Below are positions 1 to 64,000 of a DNA stretch of 64,000 nt, piece after piece. The translations under genes were made by a program, and so were the position numbers. The notes under the pieces were generated by a model that was not told the DNA's origin, ran no database searches, and worked only from the letters and a program-made list of their open reading frames with translations. Origin of the DNA: Nitzschia sp. pyKryTriq1 (lineage: Eukaryota > Bacillariophyta > Bacillariophyceae > Bacillariales > Bacillariaceae); the NCBI GenBank assembly GCA_956465555.1, contig OY101115.1:4677680-4741679 (forward strand), written 5' to 3'. The first letter of the stretch is position 1. Each line of letters starts with the position of its first letter.

Positions 1-157
1 GAGCGAAACTTGAATTCTCCAACAACTCAGTGCTGCTCTTAAAAACAACAGAACAGGCCTTGTTCCTTTTGTTGAACTAACAATGTCAACAAGGTGGTTC
101 TACTAGCTACTACCAGAGCCCCCCGTGAGAAACCCTGAAAACGAAAGACAACGCTCC

Positions 158-623
158 TCGACGACCTTGAAATCCTGAGAGCGAAGCAGTAGCATCAACA
201 ACAGATAGGGATGATATGAACAAATGAGGATGCGGTACCGTTGTCGGACCAATACCGGTAGAGGAGAAAACACAAGGGTGAGAATAAATCCTCTTGTTCG
301 CTTCAAGAAGTCCCCGCGCTCTTTCGCTGATTCAAGATTTGCTATCAGACGAGTGCAGTAGCGCTTCGACGACTTTGTCCTCGGCAAGTCTCGACGACCT
401 TGAAATCCTGAGAGCGAAGCAGTAGCATCAACAACAGATAGGGATGATATGAACAAATGAGGATGCGGTACCGTTGTCGGACCAATACCGGTAGAGGAGA
501 AAACACAAGGGTGAGAATAAATCCTCTTGTTCGCTTCAAGAAGTCCCCGCGCTCTTTCGCTGATTCAAGATTTGCTATCAGACGAGTGCAGTAGCGCTTC
601 GACGACTTTGTCCTCGGCAAGTC
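158..623. repeat. Perfect 233-bp tandem duplication
   Basis: Bases 158-390 recur as 391-623 with an offset of exactly 233 and no difference that I can find by eye. The unit carries no convincing coding signal: open frames run across it on the minus strand, but they merely repeat the same peptide. The perfect identity suggests a recent duplication or an assembly artefact. Confidence 0.93.
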
Positions 624-1496
624 TTATGGTAGCTCTTTAGAAACTCTCTACTAGAGTAGAGAATCCTCATAGACTATGCTTGTTCTTTGTTTTCGTACGT
701 GCCCTACTAGACTAGTACGGTACTAGTACAGTACATCATCATCCGTCCGTCCTGAGCAAATCTTTGAATAATACAGTACGATCGCTATTACCCAGTACCT
801 AGTAGTACCGGCTACCGGTACTGCTGCGGAGGACTGTGTGTTATTGTTATTCTTCGATCCTTGGTCGAGCCAGCAAAGAAGAGCCTGGCCTGTCTCGAAC
901 TCTCGGACAAAAGCAGCCAGATAGAGGACGAGTTTTTGTTTCTACAGTACTAACTTCCGCAGTAGACTACTACTTGAGCACGAGTTTCGCGTTCTCATCC
1001 CCGGTGAAGCAGGACCAAAACACTAATAGTAGGATCGATGATTTCCCATTGTCTGTAAGCAAGATAGAGGAGACACATTGGTGAAAATACGAGCAGAAAT
1101 AAGTATCAGTAGAATTTGGACCAAGTCATTCAATCGTTCGTAATTTCACAGGTTTAGTAGTTAGCTCCTCTTACTACTTCCAGCTAGTAGTACTACTTCT
1201 AGCTAGTAGAACAGAGTAGTAGTACCGGTAGTAGTAGAGTAATCCATAGAGACTAGAAATACCTGAGGTTGGTACTAGAGTGGAAATCAGAAAGAAGATA
1301 ATGATGATGGTACTACGCTTTTGCTCCTAGCAGTAGCTCTTGTTGGTGGTACTACACTCCAGAGTTGTTGATCGTTTACGCCCAAGAAGAATCTACTAGT
1401 AGACAAGAAGAAGATAGAGGAGTAGTTCTACTGCTGTATGTCATTCGATCTTAGTAGAATGCTATACTGTTCTTAGCAAAAGCTGTGATACTACTA
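624..1496. other. Gene-free spacer
   Basis: No credible gene. The stretch is rich in short CTA/TAG, GTAC and ACCGGT words that form many small imperfect palindromes. This is the general texture of spacers in this window. Confidence 0.6.
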
Positions 1497-2263
1497 CTAG
1501 CAAGTACTTCGAACGGGCAGTCTCAAGCTCTTGGTGTTCTTCTTTTGGGAAAGTAGCAAGAGACTATCACGGTGCCCAGCAGTCATCACCAGCAAATTCC
1601 CCCCACATCTCGTGGGCGAAGAAGAAGAAGAAGTAGCGCTCCATCGACCGGCACCAGCGCTGGAGCTCAGTGGTGGAGGTCGGTCTATATCAATAGACTT
1701 TTTCTTAGTATTCTTGCACCTGGTGGTGGTGGCGGTGGACGAAGATATAGCGCAACGAGACAGTGATTCTACTACTTCTGCGGATGCCAGTTTGTCGGAC
1801 CGAATTCTCGCTTCTTCTTGGGCCTCTTTCCAAGTCTTTTGGTACGCGCTAGAGATCAAGGTTCCATCAGTAACGTGCACCACAAAACGGCGTATACGCC
1901 TGCGTTTCTTCGCTGCCGTCGATGGGATCGTACCGAACAGGAGGTTTCCAATCCGAGCAGGGAGTCGTTGGGAGGAGGAGTGGATCGCTTCGATTGAATC
2001 AGCAGCTCTTCGTCTCGCTTGGCCATTGCTTTATAATCTCGAGACGTGTACCAAATATCCGACAGCTGGACCGCAGACTCGTCGTAATCGGCATGTAGAG
2101 GGACCAGATACGAAACCTTGACGACCTTTACCGCGGAATTGAAGTGGACGTAGGTAGTCGTACCACTGGTTTCTTGGTGCAGCGGTCGTTGCCGTTTTCT
2201 CATTGGACTACTACAAGCAGTAGATGTAGTCGAAGTATTGGAAGAATTGGTTGTAATGATCAT
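1497..2263 (-). pseudogene. Frame-broken WYT/GLE family paralogue
   Basis: This is a degraded copy of the intact gene at 9448-10242. Reading the minus strand from about 2263, one frame gives MRKRQR, then VSYLVPLHADYDES, SDIWYTSRDYKAM, DSLLGLE and RRNAG, all matching the intact paralogue. Around 1856-1883 that frame dies. A different frame takes over (KEAQEEARIRSDKLASA, then PPPLSSSAGAGRW, GHRDSL and LRLPVRS), again matching the paralogue. Roughly a dozen or more residues present between these parts in the intact copy are missing, so a deletion that was not a multiple of three explains the shift. An intron at the junction is possible but no good splice pair is evident. The function of the family is unknown. 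Confidence 0.72.
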
Positions 2264-3206
2264 GGTTGTAACTACTAGTACTCGTACTTTGGAAAATATT
2301 ATTTTTGTGAGCCCGATTTTGTGATTTCGGATTCTAGCTGTGCGTGGCAATTGAGAAACGCCGTTCTTGAATTTTAATTACTACTTGGACACCGACCACG
2401 CCCCGGGAGCCTATGTGTTGCTTCGCACTCTATTTAACGTAAATAGAGATGATGATGATGATGATTCTACGATTATTTCCTTGCTTTTTATTTCCCCGCA
2501 TTTTCAATTCACGATCACGACTACCGGTACGGTACTTGTACAACAGGCGCTGTACTCTTACAGTACCGGTACAGTCGTGCCCGAGATTCGATGCATGGTA
2601 AGTATGTGAGTCAGAACCCACTAAATGAAATGGGTGAACCATTCGAGAATTCCCTTTTTTTGACCCAAGTACTACCTGCGTGACAGGTGTACCGGTACCA
2701 GGTACGGTACACATACGCCTCGGGTAACCACCACCATCATCATTATGACGAGTGTTGTCTTTGTTGGGCCTTTCGCCGGCCGAGAGGCCATTTTTTAAGA
2801 AATTCGGATTCATTCGTCTGTACTTGGTACGCTTAAGCTCGGCCGCGATGATCGATCCTCGACAACCGTTCATCTGAGCCAACGGTCTGACTGTCTGGCC
2901 GTTCCAGCAGCAACCTCCCAAGATTATTATGAGAAGATCGCGAATGAATGATATCATTATGATGTCAGCAGTTACGTGTTGGTGTTCTCATGCAGCACAA
3001 CATCGCATCCATCATTCCCATCATCATCTGCCATCTGTCTGTGTATCCCACGCATAAGAAAGATACGACGACGGGTTGTTCCTGGTCTTCCGGTATCATC
3101 ATTATATCTCGAGACTGTATTTCTTCACCACTTTCACTTCTCATCGTTCGCTTAGGAGCTACAGTACAGTACAGTACTACAGTACGGACAGTATCAAAAT
3201 AATAGT
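2264..3206. other. Gene-free spacer upstream of the lactonase gene
   Basis: It holds the 5' flanks of the divergent WYT/GLE pseudogene and the lactonase gene. A minus-strand open frame at 2430-2957 has no recognisable composition or motif and is not called. The last 70 bases before the lactonase ATG are an ACAGT/GTACAGT-rich stretch. No clear TATA box is seen. Confidence 0.5.
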
Positions 3207-6200
3207 ATGACTACCGCTGACCTGCTCGTTGCCAAAACCCAAGCCAATGTGGCCGAGGCGTTGTGTCAATCGATTGTGTCCATCGCTGACGAGACCCTTC
3301 AGAACAAGTCCTCCTTTTCGATTGCGTTGAGCGGGGGGAGCTTGCCGAGCTTTCTCGCCGCCTTGCCTCTCGCCTTTGAAAAGGCGCAAGTGGATCCGCA
3401 GTGGTCGAAGTGGCACGTCTTTTTGGCGGACGAACGATGCGTGCCACTTTCTAGCGAGGACTCTAATCTCGCCGCCATTCAAGGACACTTTTTACACTTG
3501 ACATCCATTCCAACCTCTCAAATTCACGGAATCAATCAAGACTTGTTGTTGTTGTTGTTGGCGGCGGCGCAGAAGCATGACGGCGAAAACAACATCGACA
3601 AAATTGCCGAGGACTACCAAGCCACGTTGGAACGTGTGCTGAAGGAGTTAACGCCGTGTTCGGATACAACCTACTCGTTTTTGGATTTGGCCGTTCTTGG
3701 ATTCGGTCCCGATGGACACACTTGCAGCTTGTTTCCCAATCATCCACTACTGGAAGAAGACACGAAGTGGGTCGCTGCGATTACGGATTCACCCAAACCA
3801 CCATCGGATCGCATCACATTAACGTTTCCCTTTCTCAATCAATGTACTCACAACGTGATCATCTGTGGAGCCGGTTCCAGCAAGCGCCCGATCGTCGAAC
3901 AGGTCTTTCAGCCCCATGATATTTATCCACTTCATTCGAGTCGTCAAGAAGAATATTCCAACAAGGAGATTCTTGCAGCCTATTATACGGCATCCATTTC
4001 GCACTCGCCGCCACCACCGTTCCCATGTGCCATGGTACACCCCATGAAAAGCTTGACGTGGATCCTCGATTCGGATGCTATTCCATCCAGCTGGGGACTC
4101 TTGTCAAATGTTGTGGCAGAAGTTGATGTCTTTCCCACCAAGTCGGATGTGGGTACGGAGCTTTGTCGTCAAATTGTAGCCATTTGTCAGCAATCGATTC
4201 AACAGAGGAACATCTTTTCCATCGCACTAAGTGGAGGCAGCCTTCCAGCTCTCCTCTCGAAACTTCCCGAGACGTTTCGCCAAATGAATGTACCGCCGCA
4301 TTATGAGAAATGGCACATTGTCATGGCGGATGAACGAGGGGTGCCGGAATCGCATCCGGATTCCAATCTACGTGCCATCAAGCGCTCTTTTTTGACACAA
4401 GTGGGAGTTTCGGTTCCAGCACGACAAGTCCATGGAATCGACAATGTGTCCTTGGGCGAATCCATCCAAGTGGCAGCCTTGAGCTATCAAACCACACTAC
4501 TTTCGGTCCTAGAATTGTGTGAAGGAGGGTTATTGGATTTGGTCTTGCTGGGATTTGGGGAAGACGGCCACACCTGTAGTCTCTTTCCGAATCATCCACT
4601 GCTGCTCGAACGAGAGGCCTACGTCGCAGCCTTGACGGACTCGCCCAAACCTCCTTCTTATCGCATCACGTTCACCCTTCGAACGCTGAATGAACGTTCG
4701 AGAAATATTTTGTTTTGTGGAACGGGAGAGTCGAAAAGTCCTATTCTTCATGAAATCCTACAAGGGGCCTATCATCGCACTACCACCAGTGATATCAACG
4801 ACAAGGAGGAGGAGGAGGACGGGCATCACCACCACCAGAGACTCGAAGCCAATGTCTATCCCAAATTTCCTTGTGGGATGGCACGACCCAAGGAACGACT
4901 AGTCTACCTTGCGGACGCCGCCGCCATGAAACAAGTATTTGTCGCTTCGAGTGAAGAGTCGGCGGAACACGACGAGGAAACCAATACCGGTCCCAGACTC
5001 GTTGCTCGACGAGGCTCCTCCGTGTTGCCCAAACCCGCCATTGCCAAGCTGTACGTCCACTCTCACCAAGCAGACGTCGGTGCTGAATTGTGCGCTCAGA
5101 TTGTGCGATACGCAGCCACGGCGATTGCAGAACGCAGCGCTTTTACAGTCGCCTTGAGTGGAGGATCCTTGCCTGGTATGCTGTCAAAGCTTCCACAAGC
5201 CTTCGCGGACGCAGGCGTAGACCCCCACTATCACATGTGGCACGTCTTGCTGGCGGACGAGCGATGTGTTCCCGAAGATCATCCCGAATCCAACATGCAT
5301 GCACTAAATCGATATCTCTTGGGAGATCTTTACGAGCGGATCCCCCACCAACACATTTATGGCTTGGATCAAGTCTCGCTGGCAGAGTCTCCTCAAGTTG
5401 CCGCCCAGGACTACGAGCGTAAGGTTAAAACCGCTCTGGGATCATCCGGTGGCATGTTGGACCTGGCCGTTTTGGGATTTGGTCCCGATGGACACACTTG
5501 CAGTTTGTTCCCCAACCATCCGCTACTGAAAGAAGACACGAAATGGGTCGCTGCCATTACGGATTCACCCAAAGCACCGTCAAACCGCATTACCATGACC
5601 TTTCCCTTGTTGAATCAGCATACTCGCAACGTACTGTTTTGTGGTACGGGCAACTCCAAGAGTGCGATCCTACGGGACATTTTCCCCTCCATCAAGGCCA
5701 AGGGACTCCACATGGAAATGGATCTAGTACCAACAAAGTATCCTTGCTCCATGATTCGACCTCAAGGCGACTTGGTATACATTGTCGATGAAGGCTCCAT
5801 GGAGAAAGTGCTGGACTGCGATCCTACTGCGCCACCCGCCCAATTCGCCAAGGTTTTAGTTGCCAAGAACAAAGAAGCCCTTCCCGATCGAGTGCTCCCC
5901 TTGTTGGTTCAACAGTCGCAAAAGGCAATTCGAGAACGCGGCATCTTTACCATTGCACTTTCCGGCGGGTCGATTCCTCAACTTTTATCGGGGCTGGCGG
6001 ACGCCTTTCGACACTTGGGCATCGTTCCTCAATGGGACAAGTGGCATGTACTCTTGGCCGACGAGCGTTGCGTGCCCGGCTCCGACCCTGACTCGAATAT
6101 GGGCGCCCTTCGAAGTCACCTCTTGGACTTTATTAACATTCCTCCTTCCCAAATATATGGGATTGACGAGTCGAAACTTGTTGCATCATCGACACAAGAC

Positions 6201-6650
6201 CAAGCGCGAGATTACGAAGCCAAGGTTCGAAAAGTCCTGGCCCGCTCCGATGGTGTGCTCGACGTGGCGCTTCTCGGATTTGGACCCGATGGTCACACCT
6301 GTTCATTATTTCCAGGGCGGGAGCAGTTGCAGGAACGTCTTCGTTGGGTGACAGGGATCGATGATTCTCCCAAACCTCCTTCGAAGCGCATCACATTGAC
6401 TTTGGGACTACTGAACGAATGGACTCGAACTATTATTTTCTGTGGCGCCGGCGAAAGCAAGGAGCCGGTATTGAGCAAAGTCTTTCAAGAAGTCCAAGGT
6501 CGGCATGGAACGGACATTTACGTCAAAATTCAAAACGACCCTCCTCCCTTCCCCTGTGCGATGGTGACCCCACAGACTCATCTCTTTTGGGTAGTTGATG
6601 CAGCCGCCATGCCCAGCAGGCATCTGCTGCTCCCGCAAGCCCCTCCGTAA
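3207..6650 (+). CDS. Four-domain 6-phosphogluconolactonase
   Basis: An intronless 1147-residue protein containing four consecutive 6-phosphogluconolactonase (glucosamine-6-phosphate isomerase/6PGL fold) domains. This enzyme hydrolyses 6-phosphoglucono-delta-lactone to 6-phosphogluconate, the second step of the oxidative pentose phosphate pathway. Each domain opens with LSGGS (residues 41, 341, 650 and 918), followed by WHVLLADER-like and GFGPDGHTCSLFP motifs, then DSPKPPSxRIT. The Asp/Arg of ADER and the His of DGHT correspond to catalytic positions in characterised 6PGLs, and all four domains keep them. Domain 2 has ADERGVP instead of ADERCVP and GFGEDGHT instead of GFGPDGHT. Domain 4 has LFPGREQL in place of LFPNHPLL. 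Usual family length is about 230-270 residues, so this is a fourfold fusion. The start begins MTTADLL with no obvious transit peptide, so a cytosolic location is my inference. Confidence 0.95.
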   Translation: MTTADLLVAKTQANVAEALCQSIVSIADETLQNKSSFSIALSGGSLPSFLAALPLAFEKAQVDPQWSKWHVFLADERCVPLSSEDSNLAAIQGHFLHLTSIPTSQIHGINQDLLLLLLAAAQKHDGENNIDKIAEDYQATLERVLKELTPCSDTTYSFLDLAVLGFGPDGHTCSLFPNHPLLEEDTKWVAAITDSPKPPSDRITLTFPFLNQCTHNVIICGAGSSKRPIVEQVFQPHDIYPLHSSRQEEYSNKEILAAYYTASISHSPPPPFPCAMVHPMKSLTWILDSDAIPSSWGLLSNVVAEVDVFPTKSDVGTELCRQIVAICQQSIQQRNIFSIALSGGSLPALLSKLPETFRQMNVPPHYEKWHIVMADERGVPESHPDSNLRAIKRSFLTQVGVSVPARQVHGIDNVSLGESIQVAALSYQTTLLSVLELCEGGLLDLVLLGFGEDGHTCSLFPNHPLLLEREAYVAALTDSPKPPSYRITFTLRTLNERSRNILFCGTGESKSPILHEILQGAYHRTTTSDINDKEEEEDGHHHHQRLEANVYPKFPCGMARPKERLVYLADAAAMKQVFVASSEESAEHDEETNTGPRLVARRGSSVLPKPAIAKLYVHSHQADVGAELCAQIVRYAATAIAERSAFTVALSGGSLPGMLSKLPQAFADAGVDPHYHMWHVLLADERCVPEDHPESNMHALNRYLLGDLYERIPHQHIYGLDQVSLAESPQVAAQDYERKVKTALGSSGGMLDLAVLGFGPDGHTCSLFPNHPLLKEDTKWVAAITDSPKAPSNRITMTFPLLNQHTRNVLFCGTGNSKSAILRDIFPSIKAKGLHMEMDLVPTKYPCSMIRPQGDLVYIVDEGSMEKVLDCDPTAPPAQFAKVLVAKNKEALPDRVLPLLVQQSQKAIRERGIFTIALSGGSIPQLLSGLADAFRHLGIVPQWDKWHVLLADERCVPGSDPDSNMGALRSHLLDFINIPPSQIYGIDESKLVASSTQDQARDYEAKVRKVLARSDGVLDVALLGFGPDGHTCSLFPGREQLQERLRWVTGIDDSPKPPSKRITLTLGLLNEWTRTIIFCGAGESKEPVLSKVFQEVQGRHGTDIYVKIQNDPPPFPCAMVTPQTHLFWVVDAAAMPSRHLLLPQAPP

Positions 6651-7168
6651 AGTTCTCTCTACTAGCGAGCTAGTGTACTACTAGCTGGTAGAGAGTACTG
6701 TACTCGTACCACCACTACTACTAGTATATTAGGCAGTTGCACTTCTATTCCTCAAACTACTACTACTACTTCTAGCTCGCTAGCTAGTACTACTAGTAGA
6801 GTAGACTAATTGTGCAGTCGGATAGTCTTGACCCGAGAGTGCAGGAGTACTTGTACTATTTTCACGCTATTCTTCCGCAACCGGTGCCAGCCCCGCGCAC
6901 CTCGCCGCTAATAGCTAATACAGTACACGTACGAGCTCATCATGACGTCACCAGAAGATTGTCAAAAACGCGCGCGCGCAAAAACAACAAAAGATACACT
7001 TCTTACTACTTCTACAACGTACCGTATCTTGGAAAAGTCGTCGAGAGTGATGAGAAGAAGGAATTCAAAGAAGCAAAGAAGCAGTAGATGATAGGCAGAG
7101 GAGAACACTCAAAGTTGACACAACGAAGCCAAAGAACAAGCACAAGCAACAACGACCAACGACAAACC
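6651..7168. other. Spacer and probable 5' leader
   Basis: Begins with a CTAGTAG-rich 3' flank of the lactonase gene, then a purine-rich leader. Two in-frame or near-frame ATGs lie upstream of the chosen start of the next gene (7088 is in frame). A CGCGCGCG run sits near 6970. Confidence 0.5.
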
Positions 7169-8014
7169 ATGGCAGAAGATTCTAAAGCAACACCTACCAC
7201 GAAAGCTAAAGGTGATGTTGGTCGTGGTGACGGCGGCTTGGCAATTATTGGAGCGGGTTATGGAAGAACGGGCACCGCTTCGATGCAAGAAGCCTTGAAT
7301 CTCCTGGGATTCGGGCCGTGTTATCACATGAAAGAAGTCTTCAAGGATCCCAACGGAGTTTCCAAATGGGATCAAGTTGGCCTTGAATTTGACAACAAGA
7401 AGAAGGAAAACGTAGTAGCAGTAGACTGGGACGATATCTTTCATGGCTACAAATCGACCGTGGATTTCCCGGCGGCCCCCTATTACAAGGAACTATTCAA
7501 CAAGTATCCGAATGCCAAAGTCATTCTCAACGTACGCGACCCGGAAAAATGGTGGGGAAGTTATGCGGAAACGATTAGCCCTAGCCCGCCCCTTTGGAGG
7601 GTCATTTATACCATTACCGGGCAAAGAAGTTTTCAGTGGGATCGAATGGTGGAAAATTGTGTGTACAAACCGATTGCAGGAAGCCGCGCCAATGCTCGGC
7701 AAAAGGAGGCGGCGATTGCCGGATTTAACCGACACAACGAACAAGTCAAGGCCACCATTCCCGCTGACAAACTTCTGGTATTTGAAGTAAAAGAAGGATG
7801 GGGACCACTCTGCCAATTTCTAGGCTGCCCCGTTCCTCCCAAAGATACTCCCTTTCCACACACCAACGATACGGCCCAGTTCAAGAAATTCATTGCGATC
7901 CGCAAGAAAAAGGCCCTGGCGATACTGGCGGCAGAAGTCACACTGGTCATAGTAGTGGCGGGTTTCTTGTTGTGGGCGCGTGATGGAGGAAGAAATAAGT
8001 CGAAATCATACTAG
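7169..8014 (+). CDS. Sulfotransferase-like P-loop protein, tail-anchored
   Basis: A 281-residue single-exon protein of the Sulfotransfer_4 type (P-loop PAPS-dependent sulfotransferase fold, often annotated NAD-dependent epimerase/sulfotransferase). GAGYGRTGTASMQEAL near the N-terminus matches the nucleotide-binding loop. VILNVRDPEKWWGSY matches the second conserved strand and helix. The substrate cannot be predicted. Residues about 250-272 (LAILAAEVTLVIVVAGFLLW) form one hydrophobic helix followed by a short basic tail, so the enzyme looks anchored in a membrane by its C-terminus with the catalytic domain on the N-terminal side. I chose ATG 7169 because it sits in a good ACCATGG context. An in-frame ATG at 7088 would add a basic Ser/Thr-rich 27-residue extension that could act as a targeting peptide. 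Confidence 0.85.
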   Translation: MAEDSKATPTTKAKGDVGRGDGGLAIIGAGYGRTGTASMQEALNLLGFGPCYHMKEVFKDPNGVSKWDQVGLEFDNKKKENVVAVDWDDIFHGYKSTVDFPAAPYYKELFNKYPNAKVILNVRDPEKWWGSYAETISPSPPLWRVIYTITGQRSFQWDRMVENCVYKPIAGSRANARQKEAAIAGFNRHNEQVKATIPADKLLVFEVKEGWGPLCQFLGCPVPPKDTPFPHTNDTAQFKKFIAIRKKKALAILAAEVTLVIVVAGFLLWARDGGRNKSKSY

Positions 8015-9447
8015 TAGTAGTAGTAGCTAATAGAGGATGAGAGGCTTTCTTTTCCTACTATATAATAGCATTATACATACTAGTACTAGCAATAGCAATA
8101 TGAATATCTATTTTACGTAGTCCTTTGGTAGCCATTCCCTAGTACTACATACACCTCTCTTTTGATTCGACATCAACAATAATTCTACTGGTAGTACTAG
8201 CGACTCGTCTTTAGAGCAAAGAATGATACGTTGCTGTTGCGCATGGAGGAGGATTACGACTACTTGATGACACAACTAGTACAACTAGTACTGTTGGACG
8301 TATTCATAGCCTACCTCATGGTACATCCTCGTCATACTACCTGGTACTACTACTAGCGATTGCTAATAAAGTCATCTCTCTGAAAGGAGAAAGTACTAGT
8401 AGACTAGAGTGGTGGAACTAATCATCGATCATGGGCCATGATCAGAGGAAGACTAGTAGTAGTAATACTGGTAGTAGAGAGTGATAGTTCGGACCCCGGG
8501 TACTAGTATTCTGAATCATATACCTTTGAAGGCAATCTACTTGTAGTACTAATAGCTAGTACAGTAGTCGTTTCGCAGAATCTACTACTGTTGTTGTTGT
8601 TGTTGTTAACTGTCTCCAGTCCCATTGAGCGTGGTTAGAACGGGATATCAATCCCACCAGAGGCTCGCAGGCACTTAGACTAGACTACTAAGTGCGTTCT
8701 TATACTACCTACTCCTGTTCCCCATCGGATTCCTAGGTCATGGCCTCCGTCTTACTGGTGTTAGTCTTTAGTCCTACCCCGAAATTTCAAGTCTCGGTCC
8801 CCGCCTCGCCGGTTACCGCCTGGACGCTTATGTGCGTGACGAACCAAACCAGGTCCCATCATATTATTGAACCAAACCATCCACAATATCTACAAGGGCT
8901 GATATACATTTCATCGACTTTATAAGGACCAACCGGTAGTAGTAGTACCAGCAGGCAGGATCATAGACATGGCCTACAGGAGTATCAAAGTAGTAGTACC
9001 AAAGTACTACCGGTAGCGGGGTTTCTCATCATGATCGGTCGGTCGTGCGTCGGCCATTATTTTGTCGGCATCAAATTCCAAATAAAAATACACCCTCGGT
9101 ACTTCGGAGTTTCTTTGTCTCTGACGCACGCATAGGAGGCGAGCCGAGGGATCTATTTTCCCGTTGTTCTCTCATTTCTCATTTCCGGAAAAAAAATACG
9201 GGACCCGGGGGAAAGAATCCTCGATTCTGAAGAAAGGAGAAAGTGGTGGAATGATGAATCATCATCATCATCATCGATCATCGATACTACTAGTAGTAGT
9301 AGTAGAATAATGTACCTTTAGTAGAAGCCCCTACTACGGTACTATAATAATATGTTATAAGAGAAACTGCTGAAAAATGATTGTTCAAAACTAGAAAGTA
9401 GAAGTAGTGTGCGAGTAGTAGTACTAATCGTAGTTGTAGCTACTCCA
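8015..9447. other. Long gene-free spacer
   Basis: Dominated by CTAGTAGTAC-like words, with a GTT microsatellite near 8584-8608 and an ATC run near 9256. I see no gene, tRNA or transposon end that I can defend. Confidence 0.55.
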
Positions 9448-10242
9448 CTAGTAGCAGGCACTTCGGATGGGTAGTCTCAAGCCAGCCGTGTTCTTGTGCG
9501 TCGCTAGGAGTGCGAGACTATCCCGGTGTCCTGACAAACTGTGCCTCCTCATGCCTGCTGCTCCTGGAGAATTGGAAGAAGCAGCAGCCTCCCAACGACC
9601 TGCGCCAGCGCTGGAGCTCAATGGTGGAGGGCAATCAATGTCGAGGCTGCAGGTTCGCTTCTTGACAACAAGAGAAGTAGTCTTCTTCTTCTTCTTGCCG
9701 ACAGCACCACGAGCCAAAGATTCGGCTTGAGCGGACGCCAGTTTGAAGGCTCGCAAGCGAGCTTCTTCCTGTGCCTCATGCGAAGACTCTTGATACTTTC
9801 CGGAAATCATGAGGAGTTCTTGACGATCGCCAGCTTCGACTTCTCGTCGGACCTCTTCTTGTGCCGCCAATACAGCATCGATTCCTGCATTCATTCGCTC
9901 TCGACGGTAAGCTCGTACGGCATGCGTCTCGAGTCCGAGAAGGGAATCTTTCTTGGTGCTGCTGCTGGACGACGATGATCCTCGGTGCTGGTGAGATCGG
10001 ATGAGTTCATTGTCTCGTCGAGTCATTGATTTGTACTCTCGTGATGTGTACCAAATATCCGATTGCTGGACGGCTGTCTCATCGTAGTCAGCGTGGAGAG
10101 GGACCAAGTATGCAACGTGAACGACCTTGACCGTTCGGTTGAATTGAACCGATCGAGGAGGAGGAGCTTCTTCATGTTGTTGTTCTCTTTGCCGTTTTCG
10201 CATGGTAGTGCTTGTATGAGTAATAGTGCTCGACATGATCAT
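9448..10242 (-). CDS. WYT/GLE family protein, unknown function
   Basis: An intact single-exon member of a family I associate with diatoms. The conserved block is VVHVAYLVPLHADYDETAV, then SDIWYTSREYKSM, then GLE followed by an Arg-rich helix (RAYRRERMNAG) and a long AAQEEVRREVEAG-type charged helix. Basic lysine runs (GKKKKKTTS) and PPPLSSSAGAGRW lie towards the end. No enzymatic motif, signal peptide or membrane segment is convincing. The frame is open back to an ATG at 10338, but the extension is an ATG/ATT-rich hydrophobic translation of a simple repeat. The pseudogene copy at 1497-2263 resembles this gene only from the MIM/MRKRQR region on, so I place the start at 10242 (alternatives 10236 and 10203). 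Confidence 0.7.
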   Translation of the reverse strand: MIMSSTITHTSTTMRKRQREQQHEEAPPPRSVQFNRTVKVVHVAYLVPLHADYDETAVQQSDIWYTSREYKSMTRRDNELIRSHQHRGSSSSSSSTKKDSLLGLETHAVRAYRRERMNAGIDAVLAAQEEVRREVEAGDRQELLMISGKYQESSHEAQEEARLRAFKLASAQAESLARGAVGKKKKKTTSLVVKKRTCSLDIDCPPPLSSSAGAGRWEAAASSNSPGAAGMRRHSLSGHRDSLALLATHKNTAGLRLPIRSACY

Positions 10243-11137
10243 GATATTATGGTTGGAGATAGTGGTGATGATTAAGATGATTATGATGATGTCGAAAATA
10301 ATATGAGAGTGCGGCTTGCACTGACATTTCGATATCATCTTTCGATATTATTAGTTGGGCGGAATCTATCGTTCAGGTTGTTCTTGTTGCGATAGCGCAG
10401 AATAGATGGAAATTCCCCATGGAAGAATCAGAAACCGGAGAGTGGGTCCGACATTCCTTCAAATAAATTAAATAGCCCTTTGGTATAGACAAAATCTGAG
10501 TTCAAATTCTGGCTTATGTGAGGCGAAGGGGATAAGTAGAAGGATCAAATGCAAATTAATCTTGTATTTAACGATTCTGATCGGATCGACGAATGGAACA
10601 TGCTTTGACGGGCGTTTCACTACCTGGTCATTGATCCTTAAATGGCCCCTATGACGTCGTGTTCGGAATATGGATAGGACCAAATGCCTTGAATGACATT
10701 TTAGTGTATAACCCCATCTCAAGAATGACATTTGGGAGGTTCTTTACAAACCCGACTAGATAGATAGGGGCGCAAAATGCGATGTTCCTCCTTGCTGGGG
10801 TTTCGGCCTTGTACTCCCAACACAATAAATAAATATTTGTCTGGACCGGTACGAGCAGATAGGGCCAACTGTAGAGGTACGAACCGTACCGTGCTTGCAT
10901 GCTTGTACAGTACCTTAAGGACATCATTGAGGTTGGGGAGAGAACGAATGCCGAAGAATCCGGCACTCCAATCACATCTTAATTAAAAATAAAGATCCAA
11001 CCTTCTTTGGTCCGACTTCCCGATTACAACGATTACGCCGATACGAAGTTTCTACCGTACCAGTCCTTGCTTTCCGAACCTACAAAGCCAATCAAAAAAT
11101 TAGTAAAAAGTTCGCCGCGTTCGGAGTGCGTCATCAG
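10243..11137. other. Gene-free spacer
   Basis: No supported gene. A minus-strand open frame at 10649-10975 could be part of the neighbouring Copia relic, but it lacks any motif that would show this. Confidence 0.45.
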
Positions 11138-11570
11138 TCAATGCCAAAAAAATAATGACCTTTCCGTCGTGTGATGGTTGATGCTCGCGTCCCTTCTTTC
11201 ACGCACGCAAGTGGGACACGTATCAAGAATTGGGTCCAGGTGTTTGAACCGCGGCACGCCTTTCATGTGCTTATGCGCATTGAACAAGTAGTAATCGCTG
11301 GGATGTCCTAAGCGCTGGTGCCAGAGCAGACGCTCGGTCTCTTGTCGAATTGCTTGAGCAGGGGTATTGGCTTGAATGTATTCGTGAAATGGCAATGTCA
11401 TGATTGATCTCGGCATCATCGTGAGGTCAGATTGTAGCTTGGATAGTGCGTCTTCTTGGAAGGCATACACATGGAGCAATGATGCTTTCGCACAATCCTC
11501 GGCGAATTCTGCAGAGTCTTCTTCGGACATCTTGCTCCTCGCTTCTACACTGTATGGGGGAATAAGCTCA
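11138..11570 (-). mobile_element. Copia-type retrotransposon relic (gag-pre-integrase)
   Basis: A minus-strand frame carries LLWHQRLGHPSDYYLFNAHK, then GVPRFKHLDPILDTCPTC. This is the HHCC zinc-binding gag-pre-integrase segment of Ty1/Copia polyproteins; the wording is typical of diatom CoDi elements. The frame ends about 20 codons after the CPTC motif, so integrase, reverse transcriptase and RNase H are missing. Upstream of the motif about 80 residues look like polyprotein (protease-side linker), then the frame enters a CATG tetranucleotide repeat and stops looking like an element. No LTR was found here. The fragment cannot transpose. Confidence 0.85.
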
Positions 11571-11835
11571 TTCGTATAGCATTTTCCGTTTCGTAGGACT
11601 CCATGTATAATCACATCGTACGATCTCTTCATCTTGTGGACAGCATGCATGGTAAGTGAAAGTGCCAGCTTCATAATTTTTCTTGATACTCTCGGATTCA
11701 ATATGCTTCGCCGAATGACCAGCTGCACGGATGAGGTCCCGTTCGTCTGTAGCGACACGGGTTCGCCATCTACTACTACAGTATCCATGAAGTCGAAACG
11801 AATGAAGAAGTCGAAAAGAACTTCGTTTCGCGCAT

Positions 11836-11860
11836 TCATGCATGCATGCATGCATGCATC
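11836..11860. repeat. (CATG)n microsatellite
   Basis: About six copies of CATG immediately beside the Copia relic. Confidence 0.9.
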
Positions 11861-12468
11861 CTTCGCCTCGTTTCCTTCGCCTCGTTCGTTTTCGCGCATC
11901 CATGATCCTTGCTGCTTGTTCATTCACTCGCCTCAATAATAATTCCCAACCAGAACTTCCCGAAATTTCAACGGAGGGTCATTATTATTACTTGCCATGG
12001 TCGCTACTACAGTATGTATTATTTTTATCATCCATTTTCGTATAGAGGAAGTCGCCGAGCTTCGCCGCCGTTAGTTGAAACGGGATGATGGATGACCTTT
12101 GAAACATAAGCCCAAATTCGGCCAAATAATACAGCAGCGTCATCTGTCGTACAGAACATAGTGCTACCTACTAGTGCTTTCCTTCTTTATTATTTTTTGT
12201 GCCACGCATTCTCATGCATCCGTCGGTCCTGGCTCATCATCAATCAGCCAACATCTTGCTCCGATGCTATTGATGATGCTACTACTCATACCGGTATACT
12301 ATTTCCCATCTACCTGATGCTGTCCTGCCCTCCTCGCTCTCTCCCAACGAACTATTAATTATTCTGTATATCTCTGATACATTATCCTACAAACAAGACA
12401 AGCAAGCAAGCAAGCAAGACAAGACAGCAAGATAAGATACGATAAGATAAGACAAGAAAAGATTGACA
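11861..12468. other. Spacer and purine-rich leader of the kinase gene
   Basis: The last 80 bases before the kinase ATG are AAGACAAG/GATAAGA-rich with an AAGC tetranucleotide run near 12399, a likely 5' untranslated leader. No gene seen in the rest. Confidence 0.45.
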
Positions 12469-12565
12469 ATGCCCCTCCCGCCCATGCTGCTCGAACGTCC
12501 AATCATCAGCAGCAGCAACATCACATCAGCACATCCTCAGTCCGCGGAGGATGAAGAAGACTCGA

Positions 12566-12601
<36 letters not shown>

Positions 12602-15600
12602 CGCTTATCATGCTGGCGGCGAACAAATACTTTGCTACCGGTATCACGGCGAGTGGTGCTGGCGACATGACAATCACGGATGATTTGGACGGCGCTGCAC
12701 CTGCAGCTGGTGCTGCTAATGGTGGTGGTGGCGAAGCTGCTGCTTTATTAACGGTCCATGTTCGAGAATGCCGTGCCTCTCAAGCTTGGAAGATGGAACG
12801 ACAATGGAGCTCGAGTGCTAAAATCACCAGCACCAGCAGCAGCAGCACCAACGGCTTGACGACGACGACGATGACAACGACTTCATCCTCATCAGAAGAA
12901 CAAATCAAAGCGGCAGAACAAGCCTCTGCCTGTGCGTATGCTCGGAAACAATATCAAGAAGACTTTGATGTATATAATGAAAATGAAAATGAAAAGGATG
13001 ACAATAATAATCATCCTCATCAGCATCAGCATCATTCGCGGATTCCAGATTTGTCCGAGGCAAACTTTCCTCGTTTTGCCTTTACGGAACTGGAATTGGG
13101 TCCACAATTGGGACAAGGAGGATTTGGGGTGGTGATGCAAATCAATGGATTTTCCATTCCGGAACTACTAATTGTTGATGAAAGGGTGGAAGATGATGAT
13201 GACGATGACGATGATGATGATCATCCTCATAATGATGATGATGATCATAATGATGGTAATACTACTACTACTACTACTACTACTGGTGGTGGTGGTGCTG
13301 CTGGTGGCGGCGGTCATTTTCGTCGTCTCATCCCTCCTCGAGCCGTATCACGACGCAGCATCATGCTCAGTAGTAGTAGTTGGAGATGGGGGAAGAAACA
13401 GCATTCGGCATTGAATGTCCATAATTGTGATAGTGAAGGTGAAGGTGACGATGATTATAATGATGATGATGATGATGATGATGATGGGAGTGGTGGAGAT
13501 GGTGACGATGGTGACGATGGTGACGATGGTGACGATGGTGACGACGATGGTAGTAATCCAACGAGACGGCACAAGTATTCGACGAGGCCAATCCGGAGAG
13601 ATCAAGAAAGAACGAAGAGTGCTGCTACTGGTACTACTACTGCTACTACTACTACTACTACTGCTGTCATCGATCAAGCAGAAAGTCGTAAATTCATTGC
13701 TCAGAATTGCTGGAGAAAAAATGATTCGGGACGACGACGAGGAGGAGAAGGAGGAGAAGCGCGATATGCCATCAAACAACTCAAAAAGGAAATTACGGAC
13801 GATCCCGATTTGCTGTTTCAAGGAATTTTGGATTTAAATCTCGAAACACGAATGTTATCCAGCTTGCCCCATCATCCCAATGTGATTCAATTGCGAGCCA
13901 TCTCCAAGGACGATCGATTCGATCCGTACTTTTTCATTGTATTGGACCGACTCTACGATACACTGGAACGGAAATTGGACAAGTGGCGAGAGACGGCCAA
14001 AATGAAGCCAATGAAGATGAGCAGTATCAGGACTACTGGCCATTGCTGGATCTTGTTCCGTTCCTTGTTCTGTGTACTAGCTTCCTCCTCTTCTTCTTCT
14101 TCTTCTTCTAGCAGACGACATCAACGACAAGCCGAATTATTGTTAGAGACGAGTCGACATTCGGCAGCCACCGTGGAGGAGATTGGTGATTTGAAGGAAC
14201 GACACCAACGTACAGTCGATCGGTTATGGAAAACATTTGATTTGGCATCGGCAGTGGCCCATTTACATAAACATCATATCATGCATCGAGATCTCAAGCC
14301 GGACAATATTGGATTTGATATTGTAAGTGAAGTGAAGTACGCATACTATGTTTTACTACTACTACTACTACTAATGGTTGAAATAATATTTTAAAATGAT
14401 CCGTGGAGATCCATTCATCATCATATGGATGATTGTTGACTCACTTGTTCTTTCCATACTTTCTCCATTCTTGTGCTCCATGCTTCTTTTCTCGTCATCC
14501 GAATGAATCATTCCTTATTGGTCGTTTGTTTGTCCCGACTATATACTACTACTTCACTACTACTACTACTGCTACTATACTACGACAGCGGGACGATGTT
14601 CGAATTTTTGATTTGGGATTGGCCAAGGAAATACCGGCCAGTGGTGCTGCTGCTGGTCCATGGAAATTGACAGTCATGTGTGGATCGCCTCGATACAGTA
14701 AGTGAATGATTGTTGTTGTTGTTATGGTGGTGGTGGTGGTGGAGGAGGAGGAACAATGCCGCTCGTCGTACTCTAGCTAGTTGTACAGTACAGAGGAGTC
14801 AAGTCAGGTGCGTGATGGAGCATTGCTGAATATGATTACTCACTACATCCTTTTTCGTTGTTGCCTTGCGTTGCGTTTCCTTCTACATGATCAACCATAT
14901 AGTGGCACCCGAAGTTGCTCTAGGAGACGCCTACGATGCCAGGTGCGATGTCTATTCATTTGCCTTGTTGCTTTGGGAAATCATGAATTTAAGAAAACCA
15001 TACGGATACGTCTCCATGGAGAAATTAAAGAGACTAGTGTGGGACAAGAATAATGCACGGCGGCCTCATATCCGAGTCGTTCCGGAAGAACTGGCACCGG
15101 ACGAACAATCTACCTTGTTTCTTACCTCTCCAGAGGCGTCTTGGACGGCACCGCTCAAGCGGCTGGTCGAACGAGCCTGGTCACACGACTTTATCCAACG
15201 ACCGACCATGGCTGAAATGGAACTTGAATTGAAGGCACAACTTACCAAGTGTATCGAGCATATGGATCGGGTCCATGGAGGTTTGGACGATAACTTCTTG
15301 GACAGTAGACGTTTGTCTCACAATCGACGACGATCCACGTTTGTATATTATCCACCCTTTCGCGACCATGACCGTGGAGTGGGGGTGCGGCGACGAGGAG
15401 AATCAGGAATCCTCGAAGCGCAAGCGAAGATCCAGGCCTGGTTTGCTGCTGCCGGTGGTGGTTCCAGTCGGCGAATGATGTTTTCGAGACGAAGTCTGTT
15501 GAATATCGGGAGTGGACTTTCCTTTACTAATCGCCGCAAAAAGATGAATCATCCTCATCATGATGAGCATCATCATCATGATGAGCATCCAGCACCACTT

Positions 15601-15687
15601 CGAAATGGCAGCAACGACGTGAGGATCTTCCATGAAGTCGGTGGCCCGACGACGACTGCTTCTCGACTTCCAGATGTGAGGGAGTAG
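12469..15687 (+). CDS. Protein kinase with long acidic insertions
   Basis: Model of three exons: 12469-14322, 14589-14697 and 14903-15687, giving 915 residues with all phases closing. The kinase domain starts at about residue 214 with GQGGFGVV (glycine loop). A low-complexity insertion of about 200 residues, rich in Asp, Thr, Gly and His, separates it from YAIKQLKK (catalytic-site lysine, about residue 433). HRDLKPDN follows at residue 606. Exon 2 supplies VRIFDLGLAKE, with DLG in place of DFG, and GSPRY. Exon 3 continues MAPEV and DVYSFALLLWE. Splicing across the second junction restores RYMAPEV exactly. The sequence resembles the TKL-like serine/threonine kinases common in diatoms. The N-terminal 200 residues and the C-terminal tail are disordered. 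A second small Ser-rich insertion lies before the catalytic loop. Substrate unknown. The start is ATG 12469. Confidence 0.88.
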
Positions 15688-16122
15688 GAATCTTCTACTA
15701 CTAGTAGAACTTTCTAGTAGAGAGCAGTCTACTGCCCGTAGAAGGAATCAAAGCATCAAGCATCCTCGATATTCTACCATCCAACTACTCCTAGTAGAGT
15801 TACACGGTGGGTCCAGATACCTGTACTAGCTTTCAACGAGATCTGCTGACTGTACTGCTGTATCCGAGTTCCTTGCTTATTGGACGACCGCGGGCTAACG
15901 CAATATTGGAAGAGCTCCAACATAATGATGATGATGGTGATGATGACTAATATCACACACCATCACGAGAAATTATTAGCGCCATGAATCTTCAACAATT
16001 CTGCGATTTTAGGATTGAGTCCCACAATCGTCCTTATTATTTTGTCGCTGCGAAAATCGAAAGTCAATCTTAGATTGGATTGTGGCACTACCTTCTATTT
16101 AATAGTGCGCACGATACAAGTA

Positions 16123-16413
16123 AGTCCGTAAATTCACGTGTACTCGTATTGAACACGCTGTTCTCTGACGAGAGGTTCTCTTTTATTAACAAGATGATAG
16201 TGCACAAATTCCAACCATAACAAGGAGAGAGAGAGAGAGAGAGAGAGAACCACGAACGTCTCGTCGCGATAATGGGCACAATAGTCCGTGCGAAAATCCA
16301 CGTGTATTCCGCTTATCATCTGGAACGATCGAGGAGGAGGAGGAGGAGTCGACGTAACTCTTCGCGTTAAAATAATGGAGATGGAGACAATAGTCCGTGC
16401 GTGAAATCACGTG
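16123..16413. promoter_or_regulatory. Three AGTCCGT...CACGTG blocks
   Basis: The block AGTCCGT, 5-9 bases, CACGTG occurs three times, with CACGTG at 16135, 16299 and 16408. That is 376, 212 and 103 bases before the ATG at 16511. CACGTG is the palindromic E/G-box bound by bHLH and bZIP factors in other eukaryotes. Use as a promoter element here is inference. Confidence 0.4.
16225..16248. repeat. (GA)n microsatellite
   Basis: Twelve GA units between the first and second CACGTG blocks. Confidence 0.9.
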
Positions 16414-16510
16414 TGTCTCTGCTTGAATGAGTTGTCAAGCTTCACAATAAACCTCATAAAAACGAAACAATACACCCCATAAAAAAGAAAGCAAGAACAA
16501 ACACATCATC

Positions 16511-17086
16511 ATGCCATTTCCGCCCTGCTCATCACCAGCAGCAGCATCATTGTATTCTATTGATACGGATGCTCTGCTCGATAGAATGCAACAACATCAA
16601 GAGTACGATCATGATCGTCGTAATGATTACAATTACACCACGAATTGGGTTCTCGGAATCAGGGAGAGTGTCGAACACATCATGGAGATTGCGGAGCAAG
16701 TAATTGATGCGACCGATGCTGATATGTTGGATAGGATCATGGAAGACAATTTGATGCTGAGCAGTGGTACTACTACTACTACTACTATGAGTATCCTACG
16801 CAGCATCAATCGTATAAATCCCAGTATGATGATGGCGGCGGCGGGTGCTGTCGAGGACTACAATCATTTCGAGGACAACTCTTCCTTCTCAACCAGCAGC
16901 ACCCCCTCATATCATGCACAAGAAGAAGACCAGCAGAATCAGCATAAGCAAAGACGACCAACGACCACGCCAAGCACCAACGCCACCGCCAACGCCAGAA
17001 CCGTATCGTTTAGCACTGCCTCTAATGATGATCAACTAATGAGACACGAAGAAAGCAACGACGCGGCCGACGAAGGAGAAGAATAA
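16511..17086 (+). CDS. Small disordered protein, ALLDR/GIRES family
   Basis: A 191-residue single-exon protein of unknown function with a paralogue at 33162-33773. The shared core reads DALLDR, then LGIRES, then a helix (EQVIDATDADMLDRIM), then SILRSINR. The core is short and predicted helical by its hydrophobic spacing. The remainder is Ser/Thr/Asn/Gln-rich and probably disordered. No signal peptide or membrane helix is seen. The conservation of the core between two copies that have diverged in their low-complexity tails is the main evidence that this is a real gene. It is convergent with the SET gene, with about 330 bp between stop codons. Confidence 0.7.
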   Translation: MPFPPCSSPAAASLYSIDTDALLDRMQQHQEYDHDRRNDYNYTTNWVLGIRESVEHIMEIAEQVIDATDADMLDRIMEDNLMLSSGTTTTTTMSILRSINRINPSMMMAAAGAVEDYNHFEDNSSFSTSSTPSYHAQEEDQQNQHKQRRPTTTPSTNATANARTVSFSTASNDDQLMRHEESNDAADEGEE

Positions 17087-17418
17087 CAGGTGGTGGTGCA
17101 ACATGTTATGACCATCTTGTTTCGAAGTAAAGTAAAACTAGCAGTAGCAGCATTCGACGTAACTTGCTTTTTCTATCATCTCGGCTGCCTGTATCTCGCG
17201 CGGCGTCGTACTACTGTAGCTTTATTCCGTACTATTACACGCACTGTACTCTCTAGCTGTTTCCGCACTATTCATTTCCGAGGTACTACTATACCAACAT
17301 CACAACTCATGATACTGCTACAGTAGTCAAGTCTACTAGTACCGAGCTGACAACATGATATTACTGGCCGCCGACAACATCAAAATTCTAGCGCTGGAAT
17401 TATTGACAAGCACTGCTA
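17087..17418. other. Convergent intergenic gap
   Basis: The 3' flanks of the small gene and of the SET gene meet here. GTACTACT-rich, nothing else seen. Confidence 0.6.
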
Positions 17419-20400
17419 CTACAAGTAAAGAAGATCTTTCCACAAGGGCGGAAATTCCTCCTCTGGAAAGGCAATCTCGTGGCGAAAAGTACCCGCAACC
17501 ATCATATCCGACTGAAAGGGCCGAAGATAAAACTGAATCGCTTCGGGAGGCACGTCCTTGACACGTGCCACCATTCGACTAGAAGAGTCATTCTTTGCCC
17601 TACTTCTACTAGTAGTAGGAGCTCCAAGAAAGTAGACAACGTCAAACGCCTGACTTTCTGCGGAGCTGTCCAATATTTTGCAAGGCTTGGAATCCATAAA
17701 ATCAGTCGGCACCTTGAAGCCCTCGTCGCCGTACGTAATCCCCATATAGGATTGTTTCCGCCTTGGGTCTACTACAGCCTTGGTAAAGTCAGTGGATATA
17801 GTTTCTTCAATCCAGAACGTCTCGCCTTTTTCTTTGATGAGGGTGGCGTTGTATAAGCACGTTGTCAGGTGGGTACTCGTCCATGGGTGAAAACCTTTGT
17901 TGAACTTGTCATCATTCATGGAGAGCACCCGTTTTGACGATTTGAAGCAAGACGGTTCCGACGACGATCGACATGGACTCTTCCAGTTGTCGATGTACGC
18001 TTTCCACGCTTCTTCCCAGGCTTCGCCTGTGTGTGTAGAGAGAGAGAGTGAGAGAGAGAGATCATCACATGAGAAAGATTCTGTAGTCTAGGCATAGGGG
18101 ATATAAACAGACCGCTCTTACCATAGTCTATGAAAATCTCTTCGTCTGGTTGAATATCGCGAGTTGCGATGACCTCAATCATAACAGTTGAATATTTTTG
18201 CTGCAAAAAGTCAACGATAGAGAACGAGAATGAGAATAAAATCATAAAAGTAGAAGAATCAAGGCTGGATGAAGTGACGTGCCGGCCTGTACCTCAAGCA
18301 AATCCTCCAGCGGAAGGCTCGTAAAATATCTAGTCCGGCGGTCAGTTTTCGAAAAAGTGATTCTCGCATTGGGTGCGCTCCCGTCCTCGAGGCGGGCGCT
18401 ATTGTGATTAATAGACATCGCTTGGTTAAGCGGGAATAGCAAGGTTGACGAATCTTTGTGCCCAAAGTGATAATTGGTCATGAGTTGGTAATCATTGGTC
18501 GCTTCTCCAAGGCGCGTACTATTAATGAAAAGAACGCCTCTTGTGGTTGGAATAGTCGGAGCCGAAATGATGCTGGCGCCCTTGCCAAGGAATCTCCGCG
18601 AGAAGGCACCCTTTCCAGCATTGGGGAGAGTACTATCCTTGACAAAGATGTGGTCTTGGCAGTATCCATTCGCCTCGAGCCATTCTTGTGATCGAGCTTC
18701 CACCGTCGCTTCGGCCGTCCCATTGCGAGTGAGGACATGGCGTAGATCGTCCAACGTCTGAACAGCACTCAAAGCCGAGAGCGTTCGTTTGTTTTCGGTC
18801 TCCACAAAATGATCGCGAATGAGGGAAAGAAAATTCGCCACAAATGATTCGTCTTTCTCGATCGCGCCAGTATGAAGAAGGGCCAATACCGAGGCGAGGA
18901 TGGCATTCGCTTGCATAAAGTTTTCCAATTGAGGCACATTGGCAAACTTGGCACGATGACGAAACCAAGTCTCTCCATACGAAACAAACAATTCTTCCCC
19001 GGCCGCAATCGGATACTTCGAACGAAAGCCACTATTCACGTAGTCGGAAAAGGCACCCGCTCCGTAGTCTTGAACTCCATCTAGTGCGGGCGACCACTCG
19101 CCCACGTCTATTTCCAAATTGTTGATCCCAGAGTGGCAGTTTGCCATAGCTCCCATGACACCGGCAAGAAAGGTAATGGAAGGCAACTTTGGCCAGCCTT
19201 CATAAACGCTCGCATTAAAGCCATTCCAAACATAATCTTGACCGACCCAAGGTTCTTTATCCTCTGGGGAAGAAAACGCGGGAATGAGTGACAGAGACGT
19301 TGCCACCATCACATCTCCCGCCGGAATATCGACAGCGGTGTAAACCCCCAACCCAGCATTGGGAATATTGCTCTTTGCAATGTAGACACCACATTTCGCT
19401 TTTCGAAGGGATCGTTCGTAGCCCTCTTGCTCTGCGTTATTATGTACACTGACGTCTGCGTAGGTTCCAAGCTTGAAATCTTGGGCGGTCTTGTAGTCTC
19501 GGCGCCATCGTCGAGGAAAGATGGAATCGGGGATGGGAATGAAATGCCGAAACGCCCATTCCAAATGCATATCGGTGTGATATAGAGAGTTTGTGAACTG
19601 GATCCGATCTCCAGGAACGTTTCGGAATTTCCGGCCCACTTGAGCAAGGGATATAGGCTTAACGAGCATTTCAACCTCATGAAGATTTGTGCTTGGGTCT
19701 ACTCGGACAACATTGCAAGGGTACAGGGACACCGCATCGTTGTACTTGTACCATGCAACATAGGTTGCCGGCCATTGCTCCCGATCGGTGGCCCAGTTGG
19801 CGGCAAAATCCTCCCAGCCCGCCGGCCTGCTTGGAACGATCTTGACGTGAGGGTACACCATACAAAAGTAGGCAAGGTGCTCGTGACGGACCTCGGTGGA
19901 TGGAGCTATGGCACGACCCATGGCATTCACCTTGTTTGCGGAGAGACGGCTATCGTTGTCGGCATTGATCGTGTTGATACTGCTGGAAGTGCCATGTTCC
20001 AAATGATCCGCCAAAGCGTCCTCCCAGCTTTTTGTGTAGTCCAAGAATAGTTCCTCTCCGGCTTGAATGGGCCGAATTGCTACGTATTCCATCACCACTC
20101 GAGTCTTGTAGGAGGCCAGATCCGTCTGACTGATGTTCGTAATCGATTCCAGAGACTCCAGTTTGAAATGATGATCTGGTGCATCCTCTTCCGTACTGGT
20201 TGTAGGAGTCGCCGACGACCATCGGATGGCCACGTTGGGAGTAATAGAATTTGTATTAACAGAATTTGTACCGGTAGCGGCAGTACTCGCATGATTGATC
20301 AACGCTGCATGAGTCGTTGGACAAAACAAAAGATCGGAGTGCTCATGTCCGAAACAATAATTCGTCAAGAGTTGTTGTGTTGCGTTGGCACGGATATCCG

Positions 20401-22463
20401 GAAAGTAAAAGTCCTGCTCGTCATTGTCGTCGTCGTCGTGGTTCGCGAATAGTACGTCCTTGGGTTTTGGAGGTGTATTGGCAGATGTGGTAAAAGGAAC
20501 TTCCATTGCCGTTTTCCCATTGGTGATTGTTACCATGGGCGATACGGAAATAATGGAACCCTTGGGCATGTCTCGTGTCGCAAAGGCGCCATGCCCCGCT
20601 TCGGGAATCATCGTACTCGCTTTGGATGTGATCGTATCGAGACAGTACCCTATATTAGTAGTAGTAGTAGCAATAGGAGTAGAGTACGAGCAGAGTACAA
20701 TACAAGCAATAAGGAGGGAAAGAGACAAAATGAGAATGACAATGACAGCGACCACCCTATCCATCCACCCACCCATCATTTACTAATAAAGTAAGTAGTA
20801 CGTACGTACCATTCTGTTCTATCCAATCCAAACTCCGTTCCTTCAATTTGCACTTGGCCGTACCCACTTGGACACATTTTTCTAATTCTTGTCGAGTCCT
20901 CGGGATGAGACTGGATAATAATCTCTTGGCCCGGTCATCCTCGGCAGCAGGATACCCGGTACCACGACCTACAACCACCACTTCCTTGGCTAATCGATAC
21001 AAGGCGTCTTCCAATTGAGCATCCGTCAAGGTGTGGGCAATGCTGTTGCTGTTGTTGCTGTTGCTGTCGTTATTGTTGCTGTTGTCATCAAGATTATTCA
21101 TCATCATGATTATGCCATGAATCATGGTATCGACCAATTCATAATCCTTTGCCGAGGGAAGATGACGCTCGTAGTAGATGTTGTTGTTGTTGGGGTTGTT
21201 GTTGTTGTTCCTTGTTCGATCAAAAAACAATTCTTCCCCCTTTTGAATATTGCGTTTGGCAATCAAATAAAAGTCATGATAGGCCGTCGAGGATCCTGCC
21301 ATGGGACTGGTATAACGATAAAAGTCTCCATCTTGTGTCAAACCACCCGGGAGAACTAATAATAAAAATATAAAAAGAACAATAAAGAAAAAAGCAATGC
21401 AAAAGCAAAAGCAAAAGCATTAGTGAACGAACGAACGAATGAATGGAGCCACCAACCAACCAACCAACCAACCTAAAGTTCTATTATATAGTGATGTAGT
21501 ATGTAATAAATAGCACGTACCATTATCCAAGGCCGCATGATGATTGATCAACGATGCCGGGCCCGGTAGAAACAAGTCGACCCGAAGTCCCTCTCCAAAG
21601 GAACCAATATCCGTCGACTCCCTTTTGGTAGTAGTAGAAGTAGAAGTAGAAGTAGTAGAAGTATGGAATGAAAAGAAATGAAGTGGAATGGAACGTGAGG
21701 ATAGGACTATTACTACTAGAATAACAACACAACAAAGCACAACACAACACAACATGCACACATGAACATGCACATGCCAATGATGGAATATACATTCGTA
21801 CCATAAGTATTCACTCAACGCTCCATAGATAAATGTTGTGTCGCCTCGCCCGGTCGGCATGTCGAGGAATGGAATGCCGACGCTCGGAGTTCCCTGAAAT
21901 ATGAAATGGAATAATGAAGTGAAGTGAAAGGAAAAAGCATCCACAGTACGTTAGAACGAAAGAACGAAAGAAAGTTAGAAACACACAGCATTGATTAAAG
22001 TATTGTATCATTCCAGCTCAGCTCAGCTCAGCTCAGCTCAGCTCAGCTCAGCTCAGCTCAGTTCAGTTCAGTTCAGTTCAGTTCAGTCCAGTCCAGTCCA
22101 GTCCAGTCTGGTTCAGCTCAGTCTGGTTCAGTTCAGTTCACTTCACTTTTACTTGTTTATTACACTTACGATCCGATCCCCCATGGCAAAGTCTCGTGCC
22201 GCAAAGACACCCCATCCGGCGTTGGGTATTGAACTTTTCGCCATGTAAATGGAGCATGACGACGAAGATGATGATGATGATGATGATGGTGGGGTGGGCG
22301 CTGCTGCTTGGGCGGTGTTACTCCTCTTTTGCATCACCGAAGTGGGCACCGTTTTCGCTCCGACGTGATGGATGCCCATCATCATCATGCCCATCATCAT
22401 CAACAACATCGTCATGGCCATCATCATCTTCCTTATCCTTATCCTTATCCTTATCCTCGCCAT
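17419..22463 (-). CDS. Four-fold SET-domain protein with signal-like N-terminus
   Basis: Seven minus-strand exons: 22463-22170, 21893-21802, 21621-21521, 21355-20810, 20649-18293, 18200-18122 and 18026-17419. All introns are GT-AG and all phases close, giving 1358 residues. Four SET-like units are visible. Unit 1 (about 73-210) has SSIPNAGWGVFAARD, INHHAA and GEELF. Unit 2 (about 345-550) has PEAGHGAFATRD, LINHAS and GEELFLDYTKSW. Unit 3 (about 765-900) has SNIPNAGLGVY and GEELFVSYGETW. Unit 4 (about 1010-1165) has STLPNAGKGAF, SINHNSA and EEIFIDYGEAW. SET domains are usually S-adenosylmethionine-dependent lysine methyltransferases. Unit 3 lacks the NH motif (it reads ANCHSG), so it may be inactive. 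The N-terminus is a Met-rich hydrophobic run ending GIHHVGA, resembling a signal peptide. That is unusual for this family and depends on the first exon being right. Confidence 0.85.
22014..22140. repeat. Pentanucleotide repeat in SET-gene intron 1
   Basis: Variants CAGCT, CAGTT and CAGTC follow one another for about 25 units inside the first intron (21894-22169). Confidence 0.92.
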
Positions 22464-23100
22464 ATCACAATACTACTATACGGTAATAATATGCGGTGGG
22501 CCAATGTATGTGTGTGAATGGTATAATATACTGTATGGTAATATTATATTATATTATGAATGCAATGGGAATATGTACGGTAGTAGTAATAAGAAAGACA
22601 CAGCATCATACCATCACCATCATCATCATCACTAACTGCATGTGATTTGGTGCTGTGGAGCGGCGGCGGTGCGACGACGACGACTCATTGGTACAGGCTA
22701 CACGTACAGTTAGTACGTACAGTATTTGCTGTGTAGTATGGTGCGTACTTTGCTACAGTTCGTACGTGTACAGTAGTAGTAGGTACCTTGTACCTTACGT
22801 AGATGAGTCCGAGTGGTCAAACATCGGGCAATCAGAAATAAGAATTTGTGCGTGTGCTACTAGTAGTGTGTCTACGACCAGTAGAGTAGTAGAGTACTAG
22901 TAGAGTCGACCCTTTTTTCTTAACGCGCACCTTTTTAAGCCTAAAAGGGTCGATTTTTTCTTATCACAGTCTTAAAACGTCGCCTCGATAATTAGTAATT
23001 TCTGTTTTCCGTCTCCCTCTGACCCTACCGGTACTCATTATTTCTACTTTCGTCATTGTTGTTTTTTGGATCAAGTTGACCGCGAGTTTGATCAAGAACT
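22464..23100. other. Spacer upstream of the SET gene
   Basis: Promoter side of the SET gene, with TTATCC, ATATT and CATCAC simple repeats, then GTAC-rich sequence. No gene seen. Confidence 0.5.
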
Positions 23101-23709
23101 AACCCTCTTCGAGTTTCTGATGAAGAACGAGTTGTACATTGGTATTTGATGACACCTACCCCTACATTGATCAAAGGAGGTTCGTCAAGAAGGACTGGTC
23201 TGAGTTTTACCCTGACGCTGCGCAGGTGATACCGCCAAAGATGCCTGAAGGGCGGGGTCTACCGGTGACCATGTCCTGTTTTGTGGATGCTGATCATGGG
23301 GGATGCAGAGGGTGTCATCATTTTGGTCATTCGCTTGCCAATCTTATGGTACAGCAAGAGGCAAACGACTGTCGAGACATCGACCTGGGGGAGTGAAATA
23401 TGTGCACTTAGAACCGCCATTGAAATGGTGGAGGGGTTGCGATACAAGTTGAGGATGATGGGCGTCATTCTCGACGGCCCATGCGATGTCTTCTGTGACA
23501 ATGACTCCGTGGTCAAGTCTACGACTAGGCCAGAGAGTAACTTACAGAAGAAAAGCAATGCAGTAGCTTACCACAAGGCCCAGGAGTTGCAAGCTGCCGA
23601 TGCGATACGGATTACCCACGAGGACGGCGATACCAACCTCGCCGATATCCTCACGAAGCTACTTCCTGGGCCACGACTCCGCGAACTGAGCGGAAAGATT
23701 CTATGGTAG
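23101..23709 (+). mobile_element. Copia RNase H relic, frameshifted
   Basis: The 3' end of a Ty1/Copia polyprotein. One frame reads DDTYPYIDQRRF, then DWSEFYPDAAQ, PPKMPEGRG and CFVDADHGGCR. After a small deletion the next frame continues ILWYSKRQTTVETSTWGSE, then FCDNDSVV, KSNAVAYHKAQEL and NLADILTKLLPG, and stops at 23709. These are the RNase H acidic residues (D of VDAD, E of GSE, D of CDND) and the usual C-terminus of diatom Copia elements. The break makes it non-functional. It is on the opposite strand from the 11.1-kb relic and covers a different part of the polyprotein, so the two need not belong to one element. Confidence 0.88.
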
Positions 23710-23922
23710 GGTAATTGCAAGTTCTAGCAAAACGTTAGAACGGGGACAACAGCACGGGGACATTTGGGTAGTTATGGTAAAACACCAGAACGGGGACGAG
23801 CATGGGGACGAGTCGCATATGGTTGCCCGAACGCGCACGAGGTGGTGTATTCACGACGAACTGTGAATGGATTTACATAACGTAATTTGTACTTCCGGGG
23901 ACGAGATGCATACGAAAACACG

Positions 23923-24263
23923 TGTTGGAAAGAATAAGAAAATGTGCGAGAGTGGTATTACGGCGAAGATGAGTCGAACCAAGGTCAAGATGTGTACTAC
24001 GGATCGGCTCACGGGGACAGAACGAATGTGGCCATGCTGGCGTGGAATCGGTCCGTACGTCGTACGTATTTACGACCGATGTCCGGTCGGTGGATTCCGA
24101 TGACTGAAGACCGATCGGTGGGCGATCGGATGTCCGCCGAGACTCATGGCTCACTAACAACGATACTCGTACCGATACTACATAACAAATAACAACACCA
24201 CCTTGTGCGCTACTACAAGCATCCCACCATAGCAATATTTATTCTAATGCTGGCAATAATCAA
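23923..24263 (+). mobile_element. Possible 3' LTR of the Copia relic
   Basis: About 210 bases after the polyprotein stop a segment begins TGTTGGAAAG, a common Copia LTR beginning, and could end near a CA at about 24263. No second LTR copy is present in the window to prove it, and the expected polypurine tract just before it is weak. Confidence 0.25.
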
Positions 24264-24962
24264 CAGCGAAGTACTCCCGAAAAATGTCGAAGTACTCCAG
24301 AAAAATGTCGAAGTTTGAATTAGCGCAGAAGTGGAAAATAGTTCTCGAAATACAAGTAAGTTCCGAAAATCAATTGGTCAGTTCGTACGCACAAGAACGA
24401 GGAGAAGCAAGAACGACGTGGTGCAGTACGAGTAAGTTCCCAAAATCTATCGTCCAGTCAGCAAGTACGAATGCAGATATGCCTTGTGCTGACTACTCGT
24501 TCGACGAATCGGAGAAAAATGAACTTTCGAGCAGTTACGTTTAGATATGCCTTGATTTCCTCGAATGCCGGCCATCCGCCTTCCTTTGCAGTCGGTTAGT
24601 ACCAGAACTGTGCCAGTTGGTATGCGAAAAAGATACGCAGCGATAAGTACTACGAAGGATAGACCAACCTGGAACAGTACTGTACAGTGCACAGTGCAGT
24701 AGTCTGTTTCGAGCATTCCGGCGATGTCGTACTGTATCTTTTCTCGCCAGAATGCTAGGAACAGCGCAGTTGCAATCGCTGGACAGGATGCCGACGGCAG
24801 GCGAAGATAGGTGTAAAAGGTCGTATTTTTGCGGTGACGGTCGTGCAACTACTCAATCCTATTGATGGTTGATTCGTTCGACATTACTTCCTTTGAACGT
24901 TCTCAACACAACAGAAGTGCTTCCACCGTATCTATCTCCATTACCTCCTAACAACCATCATT
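24264..24962. other. Spacer upstream of the membrane-protein gene
   Basis: Contains short direct repeats (GAAGTACTCC.GAAAAATGTCGAAG twice near 24270-24310, GAGTAAGTTCC-like words near 24355 and 24431). No gene seen. Confidence 0.45.
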
Positions 24963-25763
24963 ATGACCTCGGATAGCGACTCTCTTCTTCCCGACCCCAA
25001 GAAGGAAGAGAAGGACGTTGAGGAGTCTCCTCTGGTTGTCGTTGACACCCCCACTCCTCTTCCTACTGGCCATGAGCAGGTCATTGAGAAAAGTTCAAGA
25101 ACCTCATCGTTTCTGGAAGCAATCAACCCAAAACTGGCGGAGATCCGAAGACCGTGGAAGGCCTATTGTATTGTCGCCTTTGTCGTTGTCACGAACTTGC
25201 TGTTTCTCTTTGTCATGACTTCGTATAACTGGGTCTATGCGTGTACCCAGCAAGTGATCATAATGGATGCGGATTGGAGTGCCGTGCCTAGTGCACTAGA
25301 TATAGGCTTTGAACCCTATGATTTTGACCCACCCAATTACCTCTGTATCTCTTACACAGCGAGTGACTGGATAAACGCAACTGGTGACATTATCGAAACT
25401 GTATACGATGTGCCTTGTCTACTTGGAAACCTGACCTGTGAAAATTATGGCGATACCCGCTGCCCTGAAGTGTTTCAGACTGGTCAATCCGACTACCTTT
25501 GCAATGGGCTGGAGCCTGGACAAGAACTGTACAACTGTGCCGACTACGAGAATCCGTTCGTGTCGGTGGTCTCGATGCAATGTCTCTCTTTCTTTGCTTC
25601 GTTGGGTCTGGCTCTTCCGTACGTTTTCTATCTCCAGATTGTTTTATTTGCGATTGGGTATTGCTTTTATCGTTGCTGTTGCTACAACGACGACGAAGAT
25701 GAAGATACTACGATGCTCAGTGGGATCAAAGATGTCATGCTGCATGCCGTCTCTCGAGTCTAA
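24963..25763 (+). CDS. Membrane protein with Cys-rich lumenal loop
   Basis: A 266-residue single-exon protein that I do not recognise. The first 65 residues are acidic and hydrophilic (MTSDSDSLLPDP). A strong hydrophobic helix lies at about residues 67-89. About 110 residues then contain at least seven cysteines, including CLLGNLTC, TRCPEVF and NCADY, and two N-glycosylation sequons (NATG and NLTC). A second hydrophobic stretch at about 203-238 (one long or two short helices) ends in FYRCCCY, possibly palmitoylated, followed by an acidic tail. The topology looks like cytosolic ends with a disulfide-bonded loop outside or in the lumen. No family assignment. Confidence 0.78.
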   Translation: MTSDSDSLLPDPKKEEKDVEESPLVVVDTPTPLPTGHEQVIEKSSRTSSFLEAINPKLAEIRRPWKAYCIVAFVVVTNLLFLFVMTSYNWVYACTQQVIIMDADWSAVPSALDIGFEPYDFDPPNYLCISYTASDWINATGDIIETVYDVPCLLGNLTCENYGDTRCPEVFQTGQSDYLCNGLEPGQELYNCADYENPFVSVVSMQCLSFFASLGLALPYVFYLQIVLFAIGYCFYRCCCYNDDEDEDTTMLSGIKDVMLHAVSRV

Positions 25764-26323
25764 TGGCAAAAATGGGGCAGGAAGTAAGAGTTGTTGAGAT
25801 AGCGCACCGATACAAGTATCAAATGGCGAATTCACGTCCAATCCATCCCCCCATCCATCATATATGTCACATCATACACACCGGTACAAATGACCGACCC
25901 ACACCTAATAGCCCACACGCATAACACTGGCGATAATGCTGAACAGCAGCAAGACGGATATTCTAGTAGAGAGTGTAAAAGGAGCCTATTCGTAGTATAT
26001 TACGTACCGGTAGATTAGATCGAAGTCAAAGACGAATACTGATCGATGCTCTGCGGACTACTGCAGTACAGTACCGGTACTGTACAAACGAGTACCATCA
26101 CCATACATATGTACTTCAGATCCCCAAGATATGTCTTGTGCAGTCTTTGTACACGTTCTGGTACGTCCCAGATTACCCAAGTTACGTGGAGGTACTAGGG
26201 TATGTATGTACCGGTACTGGGCACCTGGCTGGGGTGCAGCGGTTACTATGGGTGTGGCGATAGAGGGGAATAGAGATAAAAGGGAGATTGCGCTATCCAG
26301 CACGTCCCCCATTTTGGATAACA
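25764..26323. other. Gene-free spacer
   Basis: GTAC/ACCGGT-rich sequence between the membrane-protein gene and the SET-gene fragment. No gene seen. Confidence 0.5.
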
Positions 26324-26570
26324 AAAACAATTCTTCCCCCTTTTGAATATTACGTTTGGCAATCAAATAAAAGTCATGATAGGCCGTCGAGGATCCTGCC
26401 ATGGGACCAGTATAACGATAAAAGTCTCCATCTTGTGTCAAACCACCCGGGAGAACTAATAATAATATAAAAAGAACAATAAAGAAAAAAGCAAAGGAAA
26501 AAGCAAAAGCAAAAGCATGAATGAGTGAATTAATGGAGCCACCAACCAACCAAGCGACCGACCACGAGAA
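26324..26570 (-). pseudogene. Duplicated fragment of the SET gene
   Basis: Nearly identical to 21224-21473, an offset of 5100 bases. It contains the beginning of SET-gene exon 4 (LPGGLTQDGDFYRY, AYHDFYLIAKRNIQKGEELF) plus most of the preceding intron. Because intron sequence is included, the copy arose through DNA and not from mRNA. The exon part ends abruptly after GEELF, so no product is expected. Confidence 0.9.
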
Positions 26571-27704
26571 ACTGAAGGGACTCACCGATGGGAAAGCCAT
26601 CGTCGCCTCTTACTCGTCTTACGACCGTACCTCGTGGGCTTCCGGCCTTCGAACCCTGATATTGTACCCGTCAGCGATAGGGGAATACTCATGTCATACT
26701 CATCGTTCTGGATGATAATGGCGTATGGTACAGGAGAAAAAGACAAGAGTCTTGATAAGCTTACTCTTTTACAGAAGCAACACTTGATAAGCTAAAAATA
26801 CCATTTACTGCGATATACAAATAACGTGGTTGATCTTTCGTAACAAGTAGGGGCACTAACTGCGCTATCATACGACATGCTATTAATTATTGTAGACTAC
26901 GTAGTACTCGTAGTGGTACAGTTAGTAGTTAGTACTGTGGGTAGACAGATACTGTACTTCGTCCTACTACTACTACTAGTAGCAGAGAGAGCGTACTGTT
27001 GTCCTACAGTACCGCTGTACTACTACAGTACGTAGATTATTCTGTTTTTCGAATGAGCCGTTTGGAACATTTTTGTGCGTGCCGTTTTCTACCTCAATGA
27101 AGCAGCGGGCAATAATCAGCATAGGTACTACTACCGGTACTAATAATGAAGTGTCGTACTGGTACTATTAGTAGTACGTGTACCGAACGGTACTTTCAAA
27201 TACAGTAGATACTGTACCTGGTAGTAGTAGAATTGGTGGTGTTTTACCGTTTAGCAAAAGCGAGGACGGTCGGTCGGTCGGTCGGTGCTTCTACTATCTG
27301 CATGCACATGCTTCGCTTTTTCAAAGACAACAACGATCGATTATTATTGATCATGCATGGAATGGATGAATAATAATGCCTCAAGCAAGGTTCGGCATTT
27401 TGGTTTGCTCAACATGCAAGCCCTTGCGAATACCCCATACTTGTATCATCACAAAATAATGCATACATAATATGCATCTTCTCAATGCTGGATCAAAAAC
27501 GGAAAATCATGCATTTGCACCGATCGATCGAGCGCAGCAAGCAGCTACTAACTGTAGCAGCCGGTGTTATATTTTAGATAGCTATGCGAAGCGTGTGGCA
27601 CGCAGTAGTCTACTACGAGTAAAGGAGCGTCATCATCATCATCATCATTTGTCTCGAGCGAGGAGCTAGCAAGCAAGCAAGCAAGCAACTCCTCATCACG
27701 TGTC
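26571..27704. other. Long gene-free spacer
   Basis: Low-complexity spacer with GTAC, CTACTAGTAG and GGTC repeats (near 27275) and a CAT run near 27630. No gene seen. Confidence 0.5.
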
Positions 27705-28004
27705 ATGATGATGACTGATAGTACTATTAATGATGCCTTGAAAGAATTCTTTTCCACCACGTCGAACCTTGGTGCGTCGGGGGCGGTGTCGTGGTCGCTC
27801 CAGCCGGACAATCATCATCATCTTCCAATGATATACCCCAAGAGACGATCTTCGTATCCTCCTTCTTGTTCTACTACTACTACTACTGCTACTACTACTA
27901 CTAATTCTACATCCTCGGCCGCCGCCGCACCAACGCCAACGCAAGAACCAGCAACAAGAAGAACACCACTAGCCCTACCACCACCACCACCAGGAGGGTA
28001 CTAG
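27705..28004 (+). CDS. Doubtful small Thr/Pro-rich protein
   Basis: An open frame of 99 residues starting MMMTDSTINDALKEFF. The first 45 residues have ordinary composition, and the rest is a Thr/Ser/Ala/Pro translation of simple repeats ending PPPPPGGY. No family known. It may be the first exon of something larger or a chance frame. Confidence 0.22.
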   Translation: MMMTDSTINDALKEFFSTTSNLGASGAVSWSLQPDNHHHLPMIYPKRRSSYPPSCSTTTTTATTTTNSTSSAAAAPTPTQEPATRRTPLALPPPPPGGY

Positions 28005-28599
28005 TACTAGAGTAGTAAATCCAACATGATTATCATCGAGGAGGAGGAGGAGGAAGAAGAGGAGGAGGTTCGGTTCTTCTTCTTCTTCTTCTTCTTGTAC
28101 AGTCCTCGCTACTACGAGCTACTACTAGCTAGGAGGAAACGTTGCTGGACTGCTGCTGCTGCTGCTGCTGCGAGGAGTGGTAGTACTACTACCTAGTGCT
28201 AGTAGTACTACCACTAAATAATAACTAGTAAAGAAGAACGTATCTGTATCTGAATCAAGAATCATGATAATCATCATGCCCCCTTCTTTCTCTTTCTTAT
28301 CTAGTCTACTACTACTAGTAGTACTACTACAAATACTACTATGAATACTATCAATACTACTACTAGCTACTACTACTACTACTGCTAGTACTCTACAATA
28401 GAAATCTACTCTACTAGCTAGTACTACTAGTAGTAGTAGTAGTAGTTCTCCTCGGTTCAAGAAGTACTAGTAGAGTAGTAGCAACTCACTCATGAAGAAC
28501 AATAAGAAGACGAAGTAGTGCCGTGCTGCTGCTGCTGCCTGCTGTTCTCGTCCTCAGCACCACCACCACTTTCAACAAGATCAAATCATAGTAGTAGTC

Positions 28600-28653
28600 C
28601 TAAGTACTACTACTAGTAGTAGTACTACTACTACTAGTAGTACTACTAGTTGA
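28600..28653. repeat. Palindromic CTACTAGTAG array
   Basis: Alternating TAGTAG and CTACTA blocks form nested perfect or near-perfect inverted repeats that could extrude as hairpins. Confidence 0.7.
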
Positions 28654-29404
28654 TAAGAATGGCATGTTCGTGGTGATACTACTACTCTAGCTAGTAGTTT
28701 CTTTTTGGTGGTAGTAGTAGTTGTAGTACTACTACTACCGAGTAGCATAGTTGAAGTAGTACACCAAAAAAGTTCCACCAGCGCAGCACGACGACGACCC
28801 AGCACAACCACGACACGTAATTATTACTGTACACTACCGGTACAGTACACGTACCGGTACGTACGAGAAACGATCGTACTGTACGTCAACCTACACGGGC
28901 CGCGACGGCCGACGCACGGCCCATCAATAAATTGCCACGTGGAGGTACATCACGAGGTCGCTCGCATGATTGAAGGAAGGACGGTCGGGGTACGAAAAGC
29001 ATAGCGACAAGATCTTATTTTATTATTTGCGATCATCTTTCTTATTTTGCTTTTATTATTATTATTGGGCGCGCAATATGATTAACATACAACATCAAAT
29101 TATATTTTAACGATGTGACCCTCTCACCTCTATCTCATCATCTATACAACAACATCCTAGTACTACGTATGCGTTGATGCTTGATGCTGTGGTAATAATA
29201 TATCGTTCTTGGCGTTGGCGATGAACAGAGGATAAGAGGATAATTAATTGCCTTGGTGCCGTGTGTGTCAAGTCAAGCCAAACAACAAGAAGGTCATGGT
29301 GTGGTGATGGGTCGTCGACGTTTTGTGGGCTGGCGGCATTGACCTTGATGCGGGGAGTTTGGACGAATATTCTTCGGACACCTACTACTGCTCCTCCTAA
29401 TAAA

Positions 29405-29438
29405 AACAAGAACAAGAACAAGAACAAGAACAAGAACA
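29405..29438. repeat. (AACAAG)n microsatellite
   Basis: Five to six units downstream of the transporter gene. Confidence 0.9.
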
Positions 29439-29616
29439 ACAGCAGCAGCCGTATGACTATAAGCTGGAAGGACGAATCGATTCATTCTTGCAAGAACAAG
29501 AGGCGGGAGAAACAAATTACTAAAATGTACCTGCTATAGCTGTTATTGGATTATCGGGGAAGTGGGCTCATCGGCAGGAGGACTGATGATGATGATGATG
29601 ATGATGCTCTACTATG

Positions 29617-31527
29617 CTACCAGATTTTGCGCTTGAGCGCAGGCTTGTGATTCTCGTACATTTCGTCAATTTGAAGACTGGTGTAGTTCGCAGTCTCGAC
29701 TTGGAAAAAGTAGACGACAGTGCTTCCGATTGCAATCACACAGGCGAAAAAGCCAAAGCAGCCAGAAAGAGAGGCCGTAGAGGCAATGGGGAAGAGACCA
29801 CCGACAATGGCGGTAAAGGCCCAGTTGGTCATGGTGGTCAGACCCGTTCCCTTTCCACGGGTACGGAACGGGAACATTTCGGCACACACAATCCAAACGA
29901 CGGGACCCCAGCTAAAGGCAAAGCCAACAATGAACACGGCAGAGAACACCAAGACGCACCATCCGACGGCCTTGTTAGTCTGGTCGAGACTGGACAGAAT
30001 CGCATTGCTTATCAAGGCCAAGCACATGATGGTACCGCCTAGGCAAAGCAACTTGACACGGCCATACTTGTCGACGGTTGCGACCGTGATAAAGGTGGCG
30101 AGAAAGTTGATCGTGTTCAATCCAAAGGTTCCACCAATCGCTTGACTTTCTGTAAAGAAGGTATTCAAAATGTCGGGCGCGTAAAACATAATGGCATTGA
30201 TCTGGTGGTGATGTAATGTGATGTGATGTGATGTGATGTGATGTGCGGTGCATCAATCATGATGGTAGAAGAAGAAGAAGAAGAAGAAGCAATGTATGAG
30301 AAAGTGAGCGAACAAGAAGAAAAGGAATGGATGGACGAGAAACAACGACTCAGACAATGATACTAGTATGTCACTTACACCGCATAGTTGCTGGAACATT
30401 TGGAAAGACATACCAAGAAGAACGCGGGTACGCATCTTGTTGTGTTGCGAAAAGACCTCGGACCAAGGAGCTACTCCCAGCTTGATCTCTTCCAGGACTT
30501 CGGCATGCAGCTTGGCCTTTTCCGGTTCCACATCACCTTCGTAACGAAGTTTCTGAAGCGCCTGCTCCAGCTTTTCGTCCGTGGAATGAGCCGCCAGCCA
30601 GCGTGGGGACTCGGGCATGAAGAGGAGACAGAGGATCAAGATGACGGAAAACAAAATGTTTCCACCGTACGAGATCCGCCATCCATTGTCCCAATTCTGG
30701 AGGCCGAGATTAGCGGCCGAAGCTATCAAGATGCCTGCTGTGACGGCAATCTGCCACAAAGTACCAAGCACACCGCGGACGTGCTCGGGCGCACACTCCG
30801 TGATGTAAACGGGAACGACCATGGACAGCATACCGATGCCTAAAGAGGAGCGAGGAAGAACAAGAGGGACAGAAGGAAGCAGTTTGAGAGTGTTGGTAAT
30901 CCGAGAAGGCAAACGATCGACCAAGCAAGAGCAACAGGACTTACCCATTCCTGAAAAGACGCGGCCCGCCCACATGACACCCATGGTAGGAGCTGCGGCT
31001 TGGATGGAGGCACCGATGATAAAGACACAATTCGCAAAGAACAAGGCAGGACGACGACCAAACTTTTCGGCAACATACGGATTCAACATGGCACCAATCA
31101 TTGCGCCGACGCCAAAGAGTCCGTTGATCAATCCCTTGTCAACGTCCATTTCATGCTGCGTGGCGGGAATGCAGTCGACGTCGTCTGGTGCACAAGTCCA
31201 GCCAAAGTGTTCCTTGAAGCCATCCATGACAAAGGTAGCGCCAGCTCCTGCGATATCGTAGCCGAAGACGAGGCCACCAAGGGCGGCGCAAGAGGCCACA
31301 AGAACAATGAACGGCTTGGTTTTCTCGGGAATGTATGCAACAACATCCGAGTCGTCGACCACCTTCTTGTTTAGTTCAGCATCTTGTTGGTCTTTGGTAG
31401 GATCTTTGGTAGGAACAGCTGGAGACTCCTCGTCGTCATGTTCCTCGGAGGAAGAACCATCCTCGTTGAGCTTTAGATGATGCTTTTCGAAAACATCGTC
31501 GAGCCTTTTTTCGAGAGCGTCGGTCAT
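29617..31527 (-). CDS. Sugar-porter family MFS transporter
   Basis: Three minus-strand exons: 31527-30945, 30839-30379 and 30201-29617, giving 542 residues with closed phases. It belongs to the sugar porter branch of the major facilitator superfamily, which moves hexoses, polyols or inositol across membranes, usually with protons. Visible signatures are GGLVFGYDIAG in helix 1, KFGRRPALF in loop 2-3, RVFSGMGIG, PESPRWL before the central loop, QQLCGINAIMFYAPDI in helix 7 (rebuilt across intron 2) and a GPVVWIVCAEMFP segment in helix 10. Twelve hydrophobic helices fit. The N-terminus is about 65 acidic hydrophilic residues, and the C-terminus is short. The exact sugar cannot be read from the sequence. 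Intron 1 (30840-30944) is 105 nt with no stop in frame. Confidence 0.93.
30202..30378 (-). repeat. Transporter intron 2 with GTGAT repeats
   Basis: A 177-nt GT-AG intron. It contains about five GTGAT units near 30218-30245 and a GAA run near 30271-30290. Confidence 0.8.
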
Positions 31528-33161
31528 GTTGATGGTTCTGTCTTAATCTCGGACTTCAAGATTTTGATTTTGTGAGCACAGCAGATATTATATGAAGTCG
31601 CTCCCTCGGTCAATAATGGATCCAACAAGAAACCAGCAGCAGCCGCAATCGGAACACTTTTCCTTTGTTCTTTCTGTTCTAGGAACAACATCTCCGCGTT
31701 CTTCTTGACACCAATAGCGTTGGAGTGAAGCAACAGCATAATAACGCAGATGTTTCAATTTATCATAGTATTATGGATCCTAAAACTTTTGCTGTTGTTA
31801 TAATTGTCCATACCTGCTGGTGACACCAATAGCGTTTAAGTGAAGCAACAGAAAGAGTCAAGATGCTTCTTCTTCAACCATTCTTTTTGTTGTTCTTTTC
31901 CCTGTTCTCAATAATAGCGTTCGTACCGCAGTGACGACGTAGCTCTGCTCAGCCGATGAAGTCATACGATTCTATTTGTAAGTGATGTGATAGTAGACTT
32001 TTACCGATAGTTCTAGTAGACTACTACTAGAGCTAGTAGTAGACGCAGAAGAATTACATTCATTACTACTAATATGTATCATAGTAATATCCTCCACAAT
32101 TTCATGACTTCGCCCTCTTCTTCAAATAATGCTTCGGTAGTACTCGTACTACTGTTGTTCTTTGCCTTCCATCATGGAGAATATCCGATTTCTTCATTGC
32201 ATACTACATGGATCATTGATACTTTGTACTGCGTAGTAGTCCGTGAACCAAGCGTCACCTCTACCAGCTACCGGTAGTAGACTACTCTATCTTAACCAAG
32301 TAACGCCATGTCAACCCACTCCCTACTACCTGTGGTTAGCAAAGCGTTCCTTCTTTTCATTCTTCATGTTCTTGACAGCTCATCTTGAAGCTCGCCGAGC
32401 GTGAGTGATCGCACCAGCGCCTTCTTATTCTATTGACTTCTTGACAACCTTCGCTCTGTTCCAGCAAATAAAGCGATCGATTGGATTCATCTTGCTTCCT
32501 TCGCGCTATCTGGTACGTTAAGGTGTGTGGGTGATGTCACAGAAACTCGTGCGTGTAGGGTTCTCGTTTTGACGGAAGGAAGAAAACAGACAGACCATCC
32601 CGCCGCCATACGCATGCACGGACGGAATGAAAATGCAGCCATGCACCCAAAATCCAAACCATCCAATAAAAATGATGAATTCAAGCAAGCCACTGGTAGC
32701 AAGGAGAGACTTAACGCGCCCTTCCCTGTAACAAACATGAGCCTGAAATTCTCCGGGCGGGGGGAGTTGGATTGGCTGCCTGAGGTTGAAGTATCTAACG
32801 GTAGCGGTAATTGCAGTACTCTACTCTTACGTGCGTGGCAGGTTCGCAGGAATTCGACACAAACGGGGGCGCATATGAGATCCTCTTCGAATATCGATGA
32901 TAATAGCTAGTGTTGAAGTGCAGGGTTGAGATTAATGTCTCTACTATGTATTTGTCCGGGGGCAATCTGCTGATCAGGCGAGAAAGTCGTGGTTCATAAG
33001 TATCTACTAGAATTGCGAATGAAGTGAGAATACCCGAAAAGCGCAATGTTCTTGTTGCGCTACTGATTCATTATTCAAATTCCCGATCAATCGTCCACAA
33101 AATAGTAATGATAATCCCTCTTCGTTCGATCCAGCAGGAAGATCCACAAAGCACACAAACA
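31528..33161. other. Spacer upstream of transporter and small gene
   Basis: Divergent promoter region. Holds a direct repeat at 31707-31851 listed separately. A plus-strand open frame at 32527-32910 starts on GTG and has no family features, so it is not called. Confidence 0.45.
31707..31851. repeat. Direct repeat GACACCAATAGCGTT... upstream of transporter
   Basis: GACACCAATAGCGTT, two variable bases, AGTGAAGCAACAG occurs at 31707-31736 and again at 31822-31851, 115 bases apart. It lies 180-325 bases upstream of the transporter start on its promoter side. Confidence 0.75.
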
Positions 33162-33773
33162 ATGAAGGACAACAATCATAACAGAAACAACAGTACTAGC
33201 ACCATCATGTCCTCGCCGCCGCCCTGCTCATCGTCCCCGCCAGCTTTATCATATTCGTATGATAGTACGGATGCTCTGCTCGACAGAATAGAGCAACATC
33301 ACCAAGAATACCACAATCGTCGTCATGATCTTCTTGATAGCAACCATTATGACGATTTGTTTCTCGGAATCAGGGAGAGCGCTGTTCACATCCTCGAGAG
33401 TGCAGAACAAGTGATCGGTGCGACCGATGCTGATATGTTGGACAGGATCATGCAAGACAATAGTAGTACTACTGGTGCGATGATGAGCAGTGATAGTACT
33501 GCTAGTATGAGTAGTAGTATCCTCCGAAGCATCAACCGGGTGAATGGTGCCAATATGATGAGGATGGCAATGACGATGGCGGCGGGTGCTCCTGGTGTCG
33601 AGGACTATACCTACCCCATATCCTCCACAAGAAGACCAGCAGCACCAGGAGCGCCAGTATCAGCAACGACCACCCACCACGAGCGCGTCAATCACCACAA
33701 CCCGCATAGTCATCCTCTCATGACACGAGGACGAGCACCACCACGACCTCCTCACGAAAACAACATTCGTTAG
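33162..33773 (+). CDS. Small disordered protein, ALLDR/GIRES family (paralogue)
   Basis: A 203-residue single-exon paralogue of the gene at 16511. Shared positions include DALLDR, a repeat of EYHNRR-like residues, LGIRES, EQVIGATDADMLDRIM, SILRSINR and GVEDY. The tail differs, being Pro/His/Arg-rich here (RAPPRPPHEN). I start at ATG 33162. An ATG at 33207 (MSSPPPCSSSPP) aligns better with the paralogue's start, so the first 15 residues may not be translated. Function unknown. Confidence 0.7.
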   Translation: MKDNNHNRNNSTSTIMSSPPPCSSSPPALSYSYDSTDALLDRIEQHHQEYHNRRHDLLDSNHYDDLFLGIRESAVHILESAEQVIGATDADMLDRIMQDNSSTTGAMMSSDSTASMSSSILRSINRVNGANMMRMAMTMAAGAPGVEDYTYPISSTRRPAAPGAPVSATTTHHERVNHHNPHSHPLMTRGRAPPRPPHENNIR

Positions 33774-34441
33774 CGCCGCTGGTGCTGGTGCATCTAATGA
33801 TGGTCTACTACTAGTACTACTGGTGCCAGGACGACATGCCAAAATACTACTACTAGACGACGGCGAGGAGGACCACCACGAAGACGACCGACCGACCGAG
33901 TTCCTCTTGTTTCTTCGAAGAAGTATAGTACAACCAGCATTCCAACAAGTTGTTGTTGTTGTTGTTATCTTTCTTACACTACTACTACTGCTACTGCTAG
34001 TAGTACAATTATTAGTGGTAGTCTATGGTGTTTTGAAGAAGTATTTCAACCCCATCGAACGTCATACGTCATCCCGACCAAAAAAGCCAACGGTACCGTA
34101 CCACCACCAGTAGTTGGTGGAGAACCATGGACGTCTCTGCTTTGCTTGCTACTAGTAGCCACTTGTATGGTTCAGAATGTCTCGCACGTGTCGCCCATGT
34201 ATTTCTCCGAGGACAAATAATTCCCAGGCGAAAAAAGTCATGCGGTTCGCTCGTTCACAAAAACGAGTCGTGGTAGAAATTAATGATAACGAAACACATC
34301 ATGATCATCGCAACACAAACCACCACAAGAACGTATTATTAAGCAAGCACAATCAACAACAGCCGTACCATAATCATCACCATATCCCAGCACGTGCCGA
34401 TGTTTGCCCGTGCTCTCATGAGCTAGCACTACTGCCGGCGA
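33774..34441. other. Spacer
   Basis: GTT and CTA runs. A plus-strand frame from ATG 34177 is open to 34662, but it runs antisense into the frame called at 34442-34973 and has His/Asn-rich, repeat-like composition. Confidence 0.4.
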
Positions 34442-34973
34442 TCAATCCTCGAGTGTGGACGAGAACCAAAGACAGTCTTGGAGTAGGCCTCCGCCGCTAT
34501 ACCAAAGGCGGGGGGGGGGGTCCTTGTTCCTTTTCTTCTGCTTTCGGGGGACTTCCACAAATTCACCCTTGTCATCAAGGTTTGCTCTTTTCTTGGCAGA
34601 TAAGTAGTAGTAGTCTCCAAAGAGAGCGTCGTCGTTATGTTTTCGATAATCCACAAACTTAGTACGCTTCCCCTCGATGATGTTGTTGTTCTCGTCAAAA
34701 TCGGCTTCTGGATCTACCAGAGTAGTAGTAGTAGTAGTAGTAGTAGAGTGACCACTAATAGCGCTTTGCGTTTTGTTGCGTAGTAGTCGACGACGCTTAC
34801 GCTTCTTGGTCTTCTTGCGACGAGGTGCTGCTGCCACCACCGTCCCCGTCCGAGAGTGCGCTGCAAATTCCTCGCTCTTGTCGATCTTCTTGAGGTCGAC
34901 GGACGACACAGCGAGTAGCGAAGCTTGGCTGGACCGCATAGATGATTCGTCGCTCCTGCCTATCATCACCACC
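34442..34973 (-). CDS. Basic hypothetical protein, model incomplete
   Basis: A minus-strand open frame; the first ATG in it is at about 34973 (MVVMIGRSDESSM). It contains RRKKTKKRKRRR, which looks like a nuclear or nucleolar localisation signal, then Thr repeats, then an ordinary-looking acidic and aromatic stretch (DPEADFDENNNI, TKFVDYRKHNDDAL, GDYYYLSAKKRANL). The 3' part crosses 11 consecutive G bases at 34510-34520, so the true C-terminus is uncertain. Upstream on the same strand near 35100-35160 another frame (SPDASRYYSDFDDENNEG) also looks coding and could be an earlier exon, but I could not build a clean splice. Function unknown. Confidence 0.4.
34510..34520. repeat. Run of 11 G
   Basis: Homopolymer inside the doubtful coding frame. 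Prone to length error or slippage. Confidence 0.95.
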
Positions 34974-35209
34974 ATGTTTCTCCTGGCCTTGGCGTTCTCG
35001 TCGGCGTCGTTGTTGTTGTTGTTGTTGTTCAAAAGGATGAGTTTTCGTCAAACAATATACTAGTAGTAGACTGTAGTAGCCCTCGTTGTTTTCGTCATCA
35101 AAGTCCGAATAGTACCGACTGGCATCGGGGGAACGCCGCCACCGTATCCGCCTTGTTGTTGGAAAAAGTCAGTCAGTCTTCACCCGAATAAAAGGCGGTA
35201 CATACTAAT

Positions 35210-36159
35210 AATGGATCATCATCATCATCACCATCATGGGATTGCTGCGAGGAGACGACGAGCATTATTATTTCTTTACACGACTATCGTCGTAGTACGT
35301 GTACGAGTACTAGTAGTACTGGTGGATATGATGATGATGATGATCATGTTGAGGATGGAAATAAAAGGTTGATTCATGTTCATGTTCATGTTTCGTCATC
35401 ATCTTTCGAATGATGGTTGTTTTGTCATCTTTCGACATCATCTGCGGTATATATGATGGTTGCTTTTGCTTGCTTGCTTGCTTGCTTGCTCGCTTGGTCG
35501 TTTGCTCGCTTGCTCGCTTGTTTTGTATTGCATTGCATTGCATTGCGCAAATTTTCGGAGGCAAATTTCATGACGATGATGATGATGATGCGATGATGAC
35601 GCACGTGATGTGGTATGGGCAAAGATACTGTACTGGTACCGGCGTACCGACCTACCAGCGGGTACCCGTACCAATTGTACATTCTTCTTTGAGCTTGCAT
35701 TCCGATGAGTCGTCGTCGTCCAGTCAGTCTGTCGTCAGGAAGACGAACGAAAAGGAACATGGGAGCGAGCAGCGAGGGGCGGGATGTACCTGGTACTGGT
35801 ACAGTACTGGTACAGAGTTGTACTGTACAGAAATAATACAACACAGGATGCTGTACGTAAAGTACAGTACGCCCGACTACGCATGCAGCGTCGAAGCAGC
35901 AAGGAAGGAAAAGCAAGATGAATATAATATGAGCGCCGTGCATGCTGCTATGGCGTTGCGGTTTTGTTTTGCTGTTCTACCACAGTCTACAGTGTAATAC
36001 TCTCTCCTCCCATCACGCGGTGCATTATTGTCCTCTTCGAGTTTCGAGTCGTCGTCGTCGTCGTCGTCCTCTTTGACAGTAGAAATACACATACTCGTAC
36101 AAGACATATTATATTATACTATATTATAATATTATTATATTATTATAATATACAAGAAG
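35210..36159. other. Spacer upstream of the phosphatase
   Basis: TTGC and CATTG tetra/pentanucleotide runs near 35460-35550, GTAC/ACCGGT-rich sequence, and a strongly AT-rich TATTATAAT stretch at about 36108-36152, just before the phosphatase ATG. No gene seen. Confidence 0.5.
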
Positions 36160-37379
36160 ATGTTGTTGTTGGACGTGGATGCTTGTATCGCCACCCTACA
36201 ATCGGGCGAATGCGTCTCGGAACGTGAATTGCGACAATTGTGCCAATACGTGAGCGAATTGTTAATGGAAGAAAGTAACGTCCAACCGGTGATTAGTCCC
36301 GTGACGATTGTGGGCGATTTGCACGGCCAATTCTTTGATTTGTTGCATTTGCTGAGCGACAAGGTCGGAGGATGGCCGCCCCGGACTTCGTACGTCTTTT
36401 TGGGAGACTTTGTCGATCGGGGACACAACAGCGTCGAAACATTGTCGCTGCTGCTCTGTCTCAAACTCAAATATCCCGGTCATGTCACATTGTTGCGAGG
36501 GAATCATGAGGTAAGTACATTGGTGATGTATACGGGATGTACTAGTAGTGTTGTACTTGATGTACTGGATGTGCTTGATGTGCTTGATGTGCTTGATGTG
36601 CTTGATGTATTCTCACCGCGACGTATACTCTCTACTCTTGTCATCCTCCTCAACATCATCAACATGAACATCAACATGAACATCATCATCACCAATAATA
36701 GTCACGCCAAATCACTCAAGTGTACGGCTTTTACGATGAATGTTTACGTAAATATGGCAATGCCAGTGTCTGGAGACATTGCGTCCAATGCTTTGATTGT
36801 TTCGGTCTGGCCGCCTTGATTGATGAAGCGATACTTTGTGTCCATGGCGGACTCTCGCCGGATGTCCGGACGCTGGATCAAGTCCGTGCCATTGATCGGA
36901 ATCAAGAAATCCCCCATGAGGGTGCCTTTTGCGATTTGGTATGGAGCGATCCGGAAGATATTTCGAATAGTTGGCAATTATCGCCGCGCGGTGCCGGATA
37001 TTTATTTGGCAAGCGCGTCACCGATGAATTCCATCACGTCAATTCGTTACAATTCATGGCCCGGGCCCATCAATTGGTCATGGAAGGACGAAAGTATCAT
37101 TTCGATCAACGATTAGTCACAGTGTGGAGTGCACCCAATTATTGTTATCGATGTGGCAATGTCGCGGCCATTTTGGAAATTGGTGGTGGTGGTAATGGTA
37201 GTAGTAATGTTGGAAATGATGGTAATGACGACGACGACGACGACAACAACATTTTTATTCAGAATGAAGGATTTCCGGGATCCATTCCGCAACGATTTCA
37301 ATTCTTTCAAGAAACGGCCGAAAGTGTCCATGGACCACGAGGAGAAGAACGTGCGCAACTCGTTCCTTACTTTTTGTAA
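36160..37379 (+). CDS. PP6-type serine/threonine phosphatase catalytic subunit
   Basis: Two exons, 36160-36510 and 36702-37379, giving 342 residues. This is a PPP-family metallophosphatase. GDLHGQ, GDFVDRG, LRGNHESRQ (joined across the intron), HGGLSPD and [12 protein letters not shown] provide the two-metal site and substrate loop. Among PP2A-like enzymes it matches the PP6/Sit4 class: EESNVQPV near the N-terminus, [11 protein letters not shown] after the intron, [18 protein letters not shown], and a C-terminus ending PYFL. The PYFL end suggests the PP2A-type regulation of the tail. Usual PP6 length is about 305; the excess is an inserted Gly/Asn/Asp-rich stretch at residues about 290-318, after AAILEI, where the fold normally has a short loop. 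The joined frame restores [19 protein letters not shown]. Confidence 0.95.
36553..36610. repeat. 9-bp repeat in phosphatase intron
   Basis: About five units of GATGTGCTT inside the 191-nt intron 36511-36701. Confidence 0.85.
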
Positions 37380-38483
37380 TCATAATAGTAATAATAATAG
37401 TACTAATACTAATAAAGTAGTAGTACCGTACTACAGTACAGTACAGTACAGTAGTAGCCCTACTACTATTTCTACTACTAGCCCTCGGTACTACTACTAG
37501 TAGTAGCGCTAGTAGTAGTAGTAGTAGTATATCTAGCAATAGCAATATCTATCTATATTCTCTCTACTAGAGAGTAGTAGTAGCTACTACTACTAGGACA
37601 CCTTGCGGCGTTGGAACAAGAACGAGATAGAAACAACGAATTTCATCGTCGTCGGAGTTGCTGCTTTTATTCATTCATTCATTCATGCATGATTTTTTCT
37701 CTCTCATTTATTCATTCATTCATTCATGCAGTGTTCTTGTTCCATCGTGCATTCATGCAGTGGTATTCTTGTTCCATCATTCATTCATTCATTCATGCAG
37801 CATTCTTCTTGCTTCCATCCTTCATGAACGTATCGAGGACACAAGTACATAAAACCGATCCGTTTGACTGGATCTAGATTCAAAGATGGACAACGCGAGA
37901 GCTGATGGGGTATTGCGAGGACGAGTCAGTCGTCTCCGATCCTTGTTGTTGTCCTCCTGCATGCTAGCTAGCTGCTGTCCTTTTTATTGTTGCCCAGTTA
38001 GTAGAAGTATGCTCTACTAGCTTGTCATTAAAGCCATGCAAGAAAGGAGCTGAATTGTTCCATTCATTAAATGTTTGGCGTGATGGACATACCGGATCGA
38101 AGAAACCACTAAGTGGATCGATCCACTACCCATAATCGAGAAACTTCACTCCACTACTACCCAGTTTTGGTTCGGTACGTGTGTACTTCACAGAACAAAT
38201 AATAGATTTACTTCAAGGGTTCTTCATTCTCTCCTTCGCTACGCTGCGAATGCCTGCGAGCGAGTAAAATCCTTCGCCATTTCGACGACGCTTTGCGGCA
38301 GGCTGATGCATGCAGATACTGCCGTAATCGTAGTACACTGGCTACTAGTAGCTAGTCGTAGTCAATGAGACGCAGCGCAAAACAAAACCAAAAAACCTTC
38401 AAGAACTGATTCCACTTCTTTTTCGATCGCATCATCGATAGCAATATCGATACGGATCCATTGAGACGATACAAGAATCATCA
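37380..38483. other. Repeat-rich spacer
   Basis: Starts with CTAGTAG and GTACAGTAC arrays after the phosphatase stop. It also has ATTC-based imperfect repeats at about 37667-37800, where units ending ATTCATGCA recur with GTTCTTGTTCCATC between. No gene seen. Confidence 0.5.
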
Positions 38484-38668
38484 TTGATCTTTGATTGATC
38501 TTTGATTGATCTTTGATTGATCTTTGATTGATCTTTGATTGATCTTTGATTGATCTTTGATTGATCTTTGATTGATCTTTGATTGATCTTTGATTGATCT
38601 TTGATTGATCTTTGATTGATCTTTGATTGATCTTTGATTGATCTTTGATTGATCTTTGATTGATCTTG
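38484..38668. repeat. 11-bp tandem repeat before a secreted-protein gene
   Basis: About 17 nearly perfect units of TTGATCTTTGA. The array ends 55 bases before the ATG at 38724, so it lies in the core promoter or leader. Confidence 0.96.
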
Positions 38669-38723
38669 CTACCTTTGTCATCGTCATCATCTTTGCTTAT
38701 CGTTGCTTATCGTTGCTTATATC

Positions 38724-40695
38724 ATGAAAGTCCAGCACGGCCTCTTGTGGATCTCGTTCGCGGCCGCGGTTGCCATTCTGGCCACTGCCGGAGACGCCGC
38801 GAAGGATGAAGAGTCCTCTGTCGTCGAGCAGCAGCAGCATAAGCAGCAGCATAAGCAGCCGTGGAATTTTCTCCTTCGAGGAGGTTCTGCTGGTGCTGGT
38901 GCTGCTGCTGCTGCTGCTGCTGCCGGAACTTCCTCTAATCTTGACGAGGAGAGGTCCTCTATTGCTCTCGATATGGATCACTTTCTTGATGTCGATCATG
39001 TCGATGTCGATGTCAGCGAGGAGCTACATGAACAAGCCCTTCTACTGCAGGCGGAAGAACAAGAAGGAGGCGAAGGTGACGAGGACCCCCTTGCTGTTGT
39101 TCTTTCCACCCCCCTCGTCAAACAAGAAGAAGGAAGGACCCTTGGTCTTGATCGAGCGCTTCAAACGGGAGTTGCTCTTGGCGGCGAATGTTCTACCACC
39201 TATGTCTGTCAAAGCGGTCTCTTTTGTGTTGTGGGTGTTGATAGGCAGAACGCGTATCCTTCGACATATTTTTGCCAGGATGGTTCAGCTGGCAGCCTCT
39301 GTACCTCAGCCGAACATTGCAAGGCTACTTCTGCGTTCTGCAGCATTGACTTTAGCGATGCCTGGTACAGAAAGAAGTGTACTCAAGGGATAAAAGGAGA
39401 TTCGTGCGCAGCAACATGGGAGTACCCGGACCCTGGTACGCCATCAGGATGTGCCGTCGGCTTTTATTGTGTCAGACCCGGCGGAGACATACCGCGATGG
39501 TTTTGCTATGATGGATCAGCTGGAAGCTTCTGTACCTCAGCCGAACAATGCAATCCGACTACTGCTCCGTTATGCAGAGTGGACTACAGCGATGACTGGC
39601 AAAGAATGAAGTGTAATCAAGGAGTTGCTCTGGGAGGCCAATGTTCCACCTCTGCTCCATGTCTAAGCGGTCTCTTTTGTGTGCAAGACAGTTGGGGGAC
39701 GGGTTTGTGCTACGATGGATCAGCTGGCAGCTTCTGTCATACAAACGAAGACTGCAACCCTACTACTTCTCCGTTCTGCAGCGTGGACTACAGGGATGGT
39801 CACTACAAGTGTACTGAAGGGAAAAAAGGAGACTCGTGCGGAGGAACACTTGGGGAAAGTGGTACGCCATCAGGATGTGCCTCCGGCAATTTTTGTTTAT
39901 ACACTGATAATATCCAACGACAATGGTTGTGCCATGATGGTCCTTTCAACGTTCGTGATCTAGGTTATCGACCCAACGTATTCAATGGCTGGTATGACAT
40001 TGACGATCAGACAGATACATGCCATGCATATTGCCGCTGGGTCGGGAATACGCCTCCTCCTGCCGATTTGGATCCAGGACTATCTACCCCATCCAAATAC
40101 GGCTCGAGCTTTTGGGCCTGTCAAACCTCGAGTTCTATTGAATACAAACTCGTCAACGCCACTGTTGAGAAGACCAAATGCCCGTTTCCCGTGAAGGATG
40201 CTGGTTATAAAAACATCCATACTGGCTGGTACGACATTAACAATGATGGGAAATGCGAAGAGTATTGCCGATGGGTGGGCGATACGGCTGTCCCCAACGA
40301 TCTGGATCCAAGAAGCTACGCAGATTACAATTTCACATTTTCTGGTAGCTTCTGGGCCTGTCACACCTCCAACAAAACTTACGAGCAGCAATTTGCCGAC
40401 CAAACATTTTCAACGATGAAGTGCAAGAGCGGTACTTTGCGGGTCGGTGAATGTGGACCAGGTAAGTTTCAATTCTTGTGTTCGTGGTGCTGGTGTCGCC
40501 TAGCTACTGGTTTGAGCTTCCAGCTACAGCCGCTAATGGAGGACTGACGAGTCGTGTTTGATGATCACCAATACTTCCGCAATACTAATACTTCTGACCC
40601 TTCTTGTTGGCTTTATCGTTCACCTCCCCCTTGTCTCCTCCTTGTATTTTTCTGCTACGGTTCCAGTTGCCGACTGCAACAAACCGAAGCCATAG
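38724..40695 (+). CDS. Secreted modular Cys-rich protein
   Basis: Two exons, 38724-40461 and 40667-40695, giving 588 residues. The N-terminus is a clear signal peptide (hydrophobic LLWISFAAAVAILATAG, then DAA). Residues about 30-150 are acidic and Gln/Ala-rich. From about residue 150, four Cys-rich half-modules alternate. Type one has GG(E/Q)CST, SGLFC and C-DGSAGS-C; type two has KGDSC, TPSGCA and FYC/NFC. From about 404 to 545, two copies of another module follow: GWYDI-D, YCRWVG, DLDP and SFWAC-TS. The last exon is only 29 nt and ends GPVADCNKPKP. I know the GWYDI/YCRWVG module from diatom extracellular proteins but not its function. N-glycosylation sites (NFT, NKT) fit secretion. A cell-wall, mucilage or adhesive role is inference. 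Confidence 0.85.
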
Positions 40696-41224
40696 CCACT
40701 AAACTAAGAAATGGCAAATGGTGGAAGAGGTTCTACTGACGCAGATTTCGAGGCACGAGGACACGGCAGCACTAGTGGTGGTACTCCTCACATACATAAA
40801 TCATACATAATCATATAATCCACTATCAGTTAGTAACGTTATAAATTACTATCTATACGAACATTGGAAGGACGAACGCGCCGATTGTCATCCGATGAAT
40901 CAGGCTGGCTGTTGTTTGTTGTTGTTGTTGCCTACTAGATGATACTTCTTATTGCTCTGATGTTGACAACCCCAACGATCATATGACGATCGCAACGTCG
41001 CATCGATTGTGGCAACATGGCAATTACAAAAGGCTTCCAACAGTATCACAGGCAACATCGAGCAACGATTGCACGTACTGTAAGAATGATGATGGTGCTG
41101 ATATTCGAGCCCAAGAAGTTTCAGCCCCGGCGCGAGGAGGAGTCAGCCATTTATGTGTGTAAACACATAGAGACTAGCAAGAAAGAACGCGTGGAGAGTC
41201 GATCGATAATCAACCATGAAATCA
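40696..41224. other. Spacer
   Basis: No gene seen. GTT run near 40915. Confidence 0.5.
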
Positions 41225-41509
41225 TCAGCGAAAGCAACACTCTTCTGATTCCTTGCGAGCCCTCCTCTCAGCATCGTCTTTCGACCTCAAATTGTTGTAG
41301 TCTCCTCTTACTAGAGTACCGTAGTAGCTCTTTCCACCACCAACGATGGATGCGACGAATAAAGTCTTTGTGAATTTGCTCGATATCATCCTATAAAAAT
41401 CCGATGCTGTCGTATCAATTGTGGAACTTGGAAGCTCATCTAACTTGTTGATCGAAGAGACAAACGACGTTGGAAAGAGTAATAATACTACAGCAATGAA
41501 AATACGCAT
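41225..41509 (-). CDS. Possible small secreted peptide
   Basis: From ATG 41509 the minus strand encodes 94 residues starting MRIFIAVVLLLFPTSFVSS, a textbook-like signal peptide. After it comes a hydrophilic chain with a Lys/Arg/Glu-rich end and a terminal ECCFR. No family is recognised. The frame is open further upstream, but the extension is not convincing. The gene call rests on the signal peptide alone. Confidence 0.35.
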   Translation of the reverse strand: MRIFIAVVLLLFPTSFVSSINKLDELPSSTIDTTASDFYRMISSKFTKTLFVASIVGGGKSYYGTLVRGDYNNLRSKDDAERRARKESEECCFR

Positions 41510-42006
41510 TCGACTGGCGATGAATGCAGAAGCAATGACAAGATGAAAATAATAATGTACTACTACTACTCTAGTAGTTTGAAAGATTATTGGCACGAGC
41601 TGATTCATCGCTTCGTTCCGAATTGAAGGGTCGTGCAAACGCCGACATCACCAACATAAGGCCCTGGGGCATTATTAATTTCAGACGAATCTTACTTATA
41701 GCCCAGCATCGAGCAATAGGAAAGTGAAGATATTACATATGCCCACATGCATTTCTTACGATCTATTAATTGACGAAAATGGATAGGTCATTGAAGTTGA
41801 GCAAGACTGAAACTCACATCATCTACTTTTTTTCATGATAGTATTATTTTTGTTTCAACGGCTTCTCGCTTTGCTTTCCGACCGAAGGAATAGTTCTGAC
41901 GCATACTACAACACACAATATCACATCATCCGCATCAACAACATATAAAGCGACACCTTCACCAACCAACAACTTAACCCAACAATCACAAACATCCAAC
42001 ACCACC
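41510..42006. other. Spacer
   Basis: No gene seen. The last 100 bases are AC-rich and probably the leader of the next gene. Confidence 0.45.
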
Positions 42007-42594
42007 ATGACTTTGAAACGAAATGGCATCAGCGATGATTCACCAGCACTTGTACTACACGGCTTCCTCAATCAGCTGCTGGTGGTCGAAAAGCAGGCCG
42101 TCGAGGACGTCTCGTCAGTACCAGTGGTCGAAGATAATGCCCGATCGCATGGAACGGAAGAGTTTCACGACAGTTTCTCTCGCAGGCCACCTACGCCATC
42201 CAACAGTTTCCTCAAACGTCAACTATTAGCTCGATGGGATGATTCGTTTGAATTGTCAGAACGAAGTCCGGGCTCTACTACTACGACTTCTCCTCTCGAT
42301 AGTCAGCACAACAAGCACTACTACCAGCATCACCACCTGCAGCAGCAGCAGCACCAAAAGACGGCGTCACCGGCATCCTTATTCTCTCCGAACAGTGTCA
42401 TGACTCTGGAAAAACTCGTGGCAATCTCTTCTTCGAATCGGCGGAAGGCGACGACGACGAAGGTGGAACATGAAGAAGAAGGACTGTCGAGAAAGGGTCA
42501 AAACAAGAACAACAACAAACATGGTCATTCTACTTCTACCTCTACTACTAGTACAGCGGACATATTGAAGGCGTTACCGTTGGATAATATTTAG
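42007..42594 (+). CDS. Disordered hypothetical protein
   Basis: A 195-residue single-exon frame starting in a good CACCATGA context after an AC-rich leader. The first 80 residues (ALVLHGFLNQLLVVEKQAVEDV, SFLKRQLLARWDDSF) have mixed composition with short helices. The rest is Ser/Thr/His/Gln-rich, with a possible helix MTLEKLVAISSSNRRK and a C-terminal DILKALPLDNI. No known domain, signal peptide or membrane helix. Normal codon-like composition in the first half and the leader argue for a real gene. Confidence 0.55.
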   Translation: MTLKRNGISDDSPALVLHGFLNQLLVVEKQAVEDVSSVPVVEDNARSHGTEEFHDSFSRRPPTPSNSFLKRQLLARWDDSFELSERSPGSTTTTSPLDSQHNKHYYQHHHLQQQQHQKTASPASLFSPNSVMTLEKLVAISSSNRRKATTTKVEHEEEGLSRKGQNKNNNKHGHSTSTSTTSTADILKALPLDNI

Positions 42595-43380
42595 AGAAAT
42601 ACTGCCCGTCATACTGATTTAAAACAAGGGAGTCTTACTACTAGAGAGACTATACTCATTTTGACGTCGAGCAACGCCGCCCCTCTACTACTACTAGTTA
42701 GTAATGAAGATCGATTAGTAGTCGAGTAGACGACCAGGGCTACCCGGAGACTAGTCTACTAGTAGAGTACTCTACTCTACTAGCCTACTCTAGAGAGTAG
42801 AACTCCAAAGACTTGTCGGCTCGAACTCTTTACAGGGCGATTAGATAGGAGTACTACTAGTAGTAGTAGTAAACAGCTCTACTTCTTCTACTCTACTACT
42901 AGTAGAGTACTTTTTGGTAGCAATTCTACGAAAATTTACTTTCCCGGTTGAAATCTGAATAGTATCAACCTCTACTTGACTTCGCAAAGATCTACTACTC
43001 TACTACTACTAGAGTAGAGTAGAGTAGAGTAGTAGAATACAAGAGCTACTACTACCCGGAGACTACGGGTACTCCGTGCCGCTAGCTACCAGATAGATAG
43101 CTAGCTCTCTAGTAGTAGAGTAGAACAAGCTAGATAGCTACTGTAGTAGAGTGGATCTAAAGACTGTCGACTCGAACTCTTTTTCAGAGCTACTACCACT
43201 GCTACTAGTAGATAAACTTTACTTTCGACTTGTTCCTTTAATGTTACATTTGCTCTCGTCGATGACTGGGTATGTATGTATGTATGTATGTCTGCATGTA
43301 CTCGTTGTTTGTTTGTTTGTTTGTTTGTTTCCATCGTTCGTTCGTTCGTTCGTCAATTCATTGTTTCATTCGTTCTTGTT
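42595..43380. other. Spacer with imperfect internal duplication
   Basis: CTACTAGTAG-rich. An imperfect copy of AAAGACTTGTCGGCTCGAAC (near 42806) recurs near 43160, about 350 bases on. GTAT, GTTT and CGTT tetranucleotide arrays occupy 43269-43354, just downstream of the large minus-strand gene. Confidence 0.55.
43269..43354. repeat. Three adjacent tetranucleotide arrays
   Basis: GTAT, GTTT and CGTT microsatellites follow each other. Confidence 0.9.
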
Positions 43381-46299
43381 TTACATAATCCCCAATCCAG
43401 CCGCATTGGAATGATACGACGTAGTAGCGAGCATGGAAAGGGCATTACCATTAAAGTATTCTTCTTGCAAATGAAGATAGACCATACTGAGAATCGTCAC
43501 GACTGCGACACTGACCAGGGTCGTCTTGACAATCGCCACGGGTAGACCAATCAAAAACCACCCGATGACACCAAAGATACTCTTGAAGATCATTCCCAAA
43601 AAGATGGCCAAGACATCGCTACTGGCAGAAGAACTAGCTTCTTCTTCCTCGGCGGTCGCCTTCTTCTTGGATGGTGTAGTAGTAGTAGCAGCAGCAGCAG
43701 CAGCAGCAGAAGGGACGTCAATGGTAGCGGGTGGATATGGAATATCGGCCGTATCGACGGCAATCGAAGACGTAAGAGGTTTGCCCTTCTCTGTTGTCGT
43801 ACTCGATACTGCTGGAGCAGCAGCTGGTCGATCCTTGAATCCCAATGCCGTACTGGTCAAGGTACGACAATATTGTTCTCTCACCAATAACGCTTCTTCC
43901 ACCACTTGATCCAAACTATAATCCCGCTCGACCCCTTCATTGTCAATGTATGTGACCATACCCAAGGGACGATCGTATTGATCCAGAGGGACAGTCTTCC
44001 ATTCCTCACCCTCACCCTCACCCTCATTATCATCTCGATCATTATTGACATGGTTATTGTTATTGTCATTGGATCGATATCGGACCGTGGCTGTATCGTA
44101 CAACAAAAGCACTAGTACCGCCGCCTCGTTATTTGCCTTGACAATCGCTCTGACTTCGAGAGACGAGGACGTCGAGACGTGAGCCTTGCGAGAATATTGC
44201 GCATGTGTCAGTGTACTGATCGAATCAAACAAGAGATCATGACTGTTGCTGTTGTTGTTGTTGTTGTCGTTGTGATCCTCCTCAGTCGTCTCCATCATCG
44301 TTGTCGTCATTATTCCATACGGACGCCGAATGATATAAGTGGCGAGTGGCGAATCGTACTGATAGGGAATACATGACGCGGCTTCTCGAAAATAAGAAAG
44401 GAGCTGCCGTTCCACCAACACCATGTTGGGAGGAGGAGCCTCGTTGTTGTCCTCCTGCTGCTGTCCTTTGAGCTGTTGCCCAGCATGGAACAATGATGAT
44501 GACGATAATTTGGGTTGAGGAGCCGTGGCTGTCGCAGTCGTCAATCGATGCCAAAAAAGAGGTGGACGACCGCCGCCGCCGTGTCGCGTCGGCGTACTGG
44601 CCGCAATAGCCGATCCACTGCTGCTTTCGTACGAAAGAGGTGGGACACCAACGACTTGGGCTCGAGCCCATTGCAATGCGGCTTGTTCTCCTTGTTCGTC
44701 GGAAATTTGCAACATTTTTTGCAATGACTTGGGTTGCGGAGTACTACTACTTGGCATACTTGATGATGATGATGATGCCATGGTCGCTGCCACGGCTTGC
44801 ATCGCCGCTTGTGCGGCCGCATCACGTGCTTCCATCAACGCTTGTTCCAATTGCGCCACTTGTTGCAAGGCCTTTTTCTTTTCTTGCAACGACTCTTGCA
44901 GAGCTTGTTCCAAACGAGCCGAAGCTTGCGACGACGACTGAATGGATGACATCATGAAGGAAGAATCTTTGGAAGACGATGGTGGAATATCACCACCACC
45001 CAAAATATCACTCCCACCATATCCACTACTATTACTATTACTGCTCAATCCATCTCGTAGATTCTTGATGCGTTCCCGACGCGAAGTAGTAGAACTGGTC
45101 GGCGGTACGAGTACTTTGCTCGGTGTTTGCATCGGAGCAGGAGTCTTGGCATCCTCCAAAAGTACGGGATCGTCGTCATGACGATGATGATGAGGATGAT
45201 GATGATGTTCGGGTTTGAGTGGCGTCCGATCCATTGTTTTGGCCGTCAATGGAGGTCCCGAGGCGGGTGTGGTTGTTTTCAAGGTCGTCGCCGTCTCATC
45301 CGTATGATTATACTTATTATTCATGACGGTAATGACCGGAGTCGGTGCCTTGGCTGCCAGTGGCGGTTCGGGAGCAGTCGGAGGACTACCTCGAGGAGGT
45401 GGTGCTGGAGGCCCTACTGCTGGTCCTACTCCTGCTGGAGTCCTTGATGACAACAACAAGGCCGTCTGGGGAGAGACCGGCGATGGTCGACGACTCGACA
45501 ATAGAGGACCTTCCTTGGCCTTGCTGCTGGTCTTGCTGCTGGTCTTTGGTACTACCACCACCACACCACCACCTCCACTTTTGGTAGCCGCCGCCGCCGC
45601 CGCTGATGATGATGGTGGTGGTGGAGGAGGAGGCGGCGGACGCGCCGGAGGAGCACTCTTGGCACGCAGCGAGGATGATGCTGCTGCTGCTGCTGCTGCA
45701 TTGTACTCCAACTTTCGTGCTGCTGCTGTATTAGGTGATGATGCTGGCGGCTGTTTGGGAATCATCAATGGCAATAAGGGATGGGTAGGTATCGCCAGGG
45801 CAGGAACAGCCGACTTTGTGGTTTTCGGACTTTTCTTGACGGACGGAAACAAATCGGAATGATGGCGCATGACGGGACCTCCGGGCTTGGGCGGTGCTGC
45901 TGCTGCTGCTGCTGCTGCTGAAGCTGGAGGAGGAGGAGGCCCGCCAGCTGGAGTGGTGGTGACGGGTGGACGCTTGCTGGCAGCGGTTCGAGAGTCTCGT
46001 TGGGCTTGCAATCGTCTCAACTCGGCCCTCCGGCGGGCAATGGCATCGGCCGCACTTTCCATGCTCGAGAGCGGTGGTGTTGTTGTTGTTGTTGTAGTAA
46101 ATGTAGTGGTGGTGTTGTTGACGGCCGCAGTAGAGGCACTGGCAATACTGCTACTCGTATTGTTGTTATTGGAATTGTTATTGCTGAAACGACTGGGCGT
46201 ACTTCCACCGCGTTGTTTCTTGAGAGGCTGATGTTGATGATGATGATGCTGGGTGCGAAGAGGAGACAACAAGTTGCTGCTGTCTTCGGGGTTGTTCAT
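43381..46299 (-). CDS. Large Pro/Ala-rich coiled-coil membrane-associated protein
   Basis: A 972-residue single-exon protein that I do not recognise. ATG 46299 is the first true start; the frame is open a little further but only with a TTG. The N-terminal 450 residues are disordered and rich in Pro, Ala, Ser and Thr, with PPPPPPP runs and one conserved-looking short helix (AIARRRAELRRLQAQRDSR). A coiled coil follows at about residues 475-530 (EQALQESLQEKKKALQQVA). The middle part (about 620-850) looks globular, with SCIPYQYDSPLATYIIRRPYG and TYIDNEGVERDYSLDQVVEEA. The final 75 residues contain two hydrophobic stretches (IFLGMIFKSIFGVIGWFLIG and TTLVSVAVVTILSMVYL), probably a membrane anchor or hairpin. 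Polyproline runs may bind SH3/EVH1/profilin-type partners; that is inference. Confidence 0.8.
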   Translation of the reverse strand: MNNPEDSSNLLSPLRTQHHHHQHQPLKKQRGGSTPSRFSNNNSNNNNTSSSIASASTAAVNNTTTTFTTTTTTTPPLSSMESAADAIARRRAELRRLQAQRDSRTAASKRPPVTTTPAGGPPPPPASAAAAAAAAPPKPGGPVMRHHSDLFPSVKKSPKTTKSAVPALAIPTHPLLPLMIPKQPPASSPNTAAARKLEYNAAAAAAASSSLRAKSAPPARPPPPPPPPPSSSAAAAAATKSGGGGVVVVVPKTSSKTSSKAKEGPLLSSRRPSPVSPQTALLLSSRTPAGVGPAVGPPAPPPRGSPPTAPEPPLAAKAPTPVITVMNNKYNHTDETATTLKTTTPASGPPLTAKTMDRTPLKPEHHHHPHHHRHDDDPVLLEDAKTPAPMQTPSKVLVPPTSSTTSRRERIKNLRDGLSSNSNSSGYGGSDILGGGDIPPSSSKDSSFMMSSIQSSSQASARLEQALQESLQEKKKALQQVAQLEQALMEARDAAAQAAMQAVAATMASSSSSSMPSSSTPQPKSLQKMLQISDEQGEQAALQWARAQVVGVPPLSYESSSGSAIAASTPTRHGGGGRPPLFWHRLTTATATAPQPKLSSSSLFHAGQQLKGQQQEDNNEAPPPNMVLVERQLLSYFREAASCIPYQYDSPLATYIIRRPYGIMTTTMMETTEEDHNDNNNNNSNSHDLLFDSISTLTHAQYSRKAHVSTSSSLEVRAIVKANNEAAVLVLLLYDTATVRYRSNDNNNNHVNNDRDDNEGEGEGEEWKTVPLDQYDRPLGMVTYIDNEGVERDYSLDQVVEEALLVREQYCRTLTSTALGFKDRPAAAPAVSSTTTEKGKPLTSSIAVDTADIPYPPATIDVPSAAAAAAATTTTPSKKKATAEEEEASSSASSDVLAIFLGMIFKSIFGVIGWFLIGLPVAIVKTTLVSVAVVTILSMVYLHLQEEYFNGNALSMLATTSYHSNAAGLGIM

Positions 46300-47000
46300 T
46301 GAATTCAATTCAATTCAATTCGATTCGATTCTTTACAATGAAAGGCAATGAAATGCAATGAAACGAAAGGCGATAATGATAATCCGTCGCTTTGTATTGT
46401 GTTGTTTTGTGTTGTGTTGTGTTGTGTTGTGTTTTTTGCTGTTGCTTGCTGTATTTTTTATTTGGGCGTCATTGTCGCCATCTTCGCCAAAGATCGCGAG
46501 TGCAGCCTGCGCTACACGTACGCAGTAACGCACAGCACAGAGCGCAGAGCGCAGGCGGCAGATGATGGGGTTATGTACATCCGTACGCGTGTGTGTGTAC
46601 GGGTACCAGTACAGTACGTGTACAGTAAAGATGATGACGTTATCCGTCATTGAGGTCGTCGGTCGCGTCAGTCAGTCAGTGCAGTCAGTCCTTCGTTGGT
46701 CAGGCAATCATGCGATACGATGTGTTACGATGTGCTTTCCGCATAATATCTCCATCAAGCACAGGAGGCTTTTGGGATGAACGTACATATGATGATACGT
46801 GATGCACATTATGGTGGTGACTTGTCTCACGGACGCGCCGCGGTTTTTACTCGCAATCAAAATTCTGACATTTTTGGACGACGTCGCACGGACGCGCCGC
46901 GGTTTTTACTAGCAATCAAAATTCTGACATTTTTGGACGATGATGATTCTTCGCCTGTATGTGGGTGAGATGCGACATCTCACACAAATACATACATACA
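46300..47000. other. Spacer
   Basis: AATTC and GTTGT pentanucleotide runs (46301-46330, 46400-46435) and a 59-bp tandem repeat at 46828-46941. No gene seen. Confidence 0.5.
46828..46941. repeat. 59-bp tandem duplication
   Basis: Bases 46828-46886 recur from 46887, with one early substitution (ACTCGC versus ACTAGC) and divergence after TTTTTGGACGA. Confidence 0.92.
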
Positions 47001-47272
47001 GCAGGTGTCAATAATGGAACTTACAGTAAACATAAGTCACCATCACCAGATGAGATCGAGACGACATTATTATTATTTGCTATTTCTCTTTCTGGATGAG
47101 ACGACGACGACGAGAACGCCAAGGCTTGGAGGAACTTTTGGTGGAATAATGACGATGATGACTGACGATGCTGCTAGTAGAGTAGCGACGAGGAGTCAAT
47201 GCGGCAGTCCAGCATGAGCCAAGCTTCGCTGGCTACTAGTCGACATGTCATCTTTCGAGCTCAAGAGATTCA

Positions 47273-47274
<2 letters not shown>

Positions 47275-47318
<44 letters not shown>
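47275..47318. repeat. (AG)n microsatellite
   Basis: About 21 AG units inside one of the decayed copies. Confidence 0.95.
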
Positions 47319-47319
<1 letters not shown>

Positions 47320-47755
47320 ATGAGAAGCATCACTCTTGGGCGGTGGCGGTGGTGGTGGGAGCTCGTCGGAAGAAGAATGACTTCTCTCTATCGGCGGGTG
47401 CATCTTTGGTCGTGTCGTATTCTGCCCAGAAGCAAAATAATTACGCAACAAAAAAACGCAAAAATAAGGCGCAAGTGAAAAAATCACGAGGACGACTCCT
47501 CGACACGTTATTCTGTTCGAAACGACAATGATGCGTGATACAAACGATTCATTGTTTGATTAATTGATTTTTTCTTCCATCATGGCTCACCACTTGGATA
47601 ATGACATTTTGAAGAGGCGGACCCTGCGGTCCCAACTTTGACTCTGGCGGACGACCCTCTATTAGCAACGTCTGGTATAGAATCTCCATCGAAGAATAAT
47701 ATACTGGCGACGGCAGCAACATGGCAGTACTACTACTATATAGGGAGATTTCGAG

Positions 47756-48230
47756 ATGGAACAAGGCGACAACAAGCTCAGCACCTTGAACGAGCAACAA
47801 CTTCGACAACTACTAAGACAAGAAAGTCAAGACTACCGAGGAGCTGGGGAGTGCGCTCGAAATGGAGAAGAAAACTCACTTACGAGGTCGAGAGTTACAG
47901 GCAGAGCGTGCTAGAAAACTTTTGCACTACCATTCAGCATGGGCAAGACATCGAGGAGAACAAGGATTTGCTTCGCAAAAGAACGGAAACCACCACGTTG
48001 GTGCCACCGCCGTCTCTCTCTCTCTCTGATTGTGGATCAATCCAGAAGCATCTCAAAAGATGCGATTCTGGCGACGTGTGAACAAGTTCAAAGTCGGAGA
48101 ATCGTCTCAAAGGCACCATCATGCTCAATCGGAAACAGGCGGTGTCGCGGCGGCGGACGTGGTTCGACTTATCCTGGAGATTACTGGCGAGTTGGGGGAT
48201 GATCGACTAGCTAGTAGATTACTACGATGA
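47756..48230 (+). pseudogene. Frame-broken coiled-coil gene copy
   Basis: Starting at ATG 47756, one frame reads MEQGDNKLSTLNEQQLRQLL then RQESQDYRG. A neighbouring frame continues EELGSALEMEKKTHLRGREL then QAERARKLLHYHSAWARHR, and reaches a TGA at a TCTCTC repeat. The same frame goes on after that stop with MRFWRRVNKFKVGESSQRHH and DVVRLILEITGELGDDRLAS before a final stop. One frameshift and one stop thus interrupt an otherwise coherent Gln/Arg/Glu-rich protein. The parent family is not recognised. The stop next to a microsatellite suggests slippage, so a sequencing or assembly error is the alternative. Confidence 0.45.
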
Positions 48231-49335
48231 ATTGTTTGTACTTTTATGGGGATCAAAAGGAGGATGTCATGAATGGTGCAGCACCAGGTGCTAGTTGTAT
48301 CTACATTGCGAGAGCCGAGCCACTCTACGGATCAAGGAGATCAAACGCGACGACATTTCTATATTATTTGACGAAAACGCGCAAGGCTTTTGCAGGAACG
48401 TAATGCTGGTGATGACTTTTTGGATGATCAGCGACGAGTCAGTCAACGCGATCCACGAGCCAAGAAGCTTCACTTGCTTTTAGTCGACATGAGGTCTTTT
48501 TTCAAGCTCGAGAAGATCGACAATAAGAGCAAACATTTGGCAGCGGCACTTTCGGTTTCGGACGGTTTGGACGGTGGTGGTGGTAGCTTGCCAGAAGAAC
48601 ACGACTCCTGTCTACCGGGCGCATCTTCGTTCGTCAGATCAGATCGCGACGACATTACTATTTCTCTTCCTTGATACGACGAGAACGCGAAGGCTTGGAG
48701 GAACCTTTGGATGATGATGATGATCACAATGATACATGCCGTAGATAAATTGATTCGTCCGTTCATTTTTGTAACCTATGAAAAGGACGCCGCTACACGG
48801 GCCGGGTCTGGATACGATGTCATTAATGGTGCAGCACCAGGTGCTATATGCTTCTTTGCGGGAACTGCTGAGAAGAACAGAGCCAGCACTCTGCGGATCA
48901 AGGAGGAGATCAAAAGAACACACCAGATCAGATCGCGACGACATTATTATTTCTCTATCTCGAGACGACGAGGACGCGAATGCTTGAAGGAACTTTTTCA
49001 TGAGCATGATGATGATGATGATGATGCTACGTAGCGACGAGTCAACGCAGTCCATCAGCCAAGCTTCGCACTTATCAAGGAGAGTACTGACGAGTTGGGT
49101 TTGATCGACTAGTAGATTAGGATGAATTGTTAGTAGCATGCAAAAGAAGACGAAGCAGCCGAGAAAGAAGATAATCCAATCCGTCTTATCAGAGCTCTAC
49201 TACTACTAGTGGAGAGATAATAGTCTCCCCATGGCGATCCATAAATTTCCTCAGTTTCCAAATACCAACTAGAAATAGTAATGTCGACCCAAGCTTCGTA
49301 GCTCATAGTACTTGTTGTATTTAGCTTTATGTTTG

Positions 49336-52300
49336 TCACAATCTATGACTCGGAAAGACGATGCTCTCAGGCACTGGTTTCTTTGGTGTTGGGGATACTG
49401 TCGGGACGTTGGTTGGTGTCGTCGTGGGATTCAGTGTATAAAGCGGCTCCGGATTGGGTCTCCAAGGACAGATACCACCGATACTAGAAATGCTGGTACT
49501 GGTGGTCCTGGAAGTAGTAAAATTCGTCCAAGCCGTTGCTGTCGAGAAAGGATTCGTACAGTTACCGCCGCCTTCTTGGCTATCTTCGTCGAGAGAAGTA
49601 GCATATTCCACCATTTCTGTAAATACCGATTCAAAGTCTTCTAGTTTGGGAGGCAACCGAGCAAGGGCATCACTTGGACAGTAACATTGGTTAAAATCGC
49701 AGGGCGGGGACACCAAAAGCCCGCGTCGAGATACCAAGCGAGGATTTGATAGGTTTTCGTCGTCGTCGTCACCACGAATAGGAGTGGAGGACTGGAATCG
49801 GCGAGTTCTTTCAGTAGCAGGTGGTGGTGGTATCACGAAGCGTTTTTGTGGTTGCTTTAAATCATCGTCATACTCTTCATCTTCCAAGTGCTCATATCGT
49901 AGGTGGCGTAGCCTAATGCCGTCGTCGTCATCATCAACTTCAAAAGAGCGCTTTCGGTGTGTCATACTGCGCTCGACTTCATAGACATTTTCGTCAGTAA
50001 TCGTATCCCAAAACAAGCCGTCGCAAAGTGTTTCTTCTTCTTCTTCGTCGTCGTCGTCGTCGTCGTCGTCCAGATCGGGCGTAGTCGTAGTTGCAGCATC
50101 TTGGCCATCAGGTACGAGTCCACGACGACATCGACGGACTGTGAGAAATAGCGCTTTAATCTCCACATGGTCGTCGCCCTCTTGCTTAGTAAGCTTCTTG
50201 TCGACTTTCTTTTGAAGCTTGTGAAGAAATTTGTCGGAATCCAAAAGCTCCGAGTAGACAAGAACTCGTCCCACTGGATCACAATATTCCGCGAGTAGTC
50301 CATTGTACGAAGAAAGAAAGAGCTCTTCCAACGCTTGAATGGCAGGATCCAGGTGATCATCCTTGGAATCGTCTTGGGATGATTTCTTTCTTGCTAGTGC
50401 TTGTAGTATATCATCGTTGCCATCTTCATCTTCCTCGTCGTCACTGGGCGGGCAGGTAAAGAGTCGGTTCCACGAAGAGGCCTTGAGAGACATGGTTATT
50501 GTAAGTTTGGAACGAAAGTACTGGTACTCGCCATCCAGGGCGTCGTCGTCGTCGTCGTCGTCGACATTCGTGTCAACATTGCCATTAGGACACTCGACCG
50601 GAACGGGATTCAATTCTACGACACACAGCAACAGCGGCATCAAAAACGAGGATGATGATGAGGCTGATGATGAGGCTGATGATGAGGCTGATGATGATGC
50701 CGATGTTGATTCCTCCGTCGTCATGATGGCCATTGAGGATTGATCAAAGAACTCTTGGAATTCTTCCACCGTTGGTCCTCGTTTTTGATCTTCTGAAATC
50801 GTATCCACATTCGGACATAGACAGTTCAAAGGCGAAGTATTGTGATTGTTGAAGATCGACCTCGTGGTGGTACTTCCTGACTGATCATTCGTCCCCATAT
50901 TTGTCGTCGCCATCATGCTTGTTCCATCATGGAATAAAGTCTGCAGCGGATCGCATCCAATACAAGTTCCCGTCACGGTAGTGAATAAATCCAATGTAGT
51001 GGTGGCGGAACCGATTGTTGGCGCTCGTGATGGAGATGGAGATTGGCTACTACTACTACTAGACGACGACATCGACGAAGATGGAGCCATCGTACTAGTA
51101 GGAGCTGTAGTAGCATGTAGCCGACGCCTTCGTCTCTTCGCCTCATCATCTTCATCTTCATCTTCATAAGTAGTAGTGGCCGTAGAAGTAGACGTAGGCG
51201 CAGAGGATGGAGAATCACTGGAATACACCAATGGTGGTGGTGTTTCTGTCGATGGACATTCATCATCATCATCATCATCATCATTCGTAACTTTGGGAAA
51301 TTGAATCGAAACACCAGTGACTAGTCGATGTAGTGGATCGCATATTTGAGGATTCAACAAATTGATTTGATTGTACACTTCCATGAATCGTTGTTCCAAA
51401 AGACTTGGAGTTGTTGTCGTCATCAATGTCATGTTGTTATTGTAACTGATCGTCAAGACTAATTTCGCAGTAAAGACAGTAGTGGGCTCCTCTTGTGGTT
51501 GCGTGGACGTCGTCGTAGTAGAAGTAGTAGTAGTAGTAGATGATGGTGATGATGATGATGATGAGGCCGCACATTCAGGAGCAATATCGACTTGTGTGAT
51601 ACTCAATATTTGTTGAATCGCTGGTGGTGGTTTTATGGGTTCGTCTTCGGGTTCTTGTTCAGGTTCTGGTTCGTCTCCTGGTTCGTCTTCTGGTTCTGGT
51701 TCGTTTTCTTCTTCTTCTTCTTGCGGAAAAGAGATAGTTGTATTCGGGGACGCTCGAGTATTGATACTACTAGTAGATGATGCTGATGATGATGATTCTG
51801 TGGATGATAGTGATGATGCACTCCCGCTTGAGGTTGTAGTAGTAGAGGTCGTCGAAGGAGTGTCGCTGGTAGTGGTAGTGGTAGCAGTAGTGGAAGTAGT
51901 GGTTGTACTACTGCTACTGCTATCAGCATCCGTGCGATCCAGTGCCACTGGAAAGACTGGAAATGAAGTGGTAGTACCAGTACCAGGACCAGTACCAGTA
52001 CTTGCTTGTTGTTCGGTCCTTCGTCGTAGCTGGCGCTGTCGTCGTCGTCGATGTCGTCGAGTAGTACCACCACTAGTACTAGTACTAGTACTAGTAGATG
52101 ATGATGCATCGACTTGTAGCGGTAGCTGTTGTTTCTGTTGTTGTTGTTGTTGTTGTAACAATATTGTCTGAAATAGCTCCATAAAGGCAGCTTGGGTCGG
52201 TCCAATCTTGCAATCACAGTAGTTATTGCTGCTGCTGCTGCTGTTGTTGCTGCTGTTCTCGTTCTCGCTACTAGTTGCTTGGTATCCGCCGTCGCCGTAT

Positions 52301-53400
52301 GCCGTTGTGTTGTTTGCTTCATCAAAATCAACATTATCATCATATTCATCATACTCATTTTCCGTACTGTTATTGTTGGAGCCAGTATCATTATGATCGT
52401 CATCATCATGATAATTATCTTTTATATCCTCCACAAGGAAGAATAGTTCGGGAGTTCCTTCTTGAATCGTTGTAAAGTTGCGACAGTTGAGAGATGCCAA
52501 CGCTCGTGTTCGAAACAAGTAGGTGTAGTTGAGGGGATAGTCAAAAGTAGTTGACATAGTAGACATAGTAGACGTAGCAGTCGACGTTGATTTGACCAGT
52601 CGAGCACTTTCAATGAATAAAAATTGCGAGTCTGGTTGCAGATAGGAATCACGTCCGCATCGTTCATCATCCTCCAGTGATAATATTTGATACGTCAATG
52701 CCAACGTTTGCTCGAGCAGTATTGTCGTTGGATGATAATAAATATCATTCGTCTTTTGCTGTTGTTCATTCTCATCATTCTCATCATCACCATCACCATC
52801 ATTATCAGTAGGAAGGACAGGTAGTAGTAGACTGCTCGGCGTGGTAAGAACATTCATCAAAATGTACGTTTCAAACAAGGCGGCCGTGCGGCTCGATAGA
52901 TCTTTGGGTAAAAAAGAAGAAGAAGATGAAGACGACGACGACGAATAAGAGGATGACGATGATTCTTCCATCATCTTTCTTCGCGTCGAGGACGAAGATG
53001 CCGACGACGATGATGACGACGATGATGGAAGGGCCGTCGTCGTTGCCGTAATCTTCATTGTAGTAGTAGTAGTATCATCATCATCATCATCATCATACTT
53101 CGCCCAAGAGGCATGATCATTGGCACTTGTAAAAATAGAGGCAGTACCAGTACCAGTACGAGTACGAGTACCGGTACTCGTAGTGGCAGAAGCAGCAGTG
53201 GTAGTAGTAGCAGCATTGGCGGCCGATGCTATCGGGAGAGGTGCAAGCGGAGATATGCGTACTATTACTTGTAGCAGCAGCATCAGCAGCATCACCATGC
53301 GCAACAACACCCAAGATGGACATGGTGACCCAACAACATCATCAACATTCATCATATCATTTGTCCTTGTTGTTGCTGCTGCTGGTGTTGTTGTCTTCAT
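49336..53400 (-). CDS. Giant Ser/Thr/Asp-rich surface protein
   Basis: A 1354-residue intronless protein. A hydrophobic segment at about residues 29-48 (WVLLRMVMLLMLLLQVIVRI) should act as signal peptide or anchor. Long Ser, Thr and Asp tracts separate three or four repeated globular units. Each combines a membrane-distal Cys block (CDCKIGPTQAAFMELFQ, CLCPNVDTI-EEFQEFF, CYCPSDALARLP-EDFESVF) with an extended strand-rich block (ITQVDIAPECA, LSFRSKLTITM-like). A CDPLHRLVTGV / CDPVGRVLVYS motif follows helices that start FMEVYNQI or LEELFLSSYN. The C-terminus ends in a PTTTPTNVPTVSPTP linker, typical of diatom extracellular proteins. Function unknown; a wall or mucilage component is inference. 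A decayed partial copy lies at 57223-58243. Confidence 0.82.
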   Translation of the reverse strand: MKTTTPAAATTRTNDMMNVDDVVGSPCPSWVLLRMVMLLMLLLQVIVRISPLAPLPIASAANAATTTTAASATTSTGTRTRTGTGTASIFTSANDHASWAKYDDDDDDDTTTTTMKITATTTALPSSSSSSSSASSSSTRRKMMEESSSSSYSSSSSSSSSSFLPKDLSSRTAALFETYILMNVLTTPSSLLLPVLPTDNDGDGDDENDENEQQQKTNDIYYHPTTILLEQTLALTYQILSLEDDERCGRDSYLQPDSQFLFIESARLVKSTSTATSTMSTMSTTFDYPLNYTYLFRTRALASLNCRNFTTIQEGTPELFFLVEDIKDNYHDDDDHNDTGSNNNSTENEYDEYDDNVDFDEANNTTAYGDGGYQATSSENENSSNNSSSSSNNYCDCKIGPTQAAFMELFQTILLQQQQQQQKQQLPLQVDASSSTSTSTSTSGGTTRRHRRRRQRQLRRRTEQQASTGTGPGTGTTTSFPVFPVALDRTDADSSSSSTTTTSTTATTTTTSDTPSTTSTTTTSSGSASSLSSTESSSSASSTSSINTRASPNTTISFPQEEEEENEPEPEDEPGDEPEPEQEPEDEPIKPPPAIQQILSITQVDIAPECAASSSSSSPSSTTTTTSTTTTSTQPQEEPTTVFTAKLVLTISYNNNMTLMTTTTPSLLEQRFMEVYNQINLLNPQICDPLHRLVTGVSIQFPKVTNDDDDDDDECPSTETPPPLVYSSDSPSSAPTSTSTATTTYEDEDEDDEAKRRRRRLHATTAPTSTMAPSSSMSSSSSSSSQSPSPSRAPTIGSATTTLDLFTTVTGTCIGCDPLQTLFHDGTSMMATTNMGTNDQSGSTTTRSIFNNHNTSPLNCLCPNVDTISEDQKRGPTVEEFQEFFDQSSMAIMTTEESTSASSSASSSASSSASSSSSFLMPLLLCVVELNPVPVECPNGNVDTNVDDDDDDDALDGEYQYFRSKLTITMSLKASSWNRLFTCPPSDDEEDEDGNDDILQALARKKSSQDDSKDDHLDPAIQALEELFLSSYNGLLAEYCDPVGRVLVYSELLDSDKFLHKLQKKVDKKLTKQEGDDHVEIKALFLTVRRCRRGLVPDGQDAATTTTPDLDDDDDDDDEEEEETLCDGLFWDTITDENVYEVERSMTHRKRSFEVDDDDDGIRLRHLRYEHLEDEEYDDDLKQPQKRFVIPPPPATERTRRFQSSTPIRGDDDDENLSNPRLVSRRGLLVSPPCDFNQCYCPSDALARLPPKLEDFESVFTEMVEYATSLDEDSQEGGGNCTNPFSTATAWTNFTTSRTTSTSISSIGGICPWRPNPEPLYTLNPTTTPTNVPTVSPTPKKPVPESIVFPSHRL

Positions 53401-56207
53401 GAAGATGATGATGATGATGCTTGTAGTAGTAGCAGTAGTAGTAGTAGACTTTCGTGGCTTGTTGTTTTCGCAGTATCGTACGACGAGGATAGAAGATGAT
53501 GATTGCTTTAGCTAGTAGTAGCCCGTAGGGTATGAGTACACTAGCTAGTAGTCGTAGAGGATGAATGAATGAATGAATGAATGAATAGATGGGTTGTACT
53601 TGTATGTACCGGTGCTGCAAGAAGATGAATGAGGATGTGTCGGAAGCCCGCCGCTGCATGGTCCTATGACACAACAAGAACCACAACAACACCATTGTTA
53701 TTATTTCGCGCCATTTTGGAAAATCGAAAACGACAGAAAGTGGCGGGAATATTCTCAAAGAAGTCGTGTGTAGATGTGCGTGTTGTGCAGTTACGTACTG
53801 TAGTGAGGCAGGCGCGGCGGCAGAGTTTCTCCGGATGTCCGGCAAAATAGTATTCTTTCCAGCAGTCGTCGTGAAGAACGTTTTGGCTCTGCAACTACTA
53901 CTACAGGTAATAGATCTATCTACTACTTCGCAAATATAAATCAAAGAACGAATAGAAGTGGTAGTAGTACAGTAGCGCTGCGAGTAGACGACTACAGATA
54001 GACTAGTAGTACTACTATTTTGGAAAGAAAGGGGAAGATATTATGTTCGTACTTGGTCGTGGGGGCGACGTGATCATCACAGACTGGTGGTGGTAGTAGT
54101 ATGATACTACTGCTCTATACGCCTTTTCTTGATGAACTAGAGGTGAACATTCAACCTGAAGAAGGAATCAATCGATAGATAGATACATAGATATTCCATC
54201 AACAACGACGGAACATGAAGGAAGGATAAGACATGGTGATGAAACACGTTTTTGTTCCGCTCGTTCTCAGTAAGCGTAAAAGAAGAATGGAGGTCCTTTT
54301 TCTTCTTCGATCTGCCGGCAGTAGTAGCTAGACATTGGTCTTGTAGTACTTGTAGTAGTAGAAAGTAGCGTAGCGTCTCGTCTTTTCCAATATGGCCGTC
54401 CAGCAATCGTAGTTCTTGTTGTTGTTTCCGTCATTCTTCTTTGTAGCGGTGTTATTTTCGACATTCCAGCTGAATGGTAGTTGTTAATTGTCCACATTCC
54501 CGCTGAACGCCAATATCAGCAGCACCGGCAGAAGAAGAATCAAGAACCACAAAACACATCAGTCGGACACAACATCATCGCATATCCAGTCGTCGAGGCG
54601 GATGCATCGAAAGTAGTAGTTGGACCTGCGTGGCTCTCCTTGTAGTCCATCCATACGTTCCCGAATTCCTGAAAAAATAATGATTGATTGGTCTTGCACT
54701 CGAACAATAATTAATCAACATATGTACTAGAAGCGGCCGTATCACCACCGCCTTGGCTGGTCGATTCCGAAACGCTTTCTTTTGGAAAGACATACACATC
54801 AGCGGATTGCTGTGCCTCTTTGTTTGTGGATCATGATGATGATGATGATGATAGGCATCGGCTTGGGATACAATAGAAGACTTCTTTACTCCATGGCATG
54901 GTATAGCTGCGTCCTCTCGTCATTGACCGCCATTACGATTTCTTGATCTCCATGTGTTTGCTTCCGTCATATCGATATCGATATCGATATCGCAACGAAT
55001 GAATGAATGAATCAATCAATCAATCAATGAATCAATCTCGCCTTGCCATTGCTTGTTTGTTTCTTTACTTATAGAAAAGACCAGGTAGAGCAATAATGCA
55101 AAAGTTTCATGTTACGGCGCACGCATGAGCATGGTGATGATGACGATGATGGTGATGGTGGTGATGATTTTGTGGCAAGAAAAAGTATCCGTTGGCATTG
55201 ACGATTATTCGTATGTCACACTCCTCCACTACGAGGGGTGACGCATCGACGGGCGGAAATGGGCAGGCGCGAATATTCATCTCAGTGACTTAATACATTC
55301 AATATGATAGAAAGGCGATGCGGGCGTATTCATTTTTTTTCACTTTTTTTCACTTTTAAACTATGTAGAATTCCTACCACACTCTACGAAGGACCTCGAA
55401 TCAATCTCGACTGAATCTCGAATCTCTGCTGGCGCGCAACGCATCCATTCGATAGTTCTCAACCATCTCGCACAGTCAGTTTGAGCAAGGTTTGAGCGAC
55501 GAGTGAGTCGAGTCGTCGTACTGTAGTCGTACCGTATGTCGTCACATTGCTCCTTCCTTGGGCCGGAGGCTATATCCCTTGTCGTTGCCGCTGCCGTAGA
55601 CTTGTAGCGCGAGTTCGTAGAGTAAGTACATACTGACTGTACTGTACCAGGTACAGTAGTATACCGATTTGGATATCGAAGTACAATTTTATCTCCCTCT
55701 TATTATCCATCCCAACTTGCCAGCTAGCTCAATCATGGCAGCCTCCATCCGTCTTCTTTGGGAGGGCAGTGGAATGGGGGATGGGTCTGGCCAAGAACGG
55801 ATGGCTACTTAGTAATTCATGATGTAAAATATCATGGCTTATATGTTTTTTCCGCCCGTTGCGAGATTATATATGCCACTAACGTTGTCTCGCTATCAAC
55901 CCACGTCAGCACTTCCTTCTTCAACACAGCCTGCAAATACCAATTCACGTCGCTCCGACACAGGCGTGTGTCGTTAGTTGCATAATGTTCGCTTCACGCG
56001 CACGCCCGGCGAGCTTCTGGCGAGTCAGTCCCCTGCCTCGGACTACAAGTCCGAAATCGCCAACAAGGATCAAACAAGCAAGCTCTCCTCGCTTGCCTTG
56101 CTTCTCTCATCCCGACGCCTGACTGCTTCCAACACAACCATTGTATCACCATCCTCCCTATTATTCGATAATAACTAGAAGCATCATCATTATTGACTTT
56201 CGAAACA
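53401..56207. other. Long spacer between surface-protein gene and membrane-protein gene
   Basis: Contains GAAT (53562-53586), GAT (54835-54852) and ATATCG/AATC (54968-55035) microsatellites, a GATGAT-rich stretch near 55135 and a possible leader at 55980-56207. An open minus-strand frame at 53357-53944 has random-looking composition. No gene seen. Confidence 0.5.
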
Positions 56208-57056
56208 ATGGCAAAGCAGTCATCATGGTGGCAGAAGAATGAAGAAAAAGGAAGACCGATCGCTGTAGCGACGCCCGTTCCAACAGCTCCCACCGCCGCT
56301 GCTGTAAACGTTGCTGCTGGAGGAGCTTCGACACCATCATACTATGTTCCAGCACCCAATGGCAACAATCATGTTCCACATAATCAGATGCAACAAATGA
56401 TGCAGATGCAGCACCATACTACGATTGGACAAACACTCGAGGGAAGCATGGGTCAACGCACTTCCACACACAAGATGTTTCTCATGTTTCAAGTCATCGC
56501 GGGCTTTACGGGGATCAACAACTTGGTCGCCCAGGTCATCGCCATGACGTATCCGGGAGATATTGCCATGGAAATCGTGTGTCGATGCTACCTGATTGGT
56601 TTCTTTGCTTTGGCGACGCTCAATGAAATGGAACGAATGCCGATGCTTCGAGAGTCGCCCATTCTCTCCAACTTTGTCGGACGTGGCGTCTTTTATTCCT
56701 TTTTGGGAGTGCTTGGACAGAATCTATACGATGTGGGTTACGACAATCATTATCGAAGAAATTCAAACTACAGTGGCAGCAGCAGTAGTAGTAGTAGTTA
56801 TCGCAGTGGAGACTACAATGGATACTATGGTCCCCGCATGCCGTCCACAGAAGACTTTGCCGAATGGTACATTTGGATGACGAGCTTCCTCATGTTTAAC
56901 GTCGGAATTATCTACATGATCATGGGCGCCTTGTGCTTGCAACAGAAATTACATCGATTACAAGAGCAATATCAACAGAGTCAATTCCAGGCTGCCCAAC
57001 AACGAAATGGCGTCGTAGCGTCGTCGGGAGGAGGTTGCGGTCCTTTTTGGCCTTGA
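56208..57056 (+). CDS. Four-helix membrane protein, COPI-associated/TVP15-like
   Basis: A 282-residue single-exon protein from ATG 56208 (ACAATGGC). The first 90 residues are Gln/Met/Pro-rich and cytosolic-looking. Four hydrophobic helices follow: FLMFQVIAGFTGINNLVAQV, VCRCYLIGFFALATL, NFVGRGVFYSFLGVLGQ, and WMTSFLMFNVGIIYMIMGAL. The pattern, with a charged NEMERM after helix 2 and GRGVFYSFLG in helix 3, resembles COPI-associated (TVP15-like) Golgi membrane proteins. That assignment is from memory of the pattern, not from an alignment. A Ser/Gly/Tyr-rich loop lies between helices 3 and 4, and a short coiled coil (LHRLQEQYQQSQFQAAQQ) follows helix 4. A role in Golgi vesicle traffic is inference. 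Confidence 0.7.
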   Translation: MAKQSSWWQKNEEKGRPIAVATPVPTAPTAAAVNVAAGGASTPSYYVPAPNGNNHVPHNQMQQMMQMQHHTTIGQTLEGSMGQRTSTHKMFLMFQVIAGFTGINNLVAQVIAMTYPGDIAMEIVCRCYLIGFFALATLNEMERMPMLRESPILSNFVGRGVFYSFLGVLGQNLYDVGYDNHYRRNSNYSGSSSSSSSYRSGDYNGYYGPRMPSTEDFAEWYIWMTSFLMFNVGIIYMIMGALCLQQKLHRLQEQYQQSQFQAAQQRNGVVASSGGGCGPFWP

Positions 57057-57158
57057 TGATGAGTTGATGATCATGATCATGACTACTACTCGTACTAGCT
57101 AGTAGTTCTACTTCTTGATCATGAGCAAGAAAAGTCGTACTAAGAACCAAAGAATAAG

Positions 57159-58243
57159 TATGGCGATCCATAAATTTACTCAATAAATAGTAGTAGTGCC
57201 AACCCCACTGTAGCTCATAGAGTCATAATCTATGACTCGGAAAGACTATGCTCTCATGCACTGTCCAAGCCGTTGCCGTCGAGAAAGGATTCGTACAGTT
57301 ACCGCCGCCTTCTTCGCTATCTTCGTCGAGAGACGTAGCATATTCCACCAGTTCTGTAAATACCGATTCAAAGTCTTCCAGTTGGAAAGGCCGCCGAGCA
57401 ATGGCATCACTACTTGGACAGTAAGTAACATTCGTCGTGGTCACCACGATTAGGAGTGGAGGACTGGAATGGGCGAGTTCTTTTAGAAGCAGGTGGTGGT
57501 GGTATCACGAAGCGTTGTTGTGGTTGGTCTAAATCATCGTCGAACTCTTCGTCTTCCAAGTGGTCGTATCGTAGGTGGCGTAGCCTAATGCCGTCATCGT
57601 CATGATCAACATCAAAAGAGAGCTTTCGGTGCGTCATACTGCCTGCGCTCGACTTCATAGACATTTTCGTCAGTAATCGTATCCCAAAAGAAGCCGTCGC
57701 AAAGTGCTTCTTCTTCGTCGTCGTCGTCGTGGTCGTCGTGATCGTTGTCTGGGTCCAGATCGGCCGTAGTCGAAGTTGCAGCATCTCGGCCATCAGGTAC
57801 GAGTCTACGACCCTCTTGCTTAGTAAGCTTCTTGTCGACTTTCTTTTGAAGCTTGTCAAGAAAATTGTCGGAATCCAAAAGCTCCGAGTAGACAAGAACT
57901 CGTCCCACTGGATCACAATATTTCGCGAGTATTTCGGCCATGTACGACGAAAGGAAGAGCTCTTCCAACGCTTGAACGGCAGGATCCAAGTGATCGTTTT
58001 TATCGGAAGAATCATCCTTGGAATCGTCTTGGGATGATTTCTTTCTTGCTAGTACTTGTAGTACATCAACGTTGCCATCTTCACCTTCCTCATCATCACT
58101 TCATCTTCATCTTCATCGTCAATTTCACCCCCATCATTAGCAGTAGTAGTGGCAGTAGACGTAGACGTAGGCGCAGAGGATGGAGCATCAGTATGATACA
58201 CGCGAACGACCGGGTGGCTTCTTGAAGTCATCCTTCTCAACAT
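57159..58243 (-). pseudogene. Decayed copy of the surface-protein 3' half
   Basis: Minus-strand sequence matching 49231-50440 plus a bit of the 51100-51230 region. Matches include LEELFLSSYM, CDPVGRVLVYSELLDSD, KKVDKKLTKQEG, DGFFWDTITDENVYEVER, LEDFESVFTELVEYATSLDE, NPFSTATAW and SIVFPSHRL. The copy has lost internal blocks (the segment between the ATAW and SIVF motifs is deleted) and changes frame at least twice. The 3' flank with GGCGATCCATAAATTT and ATCTATGACTCGGAAAGAC is also shared, so the duplication was of genomic DNA. Confidence 0.9.
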
Positions 58244-58913
58244 CGATAACGGTTTCCGTCGTTGAGAGCATCATCATCCGGCGTTTGGCCGGGGTCGTGG
58301 CTCACCATACAAACTAGCATGCTAGAGAACATCCGCGAGACTGACTGGGATGGCCGTGACGGTAGTTTCGGAATCTAAACCATACCATACCTGGATAGCT
58401 GGTTCTCAAGATGGCCCGTATTGGTAGAGTCACGAGTTTCGAAGACGTAGCGAGCCTCGGCACCCTCGCCTTGGAATTATTGAAGCAGCTCCGACATGGT
58501 CGTGCGTTGTACTACTACTTGTTCCGAGTCCCAGGAGTCATTTTGTTGCTAATGAGCGGCATGAATTTCATTATTACTATTGAAAGAAGACTCATCTTTG
58601 GCAGGGATAACTGAGTTATCATCATCCGTCCGCTTCTTATTGGTGTGATTGATGCGAGACATGAGACATCGTCAAAACGGGCTCGTCGTCGTCCTCAAGA
58701 AGTCTTTACTTTTAACGCACGCCGACACCTTCGTGTTCCTGCATCCACCACCAAAATAACAAAAGTAGTAGCAACACAACCAAAGCGGCATGTCACATCA
58801 ACTGGAAACATTAGTTTAGTTGTTGTTGTCGCTACAAGTAGACGACTACTCTAGTAGTAGCAATAAAAGAAGATCGCCCGACCAGCGACAACAGCTAGCG
58901 CCATGGTCCATGG

Positions 58914-58914
<1 letters not shown>

Positions 58915-58948
<34 letters not shown>
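58915..58948. repeat. (GTT)n microsatellite
   Basis: About eleven GTT units. Confidence 0.9.
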
Positions 58949-59505
58949 CGTTGTTCGTTGTTCTTTTTGATATCATACGTCACGTCGTTCTCTCTCGTTG
59001 CGGGTATCTTGGGGGAAGTTTTGATTGGGCATCGAGAGACGGCGTGGAGAGACAATAGTTTGGATTTACGTTCGTTGTGCTGTATGCGCGCGACAACAAC
59101 GAACGTACATAAGTAGGTAAGTCCAGACTAAAAACGTACCCATGAGCCTATACCTCTTAGGTACGACGGAGAAGGTTTTGGAGAACAAAGAAAAGAACAA
59201 TGCTGATGTCATCTGTGATTTTGATTGGCGAACATGCATGACAGCGTCTGTCAGCCGTCACATCGAGGTCCGGCTTTCCAGTTATTCCGGAGTTCGTGTG
59301 GTGCTTCCGCTTCGTCTGCTTCCTTCCTTTTGCGCGATGTAAAGTAGATTATCCGCGCCGAGACTTTCGCGTTCGCTCATCTCTTTCATCGTCACACGAC
59401 GACGGAGACCTCTTATTCTTTCGTCTCTACCGTATTCTTGGGGTCGGCACTTGCTTCTATTATCAACCCACCTTCCAATACAACCACGAATAAAGGAGCA
59501 CAGCA

Positions 59506-59618
<113 letters not shown>

Positions 59619-59622
59619 AATC

Positions 59623-62020
59623 ATGACGAAAGAAGACCTTACCAACGGCAACCACTATGACAACAGCTGGGAGCCGCGGATTCAGAGGTTAATACTCGAG
59701 CGGCTTGCGCAGCACAACGAGAACAAAAAGAAGCAGCTGCAGCAGCAGCAGCAGATTGACGATGATGGAACTACGAGTAATGCGTCTCAGCATCAGCAGG
59801 CGCGACCCTTCATGGTGGCCATTGTAGGAGTTCCGGGAACGGGCAAGAGTATTTCGTCCATGCTGCTGGCGCACTCGCTCGACGAAGCGGGCGTTCCGAC
59901 CATGATCATGCCGCACGACGGGTATCACTTGCCGCTCGAGCAGCTGAAGCAATTTCCGGATGCGGCCGACAAGCTGTATCGACGAGGAGCACCGGATACC
60001 TTTGATCCGGCCTCCTTGCAGCGCGATTTGGATCGTATTCGGAATAATCCTCTGAGAGAAGAGGGCTTGATTATGCTTCCGGGATTTGATCATGCGAGGG
60101 GCGATCCCGAGCCGGACGCGCATGCCTTTGATAGGCACAACCATCAGGTCGTCATTTGCGAAGGACTGGTAAGTACTCGTACACAGTACTCGTATATAAT
60201 ATGGTTGCTGGTTGCATATCATAGTGCTGGTCGGCGCGACGTACGTCTCACATTCTACCTTATTCCATTTCTTTCTTTTATAATAGTATCTACTTTACGA
60301 ACAGGAGGGTTGGGAAGAAATCCCGTCCTTTTTCGATCTCAAAATATTCATTGAATCCAACGTCGAGAATTGTTTGGAACGTCTCAAAATACGGAACCTT
60401 GCCATTCCAGGATACACGCCCGATGAGATTTTGGTACGGGTCGACAAGGTAGATCGGGCCAATGCCATGACGGTATTATCGACGAAATCCAATGCCGATT
60501 TGGTCGTGGAAAGTATAGTCGCCAAACCGACCCGGATTGAAGAAGATAATCAAAGTCAACATTCGGGATCTGGATTTGGCGGTGGTCGACATAGTCGTGT
60601 CCCATCCATGGAGGCACTCAACTTGATTGTCACGACCAACATGTCGACGGCCGAACTCGAACCGCATGGGATTTGGGACTCGCATGCCATGGATGCCATT
60701 TTTATGGACGATGAACCATTGCAACCCATGGGACCGATCATTGGAACATGGGAAAAGGAAATGGCACAACAAATTCGAATGAAAATGCAAGAGAATCCAA
60801 CCCAACGTCCGTTTTTGGTAGGATTAGGTAAGCAGCCGCAGCAGCATCAGCAGCAGTATGGATAGAGCATGGATAGCTGGATGTATGGATTGTCTGTTGG
60901 GTTATTTATCTGATTGATTGACTCCTCACACTCTATTACTACGTTTGCGACTTATCTATATTCGTTTGATACGTCATACGATATCAGTCGGTATGCCAGG
61001 AAGGTAAGCAACAAGAAGCAATCAATATAATTCGACTCGTCGTCGTCGTCGTCGTCAGTGGATTGGCTTGTAGCTAGACTACTTGACTTGACTTGACTTG
61101 TCCAAACGGCGTCTCACTCGCACGCACTCACTAACTAACTTTTGTATTTGTGCTCTCTTGTTCTTGCTTGTTTTGTATCGTATCCTATCATATCTTATCT
61201 TATCGCGTCATGATGTATTCGAACAGTGGAAAGTCCGCAAGCGTTTTCTTGTTGGCGAATGAATTGGAACAAATGGGGTTCATGAGGTAAGTTCGTAGGA
61301 ATGCTGAATCAATCAATCACTATTGAGTGACTGGCTCGAAGTCAACCCCTCGCCAGCGTATCATCGTCATGGACTTACTCAATTCGTCCCGTTCCGTTTC
61401 GTTCCTTTCCTACCTCTACAACCCCCTCTGCTTCTACTTGTGCTTGTGATTCGACACTCTGTTTATTACGACAACCACAACCACCATTCAACAACAGTAT
61501 GACCATGCCGCACGATGGATACCACTATACCATGGACTACCTCAAGTCGTTTGCCAATTCCGACGATGCCATTTATCGACGTGGGGCTCCAGATACCTTT
61601 GATCCGGCAAGTCTCTATAGAGATATGGACCGAATTCGTAATAATACATTGAACGAAGATATGATCCGAGTACCAGGATTCGATCATGCCAATGGAGATC
61701 CGACACCCGATCAACACATTTTTGATCGAAATCATCATCATGTTGTCATTTGCGAAGGACTTTACTTGTTGCACGATCAAGATGGATGGGAACCCATCAA
61801 GGATCTTCTCGATTTTTCCATCTTTATGGAATCTGATGTCGATATTTGCGTAGAACGGGTCAAGATTCGTAATCAATGCATTCCGGGATACTCACCCGAA
61901 GAAATTGTCGAGCGAGCCGAAAAGGTGGATCGGATCAATGCCATGACGGTATTGCATTCCAAATACCGAGCGGATGTGGTAGTAGAATCTACCGCTACCA
62001 AGAAACAAGACAAACAGTAA
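59623..62020 (+). CDS. Double P-loop kinase (uridine kinase/phosphoribulokinase-like)
   Basis: Five exons: 59623-60168, 60287-60827, 60988-61003 (16 nt), 61227-61286 and 61498-62020, giving 561 residues with every phase closing. Two homologous kinase domains are fused. Domain 1 has GVPGTGKS (residues 69-76), MPHDGYHLPLEQL, RRGAPDTFDPASL, PGFDHARGDPEPD and VVICEGLYLL (rebuilt across intron 1). Domain 2 has GMPGSGKS (364-371), MPHDGYHYTMDYL, RRGAPDTFDPASL, PGFDHANGDPTPD and VVICEGLYLL. This is the P-loop kinase family of uridine kinase, phosphoribulokinase and the YFH7/bacterial YggC-like kinases. The small-molecule substrate is not evident. A 100-residue linker separates the domains (TAELEPHGIW, EPLQPMGPIIG). 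Retaining intron 2 would end the protein 12 residues after exon 2, leaving only domain 1. Confidence 0.9.
60988..61003 (+). other. 16-nt microexon in the second Walker A
   Basis: TCGGTATGCCAGGAAG between CAG and GTAAGC splice sites. It supplies most of V-G-M-P-G-S. Skipping it would shift the frame and destroy the second P-loop. Confidence 0.88.
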
Positions 62021-63404
62021 ACAACAAACAAATAAATAAATGAATAATAATACTGCGCAACCAGCATACTGAGAAAATCTACCAAGCACACACAAACGCA
62101 TCGGGAGAAGAAAGAAGAAGCAGCAGCAGGAGGGCCCGCCCGACTACATAATTTCGGATCCGTTTCGACACATGATTTTACTGTACGGGTACTCGTAGTG
62201 GTAGCAGTAGCAATCACTACTGTAGTGCGGGCAAGTATTATTGGCCACGGTACTCGACTTCGACGACGACTCTATACATCTACGTTGTCCGAACGAGCGA
62301 AAGAAAGCTAGCTAGAAGAAGCTTCCATTCCCAAACCATTGATCTGCTAGTAGTAGTGCCATCCTTGATCCATGATCATAGCAATGATTTCCGTATCGCA
62401 GCCTGCCTTTGGCCAACAGCACTTCTTCGTCTTCTACGCCTACTACAACATAACTCTCTAGTAGTAGAGCTACTACTAGATAGAGCTGGATCTTCAAAGC
62501 TCGTCCTGTCGATCCACCATTGCCATTCTTTCAAAGCCAATCATAATTAAATGATCACCCGACAAAAACGGAGTAGTAGTACTTGACGAACTACTTCTGG
62601 GAGTTGAATGGAGTGAGTACTTGACGAATTACTTCTGGGGTAGGATGGAGTGAGTGTGGGTTCGAGAGAAGAGAGATTGCGGTACATCCTAGAAGCAGGG
62701 TGTCGTACTGTTGAAAACTGAGATGCCACAGGCTGATATCAAGGTACGTATCATCACGCTTTCGCAGTCTCGGTTGATCAGAACAAGATTGCTGACGATG
62801 TGGCGTGGTGGCCGGATGAGACCTCTTCACCCGCACGGGATGTCCGCTCAAAGCACAAACCGAGTATTGTATGATGCAGTAAAGTAGAGTATAGAATGAG
62901 CAACGATTGCTGCTGCTGCCGATATGGTTCTCGACTATGACAAGATGGTGCATGACAGGAGGATGAAGACAACTACTGAGATTGGCTTGAGCCAAGGATG
63001 AGCGGCAGCGCTCCATAAAACAATGGAACCGGCCGGCGCGGGCGAAAGGCCGGCAAGCGCATTTGAATTATAAAAACTTAGCGAAATCCGGCCGGCGGGC
63101 GCGTATACCTACAAAATCACTCAACATAACTTTATACAATTTGAATATAAAATACTTAAAGATCGGCTGCCGTTTTCCGTATCACTTCCATGTGGTGCAC
63201 CGGATGAGCTTTCCTCACTTTTCGCCGTCTCGCTCAATTTTGTGTCGAGAATAATAATCATCGACACTCCTTTGGATAACAATAACAAAGACAACGCTCC
63301 TGCAATATCTGTATGGTAGCGTCATCAATCAATCTTGCTTTTTAAGTCCACCGCTTCGTCCAAAGCGCCTTCCTTTCATCTCAAGAGCAGCTCTGAATCC
63401 CTGA
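62021..63404. other. Spacer before the right-edge gene
   Basis: CTAGTAG-rich sequence, a 38-bp tandem repeat (62581-62656) and GC-rich CCGGCC words near 63030-63100. No gene seen. Confidence 0.5.
62581..62656. repeat. 38-bp tandem duplication
   Basis: ACTTGACGAA(C/T)TACTTCTGGG...GGATGGAGTGAGT-type unit at 62581-62618 and 62619-62656, with a few substitutions. Confidence 0.88.
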
Positions 63405-64000
63405 ATGCAAGACAGCCTACGTCGACGAGCCAGCATGGGAGGACAAACCAAATACAGTCGGAACACTCGTACCAAAGAAGCGCTGCGTACCAGCATGCAA
63501 AACACACCGAGATATGGAAACAAAGCTTGTAACTTATGCGAACGGGGCAGATATCCTGACGATCTGTCGTTCAAAGTCAGCAAATACAAGACTTGTGGCG
63601 ACGTGCACCTCGAACTCTCTCTCATCGACCCGTCCAAGGCGACGTGCGAAGCCGGCCAAGACGCCTACCGAGATCTCTGCTGTCCACAGAGCAAATTCGA
63701 GCTACCTTCGATCAAATTCCCCGCTATATCCGTCGCGACAGGTCTCTTTCTCTTTTGGATCTTCACTCGGAAGCTTCGAAAGGTCCAATCTGCTTCCGGG
63801 GGCGAAGATAGTAGTGACGAAGAAGAGGGCAAGAAATATCAACGGATGAAGGATGATCAATCCAACGGCAGTAAACGAAGGAAGAGATCCAAGTCGCGAG
63901 AGCGAAGCATGCAAAGGACCCGCTCCAAGGAATCCAAATTCTCCAGCAAAGTCTCCAAGTCGAGCACCAAGAATTCTTGCGCAACAACGGTCAAAGGAAG
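63405..64000 (+). CDS. Cys-rich single-pass membrane protein, cut by window end
   Basis: An open plus-strand frame runs from 63405 to the last base without a stop; the gene continues outside. ATG 63405 or 63435 (MGGQTKYSRN, better context) are candidate starts, or an upstream exon may supply a signal peptide. Residues from about 40 on read KACNLCERGRYPDDLSF, YKTCGDVHLEL, SKATCEAG and YRDLCC. This is the C-x2-C ... TC ... C ... CC spacing that I know from many diatom extracellular proteins. A hydrophobic helix (PAISVATGLFLFWIF) follows, then RKLRK and a long Ser/Lys/Arg-rich tail (SKRRKRSKSRERSMQRTRSK). The topology would be Cys domain outside, basic tail in the cytosol. Function unknown. Confidence 0.75.
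   Translation, partial: MQDSLRRRASMGGQTKYSRNTRTKEALRTSMQNTPRYGNKACNLCERGRYPDDLSFKVSKYKTCGDVHLELSLIDPSKATCEAGQDAYRDLCCPQSKFELPSIKFPAISVATGLFLFWIFTRKLRKVQSASGGEDSSDEEEGKKYQRMKDDQSNGSKRRKRSKSRERSMQRTRSKESKFSSKVSKSSTKNSCATTVKG

Follow-up and report, generated by a model that had tools for sequence, protein, structure and literature searches.

A diatom gene encoding four alternating SET units in two tandem modules and a putative secretory start

Results

A seven-exon gene with four SET units

The window (the whole 64-kb stretch of DNA analysed here) carries on its minus strand a gene of seven exons, which we rebuilt from its coordinates: exon 1 (22170..22463), exon 2 (21802..21893), exon 3 (21521..21621), exon 4 (20810..21355), exon 5 (18293..20649), exon 6 (18122..18200) and exon 7, which includes the stop codon (17419..18026). 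All six introns have GT...AG ends and the phases join across all exons, yielding a protein of 1358 amino acids followed by a stop codon. A near copy of the gene (L009) on contig C3 keeps all six introns with their GT-AG ends and the 1358-residue frame. The in-phase seven-exon join proposed in an earlier note on this DNA is thus borne out by both copies.

The Pfam SET family (PF00856) matched the whole protein in four stretches (97.6 bits, E 6.6e-28). When the four units were cut out singly they scored 29.2, 36.3, 25.6 and 30.3 bits, each above the Pfam cut-off of 22.4 bits, so that four SET-like units in a single chain, as the note had read them, are upheld. All lie on the minus strand. Unit 1 (residues 70-212; 21207..22256) is spread over exons 1 to 4, unit 2 (residues 347-556; 20015..20644) and unit 3 (residues 764-909; 18956..19393) are contained in exon 5, and unit 4 (residues 1008-1164; 18004..18661) spans exons 5 to 7. 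A six-frame SET search of the genome (40.65 Mb in 20 contigs) gave 80 matches, with units 2 and 3 listed at their places and the intron-cut units 1 and 4 absent. Two further Pfam matches to the protein were taken as chance: SAF lies exactly at its cut-off (21.0 bits), covers 14 residues in unit 1 and has no stretch that passes alone, and DUF7852 is below its cut-off.

Exon 5 is a single open frame of 2357 nt which, in both copies, runs through unit 2, a C-terminal domain described below (CTD1), a linker and unit 3 into unit 4, of which it encodes the greater part. The linker from CTD1 to unit 3 is only 34 amino acids long and sits within this open exon, which makes a gene boundary there unlikely. 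Two double-SET genes do lie in tandem elsewhere in this genome (L011), and one could therefore ask whether two such neighbours had been wrongly fused into one gene model. This is very improbable given the open exon in both copies, a linker in which inspection showed no signal-like sequence, and the existence of another gene, L013, whose single open frame of 1330 codons encodes four SET units and is believable without splicing. A split into two genes inside exon 5, which the note had named as its refutation, is rejected on the basis of the same open frame and linker.

The window gene and L009 differ at 53 of 4077 exon nucleotides and 63 of 968 intron nucleotides (gaps not counted). The dN/dS ratio between them is 0.26, a rough estimate from few changes (30 synonymous and 28 non-synonymous). 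The final 66 kb of C3 are collinear, with gaps, with window positions 3829-63894, near the ends of both contigs, and window positions 1-391 and 1299-3500 match C3 just before this region. Because of this collinearity near both contig ends, L009 may be an allele or a redundant assembly rather than a second gene. Whichever it is, the exons, not the introns, have been held constant between the two.

Units of two types alternate and each pair is followed by a C-terminal domain

Comparison of the four units with each other gave the highest of the six pair scores to units 2 and 4 (162) and units 1 and 3 (82). The protein consists of two tandem modules, each made of an A-type SET unit (units 1 and 3), a B-type SET unit (units 2 and 4) and a C-terminal domain (CTD). 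A phylogeny was reconstructed from the 35 units (16 A and 19 B) that could be cut from the window gene and from its paralogues at L010-L024, leaving out the C3 copy. All 19 B units formed one clade with support of 100/100. Unit 1 of the window protein fell outside this clade and adjoined it, as a branch with support of 95/83 separates the other 15 A units from unit 1 plus the B units. Its label as an A unit follows from its position, its motif and the 100/100 branch; no other A unit lies as close to B in this tree, consistent with its Asn-His pair. The A and B profiles align with each other (probability 98.3, E 1.5e-14), and in pairwise comparison A units are on average 29% identical and B units 37%.

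The aligned Asn-His and Tyr columns, which we take to be the catalytic residues of SET enzymes, are kept in all 19 B units, including units 2 and 4. None of the 16 A units has all three residues and the His is missing in 15 of them; the Tyr is unscored in the A units of L014 and L018, which stop at an exon boundary close to it. Unit 1 has the Asn and the His with an Arg at the Tyr place, unit 3 has Asn-Cys instead of Asn-His and retains the Tyr, and unit 2 has DYT where DYG would be expected. Since B units keep Asn-His and Tyr and no A unit has all three, units 2 and 4 look catalytic and units 1 and 3 look dormant, and we consider catalysis by B-type units to be a fairly safe prediction. The note had suggested a mixture of catalytic and non-catalytic units with unit 3 as the odd one; the mixture fits these residues, but unit 3 is not alone, as unit 1 is also of the A type and lacks the Tyr. 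A B unit was found to have the SET fold, and the PDB entries most similar to the B units are histone methyltransferases. Two structure models reached middling confidence, with a mean pLDDT of 60.7 and 69.0.

A CTD comes after every B unit. CTD1 follows unit 2 (residues 603-729; 19496..19876, minus strand) and CTD2 follows unit 4 at the end of the protein (residues 1207-1356; 17428..17877, minus strand). In an alignment of 17 CTDs, from which the partial CTDs of L019 and L020 were left out, a D, an F, an R and a W are invariant in every row. A Pfam search with the 17 rows found no family matched by more than one row (best E 0.1; none for CTD1), and a PDB sequence search with the CTD gave no match. 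The fold lists for the structure models were filled by SET domains and yielded no CTD fold. By inspection, the strand pattern in the model of the paralogue L021 hints at a small barrel for the CTD.

A family of double-SET paralogues

Genome searches that used CTD2, alone or joined to unit 4, as the query identified at least 16 further family genes at L010-L024, besides the window gene and its copy; this is a lower bound, as such searches score the best candidates only. Twelve of the 16 have one A and one B unit, and the A unit is partial or absent in L010, L015 and L017. L025 is a weak, divergent relative of the family, and one more weak place (C16, E 4e-4) came from a genome search that took the double-SET paralogue L021 as query. 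More than one SET unit in a chain, which the note had presented as a rarity, is therefore ordinary within this family (12 of 16 double, L013 quadruple). We regard the anatomy of the window gene and its membership of this family as highly probable.

Eight matches to the silicon-transporter family (Silic_transp) above its cut-off mark the genome as that of a diatom. No relative was confirmed on viral contigs, and among the matches listed there was one fragment on a seemingly chimeric bacterial MAG contig.

The most likely origin of the window gene would be the head-to-tail joining of two double-SET modules, and a tandem like that at L011 is an arrangement from which fusion could yield a four-unit gene. 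Forcing the four modules of the window gene and L013 into one clade was rejected (p-AU 0.016), in a setting where long branches lead to the window rows and the grouping was chosen with the unit trees already in view. Because of this rejection the two quadruple genes probably arose separately, which we offer as a lead. The best tree places the two window modules apart, and a constraint that unites them is not rejected (p-AU 0.15); the same applies to the two L013 modules (p-AU 0.20). As neither pair groups in the best tree and yet both groupings survive the test, internal duplication and the joining of two different double-SET genes appear equally open as sources of the window gene.

A putative signal peptide shared with the paralogues

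The protein begins with a putative signal peptide (residues 1-36; 22356..22463, minus strand) with an Arg-rich n-region, a Met-rich core and a possible cleavage site between VGA and KT. This Met-rich N-terminus is coded by microsatellite-like ATG/AGGATA DNA. The hydropathy of the start over 10 residues is 2.05 in the window protein and 1.70 in L009. As a control we used 177 internal stretches starting with Met, of which 6.8% reach 2.0 and for which the 95th percentile is 2.15. A readable in-frame start was available for 12 of the 16 paralogues (for L010, L013, L014 and L017 no N-terminal exon could be located), and all 12 are hydrophobic (2.15-3.40), 11 above the control percentile and L015 at it; these starts were chosen by eye, a procedure that favours a hydrophobic outcome. 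A spacer and a Cys before unit 1 resemble those of the paralogues.

L016 ends in RDKDEL followed by a stop codon, which is presumably an ER-retention signal; no KDEL end was seen by inspection in other family members. We also considered N-glycosylation sequons as support for secretion and set them aside, because they are not enriched in the window protein (10 found versus 11.8 expected by shuffling) and an excess among the 12 paralogues is clear in L016 alone (8 versus 3.7).

The note had called a secretory signal unexpected in a SET protein. This does not hold for the family, in which hydrophobic starts are the habit among the scored paralogues and L016 adds a KDEL end. The signal-peptide-like start that it described is weak, with a hydropathy that the top few per cent of internal Met starts also reach. 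With both copies below the control percentile, the window signal peptide is credible through its family context only, and a secretory location of the window protein seems reasonably likely.

Discussion

Work on SET enzymes has dealt nearly exclusively with chromatin or cytosolic members. A sizeable family with signal-like starts, one member of which has a KDEL end, would place SET enzymes in the secretory lumen as well. We propose that the window gene encodes a secretory-pathway SET protein, with the order signal peptide-A-B-CTD-A-B-CTD, that acts on silica-forming proteins, an explanation which as a whole we judge to be evenly balanced. Units 2 and 4 would methylate lysines in an S-adenosylmethionine-dependent reaction. 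The divergent units 1 and 3 would be their partners, shaping how substrate is bound or regulating the B units, and the CTD would help to hold the substrate. The protein would work on lysine-rich cargo in the lumen of the ER or Golgi. The likeliest cargo would be silaffin- or cingulin-like proteins with methylated clustered lysines, several of which one enzyme with a doubled module could treat. Points against this reading are the need of a lumenal SET enzyme for S-adenosylmethionine in the ER or Golgi, the weak start of the window protein, its unenriched sequons, the DYT of unit 2 and the middling confidence of the structure models. A silica-protein substrate is the best functional candidate, although a tentative one. 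According to a 2015 review, the lysine modifications of silica-forming proteins have been worked out chemically, silaffins routed through the ER bear di- and trimethylated as well as delta-hydroxylated lysines, frequently within KXXK clusters that might be the recognition sequence of the modifying enzymes, and the site of further silaffin modification in the cell is unclear (PMC4557024). If the substrates are silaffin-like, the family provides named candidates for the lysine methylation and hydroxylation of these proteins. The A-B-A-B design would also make it possible to ask cleanly if a dormant SET unit aids the active unit next to it.

An extra C-terminal domain occurs at five genomic places (L012, L019, L023, L025 and L033) and has a conserved His-x-Asp ... 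His ... Arg pattern, which we take to be a 2-oxoglutarate oxygenase motif. The domain adjoins clear SET units in L012, L019 and L023 and a weak one in L025, and L033 has it with no Pfam match at E 0.01. Pfam and PDB searches with the extra domain gave no oxygenase match. The pattern suggests, as a lead, that the domain is a 2-oxoglutarate oxygenase, in which case it could be the silaffin lysine hydroxylase. A bolder scenario is that these genes form a lumenal line of dormant-active SET pairs in which doubling gave processive KXXK methylation and oxygenase-like fusions gave delta-hydroxylation, and which would include the long-sought enzymes for dimethyl-lysine and trimethyl-hydroxylysine; we consider this scenario doubtful.

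Three other functions were weighed against a secretory enzyme of silica-forming proteins. The protein could be a nuclear or cytosolic methyltransferase of histones or other proteins, with repeated SET units and a Met-rich start that is a microsatellite accident. The weakness of that start and its difference between the window gene and L009 agree with this, as do the unenriched sequons and the histone methyltransferases that are the closest PDB relatives of the B units. The hydrophobic starts of the paralogues, the KDEL end of L016 and the paralogue-like spacer and Cys before unit 1 argue in the other direction, and no chromatin domain exceeds its Pfam cut-off in the window protein (the SSRP1 domain SSrecog scores 13.3 bits on the unit 2 piece versus a cut-off of 22.2). 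We consider such a nuclear or cytosolic role unlikely.

Secretory SET-fold proteins could also serve as cell-wall binding scaffolds without any catalysis. Part of the motif set is lost in every A unit and the family members are divergent, as might be expected of scaffolds, but the retention of Asn, His and Tyr in all B units at a mean pairwise identity of 37% suggests selection on catalysis, making this the least likely of the three. Ranked between these two alternatives, and improbable in our view, is action on long-chain polyamines or small amines rather than on protein lysines. The known targets of SET enzymes, protein lysine or, in SETD3, histidine, speak against it; in its favour, long-chain polyamines are N-methylated (PMC4557024) and a role in putrescine methylation is suggested in a paper that cites earlier diatom SET work (PMC11554505). 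A secretory SET enzyme acting on silica-forming proteins is the reading that we prefer.

Comparison with known systems

The SET domains of SETD8/KMT5A, Plasmodium PFL0690c (4rz0) and SUV4-20 share the SET fold and the NH...Y signature with the B units. To our knowledge these are nuclear, single-SET proteins without a signal peptide, an A unit or a CTD. SMYD proteins and Rubisco LSMT/SETD3 are SET enzymes whose C-terminal domain helps to bind non-histone substrates, and they resemble the window protein in combining SET with a C-terminal domain; no Pfam match to a MYND finger or a Rubisco-substrate-binding domain was found in the window protein at E up to 1. The Class IV-C SET proteins of Chlamydomonas, as described in PMC5725981, are a precedent for more than one SET domain in a chain, having two, but they carry SAD_SRA and PreSET domains of the chromatin type, neither of which Pfam reports in the window protein. 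For the proposed site of action there is a precedent in the silaffin kinase tpSTK1 of Thalassiosira pseudonana, described in PMC4557024 as located in the ER/Golgi: it is a signal-peptide enzyme that modifies silaffins, as proposed for the window protein, although as a kinase it belongs to a different enzyme class.

A literature search of titles and abstract openings found no quadruple-SET or lumenal SET protein. The passage of PMC3814326 with a multi-SET phrase speaks of four separate proteins, and the main text of PMC5501833 does not mention a SET domain. The closest system is that of the diatom-specific SET methyltransferases tied to cell-wall formation (Nemoto 2020, Mar Biotechnol 22:551-563), known to us from descriptions in citing papers (PMC11554505, PMC11151724). 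As in our family, these are diatom proteins encoded by several genes, with a proposed action on cell-wall-forming proteins or polyamines. As far as our literature search shows, the present family adds an architecture of four units in A/B alternation, together with the CTD and the KDEL end.

Relationship between the window and a second contig end

Positions 1-63894 of the window are largely collinear with positions 3542990-3612244 of C3, the contig of the same genome that carries a near copy of the quadruple-SET gene, at 85-99.7% identity and with gaps. This region lies at the end of C3, and the two contigs end about 110 bases or less from the same point. The collinearity could represent an uncollapsed haplotype, a redundant contig end or a large duplication. 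Intron 1 of the quadruple-SET gene contains a long pentanucleotide repeat (CTGAA/CTGGA/CTGAG-like; window 22010-22145, minus strand), and this intron is 276 nt in one gene copy versus 236 nt in the other. By inspection, a Copia-like retroelement fragment lies directly upstream of the gene (23124-23709, plus strand); a Pfam search of part of it (23269-23709) returned zero matches at E 0.01.

The window contains a second fourfold enzyme repeat besides the quadruple-SET gene, a single open frame of 1164 codons (3156-6650, plus strand) in which Pfam matches Glucosamine_iso/6-phosphogluconolactonase at E 1.6e-236, in four stretches arranged in tandem. A 627-codon frame (38664-40547, plus strand) has, by inspection, a signal-like start and Cys-rich repeats, and zero Pfam matches were obtained for it at E 0.01.

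SET paralogues and an additional C-terminal domain

Among the paralogous loci of the same genome, L011 holds a tandem pair of double-SET genes on the same strand, an arrangement from which four-unit genes could plausibly derive. The double-SET paralogue at L016 (5230-5485) has an acidic tail followed by KDEL-stop at the frame end. A B-type SET fragment was also observed at the start of a bacterial MAG contig (L032, JALRAA010000119.1), leading into an apparent penicillin-binding protein; judged by inspection, this contig is probably chimeric.

Three paralogues (L012, L019 and L023), the weak divergent relative L025 and a further locus of the same genome, L033, have in common a C-terminal domain with a conserved HxD...H...R motif, identified by inspection in L025 and L033. 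Judging by this motif only, the domain may be oxygenase-like. In L033, whose protein has a signal-like start, the domain occurs without a SET match and is preceded by a second HxD-bearing region. The L023 C-terminus is Cys-rich and ShK-like, with a Pfam score of 14.2 bits, under the cut-off of 20.9; such ends are frequent among secreted proteins.
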